Origin: Actinomycetota bacterium | GTDB taxonomy: Bacteria > Actinomycetota > Actinomycetes > Nanopelagicales > Nanopelagicaceae | Direction: 5' to 3' | Assembly (NCBI GenBank): GCA_026393035.1 | Contig: JAPLAY010000011.1 | Span: forward strand, 1 to 44,303 | Length of the DNA: 44,303 nucleotides | In this document: positions 1 through 44,303 of the stretch, one piece after another | Layout of the letters: every line of letters begins with the position of its first letter | Numbering within the stretch: position 1 is the first letter of the stretch | Translations under genes and position numbers: made by a program | Notes under the pieces: model-generated | Database searches by the model: none | The model's input: only the letters and a program-made list of their open reading frames with translations | What the model was told of the DNA's origin: nothing

Positions 1-2
1 AA

Positions 3-908
3 AAACCTGTGAGCGGAATCTTCGACATCGGTGGACCGGCAGTCCTTTCATATGCCGACATGATGCAAATGTTTGCCAAAATTTCTGGCCTTCGTCGACG
101 CTGGATTATTAAAGTTCCAGTTCTTTCGCCAGCACTTTCTAGTTTATGGATTGGTTTTGTTACACCAGTCCCAACCTCACTTGCTAGACCACTTGTTCAT
201 TCATTAATTAGTGAAGTTGTTGCGGATCCAAATAAAAGTATTGCAGGATTAATTCCGCCACCTCCCGAAGGCTTACTACAAGTAGATCAAGCAATTGAAC
301 TCGCACTTTCACTTACAACTCAGAACCAAGTTGAATCTCGTTGGTCAGATGCAACACAACCAACTGCGCCTTGGCAGAAAGCACAGAGCGATCCAGATTG
401 GGCAGGTGAAACGATTTATCGCGATCACCGCGAAAAAATTGTTGAGACATCAGCCAAGAATTTATGGAAGAGCGTTGAACAAATCGGTGGCCAGCATGGT
501 TGGTACGGCGCAGATTTTCTTTGGTGGGCACGTGGAGTTGCTGATCGAGCATTTGGTGGCGTTGGACTTCGTCGCGGCCGTCGCAATCCAGATACTTTAC
601 GAATTGGCGATAGTTTAGATTTTTGGCGGGTAGAGAACTTAGTATCTGGCGTTACATTAAAACTTTATGCTGAAATGATTCTTCCTGGAAAAGCTTGGCT
701 TGAATTTACAATTGAAGAGGTTGAAGTTGGTGGGAAAAAAATGCGAAAGATTTCCCAAGATGCGACATTTTCACCACGCGGCCTTGGTGGCCAACTTTAT
801 TGGTTTGCAGTTTCGCCATTCCATGTCTTGATTTTCCCAAGAATGCTTATGAATTTGGTCCGAAGTTCTAATCGAAAAGATTATGCAGATTCCCAAATTA
901 AAGGGTAA
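3..908 (+). CDS. NAD(P)-binding oxidoreductase with C-terminal DUF2867 domain (5' end outside window)
   Basis: This is the C-terminal part of an actinobacterial SDR/epimerase-like protein (YbjT-type) carrying a DUF2867 domain. The frame is open from the window edge, so the GTG at 9 is probably internal. The first ~95 visible residues, starting FDIGGP and including the SYADMM stretch, look like the end of an NAD(P)-binding epimerase fold. The following ~190 residues, rich in Trp and Gly (WYGADFLWWARG, then LRIGDSLDFWRVE), match my recollection of DUF2867, a START-like fold. The ending SNRKDYADSQIKG is hydrophilic. Substrate and reaction are unknown. It is the only member of its transcription unit visible here; the next gene starts 52 bp downstream with its own -10 element. 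Family assignment is fairly sure, function is not. Confidence 0.75.
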   Translation, partial: KPVSGIFDIGGPAVLSYADMMQMFAKISGLRRRWIIKVPVLSPALSSLWIGFVTPVPTSLARPLVHSLISEVVADPNKSIAGLIPPPPEGLLQVDQAIELALSLTTQNQVESRWSDATQPTAPWQKAQSDPDWAGETIYRDHREKIVETSAKNLWKSVEQIGGQHGWYGADFLWWARGVADRAFGGVGLRRGRRNPDTLRIGDSLDFWRVENLVSGVTLKLYAEMILPGKAWLEFTIEEVEVGGKKMRKISQDATFSPRGLGGQLYWFAVSPFHVLIFPRMLMNLVRSSNRKDYADSQIKG

Positions 909-948
909 ATATTTTCGCTAAATCCAAGAAATTGTCAGTCCCTTCTCC

Positions 949-954
949 TATAAT
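949..954 (+). promoter_or_regulatory. -10 hexamer for leaderless transcription of the DUF3263 gene
   Basis: A perfect TATAAT lies 12 to 7 nt before the ATG at 961, with no Shine-Dalgarno sequence between. Transcription starting about 7 nt after the hexamer would begin at the A of the start codon. No good -35 box is visible at 17 bp. Confidence 0.6.
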
Positions 955-960
955 TCTGGA

Positions 961-1227
961 ATGGAAAACTTAGAGATCGCATCGCAGTTATCAGCGACAT
1001 CTCTGACCGAGCTAGAAACCAAGATCTTGGATTTCGAAGCCCAGTGGTGGAAATTTGCGGGCGCCAAAGAGAGTGCGATCAAAGAGCTTTTCGACATGAC
1101 GCCACCTGCTTATTACCAACTTCTCAATAACTTGATCGATCGCGACGATGCGCTACTTGCATCACCAATGCTCGTAAAGCGCCTTCGCCGTCTGCGCGAA
1201 GCTCGCACAAACGCCCGCTCGCTTTAG
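961..1227 (+). CDS. DUF3263 domain protein (small HTH-like actinobacterial protein)
   Basis: An 88-residue basic protein of the actinobacteria-specific DUF3263 family. The family signature is visible in the central part (ILDFEAQWWKFAGAKE, then PAYYQLLNNLIDR) and in the Arg-rich end (LVKRLRRLREAR). The helical pattern resembles a small helix-turn-helix or sigma-like fold, so DNA binding is plausible but not shown. The ATG at 961 has no Shine-Dalgarno sequence and sits 12 nt after the start of a perfect TATAAT, which points to leaderless translation. A GC-rich hairpin follows directly after the stop codon. In other actinobacteria relatives of this gene often lie near groEL, as here. There is no signal peptide or membrane segment. 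Confidence 0.8.
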   Translation: MENLEIASQLSATSLTELETKILDFEAQWWKFAGAKESAIKELFDMTPPAYYQLLNNLIDRDDALLASPMLVKRLRRLREARTNARSL

Positions 1228-1298
1228 GGGAATTTGGGGCGGCCCACCGCTCGCGCCGCAACAATCAGTTACTCGCCGGCGGGCACGCCCCAAATCCC
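1228..1298 (+). terminator. GC-rich long hairpin after the DUF3263 gene
   Basis: The 10-bp arm ATTTGGGGCG (1232-1241) pairs perfectly with CGCCCCAAAT (1286-1295). GGG/CCC extends the stem outside a bulged A. GCCC/GGGC (1242-1245/1281-1284) and CCG/CGG extend it inward, leaving a loop of about 27 nt. There is no T-run, so if it terminates it is not a classical U-tract terminator. The local GC content is clearly above that of the flanking genes. It separates the DUF3263 gene from the groEL promoter. Confidence 0.5.
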
Positions 1299-1341
1299 AA
1301 CACCGATTTGCCGAGGCTTCGCCCCTGCTCTAGATTTGGCA

Positions 1342-1368
1342 TTAGCACTCGGCAGGTTAGAGTGATAA
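1342..1368 (+). promoter_or_regulatory. CIRCE element (HrcA operator) of groEL
   Basis: TTAGCACTC (1342-1350), a 9-nt spacer, then GAGTGATAA (1360-1368). This is the canonical CIRCE inverted repeat TTAGCACTC-N9-GAGTGCTAA with a single change, C to A, in the right arm. HrcA binds CIRCE and represses heat-shock chaperonin genes. It lies 30 bp upstream of the groEL ATG. A plausible core promoter overlaps it: TTGGCA (1336-1341), 16 bp, TAGAGT (1358-1363). Confidence 0.92.
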
Positions 1369-3026
<1,658 letters not shown>

Positions 3027-3032
3027 TAAGAT
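3027..3032 (+). promoter_or_regulatory. -10 hexamer for leaderless transcription of the DUF3027 gene
   Basis: TAAGAT lies at -12 to -7 relative to the ATG at 3039, with no Shine-Dalgarno sequence between. This is the same spacing as at 949 and at several other genes in the window. Confidence 0.5.
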
Positions 3033-3038
3033 AGCCCA

Positions 3039-3743
3039 ATGAGTTCTGCAAAGATTGAAGATAAGTTCAACGCCCTTGAACTTGCGCGGGCTGCTGCGTT
3101 AGAAGATGCGCCAAAGCCAGAACAAGTTGGCGAATTAGTTTCAATTTCTTATGATGAAACTGCAGATTCTGATGAAGCTAGAATTGCAACTTATCTCTTT
3201 GAAGCATCACTTCCAGCATATGTTGGTTGGCGTTGGGCAGTAACAGTTGCGAAAGTTGAAGATTCAAGTTCAGCAACAATCTGCGATGTTGTTTTACTTC
3301 CAGGCGTGGAATCACTTCTTGCACCAGAATGGATTGCATATAAAGATCGTCTACTACCTGGCGATGTTGGCCCTGGCGATATCGTTCCAACTTCTGCAGA
3401 TGATGCACGTTTAGTTCCAGGTTATGCAGCTCTACCTGGCGATGAAGAATTAGATTTAGCGCAACACTTTGAATTCGGACTTGGTCGCGCACGAGTACTT
3501 TCAATAACTGGTCGCGATCTTGCAGCCCAACGTTGGTATGCCGGTGACCGCGGACCAAACAATCCAATTTCGCAACAAGCACCAAAGCCATGTAACTCTT
3601 GCGGTTTCTTTATTCCTATCGCAGGTTCGCTACGTTCGGCCTTCGGTGTCTGCGCAAATATCTTGTCGCCTGATGACGCTCGCGTCGTCTCGGTTGATCA
3701 CGGCTGCGGAGCGCACTCAGAGGCTCTCGTCGTCACCGATTAA
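3039..3743 (+). CDS. DUF3027 domain protein, probable zinc-binding
   Basis: A 234-residue protein of the actinobacterial DUF3027 family. The N-terminal half holds the conserved GWRWAVTVAKV stretch and the acidic PEWIAYKDRLLPGDVGPGD motif. The C-terminal part has a Cys/His cluster (CNSCGFF, then GVCAN, then VDHGCGAHSE) that could bind one metal ion. The protein is acidic, soluble and lacks a signal peptide. Function is unknown. It is followed by a cold-shock-domain gene, a pairing I recall from other actinobacteria, which hints at an RNA-related role but does not prove it. The start has no Shine-Dalgarno sequence and a TAAGAT hexamer at -12. Family assignment is confident; metal binding is inferred. 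Confidence 0.8.
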   Translation: MSSAKIEDKFNALELARAAALEDAPKPEQVGELVSISYDETADSDEARIATYLFEASLPAYVGWRWAVTVAKVEDSSSATICDVVLLPGVESLLAPEWIAYKDRLLPGDVGPGDIVPTSADDARLVPGYAALPGDEELDLAQHFEFGLGRARVLSITGRDLAAQRWYAGDRGPNNPISQQAPKPCNSCGFFIPIAGSLRSAFGVCANILSPDDARVVSVDHGCGAHSEALVVTD

Positions 3744-3777
3744 CCGCGCTTTACCTATTTAAGTTAAACTAACCCTC

Positions 3778-3805
3778 TTGTAAAAACGGCAAAACCAGAT
3801 GTAAT
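3778..3805 (+). promoter_or_regulatory. Candidate promoter of the cold-shock-domain gene
   Basis: TTGTAA (3778-3783), 16-bp spacer, TGTAAT (3800-3805). An AGGAG Shine-Dalgarno follows at 3811-3815, 7 nt before the ATG at 3823. The hexamers are close to the Shine-Dalgarno, so the leader would be short. Confidence 0.35.
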
Positions 3806-3822
3806 GAAAAAGGAGTTCCCCA

Positions 3823-4206
3823 ATGCCTCTAGGTCGTGTGAAGTGGTACAGCCTTGAAAAGGGTTTTGGATTTATTGAATCCGAAGAAGGAGCAGATGTT
3901 TATTTAGCATCTTCAGCTCTTCCTGCCGGTATTGCAACTGTTAAGCCAGGAACCAAACTTGAATTCGGAGTTATCGAAGGCAAAAAAGGTCCACAAGCAA
4001 TGACTGTTCGGTTAATTGATGAACCGGCATCTGTTGTTGCAAACAATCGTATTAATCATGACGATCTCGCAACGATGATTGAAGACACAATTAAGATTTT
4101 GGATAAGGTCGGAAACGGTCTTCGCCATGGTCGCCATCCATCAGGACCAGATGCAGAACGCTTAGCTAAAGTGCTTCGCGGTATTGCTGGGCAGTTCGAG
4201 AGCTAA
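3823..4206 (+). CDS. Cold-shock-domain protein with C-terminal extension
   Basis: A 127-residue protein. Residues 1-66 are a cold-shock domain: GRVKWYSLEKGFGFIE contains the RNP1-like KGFGFIE nucleic-acid-binding motif. The usual RNP2 motif (VFVHxSA) is replaced by VYLASSAL, so one aromatic is conservatively changed and the His is lost. Residues 67-127 are a helical extension absent from CspA-type proteins, ending in LRGIAGQF. Single-stranded RNA/DNA binding is likely but may be altered. A strong AGGAG at the right distance fixes the start. The gene ends 3 bp from the convergent DUF2530 gene. In actinobacteria this longer CSD protein is commonly found next to DUF3027, as here. It could be an RNA chaperone; its specific targets are unknown. 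Confidence 0.85.
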   Translation: MPLGRVKWYSLEKGFGFIESEEGADVYLASSALPAGIATVKPGTKLEFGVIEGKKGPQAMTVRLIDEPASVVANNRINHDDLATMIEDTIKILDKVGNGLRHGRHPSGPDAERLAKVLRGIAGQFES

Positions 4207-4209
4207 GTT

Positions 4210-4395
4210 TTACTTAACTTCGCGCTTTGCTCGTCTAATTGTGTAACGCAATCCAATAACACCTAAAGCAATTCCTGCTCCGCAAATCCATTTCGAATCT
4301 GCGCTGGCATCGATTCCGAAGGCCACGATTAGAGCGACAAACCAGAGCGCTATTCCAATGATTATTACGGTGATTGCACTGCGCAGATGAATCAT
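4210..4395 (-). CDS. Small membrane protein, DUF2530-like
   Basis: A 61-residue protein with two predicted membrane helices (about residues 7-27 and 37-52: ITVIIIGIALWFVALIVAFG and WICGAGIALGVIGLRYTIRR) and a basic C-terminus. The layout and the WxCGAGIALGxxGLRY pattern match actinobacterial DUF2530 proteins, which I also recall near DUF3027/cold-shock genes. The role is unknown. An AGGGG Shine-Dalgarno about 8 nt before the ATG at 4395 lies inside the preceding mini-ORF. It is the last gene of a leftward unit pdxH-serC-mini-ORF-DUF2530, and the gap to the mini-ORF is 4 nt. Topology is clear; the family name is a moderately confident recognition. Confidence 0.65.
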   Translation of the reverse strand: MIHLRSAITVIIIGIALWFVALIVAFGIDASADSKWICGAGIALGVIGLRYTIRRAKREVK

Positions 4396-4399
4396 GTGC

Positions 4400-4480
4400 T
4401 TAACCCCTAAAGATAACTACAAAGAGCGTCACGCTAAACAAGACTGCAAGTGTTACTAGTCTGCGAACCTTGTAGCTCAC
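4400..4480 (-). CDS. 26-residue single-helix membrane mini-protein (candidate)
   Basis: Between serC and the DUF2530 gene lies an open frame GTG...TAA encoding 26 residues. It starts MSYKVRRLV, continues with a hydrophobic run (LAVLFSVTLFVVIF) and ends RG. The arrangement, a basic N-terminus followed by one membrane helix, gives a clear inside-to-outside topology. It begins 6 nt after the serC stop and stops 4 nt before the DUF2530 ATG, so it fills the gap exactly as an operon gene would. The Shine-Dalgarno for DUF2530 lies in its 3' end. No strong Shine-Dalgarno precedes its GTG, so translation would depend on coupling to serC. I do not recognise a family, and with so short a frame chance cannot be excluded. 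Confidence 0.45.
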   Translation of the reverse strand: MSYKVRRLVTLAVLFSVTLFVVIFRG

Positions 4481-4486
4481 CGAAAC

Positions 4487-5617
<1,131 letters not shown>

Positions 5618-6283
5618 CTAAGGGTTGAGGCGTTTAACTCGCCAATCGGTTTTCTGTGAATCCGAACGCACGTATCGCAAGCGATCATGCAATCTGGAGT
5701 AGCGCCCTTGCCAAAACTCAATGCTCTCTGGTCGAACTAAATATCCGCCCCAATAATCTGGCCTTGGAACCGAAGTGCCTTGCGGATACTTCGCAGCGGT
5801 TTCGGCATATTTAGCTTCGAGAACTTCACGTGATTCCAATTCATCTGATTGAGCGCTTGCGATGGCACCGATCTGACTGCCCCACGGGCGGCTTGCAAAA
5901 TAACCATCGCTCGCTTGCGCGCTAACTTTTTCGGCGCTGCCAATAATTATTACTTGGCGCTCCATTGGGTACCACGGAAATAGAAGTGAAACTTTTGGGG
6001 TTTCAGATATAGCTTTCGCTTTGCGCGATAAATAATTTGTGAAGAATGTAAAGCCTTCCGTTGAAACGTCTTTCAATAACACGGTTCGCGAAACTGGTGT
6101 GCCATCTGTAATTGTTGAAAGCACCATCGCATTTGCTTCGACCACCATAATATTTTCAACTGCCTCGCCCAGCCATTTTTTGAATTGTTCGATTGGATCG
6201 GCAGCAAGGTCAGAATCGGCTAAGCCAGCCTGGCCATATGAAAGGCGCATCGCCCGAATGGACTCCTGATTGATTTCGCTCAT
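5618..6283 (-). CDS. pdxH: Pyridoxamine/pyridoxine 5'-phosphate oxidase
   Basis: An FMN enzyme that oxidises PNP or PMP to pyridoxal 5'-phosphate. I chose the ATG at 6283, giving 221 residues, because the family starts just before the conserved MRLSYGQAGL stretch. The longer frame to 6379 adds 32 residues with no family counterpart. Markers are AMVLSTITDGTPVSRTVLLK, GFTFFTNYLSRKA, the RQVIIIGSAE strand, SRPWGSQIGAIAS and the C-terminal PESIEFWQGRYSRLHDR. A TTAGAT lies at -12 from this ATG. It is the first gene of the leftward unit and is divergent from the citrate synthase gene, with 117 bp between the chosen starts. SerC, encoded next, uses its product as cofactor. Confidence 0.94.
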   Translation of the reverse strand: MSEINQESIRAMRLSYGQAGLADSDLAADPIEQFKKWLGEAVENIMVVEANAMVLSTITDGTPVSRTVLLKDVSTEGFTFFTNYLSRKAKAISETPKVSLLFPWYPMERQVIIIGSAEKVSAQASDGYFASRPWGSQIGAIASAQSDELESREVLEAKYAETAAKYPQGTSVPRPDYWGGYLVRPESIEFWQGRYSRLHDRLRYVRSDSQKTDWRVKRLNP

Positions 6284-6400
6284 GGTTGTATCTAACTTCA
6301 CTTTTGCCCCGCCTGCATCTTGCGGCGATACCAGCTTGCCGAGTTTGGCTTCACCCGTAAAAGTGTGGAGAATATGCATAACTAATTGAAGGAGCCCGTC

Positions 6401-7513
6401 GTGCCAGAAAGTTTCAAACCCGGTCTTGAAGGTGTAATTGCATTTGAATCTGAAATTGCCGAGCCGGATAAAGAAGGTAGCGCGCTTCGCTATCGCGGAG
6501 TAGATATTGAAGATCTAGTTGGCCGCGTAACTTTCGGAAACGTCTGGGGCTTATTGGTTGATAACGAATTTAACCCAGGACTTCCTGCAGCAGAACCATT
6601 CCCAATCCCAGTTCACTCTGGTGATGTGCGCGTTGATGTGCAATCTGCAATTGCAATGTTGGCACCAGCTTGGGGATTCAAACCACTTTTAGATACAACT
6701 GATGACGAAGCTCGTATTCAACTCGCCCGCACTTCGGTGATGGTTCTTTCATATGTTGCACAAGCAGCACGTGGAACCGCGCCAATGGTTCCGCAAGCAG
6801 AAGTTGATAAGGCGCACACTGTCGTCGAACGAATGATGATCAGATGGCGCGGTGAACCAGATCCACGTCACGTTCGCGCTGTTGATGCATATTTCGTATC
6901 GGCTGCAGAACATGGAATGAATGCATCTACATTTACAGCTCGCGTAATTGCATCTACTGGCGCAGATGTTGCAGCAGCAATCTCTGGCGCAATCGGTGCA
7001 ATGTCAGGACCGCTACATGGTGGCGCACCTGCTCGAGTTCTAAGCATGATTGAAGGCGTTGAAAAAACTGGTGATGCAGTTGCATATGTAAAGGGTGTTC
7101 TAGATCGTAAAGAACGCTTGATGGGATTTGGACACCGCGTTTATCGTGCCGAAGATCCACGTGCTCGCACACTTCGTCGAATTGCAAAAGAGCTAAATGC
7201 GCCACGTTATGAAGTTGCACTTGCACTTGAAAAGGCTGCACTTGCTGAACTCCACGAACGTCAACCAGATCGCGTTCTCGAAACTAACGTTGAGTTCTGG
7301 GCTGCAATCGTTCTAGATTTCGCAGAAATTCCAGCGCATATGTTTACCTCAATGTTTACAGCAGCTCGCACTGCGGGTTGGTCTGCACATATTCTGGAAC
7401 AAAAGCGCACCGGTCGAATCATTCGCCCATCAGCCCGTTACGTGGGTCCAGCACCGCGCAAGGTAAGTGAAGTTCAGGGCTGGGATGAGTCAGTCCACTC
7501 GCTCCACAACTAA
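6401..7513 (+). CDS. Citrate synthase (actinobacterial citrate synthase 2 type)
   Basis: Condenses acetyl-CoA and oxaloacetate to citrate, the entry reaction of the TCA cycle. The GTG at 6401 is chosen over the TTG at 6386 because AAGGAG (6389-6394) is spaced 6 nt before it and the protein then starts PESFKPGLEGVIAFES; the length is 370 residues. Domain markers are ALRYRGVDIEDLVGR near the N-terminus, MSGPLHGGAPARVL with an active-site His at about residue 206, and GFGHRVYRAEDPRAR with the second His at about 246. The late part PAHMFTSMFTAARTAGW precedes the catalytic-end ILEQKRTGRIIRPSARYVGP. Gene order pdxH/serC divergent to citrate synthase is also seen in streptomycetes (from memory). The 3' end overlaps the photolyase frame by 29 nt. 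Confidence 0.93.
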   Translation: MPESFKPGLEGVIAFESEIAEPDKEGSALRYRGVDIEDLVGRVTFGNVWGLLVDNEFNPGLPAAEPFPIPVHSGDVRVDVQSAIAMLAPAWGFKPLLDTTDDEARIQLARTSVMVLSYVAQAARGTAPMVPQAEVDKAHTVVERMMIRWRGEPDPRHVRAVDAYFVSAAEHGMNASTFTARVIASTGADVAAAISGAIGAMSGPLHGGAPARVLSMIEGVEKTGDAVAYVKGVLDRKERLMGFGHRVYRAEDPRARTLRRIAKELNAPRYEVALALEKAALAELHERQPDRVLETNVEFWAAIVLDFAEIPAHMFTSMFTAARTAGWSAHILEQKRTGRIIRPSARYVGPAPRKVSEVQGWDESVHSLHN

Positions 7514-8849
7514 ACGCAACATCTTCTGGTTCAGAAGAGATCTGCGTTTATCGGATAACCCTGCACTTATTGCTGCGCTAGAAAATTGCGATGAACTTAT
7601 TGCAGTTTTTATTCTCGATGAAAAGTTAATTAATCAGAGCGGAAGCAAACGCCTGGCCTACTTAGGTAATTCACTTCGAGCTTTAGATGAATCACTAGGC
7701 AATAAGTTGCATGTGATGGTCGGAGATCAAGTTGAGGTTCTGAACTCATTAATAAAAAGATATGACGCAAGTGAAGTGCACATCAGCCAAGAATTTGAAC
7801 CATATGGCGCCGCACGCGATTTGCGAGTTGAAGGTGCAGGAATTAATTTAGTCAGAACTGGAAGTCCATATGCGGTCGCACCTGGCCGAGTTCTAAAACC
7901 AAGTGATGCAACTCCGTATCGGGTTTACACCCCGTTCTATAAAGCCTGGTGTCTGCATGGTTGGCGCAAACCCGTCAACAAACCCACAAAAATAAATTTA
8001 GTTACTCCAGAAGCTGGTGATCGCAATTTCGTGGACTGGAAAGTTCCAGAAGGTTGTGAAATTCCAAAGGCTGGTGAAGTTGCTGCACTTGCAAGGTGGG
8101 AAGTATTTAAGAAGCAGGCTTTGGCTAGTTATGACACCGAGCGAAATAATGCCGGCGTAGATGGAACAAGTAAATTAAGTGCGCATCTCAAGTGGGGCGA
8201 AATTCATCCCCGCACGTTGCTCGCTGATCTTGGTTCTAGTAACGCACATGATGTTTACCGCAAAGAGATTGCATGGCGCGAATTTTATGCTGATGTGCTT
8301 TTTAACAATCCGCATACCGAGAACGATTATTACGCACCAAGATTTAAGAATATGAGATATGACAAGCCTGGCGAAAAGTTCAAAGCTTGGTGTGAAGGCA
8401 GAACCGGTTACCCATTTGTAGATGCCGCAATGCGTCAGATTGTTAAAGAGGGTTGGATGCACAATCGCACCCGAATGGTTGTTGCATCATTCCTAGTTAA
8501 GGATCTGCATTTGGAATGGCAACTTGGTGCCGACTTCTTTATGGAACACCTTGTTGATTTTGATGTTGCATCTAACTCACATGGTTGGCAGTGGACTGCG
8601 GGGTGCGGCACTGACGCCTCGCCTTATTACCGAGTATTTAATCCCATCGAACAAGGAAAACGTTTCGATGTGAATGGTGATTACATCCGTAAATATGTGC
8701 CAGAACTTGCACATTTAACTGCCGATCAAATTCATGAACCATGGGAATTCTTAGATAGTTATTCCAAGGGTTATGCCGAGCGCATCGTCAACCATGCAAC
8801 AGAGCGCATCGAATCACTTGCGCGTTTGGAAGAAATCAAACCTAATTAA
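7485..8849 (+). CDS. phrB: Class I deoxyribodipyrimidine photolyase
   Basis: A light-driven DNA repair flavoprotein that splits cyclobutane pyrimidine dimers using FADH-. It is 454 residues long from the ATG at 7485. An in-frame GTG at 7467 is possible, but homology only begins near IFWFRRDLRLSDNPAL. The N-terminal alpha/beta antenna domain spans about 1-130. The FAD/DNA domain contains IAWREFYADVLFNNP, TGYPFVDAAMRQ, MHNRTRMVVASFLVKDL and the signature WQWTAGCGTDASPYYR followed by FNPIEQGKRFD. The conserved Trp residues of the electron-transfer chain appear present. It overlaps the citrate synthase gene, suggesting co-transcription. Its 3' end overlaps the convergent GGDEF gene by 8 nt. A cryptochrome is possible in principle, but the active-site motifs fit CPD photolyase. 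Repair makes sense for a sunlit-water organism. Confidence 0.93.
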   Translation: MSQSTRSTTKRNIFWFRRDLRLSDNPALIAALENCDELIAVFILDEKLINQSGSKRLAYLGNSLRALDESLGNKLHVMVGDQVEVLNSLIKRYDASEVHISQEFEPYGAARDLRVEGAGINLVRTGSPYAVAPGRVLKPSDATPYRVYTPFYKAWCLHGWRKPVNKPTKINLVTPEAGDRNFVDWKVPEGCEIPKAGEVAALARWEVFKKQALASYDTERNNAGVDGTSKLSAHLKWGEIHPRTLLADLGSSNAHDVYRKEIAWREFYADVLFNNPHTENDYYAPRFKNMRYDKPGEKFKAWCEGRTGYPFVDAAMRQIVKEGWMHNRTRMVVASFLVKDLHLEWQLGADFFMEHLVDFDVASNSHGWQWTAGCGTDASPYYRVFNPIEQGKRFDVNGDYIRKYVPELAHLTADQIHEPWEFLDSYSKGYAERIVNHATERIESLARLEEIKPN

Positions 8850-10218
8850 TCGGTGCTTGCACATATCCGGCGCCACTTCGCTTTGCTTCATACATCGCGG
8901 TATCAGCTCGCTTCAGTAACGCTTCCTTTGTTGTAGTTGGCCCTTCAGTCGTAACACTTCCAATGCTTACACCAACTTTTACATCGCCAACTGAAAGCGT
9001 GAATGGATAAGTACAAGTCGCGCGCAATGCCAGCGCCACATCATTTCCGATATTACGTTCGCCATAAACGATTACCCCAAACTCGTCACCACCAAGTCGG
9101 GCTAGCAAAATGCCCTCGGCTAGAACTCTATTAAATCTAGTTGTTATCTGCTTCAACAATTGATCGCCAATTTCGTGGCCATAATTATCGTTCACTGCTT
9201 TGAACCCATCGAGATCGAGAAGAAGTAGCGTGCCATTCTTGCGTCTTAGTAATTCGAGCTCTGAAATAAACCTTCTTCGATTTGGTAATCCAGTTAATTC
9301 ATCAGTTCTAGCATGTTCGCGATCATCACTAATTAATTTGGCATCACGCAAGGCAATCGCCATTCGGATAAAAGCCAGCGAGATTGTCACGAAGGCGAGA
9401 ACCAGAACAAAGATTGGAAAGTAGTTTGCTCGCATCGCACCATAAGCAAGAATGCTTGCACTCAGAATTAGCGATGATGTAGTCGCCCAAGTATTTATGT
9501 GCGGTTCTTTGATCTCGGTTTCTCCACCATGAAACCAGAGCGCACTAGCAATTAACGCTAGGCCCAAAAGCCAACCATCATCAGTCAGCGCGGCAAATTC
9601 ATAACCAGATGTGGCAGATAGAAGAAGAAATAGCAGATCTGTTATGGCGAAGATTGCGACACCGGTGAACATAGTCAAACTACGCAAATTCCTATGTTGT
9701 AGAACAACTAGCGAAAGAGTTGCGGCCACAAGTATTAAATCTCCGATGGGATAAAGAATTGAGAGAAAGACTTCATACTTTGGGCCAGTAAAAGCAAGCA
9801 GGGCGGGTCGCAAAAGCAAGCTAGCAATTAAACTCGAAGTTCCAAGTGCGATAATTGCAGTATCTAAAATTTCGAGTGCAGAAATTTTCTTAGTTACAGC
9901 AAGAGCCCGAATAATTCCGAGAAAAACTAGGGGATAGAATGCGGTGTAACAAATATCAATAATTCGTTCAGATATTCCAAATTCATAAAAAGAGTTCCAA
10001 GTTGAGAAAGTTGAACCTAAGCCCCAGATAAATATTGCGAGAGTTATTGAATTGCGAGCAAGGCGATCATTTACTTTTGGCGATTTCCAAGCAACATATG
10101 CCGCCGCAAAGGCAATCAGATTAAAAATAATTAAATCGGGGACAATCGAAGGCAAATGAAAAGCCACCCGAATAATCAGGTGGCTAATCAATAAGAGAAA
10201 TACTCCTACTCTCGCCAT
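8842..10218 (-). CDS. Membrane-bound diguanylate cyclase (GGDEF)
   Basis: A 458-residue protein. The first ~285 residues form about 9-10 hydrophobic helices of an integral sensor region that I cannot assign to a named MASE-type domain. The C-terminal ~165 residues are a GGDEF domain beginning at DELTGLPNRRRFISELE, with the catalytic LARLGGDEFGVIVY (GGDEF at 376-380) intact, so c-di-GMP synthesis from two GTP is expected. The allosteric I-site RxxD five residues before GGDEF is not present (AEGI instead), so product inhibition by that route is unlikely. No EAL domain follows. A TACGCT hexamer lies at -12 from the ATG at 10218 with no Shine-Dalgarno. The gene converges on the photolyase with an 8-nt overlap. 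Confidence 0.92.
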   Translation of the reverse strand: MARVGVFLLLISHLIIRVAFHLPSIVPDLIIFNLIAFAAAYVAWKSPKVNDRLARNSITLAIFIWGLGSTFSTWNSFYEFGISERIIDICYTAFYPLVFLGIIRALAVTKKISALEILDTAIIALGTSSLIASLLLRPALLAFTGPKYEVFLSILYPIGDLILVAATLSLVVLQHRNLRSLTMFTGVAIFAITDLLFLLLSATSGYEFAALTDDGWLLGLALIASALWFHGGETEIKEPHINTWATTSSLILSASILAYGAMRANYFPIFVLVLAFVTISLAFIRMAIALRDAKLISDDREHARTDELTGLPNRRRFISELELLRRKNGTLLLLDLDGFKAVNDNYGHEIGDQLLKQITTRFNRVLAEGILLARLGGDEFGVIVYGERNIGNDVALALRATCTYPFTLSVGDVKVGVSIGSVTTEGPTTTKEALLKRADTAMYEAKRSGAGYVQAPIN

Positions 10219-10224
10219 TTAGCG

Positions 10225-10230
10225 AGCGTA
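10225..10230 (-). promoter_or_regulatory. -10 hexamer for leaderless transcription of the GGDEF gene
   Basis: Reading the minus strand, TACGCT lies at -12 to -7 from the ATG at 10218. No Shine-Dalgarno sequence separates them. It matches the TAnnnT pattern seen at other starts here. Confidence 0.35.
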
Positions 10231-10246
10231 GAGGTAAAACTAGGTC

Positions 10247-10819
10247 TTACTTACAGGATGAAGTAACGCTCGCCTGGATTGCAGCCAGACCATCTGCATT
10301 CTTTGCATCTTGTGCAGTTGCAGCTGCAACCTGTGCTTGCAGACTTGTAATGTTGGCTTGCGCATCAGCAACACGTTGCTTATTGCGATCAATACCCTCT
10401 TGAACCGTAGCAATCTGCTTCTTCTCGGTATCAGTTGGGCTCTTTGGATAAGCGAGCATGTGCTTAGTCCAGGTATCAACGTTCTTCTGAGCCGAAGCCA
10501 TCTGGCGCTCGTTCGTTGTAATTGAACGCTTTGCTGCATTTACAGCTGCAGTTGTTGTTGCGGTATTCGAAGCTGTGATTGAAAGTGCGCTCTTGTAATT
10601 GGCACTTGCATCTAAGCAAGGCTTAGAAACCCAGACTAATTTAGTTGAGGTGCTGGCTGGATTCTTTGCGCAGGTGTATGACAATTTTCCGATTGTGGCT
10701 TTTGCCTTCGCAGGCTTGCAAGTTTTATATGGTGTTGCCGCAGCCGCACCTGAAACATTTACAAACGTTCCTGCAAGTACAAGGACTGCAATCGATAGCG
10801 CTGAAATTCTTTTTGACAC
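10247..10819 (-). CDS. Secreted coiled-coil protein with Cys motif
   Basis: About 190 residues. I prefer the GTG at 10819 (VSKRISALSIAVLVLAG) because GGGGG sits just upstream; a TTG at 10834 would add five residues. A basic start and hydrophobic core end in SGAAAATPY, a likely Sec signal peptide cut at about residue 29. The mature N-terminus carries a small Cys-containing module (YKTCKPAKAK, LSYTCAKN, KLVWVSKPC). I recall this G-x-x-Y-x-C ... LVW pattern from many exported proteins of freshwater actinobacteria. The rest (about 80-180) is Ala/Gln/Asn-rich helix with heptad character (ERQMASAQKNVDTW, DAQANITSLQAQVAAA), a probable coiled coil, ending SSCK. A free C-terminal Cys could crosslink. 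The function is unknown; a cell-wall or surface structural role is a guess. Confidence 0.75.
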   Translation of the reverse strand: MSKRISALSIAVLVLAGTFVNVSGAAAATPYKTCKPAKAKATIGKLSYTCAKNPASTSTKLVWVSKPCLDASANYKSALSITASNTATTTAAVNAAKRSITTNERQMASAQKNVDTWTKHMLAYPKSPTDTEKKQIATVQEGIDRNKQRVADAQANITSLQAQVAAATAQDAKNADGLAAIQASVTSSCK

Positions 10820-10944
10820 TTTGACCCCCAACAAATTGATGAATCGGCCGCCAAATGGAGCGGCGCGAATATGGCAATTCTATCTTTCACCTTGCGATTT
10901 GCTAGGGAGAAAGTAGAAGTGTGGCGGTGAAAATACTGTGAATT

Positions 10945-11712
10945 TCAACGTTGGCGCGCTCGTACCTTGATGCCAAGTTTTCGCACGAGGGGACGAGGGC
11001 CAAATCTTGCAATGGTGCTGAGAATTTTATATTGCCAACCTGGTATGCAGATCGCCTTGCCGTTTCGAGCCGCGCGCCAAGATTTCGCAACAACGTCATC
11101 GGCTTCTAGCCACATGAAATTGGGTAGCCCAGACATCTTCATTTTTCCGCGTTGATGAAACTCGGTGTGAGTAAAGCCAGGGCAGAGCGCCGAAATTTTG
11201 ATATTCGTTTTGGAGAGTTCGGTGTGAAGTGATTCAGTATGAACTGTTAAATACGATTTAGCAGCGCTATATGTTCCTCCGGCGATAAAACTTGCAACAC
11301 TTGAAACATTAATTATTGTTCCAGAATCACGATTTAGCATTTGGGGCAGAACTGAATGCATCAGTTGCATTGGTGCCCTAGCCAAAACATCAATTAGTGC
11401 AAGTTCCGCTTCGATATCACTCTTCAAAAAACTATCTTTAATCCCAAAGCCCGCATTATTGATCAAAACTTCAATCGGCCTCTTTGGACTTGAAAGTCGC
11501 TTCTCTACTCTGGCTAATTGCGCAGGAACTGATAGATCTGCTTGCAAGACTTCAACTTGAACTTTGTATTTCTTTGATAGTGAGGTTGCCCGCTCTTGCA
11601 AGCGTTTCTTATCGCGAGCTACAAGAACTAAATCGAAGCCTTTTCCCGCAAGCAATCTAGTAAAAGATTCGCCAATACCTGCGGTTGCTCCAGTTACTAG
11701 CGCAGTGCTCAT
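10945..11712 (-). CDS. Short-chain dehydrogenase/reductase
   Basis: A 255-residue classical SDR. The cofactor motif TGATAGIGESF is at residues 8-18, NNAG at about 89, and the catalytic Ser in INVSSVASF followed by TYSAAKSYL gives the Ser-Tyr-Lys triad. The basic residues after the first strand (VARDKKRLQER) favour NADP(H). The end (LVRKLGIKVRARQR) is basic. It resembles DltE/SDR proteins of the fatty-acid or retinol-type subgroup, but the substrate cannot be read from sequence. It follows the saccharopine dehydrogenase-like gene with a 4-nt gap, so the two are probably one operon; a TAAAGT at -12 lies inside the previous gene's last codons. The gene is complete with no oddities. Confidence 0.88.
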   Translation of the reverse strand: MSTALVTGATAGIGESFTRLLAGKGFDLVLVARDKKRLQERATSLSKKYKVQVEVLQADLSVPAQLARVEKRLSSPKRPIEVLINNAGFGIKDSFLKSDIEAELALIDVLARAPMQLMHSVLPQMLNRDSGTIINVSSVASFIAGGTYSAAKSYLTVHTESLHTELSKTNIKISALCPGFTHTEFHQRGKMKMSGLPNFMWLEADDVVAKSWRAARNGKAICIPGWQYKILSTIARFGPRPLVRKLGIKVRARQR

Positions 11713-11716
11713 CTAG

Positions 11717-12946
11717 TTACTTTACAATCCCAGCTGTTGATTCTTCGCGAATATGCCAAGAAGTTCCGTACTCTTCAAGTTTCGCAAGGAATGGCTTTGC
11801 ATCAAACCATTCAGGACCATTTACCCCAGGTACTGGCTTCCAAACACCATCGTGAATAAGTTCCATTGCTATAACTGGATTGATTGCGGTCTGCCATACA
11901 ACGGCTTGATCGCCGTAATTTTCCATTGACCAGGCATTATCAACAACGTTGTAGAGATACACCGCCTTTGGTTCGCCACTCTTATCCAAACCTTTAACAA
12001 GTGAACCAGCGCAAGTTTTACCGGTCATTCGTGAGCCAAGAGTTGCTGGATCAGGAAGTGATGCCGCCAAAAGATCGCGAGGTGAAACTTGAATACCTTG
12101 AACATCAACAGTTTCAGTGCGATCCATTCCAAGCATATGAATTGTCTTCAAGATAGAAATGAACTGCGCACCAAGACCGTATTTGAAATTAACTTTCTTA
12201 GCTTCAATTTTCTGTGGAATTAAAACGACTTCTTCGTGCTCAACATTTACACATTCGACCGGCCCGATTCCGTCAGGAAAATCAAAGACTTCTAGTTCTG
12301 AGAAAGGTTCAGTTGTGTACCAACCACGACCATCTTCCCAAACTAATGGCGGATTCAAACACTCTTCAATCGTTGTCCAAATTGAGAATGATGGTGCAAA
12401 TTCTGAACCTGCGACAACTAAGTTCGAACCATCGAGAACAGTCACTGAATCGATGCGAGAGAACAATTCGTCGCTTGCATACTTTGCAAAGACATCACTT
12501 AAACCAGGTTCAACGCCCATTCCAATTAAGGCATAGATTCCGCGTTCGCTCCAATTCCAGTCACGTGCAAATTGTTCGTCACCACACTTCACACCGGTTT
12601 CGGTATATGGATAATGCGGGTGTGGTCTAGATAGTGACATCGCCATATCTAGATAATTTTTATTTTCAATTTCGCAGGCAAGAAATATCGGCATTACAAA
12701 ACGTGGATCAACCGCGTTAATGACAATGTCTGGATTTGCTTTGCGAATTAATTCGCGGATATCTTCAAGTTCTGCTGCATTTACTTGTGCGGCGGAGAAG
12801 CGGGAATCCTTCAAGCGATTTACGGCATCTTCAGCGCGAGATAAATTGCGATCTGCGATTACTAATTCTGTAATGAATGAACGACGGGAAGCAATATTAG
12901 CTATTGCTCTACCAACTCCACCGGCGCCTAAAACTAGGGCCTTCAT
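11717..12946 (-). CDS. Saccharopine dehydrogenase-like (LYS9/carboxynorspermidine reductase family)
   Basis: A 409-residue oxidoreductase. The start is set at the ATG 12946 because the Rossmann motif VLGAGGVGRAIA follows at once and a GGAG lies 9 nt upstream; the longer TTG frame adds only five residues. The N-terminal NAD(P) domain (1-130) has IVINAVDPRFVMPIFLAC. The C-terminal saccharopine-reductase domain includes LIGMGVEPGLSDVFAKYA and VTVLDGSNL. Family members reduce a Schiff base between an aldehyde and an amino acid, making saccharopine or carboxynorspermidine, or act as lysine dehydrogenases. No lysine or polyamine gene is adjacent, so the substrate is open. The downstream SDR is likely co-transcribed. 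A tRNA-Arg gene lies divergently upstream. Confidence 0.82.
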   Translation of the reverse strand: MKALVLGAGGVGRAIANIASRRSFITELVIADRNLSRAEDAVNRLKDSRFSAAQVNAAELEDIRELIRKANPDIVINAVDPRFVMPIFLACEIENKNYLDMAMSLSRPHPHYPYTETGVKCGDEQFARDWNWSERGIYALIGMGVEPGLSDVFAKYASDELFSRIDSVTVLDGSNLVVAGSEFAPSFSIWTTIEECLNPPLVWEDGRGWYTTEPFSELEVFDFPDGIGPVECVNVEHEEVVLIPQKIEAKKVNFKYGLGAQFISILKTIHMLGMDRTETVDVQGIQVSPRDLLAASLPDPATLGSRMTGKTCAGSLVKGLDKSGEPKAVYLYNVVDNAWSMENYGDQAVVWQTAINPVIAMELIHDGVWKPVPGVNGPEWFDAKPFLAKLEEYGTSWHIREESTAGIVK

Positions 12947-13022
12947 TAAAACCAACTCCAAACGAGTATTTTGCTATTTTTACCAGCCTAGCCCAGCAGG
13001 TGAGCGATAGGCAAACCCCGTT

Positions 13023-13043
13023 AGAGTTAAGTAAACTTACTCT
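13023..13043 (+). repeat. Inverted repeat upstream of tRNA-Arg
   Basis: AGAG (13023-13026), bulged T, TAAGT (13028-13032), AA, ACTTA (13035-13039), CTCT (13040-13043) form a 9-bp stem with one bulge. It lies in the 137-bp gap between the divergent LYS9-like gene and tRNA-Arg, followed by an AT-rich stretch with a T-run at 13061-13065. No gene ends there on the plus strand, so an operator or promoter-associated role is more likely than termination. The rest of this gap shows only A+T-rich promoter-like sequence (for example TAGATT just before the tRNA). Confidence 0.35.
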
Positions 13044-13083
13044 CAATAAAAGTCTAATAATTTTTATTTCTTTAGATTAATAG

Positions 13084-13156
13084 GTCCTAGTAGCTCAGTG
13101 GATAGAGCAACCGCCTCCTAAGCGGTAGGTCGCAGGTTCAACTCCCGCCTAGGACA
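13084..13156 (+). tRNA. tRNA-Arg(CCT)
   Basis: A 73-nt cloverleaf. Acceptor GTCCTAG pairs with CTAGGAC, the D-stem is GCTC/GAGC, and the anticodon stem ACCGC/GCGGT encloses the loop CTCCTAA with anticodon CCT, reading AGG. The variable loop has 5 nt and the T-loop is TTCAACT. The T-stem GCAGG/CCCGC contains one A-C mismatch at 51-63. Discriminator is A, and CCA is not encoded. It converges on purU, and an AT-rich TTAATAA/TTATTAA repeat follows. Confidence 0.95.
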
Positions 13157-13178
13157 CAAGTTAATAACCGCTCAATTA

Positions 13179-14036
13179 TTAATTATGGAATACAACTGTT
13201 TTATCACCAACGATAAAGATTCTATCTTCAGCGAAATCGCGAACAGCGCGCGATAAGACTCGGCGTTCAATATCGCGACCAGTTGCAATTAAGTCTTCAG
13301 GTGTAGAAGCGTGCGTTACATGGGCAACATCTTGGTCAATGATTGGGCCTTCATCTAAATCAGGTGTAACAAAGTGTGCTGTTGCACCGATGATTTTTAC
13401 ACCACGGGCATGAGCTTGGTGGTAAGGCTTTGCGCCTTTAAATCCAGGCAAGAATGAGTGGTGGATATTAATGATGCGACCGTTCATCTTTTCGCAGAAC
13501 TCTTTAGTAAGAATTTGCATGTAACGGGCAAGAACTACGAGATCAATCTCAAGTTCGGTCACTAGCTTTGCAATCTCGGCTTCTGCCGCTGACTTATCTA
13601 GTTTGCTCTGGTCAAGAAATTTAATTCCGTGTGATTCAACAAGTGTTTTTAAATCACTATGGTTTGAAACGACTGCCGGAATTTCAATTGGAAGCTCGCC
13701 CAACTCTTGAAGATAAAGCAGATCGCGAAGGCAGTGTGACTCTTTAGTTACGAGGATTAGCGCCTTCTTCTGCTTTGCAACTGAACGGAGTGAAAGCTTT
13801 GGGAGTGAAAGCTTTGGCTTAAATTGGCCAAGTCCACTCTCTAAAATTTCGCGCACCTTGGCTATATCTAGATCACTTTCAAAGCGAGTACGCATTACAA
13901 AATCTTGAGTTGTGGGATCAGTGAATTGTTGATTCTCAATAATATTTCCACGTGCAGCAAGTACCGCGGTGGTCATCGCGTGAACGATGCCAGGTTGGTC
14001 TTTGCATTGGAGGGTGACTATTAAATCCACCCCCAA
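13179..14036 (-). CDS. purU: Formyltetrahydrofolate deformylase
   Basis: Hydrolyses 10-formyl-THF to THF and formate, balancing one-carbon units and supplying formate. It is 285 residues long, the usual family length. Residues 1-75 are an ACT domain (LIVTLQCKDQPGIVHAM). Residues 90-285 are the formyltransferase fold, with MNGRIINIHHSFLPGFKGA carrying the catalytic Asn-His region, GATAHFVTPDLDEGPIIDQ and a complete end. The start is uncertain: TTG 14036 or GTG 14030. Only 3 nt separate the TTG from the MMPL stop, so translation is probably coupled. The neighbouring one-carbon enzyme, 5-FTHF cyclo-ligase, is 6 kb away. The gene converges with tRNA-Arg. Confidence 0.95.
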   Translation of the reverse strand: MGVDLIVTLQCKDQPGIVHAMTTAVLAARGNIIENQQFTDPTTQDFVMRTRFESDLDIAKVREILESGLGQFKPKLSLPKLSLRSVAKQKKALILVTKESHCLRDLLYLQELGELPIEIPAVVSNHSDLKTLVESHGIKFLDQSKLDKSAAEAEIAKLVTELEIDLVVLARYMQILTKEFCEKMNGRIINIHHSFLPGFKGAKPYHQAHARGVKIIGATAHFVTPDLDEGPIIDQDVAHVTHASTPEDLIATGRDIERRVLSRAVRDFAEDRIFIVGDKTVVFHN

Positions 14037-14039
14037 ATA

Positions 14040-16139
14040 TTAGTGGCTAATTGTGAATCGCTTTAACGCCTTTGGCGCCCACCAGTTACGTTCACCAAAT
14101 AAGCGCATGAGTGCAGGAACAAGCAAGGCTCGAACCAAGGTTGCATCTAGAAGAATCGCAAATGCGACACCAAATCCCATGGTCTTGATTGATGTGACAC
14201 CGCTTGTTACGAAGATCGCGAATACGACCGCAAGGATTACCGCAGCTGCTGTAATAATTCGGGCAGATTTTTGAAGACCAAGTGCAACTGATTCGATGTT
14301 TGAATGACCAGCATCGTGCTCTTCTTTAATACGAGAGAGTAGAAATACTTCGTAGTCCATTGATAAACCAAATGCCACAACTGCAATCAGAATAACCATT
14401 GAGGTATCGATGCTTCCGGTGTTGGTAAATGAACCTACAAGCCAATTCAAATGGCCACCGATAAAGATCCAAGTAAGAACTCCCAGAGTTGCAGACAATG
14501 AAAGTAAATTCAAGATGACGGCTTTAATCGGCAGGATTATTGAGCCGGTAAACATAAAGAGCAGAAGCAATGTGCCAATCGCGATCCAAAGAAGTGCAAG
14601 TGGTAATTTCTTAGCGATACCAATCTGGCTATCTGCATAGTCAGCGGCAACACCACCAACCAACGTTCCTTCCGGAACTTTCAGTGCACGGATTTCAGTA
14701 ATCATTTTCTCAGCTGCTGGTGACCGTGAACTCATGCTGTGGATTGCGCTAATTCGAATATCGTTTCCAACCGTTTCAGGTGCACCAACTGTAATTACTC
14801 CTGGAACATTTGCCAGATTACTTACAAAATTATTGATCTCAACCATCTTCGTTGTTCCATTTGGAATCACAATCTCAATTGGGTTTCCTTGTTCGCCAGG
14901 GAATTTGTCTAAGCTGACTTGGGCCGCAATTGCAGCTTTGTCCGATGCGGGTAGAACTCTGGTATCAACTTGTGAAAAGACAATATCTTTAATCGGTGAA
15001 GCTAGAGTTCCAAGAATTAATAGCGACAGCACAACAACTGCGACCGGTCGTCTCATGACGTAACGCGCGGTATGTGCCCAACGGCCATCTTCCTTTGGCG
15101 TGATTGCACTTTTGCGTACAACAAATTTATCTATTTTGGTTCCAAGTAAAGCCAAGATTGCTGGAAGTGGAATTAGGGCGCCGAGGATTGCAACTGCAAC
15201 TACAGAAACACCTGCATAACCAAATGACTTTAAGAACATCTGCGGGAAGAACATAAGTGAAGCAAGACTGATCATTACCGTGATGCCAGAGAAGAAAACA
15301 GTTTTTCCAGCCGTCTTAACGGTCTGTGCTACTGATTCTTCAACACTCTTTCCAGCGTGTAGCTCTTCACGAAAACGGTTAACCATCAAAAGCGAGTAAT
15401 CGATTCCAAGACCCATGCCCATACCGGTGACTAAGTTAAGAGCGAAGATACTTACGCCCGTGAAAAGGCTTATTAAATAGAGAATTAGAAATGCGCCAAG
15501 AATTGCACTCACGCCAACAACAACCGGCATTGCAGATGCAATTAAGCCACCGAAGACAAAGAGCAAGAAGAGGAATGTAAGTGGGATTGAAATTGATTCA
15601 GCTAGTGCTAGATCATTTGAAATTTTATGATTCACCGCTTGATTAAACGTTGAGAAACCACCAACATAAATTCTTAGGTTTCCAACTTTGCCATCATATT
15701 TCTTCTGTAAATCTGAAGCCAAGCCAGCTAGAAGAGTAGGGTCTGCTTCATGGCCATAGATAAATAGGTAAGCAGAATTTCCATCAGCGCTCATTAATTG
15801 CTTTGCGCCACCTGCACTCCAATAGGAAAGCGTCTTTGCAATATCTGGCATTTTGCGAAGGTCAGCTTCAATCGGTGCGACTTCAGCAGCAACTGCAGGA
15901 TCAGCAACGCTCTTGCCCGCATCGATAATAAAAATAATTGCTGGGTCTTGAACTTTAAAGGTGTCTGTTAAATAGGTTGCAGCCTTTGATGAGTCGCTAC
16001 CGGGATCGGAGTAGCCGCCACCTTCGAGTCGGGCAAATACAAGTGAACCAATGACGCCTGCTGCAATAGCCACGACAATGAATCCCGCCAATACAGATTT
16101 ACGACGTCTAACTAGTAAGTGACCCAACTTCTCAAACAT
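14040..16139 (-). CDS. MMPL family RND-type membrane transporter
   Basis: A 699-residue inner-membrane protein of the MmpL/HpnN-type RND family, which exports lipids or other hydrophobic compounds using the proton gradient. It has the usual twofold layout: an N-terminal helix (17-36), an extracytoplasmic loop with LEGGGYSDPGSDSS, then a block of five to six helices containing TGMGMGLGIDYSLLMVNRFREEL. A second helix and loop follow, then a second block with VAFGLSMDYEVFLLSRIKEEH. The paired GxxxDY/S motifs are the proton-relay signature. Both halves are complete. A Shine-Dalgarno AAGGA precedes the ATG. It is followed within 3 nt by purU. The cargo cannot be told from sequence; the organism's lack of a mycolate layer, if it is acI, argues against mycolic-type lipids. 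Confidence 0.92.
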   Translation of the reverse strand: MFEKLGHLLVRRRKSVLAGFIVVAIAAGVIGSLVFARLEGGGYSDPGSDSSKAATYLTDTFKVQDPAIIFIIDAGKSVADPAVAAEVAPIEADLRKMPDIAKTLSYWSAGGAKQLMSADGNSAYLFIYGHEADPTLLAGLASDLQKKYDGKVGNLRIYVGGFSTFNQAVNHKISNDLALAESISIPLTFLFLLFVFGGLIASAMPVVVGVSAILGAFLILYLISLFTGVSIFALNLVTGMGMGLGIDYSLLMVNRFREELHAGKSVEESVAQTVKTAGKTVFFSGITVMISLASLMFFPQMFLKSFGYAGVSVVAVAILGALIPLPAILALLGTKIDKFVVRKSAITPKEDGRWAHTARYVMRRPVAVVVLSLLILGTLASPIKDIVFSQVDTRVLPASDKAAIAAQVSLDKFPGEQGNPIEIVIPNGTTKMVEINNFVSNLANVPGVITVGAPETVGNDIRISAIHSMSSRSPAAEKMITEIRALKVPEGTLVGGVAADYADSQIGIAKKLPLALLWIAIGTLLLLFMFTGSIILPIKAVILNLLSLSATLGVLTWIFIGGHLNWLVGSFTNTGSIDTSMVILIAVVAFGLSMDYEVFLLSRIKEEHDAGHSNIESVALGLQKSARIITAAAVILAVVFAIFVTSGVTSIKTMGFGVAFAILLDATLVRALLVPALMRLFGERNWWAPKALKRFTISH

Positions 16140-16165
16140 GACTTCTATTCCTTCTATTAGTTGAT

Positions 16166-16171
16166 TAGTAT
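16166..16171 (+). promoter_or_regulatory. -10 hexamer for leaderless transcription of the 38-aa ORF
   Basis: TAGTAT lies exactly at -12 to -7 from the ATG at 16178. There is no Shine-Dalgarno sequence between. It sits in the 38-bp divergent gap shared with the MMPL gene. Confidence 0.4.
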
Positions 16172-16177
16172 TTAGTT

Positions 16178-16294
16178 ATGAGCGATCCAAATATCTTGCC
16201 GAAAATAACGCAGGATGAGATTGATCCGCGTGAAGACGATGATTCAAAACGTGATTCTGAAATTGAAGGCGATCGCCCACCACATCACGGTTAA
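16178..16294 (+). CDS. 38-residue acidic protein (candidate small gene)
   Basis: An ATG-TAA frame fills the gap between the MMPL and fmdB genes and encodes 38 residues. It starts MSDPNILPKITQDEID, has an acidic middle (EDDDSKRDSEIEGD) and ends RPPHHG. It is highly charged with no hydrophobic core, so it is probably disordered. The TAGTAT at -12 gives the same leaderless geometry as the other starts. Its stop overlaps the end of convergent fmdB by 4 nt, a typical streamlined arrangement. The GATCCGCG/GATGATTC codon use is like its neighbours. I do not recognise a family. It could be a small actinobacterial protein overlooked because of length; evidence is context and promoter only. Confidence 0.5.
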   Translation: MSDPNILPKITQDEIDPREDDDSKRDSEIEGDRPPHHG

Positions 16295-16533
16295 TCATTT
16301 TTAGTAACCGGTGGCGGTGGCGGAGTTGAAGCCGCTGGAGTTGATGGTGATTTTGAAGTTCTTGAATCAGTTTTATAAAACCCAGATCCTTTAAAAACTA
16401 CGCCAACATTTGAATAAACCTTCTGCACTTCACCTTTGCATTCTGGGCATTCGGTAAGGGCATCGTCGCTAAATGATTGAAAAGCCTCGAATTGATGGCC
16501 GCACTTGGTGCAGGCATATTCATATGTAGGCAT
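16291..16533 (-). CDS. FmdB family zinc-ribbon protein
   Basis: An 80-residue protein beginning MPTYEYACTKCGHQFEAFQ, the hallmark FmdB/CxxC_CxxC zinc ribbon. The first knuckle is CTKC (8-11) and the second is CPEC (about 34-37), followed by KVYSNVGVVFKGSGFYKTD. The C-terminal 25 residues are Ser/Thr/Pro-rich and end PPPPPVTKND, probably disordered. FmdB was first seen as a regulator of amide-degradation genes, but most members have no known role. A TACAAT hexamer sits at -13 to -8 on the minus strand and no Shine-Dalgarno is visible, so it is probably leaderless. It converges on the 38-residue ORF and is divergent from the CopC-like gene. Confidence 0.92.
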   Translation of the reverse strand: MPTYEYACTKCGHQFEAFQSFSDDALTECPECKGEVQKVYSNVGVVFKGSGFYKTDSRTSKSPSTPAASTPPPPPVTKND

Positions 16534-16540
16534 GGTGAGT

Positions 16541-16546
16541 ATTGTA
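16541..16546 (-). promoter_or_regulatory. -10 hexamer of fmdB
   Basis: On the minus strand TACAAT lies at -13 to -8 from the ATG at 16533. It is a five-of-six match to TATAAT and there is no Shine-Dalgarno between it and the start. Confidence 0.5.
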
Positions 16547-16595
16547 AAGAAGTGAGAGACTTACATCTAATCGAGATGCAATTAGAGGGGCAATC

Positions 16596-17165
16596 ATGGT
16601 GGCCGGCCGAGTAATTCGAAGCGTTATAGCTGGAGCAATAATTCTGCTGTCAATATTTTCAACCCCGGCCTTCGCGAACAGCATTACCGCTGCGGTTCCA
16701 CAAGCTGGTTCGGTTTTAACTACTTCACCAAATTCAATTTCAATTTCTACTGCCGCCGCGCTATCTGAACAAGGTAGCTTGATTGTTGTTAATGATCCAA
16801 ATGGCGTTGCAGTAGATGATGGATCTATAACTATTAATGGAAATAGCGCAGAAGTTGGTTTAACAGAGCTAACTAAAACTGGGGTCTACACCGTTAACTA
16901 CACACTGCTTTCAGATACCGAAGATCCGCTAACTGGTTCTTATACCTTTATGTTTAACGCATCTTCGAGTGTGGGCAGTCCATCACCTGCACCCACTCAA
17001 CCAACTACGGGGACCACTTCCGGTAATAAGAATTTAAATGCGGGATCTAATGCATTTGTTTACACCTTGCTTGTACTTGCCGCTTTCGTTTTCATTTTTC
17101 TAATTTGGTATGCCAAGCAGAGCTTCGGTGGACCAAAGCGTTCGCCCCAAAATAAGCGCAAATAG
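16596..17165 (+). CDS. CopC-like exported protein lacking the usual copper ligands
   Basis: A 189-residue protein. Residues 1-27 form a signal peptide (IIAGAIILLSIFSTPAFA-like, cut before NSITAA). The CopC domain (28-121) has AAVPQAGSVLTTSPNSISI and ends DPLTGSYTFMF. A Pro/Thr/Ser linker follows, then one membrane helix (about 154-172) and a basic cytoplasmic tail (GGPKRSPQNKRK). In copper-binding CopC the mature N-terminus begins with His and the late loop has D-x-H before P-x-x-GSYTF. Here these are Asn and Asp-Thr-Glu-Asp (107-110), so both His ligands are missing. A GAGGGG Shine-Dalgarno fixes the start. The CopD-CtaG gene follows after 13 nt, so the pair is probably co-translated and tied to cytochrome oxidase copper supply or assembly. 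Confidence 0.85.
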   Translation: MVAGRVIRSVIAGAIILLSIFSTPAFANSITAAVPQAGSVLTTSPNSISISTAAALSEQGSLIVVNDPNGVAVDDGSITINGNSAEVGLTELTKTGVYTVNYTLLSDTEDPLTGSYTFMFNASSSVGSPSPAPTQPTTGTTSGNKNLNAGSNAFVYTLLVLAAFVFIFLIWYAKQSFGGPKRSPQNKRK

Positions 17166-17178
17166 TCGAAATTGAGTT

Positions 17179-19071
17179 ATGCGCTTTTCTGCTGAGACCC
17201 ACATACCAAGTTCCTCTGGCGCCCTTAGTTTTCTAACACCGCTTGTTAAGGATTTACAATTACTTTCGGTCGTTACCTTAATTGGTTTATTACTTGGAAT
17301 CGCCTTTCTAATTACTGAAGAACGTTCAAAACTTCTGCCGGAAGCAATTCGAATTCGCAATCTTGCAGTCATACCTGCCGCCGCTTGGCTAATGTCGAGC
17401 CTCGGTGTTCTATTTGTTGAGTTAGCAAATTTATTGGCTACACCTATTTCGGATTCTTTTGATCCGGTTGTGATCCGATCATTTATATCGCAGACCGCAC
17501 TTGGTAAAAGCTACGGAATAAATATTTTGGCGGCGTTAATAGTTCTGGTTTTTGTACCAAGAATTAAGCGAACAACTGGTGCGATATTTGCGTTGGGATT
17601 TACTTTTAGCGGAGTTCTAGCTCCAGTCTTTCAAAGCCACTCAAGTAGTTCGGGAAACCACAGTTTAGCTATTGGCTCGCTCTTAATTCACGTGGTTTTT
17701 ATCTCGCTCTGGGTCGGTGGAATTATTGCGCTAATTCTTATTAGTAAGTCAGAACGCGCACTTGCGTTGCCTCGGTTTAGCGTTCTCGCTCTCTGGTCTG
17801 CAATCGCGGTGTGCGTAAGCGGCGCAGTTAATGCCTGGACTAGATTGAACTTTCGGGATGCTTGGAATTCGCAGTATGGAAACCTTGTTATTTACAAAAT
17901 ACTTTTGAGTGCAATTCTTATTTTTATTGGCGCAACACATCGCAGATATCTAATCAAGAAATTGGAGTCAACCAAGCAGGTTTACCAACTTCTAGTTGTT
18001 GAAGTAATCGTGATGGTTCTTGCGATCAGTGTTGGTGCTTGGCTTTCAACTAGCGCCCCACCTGTGCCAAAAGTGCCAAGAACTATTGATGCGGCGGAAA
18101 GTATTGCTGGAAGTCCGATGCTCCCAGCGCCAAGCCTTAGAAATATTCTCTTTGCATATGTTCCAGATGCGGCATTTATTGGAATTTTAATTTTGATCAC
18201 TGCGCTATATATAAGAGGTGTAGTAATTCTTTCTAGGCGCGGAGATAAATGGCCGGTCGGGCGAACAGTTGCTTTTGCATTGGCGGTTTCTGCAACTGAT
18301 TTCGCAACCAGCGGTGGCCTTGGCGCATATGCCCACTTTGCATTTTCGTATCACATGGTCGCGCACATGGTTCTAGGAATGATTGCACCAATCGGTTTCG
18401 TATTGAGTGCTCCGATAACTCTTGCGTTGCGGACCCTGCCAATAGGTAGAACACCAAGTGAACGTGGAATTCGCGGAACACTTATAGCGCTACTAAATTC
18501 AAAGTATTTTCAAGTCATTTCAAATCCAGTAGTCGCACTAGCTATCTTTGATGGTTCACTCTTCCTTCTTTACATGACACCGCTATTTGGCAACTTAATG
18601 CAGAGCCATAGCGGCCATCTCTTTATGAATATTCATTTTCTTCTTGCAGGTGCGCTCTTCTTCCATGTAATTGTCGGAATTGATCCATCACCAAAGCGCG
18701 TGCCACATATTGTTCGCATTATTGTTTTATTCGCAGCAATGAGCATTCATGCCTTCTTCTCTATTGCTCTTCTTTCAGCGACAACTCTCTTGGATGGTGG
18801 ATATTTCGCAAGCTTGCAACGTCCTTGGGCAACGAATCTTTTAGCCGATCAGAACGCGGGTGGCGCAGTTGGTTGGGCCATGGGAGAGATTCCGATTTTG
18901 ATTGCGTTAGTCGCAACCTTTATTCAATGGGTTCGCGAAGATCGCAAGGAGACTAAACGAATTGATCGCGCGGAAGATCGCGCTGCTGCGATGGGCGCCG
19001 ATGATGATTTAGCTAAATACAATAAATATCTAGCGAGTTTGCAGCGACTAGACGAACCACCGAAAAGTTGA
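17179..19071 (+). CDS. CopD-CtaG fusion: copper transport / cytochrome c oxidase assembly membrane protein
   Basis: A 630-residue polytopic protein. Residues 1-300 are a CopD-type domain of about eight helices with IHVVFISLWVGGIIALI. The C-terminal part from about 330 is a caa3-type CtaG domain, with AFSYHMVAHMVLGMIAPIGF, SGHLFMNIHFLLAGALFFH and HAFFSIALLSATTLLDGGY, where the several His residues may bind copper. The end is a charged cytoplasmic tail (DRAEDRAAAMGADDDLA). CopD moves copper inward and CtaG is needed for copper insertion into the oxidase. Their fusion is usual in actinobacteria, so it is not odd in itself. It lies 13 nt after the CopC-like gene and 12 nt before the acyl-CoA dehydrogenase gene. 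Confidence 0.92.
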   Translation: MRFSAETHIPSSSGALSFLTPLVKDLQLLSVVTLIGLLLGIAFLITEERSKLLPEAIRIRNLAVIPAAAWLMSSLGVLFVELANLLATPISDSFDPVVIRSFISQTALGKSYGINILAALIVLVFVPRIKRTTGAIFALGFTFSGVLAPVFQSHSSSSGNHSLAIGSLLIHVVFISLWVGGIIALILISKSERALALPRFSVLALWSAIAVCVSGAVNAWTRLNFRDAWNSQYGNLVIYKILLSAILIFIGATHRRYLIKKLESTKQVYQLLVVEVIVMVLAISVGAWLSTSAPPVPKVPRTIDAAESIAGSPMLPAPSLRNILFAYVPDAAFIGILILITALYIRGVVILSRRGDKWPVGRTVAFALAVSATDFATSGGLGAYAHFAFSYHMVAHMVLGMIAPIGFVLSAPITLALRTLPIGRTPSERGIRGTLIALLNSKYFQVISNPVVALAIFDGSLFLLYMTPLFGNLMQSHSGHLFMNIHFLLAGALFFHVIVGIDPSPKRVPHIVRIIVLFAAMSIHAFFSIALLSATTLLDGGYFASLQRPWATNLLADQNAGGAVGWAMGEIPILIALVATFIQWVREDRKETKRIDRAEDRAAAMGADDDLAKYNKYLASLQRLDEPPKS

Positions 19072-19083
19072 GTTAATTAGCAC

Positions 19084-20226
19084 ATGGAGCCGTTGATCAG
19101 CGAAGAGTACGACGCTCTACGCGAAAGCGTGCGCGCACTGGCTACCAAGAAAATCGCACCATTCGCTAAAGATGTTGATGAGAATTCTAGATTTCCGCAA
19201 GAGGCATACGAAGCACTTCAAGCCGCAGATCTCGCTGCCGCTCATGTTGATTCAAAGTTCGGCGGTCAAGGTGCTGATGCACTTGCGACAGTAATAATTA
19301 TTGAAGAAGTTGCACGCGCATGTGCCGCTTCATCGCTTATCCCAGCAGTAAATAAATTAGGTTCACTTCCGCTAATTCTTGCGGGCAGCGAAGAACAGAA
19401 AAATAAATATTTGCCACAACTAGTTGCCGGGAAAGGCTTCTCTTACTGTCTATCGGAATCAGAAGCCGGATCAGATGCAGCTGCTATGAAAACCAGAGCA
19501 ACTAAAAGTGGTAGCGATTGGGTAATTAACGGAAGCAAAAAATGGATTTCTAATGCCGGCTTCTCAGATTTTTATACCGTATTAGCTCAAACCGACCCAG
19601 CACTTGGTGCAAAAGGCATTTCGGCATTTATCATTGAGAAGAGCGATACCGGTGTTTCATTTGGCGCACATGAAAAGAAAATGGGATTTAGAGGATCGCC
19701 AACTCGCGAAGTTTATTTTGATTCCGTAACAATTCCTGATGACCGCAGAATAGGTGCAATAGGTTCTGGCTTTGCACTTGCAATGCAGACTCTAGATCAC
19801 ACCAGAATTACGATTGCAGCGCAGGCACTTGGAATAGCACAAGGAGCTTTCGAGGTTGCAACACAATATTCACATGAACGAAAGCAATTTGGCAAAGAGA
19901 TATTCGATTTTCAAGGTGTGCAATTTATGTTGGCAGATATGGCCATGAATATTGCTGCGGCACGACAACTAACCTACGCAGCAGCTGTTAAGAGTGAGCG
20001 TGGCGAGAAAGATTTAACTTTCTTCTCGGCGGCGGCGAAATGTTTTGCAACTGATGTGGCCATGAAAGTCACTACCGATGCGGTTCAAGTACTGGGTGGT
20101 TATGGGTATGTTTCTGATTATCCGGTTGAACGGATGATGCGCGATGCGAAGTTAACGCAAATTTACGAAGGAACAAATCAGGTGCAAAGGGTTGTTATTG
20201 CCCGCCATCTTGCTGATCTAAATTAA
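19084..20226 (+). CDS. Acyl-CoA dehydrogenase
   Basis: A 380-residue FAD enzyme that introduces a trans-2 double bond into acyl-CoA. The family motifs are complete: FSYCLSESEAGSDAAAMKT, WVINGSKKWISNAG, the DHTRITIAAQALGIAQGAFE segment, RKQFGKEIFDFQGVQFMLAD and, near the C-terminus, QVLGGYGYVSDYPVERMMRD followed by QIYEGTNQVQR, whose Glu is the likely catalytic base. The short-chain/butyryl-type pattern fits best; the exact chain length is unknown. It follows CopD-CtaG by 12 nt and its stop overlaps convergent 5-FTHF cyclo-ligase by 4 nt. No Shine-Dalgarno is obvious; GTTAAT lies at -12. No other beta-oxidation gene is in the window. Confidence 0.95.
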   Translation: MEPLISEEYDALRESVRALATKKIAPFAKDVDENSRFPQEAYEALQAADLAAAHVDSKFGGQGADALATVIIIEEVARACAASSLIPAVNKLGSLPLILAGSEEQKNKYLPQLVAGKGFSYCLSESEAGSDAAAMKTRATKSGSDWVINGSKKWISNAGFSDFYTVLAQTDPALGAKGISAFIIEKSDTGVSFGAHEKKMGFRGSPTREVYFDSVTIPDDRRIGAIGSGFALAMQTLDHTRITIAAQALGIAQGAFEVATQYSHERKQFGKEIFDFQGVQFMLADMAMNIAAARQLTYAAAVKSERGEKDLTFFSAAAKCFATDVAMKVTTDAVQVLGGYGYVSDYPVERMMRDAKLTQIYEGTNQVQRVVIARHLADLN

Positions 20227-20774
20227 TTTGTAAATCGAACAATTAAATCTGGGGTAGCAATGGCATCTAATTTCATGTCATGTGCCTCAACTGGGAATGG
20301 TTCCACAGTTAATTCACCCGAATAGATAAGTCCAAGGCGCCATGCTGAAATATCAGCAAGTGCGCGATCATAAGATCCACCACCTTGTCCTAAGCGGTGA
20401 CCTTCGCGAGTTGCATGAAGAGTCGGAACAATCACGATATCGATATCAGTGCCAGAAATAGGATTGCCTTTTGGTTCAAGTATTTTTCCACTTTTGACTA
20501 ACGTAGCAACATCACCATTCCAAGCAATCCATTCCAAACTCTTATCTTTGAGCATCCTTGGAAGTAGCAAATTTTTGCCACTCTTTAAGATGGCTAAATT
20601 CAAATCTTTAGTCTGTGGCTCATCGCCATATGAGATGTAACTCGCAATCGTTTTCGCTGCAGAAAATTCCTGAGAATTAATTATGTGTGTCCAGGTTTCA
20701 GATAAATCACGGAGTGATCGTTCAGCACGAAAACGCTTTCGTAATTCTTGTTTTTTCGAGTTACTGATATCCAC
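20223..20774 (-). CDS. 5-formyltetrahydrofolate cyclo-ligase
   Basis: A 183-residue enzyme (YgfA/MTHFS family) that converts 5-formyl-THF to 5,10-methenyl-THF with ATP, recycling a dead-end folate. The N-terminal Lys/Arg helix (KKQELRKRFRAERSLRD), the substrate region IASYISYGDEPQT, LLLPRML and the ATP loop GHRLGQGGGSYDRAL are all present. The start is GTG 20774, with TAGAGT at -12 on the minus strand and no Shine-Dalgarno. It is divergent from the MoeA-like gene with only 33 bp between start codons. In mycobacteria the same gene lies next to galU and moeA (recalled); galU is missing here. It belongs to folate one-carbon metabolism with purU. Confidence 0.95.
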   Translation of the reverse strand: MDISNSKKQELRKRFRAERSLRDLSETWTHIINSQEFSAAKTIASYISYGDEPQTKDLNLAILKSGKNLLLPRMLKDKSLEWIAWNGDVATLVKSGKILEPKGNPISGTDIDIVIVPTLHATREGHRLGQGGGSYDRALADISAWRLGLIYSGELTVEPFPVEAHDMKLDAIATPDLIVRFTN

Positions 20775-20780
20775 GGAAAT

Positions 20781-20786
20781 ACTCTA
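20781..20786 (-). promoter_or_regulatory. -10 hexamer of the 5-FTHF cyclo-ligase gene
   Basis: Minus-strand TAGAGT at -12 to -7 from the GTG at 20774. It is nine base pairs from the plus-strand hexamer of the MoeA-like gene in a 33-bp divergent gap. Confidence 0.5.
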
Positions 20787-20795
20787 ATTAACAAG

Positions 20796-20801
20796 TAGGG
20801 T
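20796..20801 (+). promoter_or_regulatory. -10 hexamer of the MoeA/Glp-like gene
   Basis: TAGGGT at -12 to -7 from the ATG at 20808, with no other ribosome-binding signal. Any -35 box at 17 bp would overlap the start codon region of the divergent cyclo-ligase gene. Confidence 0.5.
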
Positions 20802-20807
20802 TTAGTC

Positions 20808-21725
20808 ATGGAACAACAGCCGAGCGTCGAAGAGCTTCTTGCGAAGTTACTCGAAATTTCAGCACCACTCACGCCTTTCGATATGCCGCTATTAGATGCG
20901 CATGGTGCAACTCTGGCTTCAGATATTTATGCAGGAGAGCGCCTAGTTTTGCGAAGTGGTACCCGAATTCGCTCTACCCAGATCGGGCTTGCGGCATCTA
21001 TCGGTTTAAATCGATTGCCGACTTTGCCACATCCCAGAGTTGTAGTTATCTCTGCTGGCGATGACTTAGTAGAACCTGGTCAGGTTTTAGCTAACTCAGA
21101 AGATGAGTTCGAAACAAATTCTTGGATGCTCACGACTGCGGTTCGCGAAGCGGGCGCAAATGGTTTTCGGGTTCACACAATCCCGGAGAATCATCAACAA
21201 TTAAAAGAGGTAATCGAAGATCAATTGGTCCGCGCCGATTTAATTGTAATTAGCGGCGAACGCCACGATGAATCTTTTGAATTGATAACCGCGGTACTAA
21301 AAGAGATGGGCGAAATAACAACGGTTCGACCAAAGATGAGTGAAAGCGGATTACATAACTTTGGACTAATCGGCCCAGACCAAACACCAGTTATTACCCT
21401 TCCGGGCGACCCTGTTGTTGCAGGTATTGCTGCGGAGATCTTTGTTCGCCCAATGATTAGAAAGATGTTGGGAGCGCCAAATATTTTCCGCAATCAATTA
21501 AAGGCAAAGTTAAAGAGCTCAATCTCTGCAGTTCCTGGTGAGAGCGGTTTTGTTAGAGCAATTCTAAGTTCAGAAAATGGCGTTGTTGTTACCGCGCTGG
21601 AAGAGCAGAGCGACTTAGTTTCACTTTCAGATGCAACTGCCTTGATTATTGTTCCCGAAAAATCTGCCGGGATTAAATCCGGAGAGATTGTTGATGTAAT
21701 GGTGCTAGAGCGGAGTTCAAATTAA
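20808..21725 (+). CDS. MoeA/gephyrin-like protein lacking domain II (candidate Glp-type division scaffold)
   Basis: A 305-residue MoeA homologue, about 100 residues shorter than normal MoeA. Residues 1-40 align with the start of domain I (HGATLASDI). Residue 41 onward (YAGERLVLRSGTRI) aligns with MoeA after domain II, so the entire domain II, including the FDNSAMDGYA motif, is absent. Domain III (75-225) keeps VVVISAGDDLVEPGQ and LPGDPVVAG, but the molybdate/pterin motif SGGVSxGxxD is changed to SGERHDES (149-156). Domain IV (228-305) is intact. It abuts rimJ and is one gene from a SepX/GlpR-like gene. In corynebacteria the MoeA paralogue Glp binds FtsZ and the receptor GlpR, so a division-scaffold role is my preferred inference. 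Molybdenum insertion is unlikely. Confidence 0.82.
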   Translation: MEQQPSVEELLAKLLEISAPLTPFDMPLLDAHGATLASDIYAGERLVLRSGTRIRSTQIGLAASIGLNRLPTLPHPRVVVISAGDDLVEPGQVLANSEDEFETNSWMLTTAVREAGANGFRVHTIPENHQQLKEVIEDQLVRADLIVISGERHDESFELITAVLKEMGEITTVRPKMSESGLHNFGLIGPDQTPVITLPGDPVVAGIAAEIFVRPMIRKMLGAPNIFRNQLKAKLKSSISAVPGESGFVRAILSSENGVVVTALEEQSDLVSLSDATALIIVPEKSAGIKSGEIVDVMVLERSSN

Positions 21726-22307
21726 TTGGGCGCCACAAGTGAATGGCCGATAAAGCTTAAGAGTGGCGAGATTTTGCTGCGCCCACTTCGATTCCGAGAT
21801 AAAAGTGCATGGGATTCTTGCCGGGCGAAAAATAGAGAATGGCTTGTACCTTGGGAGGCAACTCGCCCCGAAATAGATTCCCACCTGCCACTCCCATCAT
21901 TTATGGGGATGGTTCTGCAGTATCGCAAAGATGGAATGAGCCTTCGATCTATTTCACTAGGAATCTGGCTCTTAGAAAATGACAGTGAAAAATTTATTGG
22001 CCAGATAACTTTGGGCGGTATCGTTTTTGGAGCAATGCGCGGTGCCCATATTGGTTATTGGATAGACCAGCGATATGCCAATCGAGGGTTCACAACCAAG
22101 GCCGTCTCTTTGCTTACCGATTTCGGCTTGAGCGATTTAGCGCTGCATAGAATTGAAATTAATTTGCGGCCAGAGAATGAAGCTTCTAAGCGGGTAGCTG
22201 AAAAATCGGGCTATATTTTTGAGGGAATGCGCCCTAGATATTTACACATTGACGGGGCATGGCGAGATCATGCAACCTATGTAAAAGAAAATCCAAGAAT
22301 TAAGTAA
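21726..22307 (+). CDS. GNAT N-acetyltransferase, RimJ/RimL-like
   Basis: A 193-residue GNAT acetyltransferase of the ribosomal-protein-alanine type, using acetyl-CoA. The start GEILLRPLRFRDKSAW and the linker REWLVPWEATRPE match RimJ-like actinobacterial proteins. The acetyl-CoA region lies in AHIGYWIDQRYANRGFTTKA, followed by LHRIEINLRPENEASKRVAEK and the ending RPRYLHIDGAWRDHATY. A TTG start directly follows the stop of the MoeA/Glp-like gene, with a GGAG about 10 nt upstream, so translation is probably coupled. The same gene sits between the moeA-like and the membrane-protein genes in mycobacteria (recalled), so it may work with them. The real target, ribosomal or other, is unknown. Confidence 0.9.
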   Translation: MGATSEWPIKLKSGEILLRPLRFRDKSAWDSCRAKNREWLVPWEATRPEIDSHLPLPSFMGMVLQYRKDGMSLRSISLGIWLLENDSEKFIGQITLGGIVFGAMRGAHIGYWIDQRYANRGFTTKAVSLLTDFGLSDLALHRIEINLRPENEASKRVAEKSGYIFEGMRPRYLHIDGAWRDHATYVKENPRIK

Positions 22308-22376
22308 TACCTTTGAGTAAAGACATACCGCCTAAATCCCCGAGATTTACCCCGCCTAGAATTATCGTTCTACTCC

Positions 22377-23129
22377 ATGGCGTCCGGTTTTATCTACCTA
22401 ATCATCCTCGGGATGTGGGCGGCCTACTTTTTGCCAAAATGGATAACAAGCCACGATGAAGCTTCGGGAAAATCTGCCGAAAGATATAAGAGTGCAATGC
22501 GAGTTGTCGGTGAAACTGGCTCGGTAAATCCCGCCCAGAACGCAACAGATAATTTTAAGAAACAGAATCAAATTGCCAATCGTCGAATTATTTTTAGTTC
22601 ACTAACTTTTTCATTTTTAATTATCGGAGCACTATGCGCGGTTGGAATAATTTCAACTTCAATTTTGGCAATACCAACAACTGCGCTCGCAATTTATGTC
22701 GTTCATGTGCGTCGACAGATTGTTGCAGCACAACTCAAGCAACGTCGTATTAATGCTTTCCAAAAAATTTCATCTGCAACAGTTATCACCGAACCAATTG
22801 AACGCTTAACTTTCTCATCGCGAATTGATTTTGTTGAAGAGAATAAGGAACATTGGATTCCATTAATCGAGAGAATTGATACTGCGGGGGTTGTAGTAAT
22901 TCCTAAAGATGGTCCGACCTGGCAACCAACAAGTGTTCCAAAACCAACTTATGTAACTGCAGCAAAAGCAATTCCAACAAACCGTGTTATAGATCTAACC
23001 GTTCCGGGCGCCTGGAGCGCATCACAACAAGCGCAGGATGAATCAATCTTGCCATCACGTGATGATTTGTTCGATCAAGAACTTGAAGAGAACGCGGCAA
23101 CTAAGAGATTTGACGCAGTTAACGAATAA
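22377..23129 (+). CDS. Membrane protein resembling SepX/GlpR (actinobacterial cell division)
   Basis: A 250-residue protein. A first membrane helix is at residues 3-19 (FIYLIILGMWAAYFLPKW), followed by a short cytoplasmic segment with ERYKSAMRVVGETG. Two close helices lie at about 70-108, then a basic stretch (VHVRRQIVAAQLKQRR) and a long soluble C-terminal part with two short Pro/Trp motifs (PTWQPTSVPKPTY and VPGAWSA). The N-terminal FIYxxILGMWAAYFLPKW plus SAMR pattern and the position after the moeA-like and rimJ genes match the conserved actinobacterial protein called SepX in Streptomyces and GlpR in Corynebacterium, as I recall them. Those proteins act at the septum. The ATG follows a TAGAAT at 22357-22362 and no Shine-Dalgarno. 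The family call is moderately sure. Confidence 0.72.
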   Translation: MASGFIYLIILGMWAAYFLPKWITSHDEASGKSAERYKSAMRVVGETGSVNPAQNATDNFKKQNQIANRRIIFSSLTFSFLIIGALCAVGIISTSILAIPTTALAIYVVHVRRQIVAAQLKQRRINAFQKISSATVITEPIERLTFSSRIDFVEENKEHWIPLIERIDTAGVVVIPKDGPTWQPTSVPKPTYVTAAKAIPTNRVIDLTVPGAWSASQQAQDESILPSRDDLFDQELEENAATKRFDAVNE

Positions 23130-23151
23130 TTAGTTTCAACTTATATCCAGC

Positions 23152-24444
23152 TTATATCCAACTGGGCAGCCACATATGGTCATGCCATGAGTTGTATGAG
23201 ATTGGTATTCCAAGATAGAGCGGTAAGAAGTAGAGAAAATTTGCCAGAACTGTCGCACCGAATATAAAGGTTAGCTGTCGCTGATTTCGTGGAATCTTGT
23301 CGAAGATATAGACAATTGTTAATAACAAAAATGGTTCAAAAGCAATCGCATAAAAACTAAACATTGTGCGTTGTTGGAATGCAAACCATGGCAAATAACT
23401 TGAGGCAACGATTACTAGAAGTATTTCAGCCTGCCATTCGCGTTTGCTAATCCAATAACCAATCGTGATTGTAAGAGTAAGAGTTGCAGTCCACCACAAA
23501 ATTGGGGTTCCAAGAGCTATAACTTCCTGGGCACAACTAGAAGCGCCACAATTTTTTGGTGATGCATAGAAGAGAGATGTCGGCCGACCTTGGATCAACC
23601 AACTCCAGGGATTAGCTTCATATGGATGTGACTCAGTTAGATGCGCATGAAAGTTTAAAATTTCAGAGTGATAATGCCAGAAAGATTTAAGAACGCTTGG
23701 TGACCAATTTCGATCCCAACCAGTTTTACTTGCAAACCAACCAGCCCAAGTTGCGATGTATGTGACTATAGGAAGAACACCAAATTGTAGAAATCTTAAG
23801 GCCAATTTACTTTCGATAACGCTTCGCAATGAAGTACTAGAACCTAAGAACTTAAATCTGCGGTAATCCGAAATTAAGGAAAAGAGCGCTAGAGCTAATA
23901 ATAGATAGAGCCCACTCCACTTAGTTGAAATTGCAAGGCCCAGGGCAAATGAAGTAATCCAATACTTGTTATGCAGAAATGCTAAAACTGCAATTTGAAT
24001 AAATAAAAGTAAGAAGATATCTAAAAGTGCTACCCGAGAATGAACCAGGTGAAGACCATCTAAAAGAATTAGAGAGGCTGCGAAAGCACTTAAGAAAGGC
24101 TTATTAAAAAGTGCTTTTGCGGTGAAATACATCAGCACAATTGAGATTGAGCCAACTAGGGCGGCTGAAAATCGCCAACCAAATTCGTTATAACCAAATA
24201 ACTTTATGCCACCAGCTATCAACCACTTTCCGGTAGGTGGATGAACTATGAATTCACTCTGGCCAGTTTTTGCATTCACCTCGACGCCATTTAATAGCAG
24301 TGAATGTGCATTCGTCGCATAATAAACTTCATCAAAGATCTTTCCCTTAGGGCTTCCCAGATTCCATAATCGAAGCGCTAATCCCAGTGCAGCGAAACCC
24401 AAAGCTGTGGCCCAATCGCGTGTAATGCGAAGCCGGGATGTCAT
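23152..24444 (-). CDS. pmt: Protein O-mannosyltransferase (dolichyl-phosphate-mannose type)
   Basis: A 430-residue polytopic membrane glycosyltransferase of the PMT family (GT39) that transfers mannose from a polyprenyl phosphate to Ser/Thr of exported proteins. The N-terminal loop KGKIFDEVYYATNA carries the essential Asp-Glu pair. The hydrophilic loop HPPTGKWLIAGGIKLFGYNE and RFSAALVGSISIVLMYF, the ISTKWSGLY motif and the second extracytoplasmic loop (HYHSEILNFH, HPYEANPWSWLIQGRP) are typical. About 10-11 helices are predicted. The place between sepX/glpR-like and rsmI, with reversed strand, equals the mycobacterial Pmt locus. TAGGCT lies at -12 from the ATG. rsmI is divergent with 32 bp between starts. 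The Ser/Thr/Pro-rich exported proteins in this window are conceivable substrates. Confidence 0.92.
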   Translation of the reverse strand: MTSRLRITRDWATALGFAALGLALRLWNLGSPKGKIFDEVYYATNAHSLLLNGVEVNAKTGQSEFIVHPPTGKWLIAGGIKLFGYNEFGWRFSAALVGSISIVLMYFTAKALFNKPFLSAFAASLILLDGLHLVHSRVALLDIFLLLFIQIAVLAFLHNKYWITSFALGLAISTKWSGLYLLLALALFSLISDYRRFKFLGSSTSLRSVIESKLALRFLQFGVLPIVTYIATWAGWFASKTGWDRNWSPSVLKSFWHYHSEILNFHAHLTESHPYEANPWSWLIQGRPTSLFYASPKNCGASSCAQEVIALGTPILWWTATLTLTITIGYWISKREWQAEILLVIVASSYLPWFAFQQRTMFSFYAIAFEPFLLLTIVYIFDKIPRNQRQLTFIFGATVLANFLYFLPLYLGIPISYNSWHDHMWLPSWI

Positions 24445-24450
24445 GGGGTA

Positions 24451-24456
24451 AGCCTA
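24451..24456 (-). promoter_or_regulatory. -10 hexamer of pmt
   Basis: Minus-strand TAGGCT at -12 to -7 from the ATG at 24444, with no Shine-Dalgarno. The divergent rsmI gene has the weaker GAGAAT at the same -12 offset (24465-24470). Confidence 0.4.
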
Positions 24457-24476
24457 AAGCCTGCGAGAATTGCCCA

Positions 24477-25325
24477 ATGCTCATCCTCGCCGCGATTCCA
24501 CTAGGTAATCCTTTGGATGCCTCTGCAAATTTGCGAGAAGCAATAACGACTGCAAAATATATTGCTGCTGAGGATTCCCGAAAATTCACCAGACTCTGTT
24601 CTGATTTAGGTATTACTTATTCTGCAAAAATTATTTCCTTTTTTGAAGGAAATGAAATAGAACGTCTAGATGAACTTGTAAAGATTATGGAAACTGGTGC
24701 GGATCTATTAGTTGTAACAGATGCCGGAATGCCAGGAATTAGTGATCCTGGTTATCGCTTAGCCCGTGCTGCTGTTGAAAAGAATATTCAAATAAAAGTT
24801 CTACCAGGTCCAAGTGCTGTGACAACTGCGCTTCTACTTTCTGGACTTCCAAGTGATCGTTTCTGTTTTGATGGTTTCCCGCCTCGCACAAGTGGTGCAC
24901 GCCAAACTTGGTTTGAAAATCTAGCTAATGAACCGCGAACAATAATTCTCTTCGAAGCTCCACATCGCTTATTGGAATGTCTCGCAGATGCTAAAACAGT
25001 TCTTGGCCCAAATCGCCTTGGTGCCATTTGTCGCGAGATGACTAAGACTTATGAAGAGGTAATTCGTGGGGATTTAGCGACGCTTCATCAATGGGCGAGC
25101 GACCGCGAAATTTTAGGTGAAATAACACTTGTCATCGCTGGCTTCGATCCTGATTCAAGGCAGTTCACAACTCAAGATTTAATTGCTGAAGTATTGAAGC
25201 AAGAGGCGGCAGGGATTTCACGCAAAGAGGCGATTAGCGAAGTTGCCCGAATAACAGGAACCCCAAAGCGCGAAGTCTTTGATGCGATGGTTAGCTACAA
25301 ATCGCTCGATAGGATAGAGCCATGA
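24477..25325 (+). CDS. rsmI: 16S rRNA (cytidine-1402-2'-O)-methyltransferase
   Basis: A SAM-dependent enzyme that 2'-O-methylates C1402 in the decoding centre of 16S rRNA. The ATG at 24477 is chosen, giving 282 residues beginning MLILAAIPLGNPLDASANL, which matches the family start. The track-length frame back to 24438 would overlap pmt. The tetrapyrrole-methylase fold is seen in YIAAEDSRKFTRL, LLVVTDAGMPGISDPGYRLA, IKVLPGPSAVTTALLLSGL and TIILFEAPHRLLECLAD. The C-terminal part QEAAGISRKEAISEVARITG is the usual RsmI extension. GAGAAT lies at -12. It overlaps metG by 4 nt (ATGA) and begins a translationally coupled run: rsmI-metG-tatD-rsmA-ispE. Confidence 0.95.
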   Translation: MLILAAIPLGNPLDASANLREAITTAKYIAAEDSRKFTRLCSDLGITYSAKIISFFEGNEIERLDELVKIMETGADLLVVTDAGMPGISDPGYRLARAAVEKNIQIKVLPGPSAVTTALLLSGLPSDRFCFDGFPPRTSGARQTWFENLANEPRTIILFEAPHRLLECLADAKTVLGPNRLGAICREMTKTYEEVIRGDLATLHQWASDREILGEITLVIAGFDPDSRQFTTQDLIAEVLKQEAAGISRKEAISEVARITGTPKREVFDAMVSYKSLDRIEP

Positions 25326-26872
25326 GCGCCGAAAAATCTTTCTACTTAACGACGCCGATTTACTATGTAAATGATGCGCCACATATTGGCCATGCTTACA
25401 CAACTGTTGCTGGCGATGTTTTAACTAGATGGCATAGACAGCGCGGCGAAAGCGTCTGGTTCTTAACAGGAACTGATGAACATGGCGAGAAAGTTATGAA
25501 TACCGCAGCGTCAAATAACGTTTCACCGCAAGATTGGTGTGATCGTTTAGTCGAAGATGCTTGGAAACCAAACTGGACCGCACTAAATATTGCTAATGAT
25601 GATTTCATCCGCACAACTGAACCTCGCCACGAAGAACGTGTTCAACGTTTCATGACGCTGTTAAAAGATAATGGGTATATCTACGCTGGAAAATTCGAAG
25701 GTCCATATTGCATTGGCTGCGAAGAATTTAAACTTCCTGGCGATTTAGATGAAGGTAAGTGCAAGATTCACGGCAAGCCAGTCGAGATGCTCTCTGAGGA
25801 TAACTGGTTCTTTAAACTTTCAGCATTTGTTCCACAATTACTTGAACATTACAAAAACAATCCAGAGGCTTGCGAACCGGCCAGTGCAAGAAATGAAGTA
25901 ATCGCATTCCTCGAAAGTGGAGTTCGTGATTTATCAATTTCGAGATCTACCTTTGATTGGGGTATTCCAGTCCCGTGGGATACCGCCCAAGTTATTTATG
26001 TCTGGTTTGATGCACTTTTAAATTATGCGACTGCAGTTGGACTTGGAGATGATCCTGCTTCAGAAGGTGGCAAGAAGTTTGCGCAAACTTGGCCAGCAGA
26101 TGTTCACTTAGTTGGAAAAGATATTCTGCGCTTCCACGCAGTTATTTGGCCAGCAATGCTTATGGCGGCAAATGTCGCAATTCCTAAGAAAGTATTTGCA
26201 CATGGTTGGTTATTAGTTGGCGGCGAGAAGATGAGTAAGTCGAAGCTGACGGGAATCGCACCTAGTGACATCACTGATCACTTTGGCGTAGATGCCTTTA
26301 GATATTACTTCTTGCGCGCAATCCCATTTGGTACTGATGGCTCTTTCTCTTGGGAAGATATGTCGGCTAGATACACAAGTGAACTTGCAAATGATTTTGG
26401 AAACCTAGCTTCACGTCTAATTGCAATGATTGAAAAATATTGCGGTGGCGTTATTCCTGCAGTAGCAAAGGATGCTGGTTTGGCCGCGCTTCTTGAGACA
26501 ACGGTTCAAACAGCTGACAAGGCAATGGTGGCACTTGATTTCCAAGGTGGAATTAATGCGATTATGGATTTCTGCAAACGTGTAAATGGTTATGTCACAG
26601 AGAGGGAACCTTGGGCTATTGCCAAAGATGAATCTCGCACCGCCGAACTAAATGAAGTTCTCTACAACACCGCTGATGCAATTCGCGCACTTGCAGTTCT
26701 ATTGCATCCAGTTATGCCAGCAACTACGCAGACACTTTGGGAATCAATCGGCGCCGAAGCAACTCTTGGAAAGATTAGTGAACAGAAAATCTCCGGTGTT
26801 TCGACTTGGGGAGTTTTACCTGCTGGCTGCAAAGTAACAAAGGGCGCAGTCCTATTCCCAAGATTGGAATAG
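25322..26872 (+). CDS. metG: Methionyl-tRNA synthetase
   Basis: A 516-residue class I aminoacyl-tRNA synthetase that charges tRNA-Met. HIGH is at residues 21-24 (APHIGHAYT) and KMSKS at 303-307. The connective zinc domain is visible in YCIGCEEFKLPGD and GKCKIHGKPVE. The DWGIPVPWD and VWFDALLNY segments and the anticodon-binding helical region with LANDFGNLASRLIAM follow. There is no C-terminal EMAP-type tRNA-binding domain, so this is the short monomeric form found in mycobacteria too. It overlaps rsmI by 4 nt and is followed by tatD after 3 nt. The length and motifs are fully normal. Confidence 0.98.
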   Translation: MSAEKSFYLTTPIYYVNDAPHIGHAYTTVAGDVLTRWHRQRGESVWFLTGTDEHGEKVMNTAASNNVSPQDWCDRLVEDAWKPNWTALNIANDDFIRTTEPRHEERVQRFMTLLKDNGYIYAGKFEGPYCIGCEEFKLPGDLDEGKCKIHGKPVEMLSEDNWFFKLSAFVPQLLEHYKNNPEACEPASARNEVIAFLESGVRDLSISRSTFDWGIPVPWDTAQVIYVWFDALLNYATAVGLGDDPASEGGKKFAQTWPADVHLVGKDILRFHAVIWPAMLMAANVAIPKKVFAHGWLLVGGEKMSKSKLTGIAPSDITDHFGVDAFRYYFLRAIPFGTDGSFSWEDMSARYTSELANDFGNLASRLIAMIEKYCGGVIPAVAKDAGLAALLETTVQTADKAMVALDFQGGINAIMDFCKRVNGYVTEREPWAIAKDESRTAELNEVLYNTADAIRALAVLLHPVMPATTQTLWESIGAEATLGKISEQKISGVSTWGVLPAGCKVTKGAVLFPRLE

Positions 26873-26875
26873 CAA

Positions 26876-27730
26876 ATGGCAGATCGTCACAACCGCGACA
26901 TTGATCGCCAACCAGCACCACTTCCAGAACCGCTAAACGTTAAATGCGTTGATGCACATGCTCATATTGAAATTGTCACAAATACCGAACCAGATGCACC
27001 TGAAGTCGGCAGAGTGTTAGAAGAAGCGCGCAGCGTTGGAATCGATCGCATCGTGCAAGTTGGATATTCCGCAGAACAATCTAAGTGGTGTGTAAAGATG
27101 GCCGAGAGTTGGCCCAACGTTTTAGCAGCTGTTGCACTTCATCCAAATGAAGCACCGGTTGTTGCCGACCTTGAAGCGGATTTAGCAATAATCGAAGAAC
27201 TTGCAAAGCACCCAAGAGTTCGAGCAATTGGCGAAACTGGATTGGATTACTTTAGAACTGAGCCCGCGCTTCAAGAACGTCAGAAGTATTCCTTCCGCAG
27301 ACATATTGCGTTAGCTAAATCAGTTGATAAAGCGCTGGTAATTCATGACCGTGATGCACATCGAGATGTATTAGATGTTCTGGAATCCGAAGGGGCACCA
27401 GCTAAAACCATTTTCCATTGCTATTCCGGTGATGCTGAGATGGCCCGAGAATGCATTGAAAAGGGCTACATACTTTCATTTGCTGGCACGCTAACTTTCA
27501 AGAACGCACCAGCACTTCGCGAAGCGGTGAAACTTGTACCGCTTGATCAATTGTTAGTTGAAACAGATTCCCCATTCTTGGCACCAATGCCACATCGCGG
27601 TGCGCTAAATACCCCCGCACAAATTCCAAATATTCTGCGATTCATGGCCGAAGAACGTGGCGAAGATTTAGATTTACTAGCCACCGCAATTTCAAATAAT
27701 TGTGAACGTCTATTCGGATCCTTCGCTTAA
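26876..27730 (+). CDS. tatD: TatD family metal-dependent hydrolase (deoxyribonuclease)
   Basis: A 284-residue TIM-barrel hydrolase with a two-metal site; TatD proteins act as 3'-exonucleases and also process other phosphate esters. The metal ligands are seen in CVDAHAHIE, AIGETGLDYFRT, KALVIHDRDA, IFHCYSGDAEM and LVETDSPFLAP. Residues 1-20 form a polar extension (MADRHNRDIDRQPAPLPEP) before the domain. It lies 3 nt after metG and its TAA is immediately followed by the ATG of rsmA. In mycobacteria rpfB lies between tatD and rsmA; here there is no space for it. The physiological substrate is not determined by sequence. Confidence 0.95.
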   Translation: MADRHNRDIDRQPAPLPEPLNVKCVDAHAHIEIVTNTEPDAPEVGRVLEEARSVGIDRIVQVGYSAEQSKWCVKMAESWPNVLAAVALHPNEAPVVADLEADLAIIEELAKHPRVRAIGETGLDYFRTEPALQERQKYSFRRHIALAKSVDKALVIHDRDAHRDVLDVLESEGAPAKTIFHCYSGDAEMARECIEKGYILSFAGTLTFKNAPALREAVKLVPLDQLLVETDSPFLAPMPHRGALNTPAQIPNILRFMAEERGEDLDLLATAISNNCERLFGSFA

Positions 27731-28570
27731 ATGAGTGGCTTACTAGGCGCGGCTGAAATTCGGGAGATTGCGGAACGAATCGGAGTCCGGCCAACAAAGA
27801 AACTTGGCCAGAACTTTGTTGTTGATGCTAATACTTGTCGCAAGATTGTTAAGAGCGCAGATGTTGGCCAAGATGATGTTGCACTTGAAATCGGCCCAGG
27901 TTTAGGTTCACTTACTCTTGCCATGCTGGAAACAGCAAAATCGGTAATTGCAATTGAGATTGATGATCGACTCGCACTCGAACTTCCAATAACTGCAGAC
28001 CGACATGGCTTTGATTCCACAAAGCTAACAATTATCACCGCAGATGCAATGCAAATTTCAGAACTCCCTGCTAATCCAACTGTCTTGGTAGCAAATCTTC
28101 CTTACAATGTTTCAGTTCCAGTCTTACTTAGATTTCTAGAATTATTTCCAACTCTGCGATCTGGAGTTGTTATGGTTCAAAGCGAAGTAGCAGATCGCTT
28201 AGTAGCAAAACCAGATAGCAAAACTTATGGAAGTCCATCTGTAAAAGCAGCTTGGTGGGCAGATTTAACTTCTGCCGGAACCGTAAGTCGTTCTATTTTT
28301 TGGCCAGTCCCCAATGTTGATTCCTCGCTGGTCCGCTTTGTTCGACATGAAAGTGCGGGCGATGAAGTACTTAGAAAGGCTACCTTTAAAATAATTGATG
28401 CCGCCTTTGCCCAGCGCCGCAAAATGATGCGGGCTGCACTTAGCGATATATGTGGTGGTAGCGCACAGGCCAGCGCAATTATTGAGCAGAGCGGAATAGA
28501 TCCAACCATCCGAGGTGAAGCGTTAGAACTTGCCGATTTTATAAAGATTGCGATTACGCTTTCTAAATGA
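27731..28570 (+). CDS. rsmA: 16S rRNA (adenine-1518/1519-N6)-dimethyltransferase
   Basis: Also called KsgA. It dimethylates two adjacent adenines in helix 45 of 16S rRNA, late in 30S assembly, with SAM. It has 279 residues. Markers are PTKKLGQNFVVDANTC, the SAM loop LEIGPGLGSLTLAML, VIAIEIDDRLA, ITADAMQISEL and the catalytic VANLPYNVSVPVLLRF. The C-terminal FAQRRKMMRAALSD is characteristic. The ATG directly abuts the tatD stop and its own stop overlaps ispE by 4 nt, the classic ksgA-ispE arrangement of actinobacteria. Nothing is odd apart from the zero spacing. Confidence 0.97.
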   Translation: MSGLLGAAEIREIAERIGVRPTKKLGQNFVVDANTCRKIVKSADVGQDDVALEIGPGLGSLTLAMLETAKSVIAIEIDDRLALELPITADRHGFDSTKLTIITADAMQISELPANPTVLVANLPYNVSVPVLLRFLELFPTLRSGVVMVQSEVADRLVAKPDSKTYGSPSVKAAWWADLTSAGTVSRSIFWPVPNVDSSLVRFVRHESAGDEVLRKATFKIIDAAFAQRRKMMRAALSDICGGSAQASAIIEQSGIDPTIRGEALELADFIKIAITLSK

Positions 28571-29487
28571 GCACTCGCGGAGTAGTTGTTCGGACCCCAG
28601 CAAAGGTTAATTTGCAATTGGCTGTGGGACCACTTGGTGAAGATGGATTTCACGAAGTTACAACAGTCTTTCAAGCTATTTCGTTATTTGATGATGTGAG
28701 TATAAAACTTGCAAAGCAAGGATCCGGAACTTCTCTAACTCTCTCGGGCGCAACTTCAGGTGGTGTTCCGATAGATGATGAGAATTTGGCAATTCGTGCC
28801 GCAAAGTTAATGGCAGAGAAATTTGATCTGAGTACAGATTTAGAAATACATTTAAAGAAAGAAATTCCAGTTGCTGGTGGCATGGCTGGTGGTAGCGCTG
28901 ATGCTGCAGGTGTAATTGTCGCGATGGATTCGTTATTTGAAGTTGGACTTTCGCGAGATGAAATGGAAGCAATTGCCGCACAACTAGGCAGCGATGTGCC
29001 ATTTGGAATTTCAGGTGGCGTAGCAATCGGCCGCGGACGGGGCGATCAATTAACTCCTGCACTTAGCCGTGGAAATTATCACTGGGTCTTAGCGCTTTCC
29101 GGACAAGGACTTTCAACACCAGCGGTTTATCAAGAGTGCGATCGCTTGCGCGAAGGTTTGGATATCGCGCGACCACAGGTAAGTGATTCCATGATGCAAG
29201 CACTTCGCGCCGGTGATGCTGTTGCGCTAGGACAAGCACTTTCAAATGATTTACAAGCAGCTGCATGTTCACTTCGACCAGCGCTTCGATTGGTTTTAGA
29301 TGTTGGTCGTGATTACGGCGCACTTGGTGGAATTGTTTCTGGATCCGGACCAACAGTTGCATTCTTAGTTGAAGATGAAGAACGGTCGATGGATTTAACT
29401 GTGGCGCTGAGTTCGAGTGGAGTTGTGGCTGGAGTGGTGCGGGCGAGTGGGCCAGTGCATGGGGCGCGTGTAATAGAAACGCTTTAG
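28567..29487 (+). CDS. ispE: 4-diphosphocytidyl-2-C-methyl-D-erythritol kinase
   Basis: A GHMP kinase of the MEP isoprenoid pathway that phosphorylates CDP-ME with ATP. It has 306 residues. Motif 1 is VVRTPAKVNLQLAVGPL, the ATP loop is IPVAGGMAGGSADAAGVI, and motif 3 is GGIVSGSGPTVAFLVEDE, all intact. It overlaps rsmA by 4 nt and ends the coupled run. The last codons (gaa acg ctt tag) form the first copy of a 12-bp direct repeat. In the following 58 bp before tRNA-Gln I see no gene. The isoprenoids feed, among others, the polyprenyl carrier used by Pmt. Confidence 0.96.
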   Translation: MSTRGVVVRTPAKVNLQLAVGPLGEDGFHEVTTVFQAISLFDDVSIKLAKQGSGTSLTLSGATSGGVPIDDENLAIRAAKLMAEKFDLSTDLEIHLKKEIPVAGGMAGGSADAAGVIVAMDSLFEVGLSRDEMEAIAAQLGSDVPFGISGGVAIGRGRGDQLTPALSRGNYHWVLALSGQGLSTPAVYQECDRLREGLDIARPQVSDSMMQALRAGDAVALGQALSNDLQAAACSLRPALRLVLDVGRDYGALGGIVSGSGPTVAFLVEDEERSMDLTVALSSSGVVAGVVRASGPVHGARVIETL

Positions 29488-29507
29488 ATAGGTGAAAACG
29501 CTTTAGA
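29477..29507 (+). repeat. 12-bp direct repeat at the end of ispE
   Basis: AAACGCTTTAGA occurs at 29477-29488 and again at 29496-29507, with a 19-bp period. The first copy contains the ispE stop codon. It looks like a local duplication in the gap before tRNA-Gln. Confidence 0.7.
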
Positions 29508-29545
29508 GTTTGGTGGTATCGATAGTTATAGGGGAGAATTCAGGT

Positions 29546-29620
29546 TCCGCCATTGTGTAGTGGCTAGCACATGGGCCTTTGAAGCCCAGGGTCCAGGATC
29601 GATACCTGGTGGCGGAGCCA
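29546..29620 (+). tRNA. tRNA-Gln(TTG)
   Basis: The acceptor TCCGCCA pairs with TGGCGGA, D-stem GTGT/GCAC, anticodon stem TGGGC/GCCCA, loop CTTTGAA with anticodon TTG reading CAA. The T-stem CCAGG/CCTGG carries the loop ATCGATA, where A replaces the usual T54. The discriminator is G (29617) and CCA is encoded (29618-29620). It lies 38 bp before glmU and could share its transcript. Confidence 0.95.
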
Positions 29621-29658
29621 CCAAAGTTAGGCCGAAGTAAATAGGACAGGAGCAAAAC

Positions 29659-31110
29659 TTGGGCAAGGCACCGCTAAAGCTAGATGTAGCTATCGTGCTG
29701 GCAGCCGGCGAGGGCACTCGCATGAAATCCCAAACTCCAAAAGTTCTGCATTACATCGCAGGTAAAACAATTATTGATCACGTACTTACTGAAGTTTCAA
29801 AGTTAAATCCAGAACAACTTCGAGTTGTTGTAGGTGCCGGTCGTGAAGCCGTTGAAGCTCAAGTTAAACAGATTGCACCTAAAGCAATTCCAGTCTTCCA
29901 AGCAGAACGAAATGGAACTGGCCACGCTGTTCAATTGGCGCTCGCAGATTTGAAGATCACTGGAACGGTATTGATTTGCGCTGGTGACACCCCACTTCTT
30001 AGAAGTGAAACTCTTGGCGAATTTATTGCGGCTCACCACAAGAGTGAAAACACCGTCTCGGTCTTAACTGCAGAATTTCCAGACCCAACTGGCTATGGCC
30101 GTATTTTACGTAACGAAGCGGGCGAGATTGTTGCAATCGTTGAAGAGCGCGATGCATCAGATGAAATCAAATTAATTGATGAGATAAATACTGGGGTCTA
30201 CCTCTTTGATATCGCTGCTCTTGCAAAAAGCGTGGCAAATCTGAAGAGCAATAATTCGCAAGGCGAACTTTATTTAACTGATGTAATTGCAGATATCAAA
30301 GCCGCAGGTGGTAGAGCCGCAGCAGTTCTCTCAAATGATTACAGCGAAACCCTTGGGATAAATGATCGTGCGCAGTTAGCTGAATGTGCCGCAATCATGC
30401 GCGATCGAATTAATTACGACCATATGTTAAATGGCGTAGAAATTATCGATCCAACCACAACTTGGATTGATGCAAATGTAAAGATTTCTGCGGATGCGAA
30501 AATTTTCCCTGAAAGTTGGCTGGCTGGAACTACATCAATCGCTGCGCATGCAATTATCGGACCACGAACAACTTTGATGAATGTAACTGTTGCTTCTGGC
30601 GCATCTGTAATTGAATCTAACTGCGTAGATTGCGAAATTGGATCGGATGCAAAAGTTGGTCCATATTCCTACCTCCGTGCCGGTACAAAGCTTGCGGCTG
30701 GCGCTAAGGCGGGCGCATATGTTGAAATTAAGAATTCAACAATTGGCGAAGGCACCAAAGTGCCACATCTTTCATATGTCGGAGATGCTGAAATTGGTTC
30801 TGGTTCGAATATCGGAGCAGCAACCGTCTTTGTAAATTATGACGGCGTAGAAAAACATAAGACGAAAATTGGCAACGAAGTTCGGATCGGAAGCGACACC
30901 ATGTTGGTTGCACCGGTTTCGATTGGGGATGGCGCTTACACTGCGGCTGGGTCAGTAATTACTGACGATGTTCCGGCAGGGGCGATGGGTGTTGCAAGAT
31001 CTAAGCAACGCAATATTCTTGGCTGGGTACTTCGAAAGAGATCCGGAACCAAGTCTGCACAGGCCGCAAAAGCTGCAGGTGCAAATGAATCCTCGGAACA
31101 AGGGAGCTAA
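29659..31110 (+). CDS. glmU: Bifunctional N-acetylglucosamine-1-phosphate uridyltransferase / glucosamine-1-phosphate acetyltransferase
   Basis: Makes UDP-GlcNAc for peptidoglycan in two steps. It has 483 residues. Residues 9-235 are the pyrophosphorylase domain with VAIVLAAGEGTRMKSQTPKV, AGDTPLL and GYGRILRNEAGEI. From about 255 comes the left-handed beta helix of hexapeptide repeats, with YSYLRAGTKLAAGAKAGAYV, the catalytic HLSYVGDAEIGSGSNIGA and the VFVNYDGVEKHKT loop. The tail is Ala/Lys-rich. The TTG start is supported by AGGAG (29648-29652) six nt upstream. The prs gene follows 3 nt after the stop; GlmU and Prs together feed nucleotide-sugar and nucleotide synthesis. Confidence 0.98.
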   Translation: MGKAPLKLDVAIVLAAGEGTRMKSQTPKVLHYIAGKTIIDHVLTEVSKLNPEQLRVVVGAGREAVEAQVKQIAPKAIPVFQAERNGTGHAVQLALADLKITGTVLICAGDTPLLRSETLGEFIAAHHKSENTVSVLTAEFPDPTGYGRILRNEAGEIVAIVEERDASDEIKLIDEINTGVYLFDIAALAKSVANLKSNNSQGELYLTDVIADIKAAGGRAAAVLSNDYSETLGINDRAQLAECAAIMRDRINYDHMLNGVEIIDPTTTWIDANVKISADAKIFPESWLAGTTSIAAHAIIGPRTTLMNVTVASGASVIESNCVDCEIGSDAKVGPYSYLRAGTKLAAGAKAGAYVEIKNSTIGEGTKVPHLSYVGDAEIGSGSNIGAATVFVNYDGVEKHKTKIGNEVRIGSDTMLVAPVSIGDGAYTAAGSVITDDVPAGAMGVARSKQRNILGWVLRKRSGTKSAQAAKAAGANESSEQGS

Positions 31111-31113
31111 GAC

Positions 31114-32094
31114 ATGAGCGAACTTCGCCTCACTTCGGAAAAGCGGTTGCGCATTTTTACTGGCCGCGGATATCCAGAGTTGGCAGAAGGTGTCGCCGCT
31201 GAACTTGGTATTCCAATTACTCCAACCTCTGCTTATGACTTTGCAAATGGCGAAATATTTGTTCGCTTCGAAGAGAGTGTTCGCGGAAGCGATGCCTTCG
31301 TAATTCAATCGCACTCAGCTCCGGTAAATAAACAAATCATGGAGCAATTAATTATGGTTGATGCACTTAAGCGCGCATCAGCAAAACGCATCACTGTTGT
31401 CGCACCTTTCTATGGTTATGCACGTCAAGATAAGAAGCACCGTGGTCGCGAACCAATCTCTGCGCGATTGATGGCAGATTTATTTAAGACTGCTGGTGCT
31501 GATCGTTTGATGGTTGTCGATCTTCACACCTCGCAAATTCAAGGTTTCTTCGATGGTCCAGTAGATCATCTCTTCGCACTTCCACTTCTCACAAATTATG
31601 TTGGAAGTAAAGTTGATCGCAGTAAATTAACAATTGTTTCACCAGACTCTGGTCGAGTACGAGTTGCAGAACGTTGGTCGGATTTACTTGGTGGTTGCCC
31701 AATCGCATTTATTCACAAGATGCGCGATCCACGTATTCCAAATGAATCTGTAACCGGAAAAGTTGTTGGTGATGTGAAGGGCCAAACTTGCGTAGTTATC
31801 GATGACATGATCGATACCGCGGGCACAATTACTAAAGCGGTAGATGCGCTTTATGCAGATGGCGCTAAAGATGTAATCATCGCCGCTACCCACGCGGTCT
31901 TCTCCGGACCAGCGGTTGAGCGCCTAAAGGCCTCTCGGGTTAGCGAAGTTGTCGTGACCGACACCTTGCCGATTCCCGAAGATTCACGCTTCGATAATCT
32001 GACAGTTCTTCCAATCGCACCACTTCTTGCGCGTGCGATTCGTGAAGTCTTCGAGGATGGCTCAGTAACTAGCCTCTTCGATGGTCTCTCCTAA
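31114..32094 (+). CDS. prs: Ribose-phosphate pyrophosphokinase
   Basis: Makes PRPP from ribose-5-phosphate and ATP. It has 326 residues. Markers are RLRIFTGRGYPELAEGVA at the start, FVIQSHSAPVNKQIMEQL, the ATP/Mg region VDLHTSQIQGFFDGPVDHL and the PRPP-binding loop VVIDDMIDTAGTITKA. The actinobacterial variation SPDSGRVRVAERW replaces the SPDAGGVKRA of enterics. The ATG is preceded by GGGAG overlapping the end of glmU. The gene ends before a 146-bp gap with a new promoter and structured leader in front of rplY. Confidence 0.97.
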   Translation: MSELRLTSEKRLRIFTGRGYPELAEGVAAELGIPITPTSAYDFANGEIFVRFEESVRGSDAFVIQSHSAPVNKQIMEQLIMVDALKRASAKRITVVAPFYGYARQDKKHRGREPISARLMADLFKTAGADRLMVVDLHTSQIQGFFDGPVDHLFALPLLTNYVGSKVDRSKLTIVSPDSGRVRVAERWSDLLGGCPIAFIHKMRDPRIPNESVTGKVVGDVKGQTCVVIDDMIDTAGTITKAVDALYADGAKDVIIAATHAVFSGPAVERLKASRVSEVVVTDTLPIPEDSRFDNLTVLPIAPLLARAIREVFEDGSVTSLFDGLS

Positions 32095-32114
32095 ATCTGG
32101 CTAGTTAAGTAATT

Positions 32115-32143
32115 TTGTCTTTTCGCTAGAGGTTAGATAACCT
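32115..32143 (+). promoter_or_regulatory. Candidate promoter of rplY with palindrome over the -10
   Basis: TTGTCT (32115-32120), 17-bp spacer, TAACCT (32138-32143). The -10 is the right half of a perfect palindrome AGGTTA-GA-TAACCT (32130-32143), so a regulator binding there would block the promoter. The same palindrome could instead be a small terminator hairpin for prs. Confidence 0.4.
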
Positions 32144-32148
32144 AGCCA

Positions 32149-32175
32149 CTCGTTCCGGCGAGGGATTAAAAATCC
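32149..32175 (+). promoter_or_regulatory. Tandem hairpins in the rplY 5' leader
   Basis: CTCG-TTCCGG-CGAG (32149-32162) and GGATT-AAA-AATCC (32163-32175) directly abut, starting about where transcription from the promoter at 32115 would begin. This is a candidate ribosomal-protein leader for autoregulation by bL25. No known leader family was recognised. Confidence 0.35.
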
Positions 32176-32240
32176 GTAATCGACGGCTTGGCTCTCTCGG
32201 ACGTTGCTACATTGACGATTTAGATTGAGAGTTGAAGTAA

Positions 32241-32870
32241 ATGGCTGAAATTACAATTAACGCAACCAAGCGCACTGAATTTGGTAAAGGCGCGTCACGT
32301 CGCGATCGCCGTGCTGGCAATGTTCCAGCAGTGATCTACGGTCACGGTGAAACACCACAACACGTTGCACTTCCACTTCGCGAATTAGGCGCTGCACTTA
32401 AGAGTGCAAACGTTCTTCTTGACGTTGTATTCGATGGCAAGACTGAACTAACACTTCCAAAGTCTGTTACTCGTAATCCGCTAACTGGAATCCTTGCCCA
32501 CATCGACTTAGTAATCGTTCGCCGTGGTGAGCGCGTTAAAGTTGAAGTTCCAGTACACACAACAGGTAAGCATGATGTTGATGGAATTCTTGAGCACATG
32601 CACAACACCGTTGAAGTTGAAGCTGAAGCAACATCTATTCCACAATTCCTAGAATTGAACATGGATGGCTTGATGGCTGGTCAATCACGTTATGCATCAG
32701 ATGTAATTCTTCCTGCTGGCGTAACTTTGGTTTCAGAACCAAACATGCCAGTTATTCACCTTTCAGAGCGCTCAACAGTTGTTGAAGAGACACCCGTTGT
32801 TGCTGCCGCTGATGGTGCTGCTCCTGCTGATGGTGCAGCTGCACCTGCCGCAGATGCTGCAAAAGAGTAA
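32241..32870 (+). CDS. rplY: Ribosomal protein bL25, general-stress (Ctc) form
   Basis: A 209-residue bL25 of the two-domain Ctc type that binds 5S rRNA in the 50S subunit. Residues 1-90 are the L25 domain (EFGKGASRRDRRAGNVPAVIYG, TRNPLTGILAHIDLVIV). Residues 95-180 are the C-terminal TL5/Ctc domain (RVKVEVPVHTTGKHDVDGI, LEHMHNTVEVEAEATSIPQF). A 30-residue Ala/Asp/Pro-rich acidic tail follows (ADGAAPADGAAAPAADAAKE), probably disordered. A weak GAGAG precedes the ATG, and the 146-bp leader has a promoter and hairpins. pth follows after 15 nt; rplY-pth adjacency is widely conserved. Confidence 0.96.
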   Translation: MAEITINATKRTEFGKGASRRDRRAGNVPAVIYGHGETPQHVALPLRELGAALKSANVLLDVVFDGKTELTLPKSVTRNPLTGILAHIDLVIVRRGERVKVEVPVHTTGKHDVDGILEHMHNTVEVEAEATSIPQFLELNMDGLMAGQSRYASDVILPAGVTLVSEPNMPVIHLSERSTVVEETPVVAAADGAAPADGAAAPAADAAKE

Positions 32871-32885
32871 TAAAAGTATTTAAAA

Positions 32886-33452
32886 ATGGCTGACGATCGC
32901 TGGTTAGTTCTCGGACTTGGGAACACTGGCGATCAATACTCAACAACTCGTCACAACATAGGCCAGATGGTTATCGACTATCTGGCCTCTGATGCAAAAT
33001 ATTCAAACCATAAATCTAAAACTCAAATTACAGATATTCGCGTTGCTGGACACCCAGTTGTACTTGCAAAGACTCTTGGCTACATGAACGAGAGCGGCGG
33101 ACCAGCAAAAGCCCTCGCTGATTTTTATAAAGTTTCATCTAATAATTTAATTGTTATTCACGATGAATTAGATATTGATTTCAACACTATTCGCATCAAG
33201 CAAGGTGGTGGCGACAATGGCCACAACGGTTTGAAATCTCTTACAACCAACTTTGCTTCACCTGATTACTTCAGATTGCGTATGGGTATCGGCAGACCAC
33301 AAGCTCCAATTGATCCGGCGGATTATGTTTTGAAACCATTTAGCCAACCAGAGAAGAAAGAACTTGCGGACTTCATCGCTAGAGGCGCTTTGGCTATCGA
33401 ACGCTTAATTGAAAAGGGTTTGGATTACGCCCAGCAAGAGTTCAACAAGTAA
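32886..33452 (+). CDS. pth: Peptidyl-tRNA hydrolase
   Basis: Releases peptides from dropped-off peptidyl-tRNA. It has 188 residues. Catalytic motifs are LVLGLGNTGDQYSTTRHNIG with the Asn and His, LVKT-like AKTLGYMNESGGP, and the Asp motif VIHDELDIDFNTIRIKQGGG followed by NGHNGLKSL. In the first motif the usual GLGNPG reads GLGNTG, a Pro-to-Thr change that should not affect catalysis. There is no clear Shine-Dalgarno. It converges on ppc with only 11 nt between the stops, where a 10-bp tandem repeat lies. Confidence 0.96.
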   Translation: MADDRWLVLGLGNTGDQYSTTRHNIGQMVIDYLASDAKYSNHKSKTQITDIRVAGHPVVLAKTLGYMNESGGPAKALADFYKVSSNNLIVIHDELDIDFNTIRIKQGGGDNGHNGLKSLTTNFASPDYFRLRMGIGRPQAPIDPADYVLKPFSQPEKKELADFIARGALAIERLIEKGLDYAQQEFNK

Positions 33453-33457
33453 ATCAG

Positions 33458-33477
33458 CCGGTATTACCCGGTATTAC
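33458..33477 (+). repeat. Perfect 10-bp tandem duplication at the ppc stop codon
   Basis: CCGGTATTAC is present twice back to back (33458-33467 and 33468-33477). The second copy encodes, on the minus strand, the last residues of PPC and part of its stop; the first copy repeats that sequence just past the stop. Confidence 0.85.
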
Positions 33478-36082
33478 GAAGACCTGCAGCAACGCCATTT
33501 ATTGTTAAAAGTAGCGCTCGGCGAATCAGCGGATCAATATTCTCATCGTTTCGAACTTTATTTAGCAGAGTTATTTGCAATAAATGCAGCGGCGCCAGAT
33601 ATGCATCTCTAATCTGCAAGGTACGAGCAAGTATTGGTTGATCTCCAAGTAGCTCAGATTTCTTGGTTACAAGAAGCAGCTCTGCTTTAGTTAATTCAAA
33701 CTCAGCTTCGATTGTCTCCAGGAAATGATGTAGCGATGGATCTACAAGAGTCTTTACATATTTGCGGGCCATCGTTAAATCAGTCTTCGCCATAGTCATT
33801 TCAACATTACTAATAAAAGTACGGAAGAAATGCCAATCTTTTAGCATCTCGGCAATTACATCTGACTTGCCACTTTCACGTGCCGCCTTTAAACCAGAAC
33901 CAACACCGAACCAACCTGGAACAATCTGACGTGATTGTGTCCAACCAAATACCCAAGGAATCGCACGAAGTGAAGTTAAACCACTTGAAGCATCAGGTCT
34001 ACGTGAAGGCCTTGAACCTAAGAACATTTCACCAAGTTGTTCAACTGGGGTAGAGGCGTAAAAATATGCAGGAAGATCGGGATGATCAATTAATTTGCGA
34101 TAGGTAACGAATGCGTTCTCGCTGATTGCATCCATGCAAGATCCCCAGTTTGCAAGTGCTTCTGATGATTGTCTTGGCGCACGATTTAAAACTGTCGCTT
34201 CAAGTGCCGCAGCAAGTGCAAGTTCAACGTTCTCCCGAGCAAGTGAAGGCAGCGCATATTTATCGCTAATAACTTCACCTTGTTCAGTCATCTTTATCTG
34301 ACCGTCGATTGAACCCCATGGCAACGCAATCAACGCATCATAAGTTGGACCGCCACCGCGACCTACCGAACCACCGCGACCGTGGAACAACCGAAGTGTT
34401 ACGCCATGTTTCATTGCAATGTCACGCAATTTTCGCTGAGCTTTGTGAATCTCCCATTGCGATGTTGCAATACCTGCATCCTTATTCGAATCGGAATACC
34501 CGAGCATTACTTCTTGAATATTTCCGCGCAACTTCACAAGTTCGCGATAACTTGAATCGCTCAAAAGATTATCTAAAATTGTATCTGCAGCTTGAAGTTC
34601 AGCAACGGTCTCAAGAAGTGGCGCAAAACCAACGTTGCCATACAAGCCAGTGATACGGGAAAGTTCTACTGCAGCGAGAACATCCTTGTGCGACTTGGTC
34701 ATTGAAATTATGTAAGTCTCAATAACTTCTGGCCCAAATTTCACGATGAGATCTCGGATTGCGATAAAAGTATCAACGGTATTTTGCGCTGCTTCATCAA
34801 GGTTTTGTAGGTTCTCTAGCCCAACGCTCTCAATTTGAGCCAAAGCATGATGATGGGCATCTGAATGTTCGCGAATATCCATGGTCGCATGAGTTAGGCC
34901 AAAGCTGGAAACAGTGCGGATAATTCGTTCAAGCAGGCCAGTTGCAATTAAATCACCGCGGTTAGCAAATAGTGAATCACGCATTAAATTTAAATCCGCT
35001 AATAATTGCGCAGTACTTTCATAATCACGGCCTGGAACATGGGGCGCACCAACTGCATGTCGGCGTTGAGTGAGAATTAATCTGTGGCGAATTGCAGTTG
35101 CTTTAAGTCGGTACGGTTCCTCAACATTTAATCTACGGAAGCGATCTTCAATCTCTGGTAGCAATTCCAAATCCTTAGCTACCGAGGCTTCAAGTTCTGG
35201 AGTAGTTCCCGAAATACGAGTTGATACGGAGAGTGCCTGTCGTAATTGATCTAAGGCGCCAGACATCGCACGAATAAAGTGACCTGTTTGAAGTGTGATT
35301 GCTGCGGTTGTAACGCTCGCGGTGATGTTTGGATTTCCATCACGATCGCCACCAATCCAGGTACCAAAACTTAAGGGGCGCGAAGTTGGCGAAACGGTTA
35401 CACCTAAGCGCTTTAGCTCTTGAGCAAAATCATCTAAAACTTCGGGAATCGTTAATTTAAAAAGATCATCCAAATAATAAAGTGCGTTGGTTGCTTCATC
35501 TAACGGTTCTGGTCGCCCCAATCGAAGTTCGTCGGTCTCCCAAAGTAAATCGATAGTCTCTGAAAGTCTGCGGTCACGTCTTGTTGTCGCAGGTTGGTCA
35601 AGTAAATCTGCGATCGTATTCATCTTGCTTAGTACCGAACGTCGGGCAGCTTCAGTCGGATGCGCGGTAAAAACTGGGCGCACTGAAAAATTATCAATCC
35701 AACCTTGGATATCTGCAGCAGTAAACTCTTTAGTTTCAGCTTGAACTTTAAGAATGTGATCAACGGCGCGAGTAAGCCAAGAACCACCTCGGTTACGTTC
35801 ATCGGCTAGAACTTTTGCCCGGTGTACTTGTTCTGCAACGTTTGCTAAATTGAAATAATTACTAAATGCCCGTACTAATTGCACACTTTGATCTACTGAT
35901 AAATTCTGCAAAATTTCTTCGCCGCCACCTTCGCGGACTTCTTTTCTAACTTTTTCAACTAATTCAACGAGTTCAATACCTTCTTGGCGAACAAGAGATT
36001 CACCAAGCAATTCGCCAAGTCGGCGAACATCGCTACGTAGCCCGGCATCATCCGCCTGGAACTGTGTTGTCTGCTCGCTCAC
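33464..36082 (-). CDS. ppc: Phosphoenolpyruvate carboxylase
   Basis: Adds bicarbonate to PEP to give oxaloacetate, the anaplerotic partner of citrate synthase. It has 872 residues, slightly shorter than the enteric enzyme. Markers are VRPVFTAHPTEAARRS with catalytic His 141, GGDRDGNPN, LRLFHGRGGSVGRGGGP, the substrate loop MLGYSDSNKDAG and the invariant C-terminus AAGLRNTG, which is needed for activity. The GTG start has no good Shine-Dalgarno; GATGAT is at -12. ppc is inserted here on the minus strand between pth and mfd, a position I do not recall for other actinobacteria. It converges on pth and is divergent from mfd. Confidence 0.97.
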   Translation of the reverse strand: MSEQTTQFQADDAGLRSDVRRLGELLGESLVRQEGIELVELVEKVRKEVREGGGEEILQNLSVDQSVQLVRAFSNYFNLANVAEQVHRAKVLADERNRGGSWLTRAVDHILKVQAETKEFTAADIQGWIDNFSVRPVFTAHPTEAARRSVLSKMNTIADLLDQPATTRRDRRLSETIDLLWETDELRLGRPEPLDEATNALYYLDDLFKLTIPEVLDDFAQELKRLGVTVSPTSRPLSFGTWIGGDRDGNPNITASVTTAAITLQTGHFIRAMSGALDQLRQALSVSTRISGTTPELEASVAKDLELLPEIEDRFRRLNVEEPYRLKATAIRHRLILTQRRHAVGAPHVPGRDYESTAQLLADLNLMRDSLFANRGDLIATGLLERIIRTVSSFGLTHATMDIREHSDAHHHALAQIESVGLENLQNLDEAAQNTVDTFIAIRDLIVKFGPEVIETYIISMTKSHKDVLAAVELSRITGLYGNVGFAPLLETVAELQAADTILDNLLSDSSYRELVKLRGNIQEVMLGYSDSNKDAGIATSQWEIHKAQRKLRDIAMKHGVTLRLFHGRGGSVGRGGGPTYDALIALPWGSIDGQIKMTEQGEVISDKYALPSLARENVELALAAALEATVLNRAPRQSSEALANWGSCMDAISENAFVTYRKLIDHPDLPAYFYASTPVEQLGEMFLGSRPSRRPDASSGLTSLRAIPWVFGWTQSRQIVPGWFGVGSGLKAARESGKSDVIAEMLKDWHFFRTFISNVEMTMAKTDLTMARKYVKTLVDPSLHHFLETIEAEFELTKAELLLVTKKSELLGDQPILARTLQIRDAYLAPLHLLQITLLNKVRNDENIDPLIRRALLLTINGVAAGLRNTG

Positions 36083-36135
36083 TGGCTAATCATCGCAGTA
36101 CTTTGCCACTGGTCGAATCCAATTAAATTATTGAA

Positions 36136-36201
36136 TACAATTTCCACCAGTTACCCCCATCCATATTGGATGTGGGGCTTTTGGCGTTGTTCTCGCCAAA
36201 A
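36136..36201 (+). promoter_or_regulatory. mfd promoter -10 and tandem-hairpin leader
   Basis: TACAAT (36136-36141) would start transcription near 36148. Hairpin 1: CCCC..ATCCA (36154-36163), loop TAT, TGGAT..GGGG (36167-36177), followed by CTTTT. Hairpin 2: TTTTGGCG (36179-36186), 7-nt loop, CGCCAAAA (36194-36201), a perfect 8-bp stem that begins inside the T-run of hairpin 1. The AGGGAGG Shine-Dalgarno of mfd follows at 36214-36220. The first hairpin plus T-run looks like an intrinsic terminator within the leader. Confidence 0.5.
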
Positions 36202-36226
36202 TTTCAGGGCGATAGGGAGGTGGCAG

Positions 36227-39200
36227 ATGGATCTACTTAGTAATTTCCAAGGGGTCGCTGCCCCTGCGCCACGAACCGGTGAATCCTTAATCTGTATTAA
36301 TTCCCTACGTTCCTTCGTAATTGCAAAAGCAACTTCCGAGAATCCAATCTTGGTAATTGCACCTTCTTCCCGGACCGCCGATGAAATTGCTGATGAACTC
36401 CGTTCATATCTTGGAGATGTAGTTATTAATTTTCCAGCTTGGGAAACGTTGCCACACGAGCGGTTAAGTCCTAAGAGCGACACGGTGACTGCGCGAATAA
36501 GTGCGCTTCACAAAATAAATTCAAATTCTGGAGTCAAAGTAGTTGTCACATCTATTCGTGGCGCACTGCAACCGATTGTTAGCGATATTTTGCAGGAAGA
36601 GTTGATAAAGCTAGTTGCTGGTAAGAAAATTTCAATGGCAGAACTTACCAAGCGCCTTAGTTATTTTGGATTCACAAGAACCGACTTAGTAGAAAAACGT
36701 GGAGATTTTGCAGTTCGCGGTGGAATTTTAGATTTCTTCGCACCTAACCTTGAACATCCAATTCGAATCGATTTCTTCGGGGATGAGATTGAAGAGATGC
36801 AATACTTTCATGTTGCAGATCAACGGACTTATGCCGATGTTAAAAATGAAGTAATTATCTATCCCGGTCGCGAGATATTGATTTCTGATGAAGTCAGGGC
36901 AAAGGCAAAGTATTTGATGGCCGAATTTCCACAACTGGCTGAGATGGCTGGAAAAATTAGCGAAGGTATTTCTGTTGAGGGCATGGAATCAATTGCTGCA
37001 CTTCTAAAACCGAGCTTTAGCAACATCCTTAATTTCCTGCCAAGTGATTATCAAGTAGTGGCAATAGATCAACCGCGATTGCAGTCACGGGCCAGTGATT
37101 TAGTTTTGACGAACGAAGAGTTTCTAGATGCTTCTTGGTCAAGTGCAGCGATTGGTGGCGCTGTTCCAATTGATTTAACTGGAGCAATTTCAAGTGGCGG
37201 ATATTGCACCTTCGAGGAACTCAAAGAATTGGCAACAACCTTAAAACTAAGTTTCTGGTCGATTGATCCATATGCCCAAAGCCCAGATGAATTAACGGCG
37301 GCAAATGAGTTGGCAGATTTTGAAGCAATACCAATTTATGAAGGAAATATTGAGAGCGCTATCGCTGATATTTCAAACTGGTTAGCAAGTGGATATAACT
37401 TAACTTTTAGCGCTTCTGGTGCTGGAATTCTTGAGAGATATCAAGTCTTGTTTCGGGAAGCCCAAATCAGCGGCGCTAAATTCACAACAAGTTCTATTGA
37501 ACATGGATTCATTAATCACAGCGCGAAGCTGGCTTTAATTACTGAGAAAGATATCTCTGGACAACGCACTTCTAGCAAGGATCAAGCGCGCATGCCTTCT
37601 CGACGTAAGAAAGCCATTGATCCACTAGAGCTAAAGCCCGGGGATTATGTTGTCCATGAGCAACATGGGGTTGGAAAATATATTGAACTGATAAACCGGA
37701 CAGTTGCAAATGTCTCGAGAGAGTATTTAGTAATTGAATATGCCGCGTCCAAACGCGGGCAACCAGCAGATCGCCTCTTTGTTCCGACAGATACTCTGGA
37801 ACAGATCACTAGATATGTGGGCGGGGAAGCACCGGCGGTTAATCGAATTGGTGGTTCAGATTGGCAGAACACAAAGCGTCGTGCTCGCAAGGCCGTTAAA
37901 CAAATCGCTGCCGAATTAATTCAACTATATGCAGCACGTATGAGCGCACCTGGTTATGCATTTTCACCAGACACCGCATGGCAACGCGAACTTGAAGCAG
38001 CTTTTGCCTATGTCGAAACAACAGATCAGCTAGCAACAATTGAAGAAGTAAAAGCTGATATGGAGAAATCACATCCAATGGATCGCGTGGTCTGCGGCGA
38101 TGTTGGTTATGGCAAGACCGAGATCGCAGTTCGTGCCGCATTTAAAGCAGTTCAAGATGGCAAGCAAGTTGCAGTGTTAGTTCCAACAACGCTATTGGTT
38201 CAGCAGCACTTAACAACATTTATGAATCGTTATACCGGCTTCCCAATTAAAGTCGCTGGGCTATCAAGATTCAATACGCCGAAAGAGGGGCGCGAAATTC
38301 TTGAAGGTATGAAATCTGGATCGATAGATGTTGTTATTGGAACCCATCGCCTGCTTTCTAAGGATGTGGAATTTAGGGATTTAGGGTTGGTAATTGTTGA
38401 TGAAGAGCAACGTTTTGGCGTAGAACATAAGGAAGAGTTAAAGAAAACCCGCACCAATGTCGATGTGCTTTCTATGTCAGCTACTCCAATTCCACGGACA
38501 CTTGAGATGGCTATTACTGGTATTCGTGAAATGTCGAACATAACAACGCCACCAGAAGAGCGGCATCCAGTTCTAACTTATGTTGGACCATACGATGACA
38601 AACAAGTTACCGCAGCAATTCACCGCGAACTACTTCGCGATGGCCAGATTTTCTACATTCACAATCGAGTCGACAGTATTGATGGCGTTGTCGAGCGCCT
38701 ACACAAATTAGTTCCAGAAGCTCGAATTCGCGTAGCGCACGGGCAGATGGGCGAACGCGAATTAGAAGATGCAATTCTGGGATTTTGGGAACGCGACTTT
38801 GATATTTTAGTCTGCACAACAATTATTGAAAGCGGAATCGATATTCCAAATGCAAATACTTTAATTGTTGATCGGGCCGATACCTTTGGGCTATCTCAAC
38901 TTCATCAATTACGTGGCCGTGTTGGACGTTCCCGCGAACGCGCATATGCCTATTTCCTATACTCGGTAGATAAACCACTTACGGAAGTTGCGCATGATCG
39001 CTTAACCACAATTGCTACTAATACAGATCTGGGTTCTGGAATGCAGGTTGCGCTTAAGGATCTTGAGATTCGCGGCGCCGGTAATTTACTTGGTGGCGAA
39101 CAATCTGGACACATCGCTGAAGTTGGCTTCGATTTATATATGCGAATGGTCAGTGAAGCAGTTGAGGAATTTAAGACTGGATATGTTCCGCAAAATGAAG

Positions 39201-39682
39201 ATGAAAGTAAGTTCAAAGAGTGCAAGGTTGAACTTCCAGTTACAGCTCATATTCCGGTTGAGTATTTAACTTCCGAGCGACTTCGTCTAGATATTTATCG
39301 AAGAATGGCTGATGCGCAGAACTCTGGTGATCTCGATGCAATCAAAGAAGAACTTCTCGATCGCTTCGGTGCGTTGCCAGAAGAAGCTTTGACCTTAATG
39401 GAAGTTGCAAATTTGCGAACTCTGGCAAAGAGTTTGGGTTTGACCGAAGTTGTACTGCAAGGAAAATATTTACGCCTTGCCCCACTGAACTTGCCGGATT
39501 CAGCAGTCATGAGATTAAACCGAATTTATCCTGGCTCAATCGTGAAAACTGCCACATCAACGGTCTTAGTGGCTCGGGCCAGTGCTCCAAATTGGATTGC
39601 AGGCGGGGAGATAGGGGATACTTCAGTTCTGCCTTGGACGATCGAAGTTCTTACCTCAATCGTTGTACCGGTTAAGAAATAA
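36227..39682 (+). CDS. mfd: Transcription-repair coupling factor
   Basis: Removes RNA polymerase stalled at DNA lesions and recruits UvrA. The ATG at 36227 is chosen (1151 residues, starting MDLLSNFQGVAAPAPRTG) because GGGAGG is spaced 6 nt before it; the frame back to 36131 adds 32 residues with no homology and runs through the leader hairpins. Domains in order: UvrB-like module (1-350; DFAVRGGILDFFAP), linker, RNA-polymerase-interaction domain (about 480-550; LKPGDYVVHEQHGVGKY), RecG-like translocase with Walker A GDVGYGKTE near 624, DEEQRFG, SMSATPIPRT, RGRVGRSRE and RGAGNLLGGEQSGHI, then the TRCF C-terminal domain. All motifs are intact. It is divergent from ppc and starts an operon leading toward mazG and eno. 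Confidence 0.98.
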   Translation: MDLLSNFQGVAAPAPRTGESLICINSLRSFVIAKATSENPILVIAPSSRTADEIADELRSYLGDVVINFPAWETLPHERLSPKSDTVTARISALHKINSNSGVKVVVTSIRGALQPIVSDILQEELIKLVAGKKISMAELTKRLSYFGFTRTDLVEKRGDFAVRGGILDFFAPNLEHPIRIDFFGDEIEEMQYFHVADQRTYADVKNEVIIYPGREILISDEVRAKAKYLMAEFPQLAEMAGKISEGISVEGMESIAALLKPSFSNILNFLPSDYQVVAIDQPRLQSRASDLVLTNEEFLDASWSSAAIGGAVPIDLTGAISSGGYCTFEELKELATTLKLSFWSIDPYAQSPDELTAANELADFEAIPIYEGNIESAIADISNWLASGYNLTFSASGAGILERYQVLFREAQISGAKFTTSSIEHGFINHSAKLALITEKDISGQRTSSKDQARMPSRRKKAIDPLELKPGDYVVHEQHGVGKYIELINRTVANVSREYLVIEYAASKRGQPADRLFVPTDTLEQITRYVGGEAPAVNRIGGSDWQNTKRRARKAVKQIAAELIQLYAARMSAPGYAFSPDTAWQRELEAAFAYVETTDQLATIEEVKADMEKSHPMDRVVCGDVGYGKTEIAVRAAFKAVQDGKQVAVLVPTTLLVQQHLTTFMNRYTGFPIKVAGLSRFNTPKEGREILEGMKSGSIDVVIGTHRLLSKDVEFRDLGLVIVDEEQRFGVEHKEELKKTRTNVDVLSMSATPIPRTLEMAITGIREMSNITTPPEERHPVLTYVGPYDDKQVTAAIHRELLRDGQIFYIHNRVDSIDGVVERLHKLVPEARIRVAHGQMGERELEDAILGFWERDFDILVCTTIIESGIDIPNANTLIVDRADTFGLSQLHQLRGRVGRSRERAYAYFLYSVDKPLTEVAHDRLTTIATNTDLGSGMQVALKDLEIRGAGNLLGGEQSGHIAEVGFDLYMRMVSEAVEEFKTGYVPQNEDESKFKECKVELPVTAHIPVEYLTSERLRLDIYRRMADAQNSGDLDAIKEELLDRFGALPEEALTLMEVANLRTLAKSLGLTEVVLQGKYLRLAPLNLPDSAVMRLNRIYPGSIVKTATSTVLVARASAPNWIAGGEIGDTSVLPWTIEVLTSIVVPVKK

Positions 39683-39709
39683 CTAAAAGAAAATGCGAAT
39701 GGGGATTTT

Positions 39710-40309
39710 GTGAATAATGTTAAGAAGCTTGTTGCGGTTCTAAGCGCTGGACTCCTATTAGTTCTAACTGGCTGTTCAAGTACAAATTCAGCAGCAACAA
39801 TCGGTAAGACCGAAATTCCACTTTCAACTGTTCAAGGTTCAATAAGTGAGACTATTAAAGAGCGCGCCAAGATCGATACCCAAGGAATGACACTTTCTAC
39901 TGGTGCAGAATTAAATACAAATGCAATTCGCTTCCATGTGATTTCAGTAATCTTTGATGACATTGCAGAGAAGATTTCCATGAAGGTGAAAGATTCCGAG
40001 ATAGCAGCTCGCCGGGCAGATATTATTTTGCAGATTGGTGGCGAAGACCGCCTAGCCGTTTCACTAGTACAGGCACAGATAGCGCCTAAAGATTTCCCAC
40101 GTTATCTGCGTACGGTTTTGCTAGCTGAAAAATTCGGCGATGCGCTTAAGGCGCAAGGCGATACAAGTACAGATGGCAGCGGAATTCAGAAGTTAATTAT
40201 TGCTATGGCCAAAGAGAAGAAAGTTAAAATTAATCCTCGATATGGTTCATGGGATTATGCGAACGGAAATATTATTCCAGCCGCAGATAACGCAGCTGTT
40301 AAGAAATAA
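39710..40309 (+). CDS. SurA-like N-terminal-domain lipoprotein
   Basis: A 199-residue exported lipoprotein. The signal peptide ends in the lipobox LTGC (Cys 22). The mature part (24-180) resembles the N-terminal chaperone domain of SurA/PrsA proteins: a short beta hairpin (AATIGKTEIPLSTVQGSI), then mostly helices, with AIRFHVISVIFDDIAEK and KVKDSEIAARRADII. No parvulin (peptidyl-prolyl isomerase) domain follows, so only a chaperone-type function is possible. The GTG at 39710 has GGGG upstream. Actinobacteria usually have this lipoprotein between mfd and mazG/eno, as here. It is probably a cell-envelope folding factor; direct evidence is lacking. Confidence 0.8.
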   Translation: MNNVKKLVAVLSAGLLLVLTGCSSTNSAATIGKTEIPLSTVQGSISETIKERAKIDTQGMTLSTGAELNTNAIRFHVISVIFDDIAEKISMKVKDSEIAARRADIILQIGGEDRLAVSLVQAQIAPKDFPRYLRTVLLAEKFGDALKAQGDTSTDGSGIQKLIIAMAKEKKVKINPRYGSWDYANGNIIPAADNAAVKK

Positions 40310-40314
40310 TTAGT

Positions 40315-40968
40315 ATGAGTGATCCGACCTCACAACTTGAAGCTCTTCGTGGGGTCATGGATCGACTTCGCTCTCCTGGTGGATGTCCATGGGATGCCGA
40401 ACAAACGCATGAAACTCTCCTTAAATATCTATTAGAAGAGTCCTACGAATTTATTGAAGCGGTAGATGAAAATGATCGCACCGCAATGCGCGAAGAACTG
40501 GGTGATGTTCTACTTCAGGTTTTCTTTCATGCTCGGATGGCTGAAGAACATCCAACAGATCCCTTTAACGTTGAAGATGTTGCAAAAACAGTTACCGAAA
40601 AATTAGTTCGCAGACATCCACATGTCTTCGGCGATACAAAAGTTTCTGGAAGCGCGGAAGTTTTAGAGAATTGGGAAGCACAGAAAGCGGCGGAAAAGGG
40701 GAGAACTTCGGCGACAGAGGGCGTTCCACTAGGTCAGCCGGCTCTGGCACTTGCTACAAAATTGATTTATCGCGCCCAGAAATATGGTCATCAAATTGCT
40801 ATCGAACATCCACTTAAATTGGCGCCAGGAACAACACAAGAAGAATTAGGTCGGGTCCTTCTGGGCATTCTCGACCAAGCACTTGCCCTTGATATCGATC
40901 CCGAGGCTGCTCTGCGCTCGGCTACGAAGGGCTATATCGAGCAAATTAAGAAATACGAATCCAAATAG
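40315..40968 (+). CDS. mazG: Nucleoside triphosphate pyrophosphohydrolase MazG
   Basis: Hydrolyses (d)NTPs, including damaged ones, to monophosphates plus pyrophosphate. It has 217 residues. The metal-binding EExxE and ExxD motifs are in YLLEESYEFIEAVDENDR and MREELGDVLLQVFFHA. The start RLRSPGGCPWDAEQTHETL is the classical MazG signature. The second MazG domain of the E. coli enzyme is present only as a shortened C-terminal helical region (RAQKYGHQI onward). The gene lies 5 nt after the lipoprotein gene. Enolase follows after a 52-bp promoter gap. Confidence 0.93.
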   Translation: MSDPTSQLEALRGVMDRLRSPGGCPWDAEQTHETLLKYLLEESYEFIEAVDENDRTAMREELGDVLLQVFFHARMAEEHPTDPFNVEDVAKTVTEKLVRRHPHVFGDTKVSGSAEVLENWEAQKAAEKGRTSATEGVPLGQPALALATKLIYRAQKYGHQIAIEHPLKLAPGTTQEELGRVLLGILDQALALDIDPEAALRSATKGYIEQIKKYESK

Positions 40969-40972
40969 CAAG

Positions 40973-41001
40973 TTAGAATTAGCACTAGTTAATACGATAA
41001 T
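40973..41001 (+). promoter_or_regulatory. Candidate eno promoter
   Basis: TTAGAA (40973-40978), 17-bp spacer, GATAAT (40996-41001), with a start site expected near 41008. The GAGGAG Shine-Dalgarno of eno is at 41011-41016, so the leader would be very short. Confidence 0.4.
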
Positions 41002-41011
41002 TTTTAAATAG

Positions 41012-42298
<1,287 letters not shown>

Positions 42299-42301
42299 TA
42301 G

Positions 42302-42700
42302 ATGGCTAAAAAAAGAAGTAATACTTCAGTCCGCTGGCTAGCGGTTGTAACTGTTGCCTTTATTTTTGCAATCACACTTGCACCACCGCTCCAGCATTAC
42401 TTTGCCCAACGTGCACAAATCAATTCACTTCGCGCCCAAGTAAATGACAGCAACAACGCACTCGAAAAAGCGCGCCAAGAATTAGCAAAATGGAATGATC
42501 CAAAATATGTAGCAAGCCAAGCACGAACAAGGTTGCACTTCGTATTTCCTGGTGAACGCCAATATGTAGTTCTAGATGCTCCTAAATCAGATTCGCAAGG
42601 CGATGGCCCTGCAGCGCCAATCTCAGATCAAATTCCACTTGGCTTACCTTGGTACGGCCGTTTAATCGCATCAATCACAACAACGAATGTGAATAGATGA
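42302..42700 (+). CDS. FtsB/DivIC family septum formation protein
   Basis: A 132-residue bitopic membrane protein. A short basic cytoplasmic N-terminus (MAKKRSNTSVRW) is followed by one helix (about 12-30). A coiled coil of about 30 residues follows (AQINSLRAQVNDSNNALEKA). The conserved FtsB/DivIC motif is WNDPKYVASQARTRLHFVFPGE. FtsB/DivIC pairs with FtsL and FtsQ/DivIB at the division site. The C-terminal tail (GDGPAAPISDQIPLG...) is low complexity. It lies 3 nt after eno and overlaps the DUF501 gene by 4 nt. It forms the second division-linked element in the window besides the Glp/SepX-like pair. Confidence 0.9.
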   Translation: MAKKRSNTSVRWLAVVTVAFIFAITLAPPLQHYFAQRAQINSLRAQVNDSNNALEKARQELAKWNDPKYVASQARTRLHFVFPGERQYVVLDAPKSDSQGDGPAAPISDQIPLGLPWYGRLIASITTTNVNR

Positions 42701-43209
42701 GCGATAAGCCAACGCAGGCCGATCTAGATGTAATTCAAAATCAACTAGGTCGCACACCTCGAGATGTTCATGCAATTTCATATCGCTGTCCATGCGGCAA
42801 GCCCGCAGTAGTTGCAACACCACCAAGACTTTCTGATGGCACGCCATTTCCAACTTTTTATTATGCAACCTGCCCAAAACTAACTGGCGCGATTTCAACG
42901 CTAGAAACCACCGGCATGATGGCCGAAATGCAGGAAAGACTCGGAACAGATAAAGAATTAGCTGCCGCATATGTAAATGCGCACGAGCAATATCAAACAG
43001 CCCGCAATGAACTTGGCATGGATGTTCCCGAAGTTAAGGGAATCACTGCAGGTGGTATGCCCGATCGAGTTAAATGTTTACACTCACTTGTTGCGCATTC
43101 GCTAAGCGCTGGCCCAGGTGTTAATCCACTCGGCGATGAAGCATTAGCAGCACTACCAAAATGGTGGCTCAATGAATCTTGCGAAGCAGTAATAGAGGAA
43201 ACCAAATGA
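42697..43209 (+). CDS. DUF501 domain protein
   Basis: A 170-residue protein of the widely conserved DUF501 family. Two Cys pairs are visible, SYRCPCGKPAV and YYATCPKLTG, and the late motif ITAGGMPDRVKCLHSLVAHS has another Cys and two His. A metal site is therefore likely. The N-terminal QNQLGRTPRDV is also typical. The protein is cytoplasmic, without membrane segments. Its function is unknown in all species I know of. It overlaps the ftsB-like gene and ppx by 4 nt each, so all three are translationally coupled. Confidence 0.88.
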   Translation: MSDKPTQADLDVIQNQLGRTPRDVHAISYRCPCGKPAVVATPPRLSDGTPFPTFYYATCPKLTGAISTLETTGMMAEMQERLGTDKELAAAYVNAHEQYQTARNELGMDVPEVKGITAGGMPDRVKCLHSLVAHSLSAGPGVNPLGDEALAALPKWWLNESCEAVIEETK

Positions 43210-44117
43210 GTCGCGTTGCAGCAATCGATTGTGGAACTAACTCGATAAGACTTTTGATCGCAGATATCACTGGTGATAATTTCCAGGAGATAACTCGCGA
43301 AATGGAGATTGTTCGCCTAGGTCAAGGCGTTGATGCCACCGGCAAATTTGATCCCGAAGCAATTGAACGCACACTTGAAGCAACAAGAAAATATGCTGAA
43401 ATAATTGCAAGCAAAGGCGTAGAAAAGATTCGTTTCTGTGCGACCTCGGCAACCCGCGATGCAAGTAATCGTGATTTATTTATCGATGGCGTTCGCGAAA
43501 TCCTTGGCATCGAACCAGAAGTAATTCCAGGCACTGAAGAAGCGGAACTATCTTTTATCGGCGCGACCAAAGGCTTAGTCCACACCGAATCGCCATATCT
43601 CGTGGTTGATATTGGCGGCGGATCGACAGAATTTGTCCTTGGAACAACCGAAGTTACTTATGCAAAATCTGTAAACATTGGATGCGTTCGTATGTCCGAA
43701 CGTCATTTGAATAAAGCACCACAAGATCCAGTTGCGATACAACGTGCTATCCGAGATATCGATGATGCAATTGCTGAAGCCGCTTACATCGTTCCAATTA
43801 AGGAAGCTAAAACTTTAATTGCAGTAGCAGGAACCGCAACAACAGTTGCAGCTGCAGCGCTAGGTCTTACTGAATATGACCGCCATGCAATTCATCTATC
43901 TAGAATTCCTGCAGCAAAAGTTGTTGAAATTGCACAAATGTTTTCTCTTATGTCACGTGAAGAAATCGCAGCTCTTGGATATATGCATCCAGGCCGCGTC
44001 GATGTAATCGCAGCAGGATCACTAGTTTTATCCAGAGTTATGTTGGCAACAGGAGCAACTGAATTTGTTGCATCTGAATCCGACATTTTGGATGGAATGG
44101 CGTGGGCACTAGACTGA
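43206..44117 (+). CDS. ppx: Ppx/GppA family exopolyphosphatase
   Basis: A 303-residue phosphatase of the Ppx/GppA family that hydrolyses polyphosphate or pppGpp. The start is set at the ATG 43206 (MSRVAAIDCGTNSIRLLIAD), which overlaps the DUF501 stop by 4 nt; the frame from 43179 is nonhomologous at its start. The ASKHA-fold phosphate loops are AAIDCGTNSIRL and VVDIGGGSTEF, and FCATSATRDASN and VIPGTEEAELSFIG follow the family pattern. It lacks the C-terminal HD-like domain of the longer E. coli Ppx, as in actinobacterial Ppx1/Ppx2. Whether polyphosphate or pppGpp is preferred cannot be read from sequence. A tRNA gene follows 14 nt downstream. Confidence 0.94.
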   Translation: MSRVAAIDCGTNSIRLLIADITGDNFQEITREMEIVRLGQGVDATGKFDPEAIERTLEATRKYAEIIASKGVEKIRFCATSATRDASNRDLFIDGVREILGIEPEVIPGTEEAELSFIGATKGLVHTESPYLVVDIGGGSTEFVLGTTEVTYAKSVNIGCVRMSERHLNKAPQDPVAIQRAIRDIDDAIAEAAYIVPIKEAKTLIAVAGTATTVAAAALGLTEYDRHAIHLSRIPAAKVVEIAQMFSLMSREEIAALGYMHPGRVDVIAAGSLVLSRVMLATGATEFVASESDILDGMAWALD

Positions 44118-44131
44118 CCACTTCCTAATTG

Positions 44132-44207
44132 GCCCCCGTAGTCCAATGGCAGAGACAGAGGACTTAAAATCCTTCCAGTGTCGGTTCGAGTCCGACCGGG
44201 GGCACCA
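44132..44207 (+). tRNA. tRNA-Leu-like (anticodon TAA) with short class I variable loop
   Basis: The acceptor GCCCCCG pairs with CGGGGGC. A 3-bp D-stem GTC/GAC has a mismatched C-A fourth pair. The anticodon stem GAGGA/TCCTT encloses CTTAAAA, with anticodon TAA reading UUA. The variable loop CCAGT is only 5 nt. The T-arm GTCGG/CCGAC has the loop TTCGAGT. Discriminator A and an encoded CCA (44205-44207). The body is 73 nt (44132-44204). The 3-bp D-stem, A14 and A73 fit leucine identity, but bacterial leucine tRNAs normally have a long variable arm. Confidence 0.85.
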
Positions 44208-44226
44208 AAGTTAAAAAGCATTAATA

Positions 44227-44303
44227 TTAATAAAGCGTTGGCTTTAGATCTTTAGAGTTTTTGTAATGCCAACTTAGGCCAAGAACTTCAATCGGATGAT
44301 CGG
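44227..44303 (-). CDS. Possible C-terminus of an unidentified protein (5' part outside window)
   Basis: One minus-strand frame is open from the window edge to a TAA at 44227-44229. It encodes DHPIEVLGLSWHY, then KNSKDLKPTLY. The composition looks protein-like and the end would converge on the tRNA gene with about 19 bp between. The stretch is only 24 codons, so chance is possible. No family is recognised. The remaining bases 44208-44226 are AT-rich with the short palindrome TTAATATTAA. Confidence 0.35.
   Translation of the reverse strand, partial: DHPIEVLGLSWHYKNSKDLKPTLY

Follow-up and report, generated by a model that had tools for sequence, protein, structure and literature searches.

The window, the whole 44,303-nucleotide stretch analysed here, comes from an Actinomycetota bacterium of the family Nanopelagicaceae (the freshwater acI lineage), and carries three head-to-tail genes on its + strand at 20808–23129. 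They raise the question of what a MoeA homologue without domain II does beside a SepX/GlpR homologue. Sequence comparison suggests that this 305-amino-acid (aa) protein is probably a derived, non-enzymatic orthologue of Glp, likely a divisome scaffold with GlpR; a role in division is the most likely one because of its neighbours. The locus comprises:

20223..20774, − strand: 5-formyltetrahydrofolate cyclo-ligase, the divergent and conserved neighbour of glp
20808..21725, + strand: glp, domain-II-less MoeA/Glp homologue, 305 aa, ATG start
20808..20933, + strand: glp residues 1–42, N-terminal domain III piece and first half of domain I (DAHGATLASDIYA), up to the junction (by alignment to Corynebacterium glutamicum Glp, with borders from PMC10522489)
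20934..21722, + strand: glp residues 43–305, second half of domain I, domain III and domain IV
21252..21287, + strand: glp residues 149–160 (SGERHDESFELI), remodelled former SGGVSxGxxD active-site loop
21543..21596, + strand: glp residues 246–263, domain IV β-hairpin, corresponding to where the FtsZ-binding loop lies in C. glutamicum Glp, with M361/Y369 lost
21726..22307, + strand: RimJ-like GNAT N-acetyltransferase, 193 aa, TTG start abutting the glp stop
22377..23129, + strand: SepX/GlpR homologue, 250 aa, ATG start, with N-terminal helix, paired helices at about 71–113 and a long tail (helix borders judged by eye)
22917..22997, + strand: GlpR residues 181–207 (TWQPTSVPKPTYVTAAKAIPTNRVIDL), conserved tail motif
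23112..23126, + strand: extreme C-terminus of GlpR, DAVNE, a RAVNE/AANE-type end

A Glp homologue without domain II

The best family for the 305-aa protein is NCBIfam Glp_gephyrin (NF045515; 245 bits, E = 9.6e-73), although the curated cut-off of 475 bits is not reached. Pfam MoCF_biosynth and MoeA_C match as well, and MoeA_N does so only over the last 22 of its 160 positions; instead of the four-domain MoeA architecture, the protein has NF045515 profile positions 138–403 and a short N-terminus. The RimJ-like product matches PRK10809 (E = 2.4e-19, under the curated cut-off), and the 250-aa product matches SepX_GlpR_2 (NF050099; E = 2e-29, 103 bits against a curated cut-off of 150). The head-to-tail order of moeA-like, rimJ-like and SepX/GlpR-like genes, proposed in the original prediction, is borne out by the profile matches of all three products, and the rimJ TTG start directly after the first stop by the open reading frame coordinates. 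An acyl-CoA dehydrogenase gene (19084–20226) adjoins the folate cyclo-ligase gene, and is found at the locus in 8 of 11 fetched genera with truncated Glp and in 0 of 3 g6 loci.

In an alignment with C. glutamicum Glp and E. coli MoeA, the protein has no residues in the columns of domain II. The absent stretch corresponds to approximately residues 45–147 of C. glutamicum Glp, about 100 aa, and PMC10522489 places domain II of that protein at residues 46–145. Profile, alignment and relatives thus agree with the original prediction of a MoeA homologue lacking this domain. Its claim that HGATLASDI is joined to the downstream part also stands, but the exact point does not: the sequence reads HGATLASDI-YA|GERLVLRSGT, with Y41 omitted in the earlier reading and the junction at A42|G43. 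SGERHDES does replace SGGVSxGxxD, and LPGDPV is present.

An AlphaFold2 model built with 52 sequences (pLDDT 86.1, pTM 0.84) has as its best PDB match 8bvf, C. glutamicum Glp with the FtsZ C-terminal domain (TM-score 0.84 by query length); the structural comparison proposed earlier therefore returns Glp as the closest solved fold. Both Pro-rich hinges between domains I and III are kept (PLxPFDMP and LPTxPHPRV), with P20, P27, P71, P74 and P76 conserved.

Domain II loss across the family

The loss of domain II is real and lineage-wide. Our order sample contained 201 genomes, all of one family, with a glp match in 196, and 150 matches were listed row by row. Among the matches listed, 146 begin only beyond domain II, at profile positions 137–145, with no internal stop in any of these 146, and four span the whole profile (three in genus g6, one in genus g40). 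The domain-II-less form occurs in one-contig genomes; named genomes yielded at least 570 related stretches, and among the 80 retained are two from titled complete genomes, Candidatus Planktophila versatilis MMS-IA-79 and IMCC19121. Six of ten glp comparisons with close relatives give dN/dS of 0.03–0.05, a sign of strong purifying selection, with dS also high there (0.9–2.3), and in the other four dS is saturated. In all 11 other truncated-Glp genera of the family with fetched neighbourhoods, rimJ and then glpR follow glp, the locus no longer contains moaC and the protein no longer contains domain II. We therefore rule out an assembly or sequencing deletion by the lineage-wide short form, the one-contig genomes and dN/dS; the original prediction had named domain II intact in close relatives as the sign of such an artefact, and close relatives lack the domain too.

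Individual genomes show other irregularities. In G019 (L028 G019:C81, L222), glp homology lies in two pieces, residues 1–49 and 82–304, with extra DNA between them that may stem from an insertion, a frameshift or an assembly fault. In two other members of the class, G526 (L184) and G466, the Glp/MoeA match is split, with adjacent pieces in different open frames, as would be expected of broken genes or of sequence errors.

A second truncated lineage

We also searched a class sample of 393 genomes, 43 of them of the window's family, and re-examined all outside-family genomes with a best E-value above 1e-90 (17, among 22), a scan that a truncated copy behind a better-scoring paralogue would escape. 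Four genomes, all of family f39, genus g87 (G328, G499, G531 and G543), match the profile ends only and lack domain II, and in the other re-examined genomes that gave a match, whether full-length, partial or split, it extends over domain II positions. The truncated f39 Glps are 307–318 aa long, are followed by rimJ and then glpR in 4/4 genomes, and have junction sequences that differ from those of the window's family. A genome of the related genus g88 (G337) carries a full-length degenerate Glp at the locus and a separate motif-intact MoeA near moaC.

Our alignment kept 104 of 158 rows plus three added, after removal of six rows that were partial or fused, of the duplicate of the window's own gene and of numerous near relatives. 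In a quick tree, the window's Glp falls inside a 76-row set holding the glp-locus copies (95*), outside other MoeA groups; another quick tree was made from 99 rows (the 104 minus five long-branch rows). A careful 47-row tree, made from 46 of the 104 rows and one f39 row with domain II columns left out, gives a truncated clade of the family (100/100) that is sister to the full-length g6 and g40 proteins of the same family (joint node 99/99); the truncated f39 proteins form a separate group (100/100) beside f39 g88 (95/89), and many deep branches are unresolved. Forcing all truncated rows into one clade made the 47-row tree 39.5 log units worse (AU p = 0.0078), whereas the same constraint improved the 99-row tree by 2.9 log units (p = 0.54), a solution missed by the free search. 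A single loss is thus rejected by the careful tree and was not rejected by the quick 99-row one, and the careful tree suggests that domain II was lost at least twice in the class. In acI, the loss probably occurred in the ancestor of most of Nanopelagicaceae, in lineages without moaC at the locus.

Catalytic residues and molybdenum cofactor genes

The original prediction held that this protein could not easily be a molybdenum insertase, and we see no sign of a molybdenum cofactor (Moco) role, with catalytic residues mostly lost. Ten positions of E. coli MoeA, nine of them mutant sites in PDB titles, were mapped onto 113 truncated rows, a count that includes near-duplicates and the window's own gene twice. 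D59, T100, R137 and D142 are deleted, their columns being gaps in 113/113 aligned rows, near-duplicates included. E188 is replaced by D in 112/113 and S371 by Q in 111/113 rows, K279 has mostly become E or S, D or E prevails at D228 and D259, and R350 is retained. The window's Glp accordingly lacks the full complement of catalytic residues of both half-sites that marks an insertase.

The genome-wide picture is similar. We did not find moaC, moaA (PF06463) or MoCoBD (PF02738) in the window's own genome (82.7% complete) or in the relative G001 (99% complete), and moaC was not found in 14 of 17 one-contig genomes of the family (G027, G035, G060–G064, G066–G071 and G075); the complete Moco pathway with this protein as sole MoeA, which the original prediction had named as contrary evidence, was not seen in its own genome or in several near-complete relatives. 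Individual rows show the truncated match in 12 of the 14, and for G068 and G075 there is only an E-value of the same order. Thirteen of the 14 have a single NF045515 match, and therefore no detached domain II is seen. Six other relatives have moaC, a truncated Glp and a separate full-length MoeA (G005, G008, G009, G015, G029 and G030).

Two rival explanations concern the gene itself and its enzymatic role. One is that the short gene is decaying or is a sequencing or assembly product, as the two separated pieces in G019 might suggest; the same shape in 146 of the 150 genomes listed, none with an internal stop, its presence in one-contig genomes and dN/dS of 0.03–0.05 make this scarcely credible. 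The other is that the truncated protein still works in Moco synthesis, with domain II supplied elsewhere or unneeded. The MoeA fold, LPGDP and R350 all remain, and the window's genome is incomplete, but Moco genes are missing there and in G001, moaC is missing in most one-contig relatives, there is no trace of a detached domain II, and the six moaC-bearing relatives have a separate full-length MoeA. We regard this role, disfavoured by the missing genes and the separate MoeA, as very improbable.

moaC and the history of the locus

We compared glp-locus copies in one representative for each of the 23 other families of the class, where the order is glp-moaC-(gap)-rimJ-glpR wherever enough sequence is present, and rimJ neighbours glp in most of the families looked at. 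Seventeen copies adjoin moaC (that of G049 at a contig edge), and 16 of them keep all three strict catalytic motifs, the exception being G057, with DSSSMDG for DNS[AS]MDG. Of the five copies without moaC (G039, G040, G046, G047 and G051), none keeps the motifs; four of these five genomes have no moaC match anywhere, and G051 is only 78% complete. Three cases blur this pattern. A second copy in G045, which adjoins moaC and rimJ, reads RNSAMDG. The single copy fetched from G038 also adjoins moaC, with neither rimJ nor glpR in view, and reads PNSQMDG. G051, in which moaC was not found, has a further MoeA whose motifs are nearly intact.

Within the window's own family, genera g6 and g40 retain moaC beside a glp that is full-length and has intact motifs (G031, G109, G153 and G175; loci L063–L065 in g6, L066 in g40), and moaA and MoCoBD enzymes are present in the three of these genomes tested (G031, G109 and G175). 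In the same three of the four, Glp is the only MoeA found, and it may therefore be bifunctional there, an enzyme and a division protein in one; G153 has two matches. A further g6 genome, G197 (80% complete), has only a weak best NF045515 match.

On one possible reading, Glp would at first have been a working molybdenum insertase moonlighting in division, as g6 and g40 still look. Moco synthesis would then have left the locus, the enzyme site would have decayed and the catalytic domain II would have been shed, at least twice. Comparison of g6/g40 with their truncated sisters makes this order of events, moonlighting and then specialisation, directly testable.

GlpR, RimJ and FtsZ

The 250-aa protein is a SepX/GlpR homologue, as first proposed, by its locus and tail motifs, together with an NF050099 match below the cut-off. 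Besides its N-terminal helix and paired helices, it carries the tail motif W.P...P.PTYVTA and ends in a RAVNE-type sequence. The strict P.PxY tail pattern occurs in 46/59 family, 44/54 named and 10/28 other-family rows, and the RAVNE/AANE-type end in 46/59, 39/54 and 19/28, respectively, some rows being cut open frames; FDQ is present in all 59 family rows. The tail motif and the C-terminal end may each serve as a short linear motif, for Glp binding or otherwise. DivIVA (PF05103) was not found in 12/12 family genomes, genera with full-length Glp included, nor in f39 G337, leaving the GlpR–Wag31 link of C. glutamicum without a known partner here. Many GlpRs begin M-A/G/T, and modification of GlpR by RimJ is only an idea; for the original suggestion that RimJ may modify one of the partners, the analysis turned up no evidence.

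How the truncated Glp might contact FtsZ is less clear from its sequence. The model contains a domain IV hairpin (E246–254, E260–263), with S254 and V259 in place of the published FtsZ-binding loop signature and a loop three residues shorter. Among truncated Glps, M361 is mostly S/T/A, Y369 mostly K/V/S and L343 mostly E/K/T. We sought conservation of domain IV as proof of FtsZ binding and did not find it: domain IV is the least conserved domain, in catalytic Glps too. Mean conservation in truncated versus catalytic Glps is 0.84 versus 0.68 for domain I, 0.77 in both for domain III and 0.59 versus 0.61 for domain IV (54 and 35 thinned rows, of unequal breadth, one family versus about 20), and dN/dS is 0.06–0.11 for domain IV compared with 0.02–0.03 for domains I and III. 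The FtsZ tail [DE][ILM]D[IV]PDF[ML][KR] is kept in 18/18 family FtsZs outside g6/g40, the window's genome included, in all 21 family genomes sampled and likewise in other families; being equally conserved with other Glp types, it is not specific evidence. Binding to FtsZ through the domain IV hairpin is therefore putative, an interaction that the truncated Glp may have kept.

An alternative is that, once domain II was lost, the former active-site side of domain III lay bare and became a new surface for binding a partner or ligand, with the main contact in domains I and III and not in the domain IV hairpin. In the truncated clade, 35 positions are fixed, to at least 90%, for a residue other than the one most often found in catalytic Glps, and several of these lie at the old active site; E151, D154, S156, F157 and I160, for example, stand at 94–100%, and the commonest residue in catalytic Glps differs. 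Such refixation of former catalytic or nearby positions, which extends to D86 (E188), D201 and Q267 (S371), would fit a new surface, as would a domain I more conserved than in catalytic Glps, with III and IV level, and the lost hairpin signature. However, fixation may equally reflect folding after the deletion, the truncated f39 lineage shares only one of these eight residues (D86) and five of the 35 positions (I54, D86, V141, L159 and G181), and the sets compared differ in breadth. We consider this exposed-surface reading possible, if doubtful. Its fuller form for acI, in which a moonlighting insertase ancestry and at least two domain II losses were followed by a bared, strongly constrained domain III face that carries the division function, seems rather unlikely; it would place the essential contact in domains I and III, not in the FtsZ hairpin.

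Comparison with known systems

Our preferred reading is that of a scaffold, which GlpR would anchor at the membrane and which would connect to FtsZ, via domains I, III and IV only. The original proposal was that Glp was kept only as a scaffold and pared down to its protein-binding domains. Profile matches, gene neighbourhood and trees support Glp orthology; a reduction to just the part known to bind proteins is not supported, as domain IV is least constrained and M361/Y369 are gone. Domain II, which served catalysis, would be dispensable for division. Its loss amounts to a deletion experiment that nature has carried out at least twice on a division protein discovered only recently, and such losses suggest which of the four domains of MoeA are required by the divisome, domain II seemingly not among them. 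In the full-text literature (subscription papers, preprints outside PMC and supplements lay outside the search), we found neither a Glp lacking domain II nor any acI Glp described. New here are the second family without domain II (f39, g87), the moaC-linked motif retention, and a motif-intact Glp as the only MoeA found in three of four g6/g40 genomes.

The window's GlpR resembles SepX of Streptomyces and GlpR of corynebacteria in its N-terminal helix and paired helices, and its tail motif and RAVNE end are as in GlpRs of other families. It differs from C. glutamicum GlpR, in which PMC10522489 gives IDR1 as residues 27–218, in its length of 250 aa and its first loop of about 47 residues, and no DivIVA was found in the 12 family genomes. 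The window's Glp shares with E. coli MoeA (1g8l) and the gephyrin E domain the fold of its three remaining domains; unlike them, it has no domain II, most catalytic residues are lost or changed, and no Moco genes were detected. From C. glutamicum Glp (Cgl0883, MoeA2; PDB 8bve/8bvf) it differs in lacking domain II and the FtsZ-loop signature and in several refixed active-site positions. With that protein it shares glpR two genes on, the MoeA fold of domains I, III and IV, the Pro-rich I/III hinges and a degenerate active site; although outside the published FtsZ-loop signature and the NCBIfam cut-off, it most likely works like Glp.
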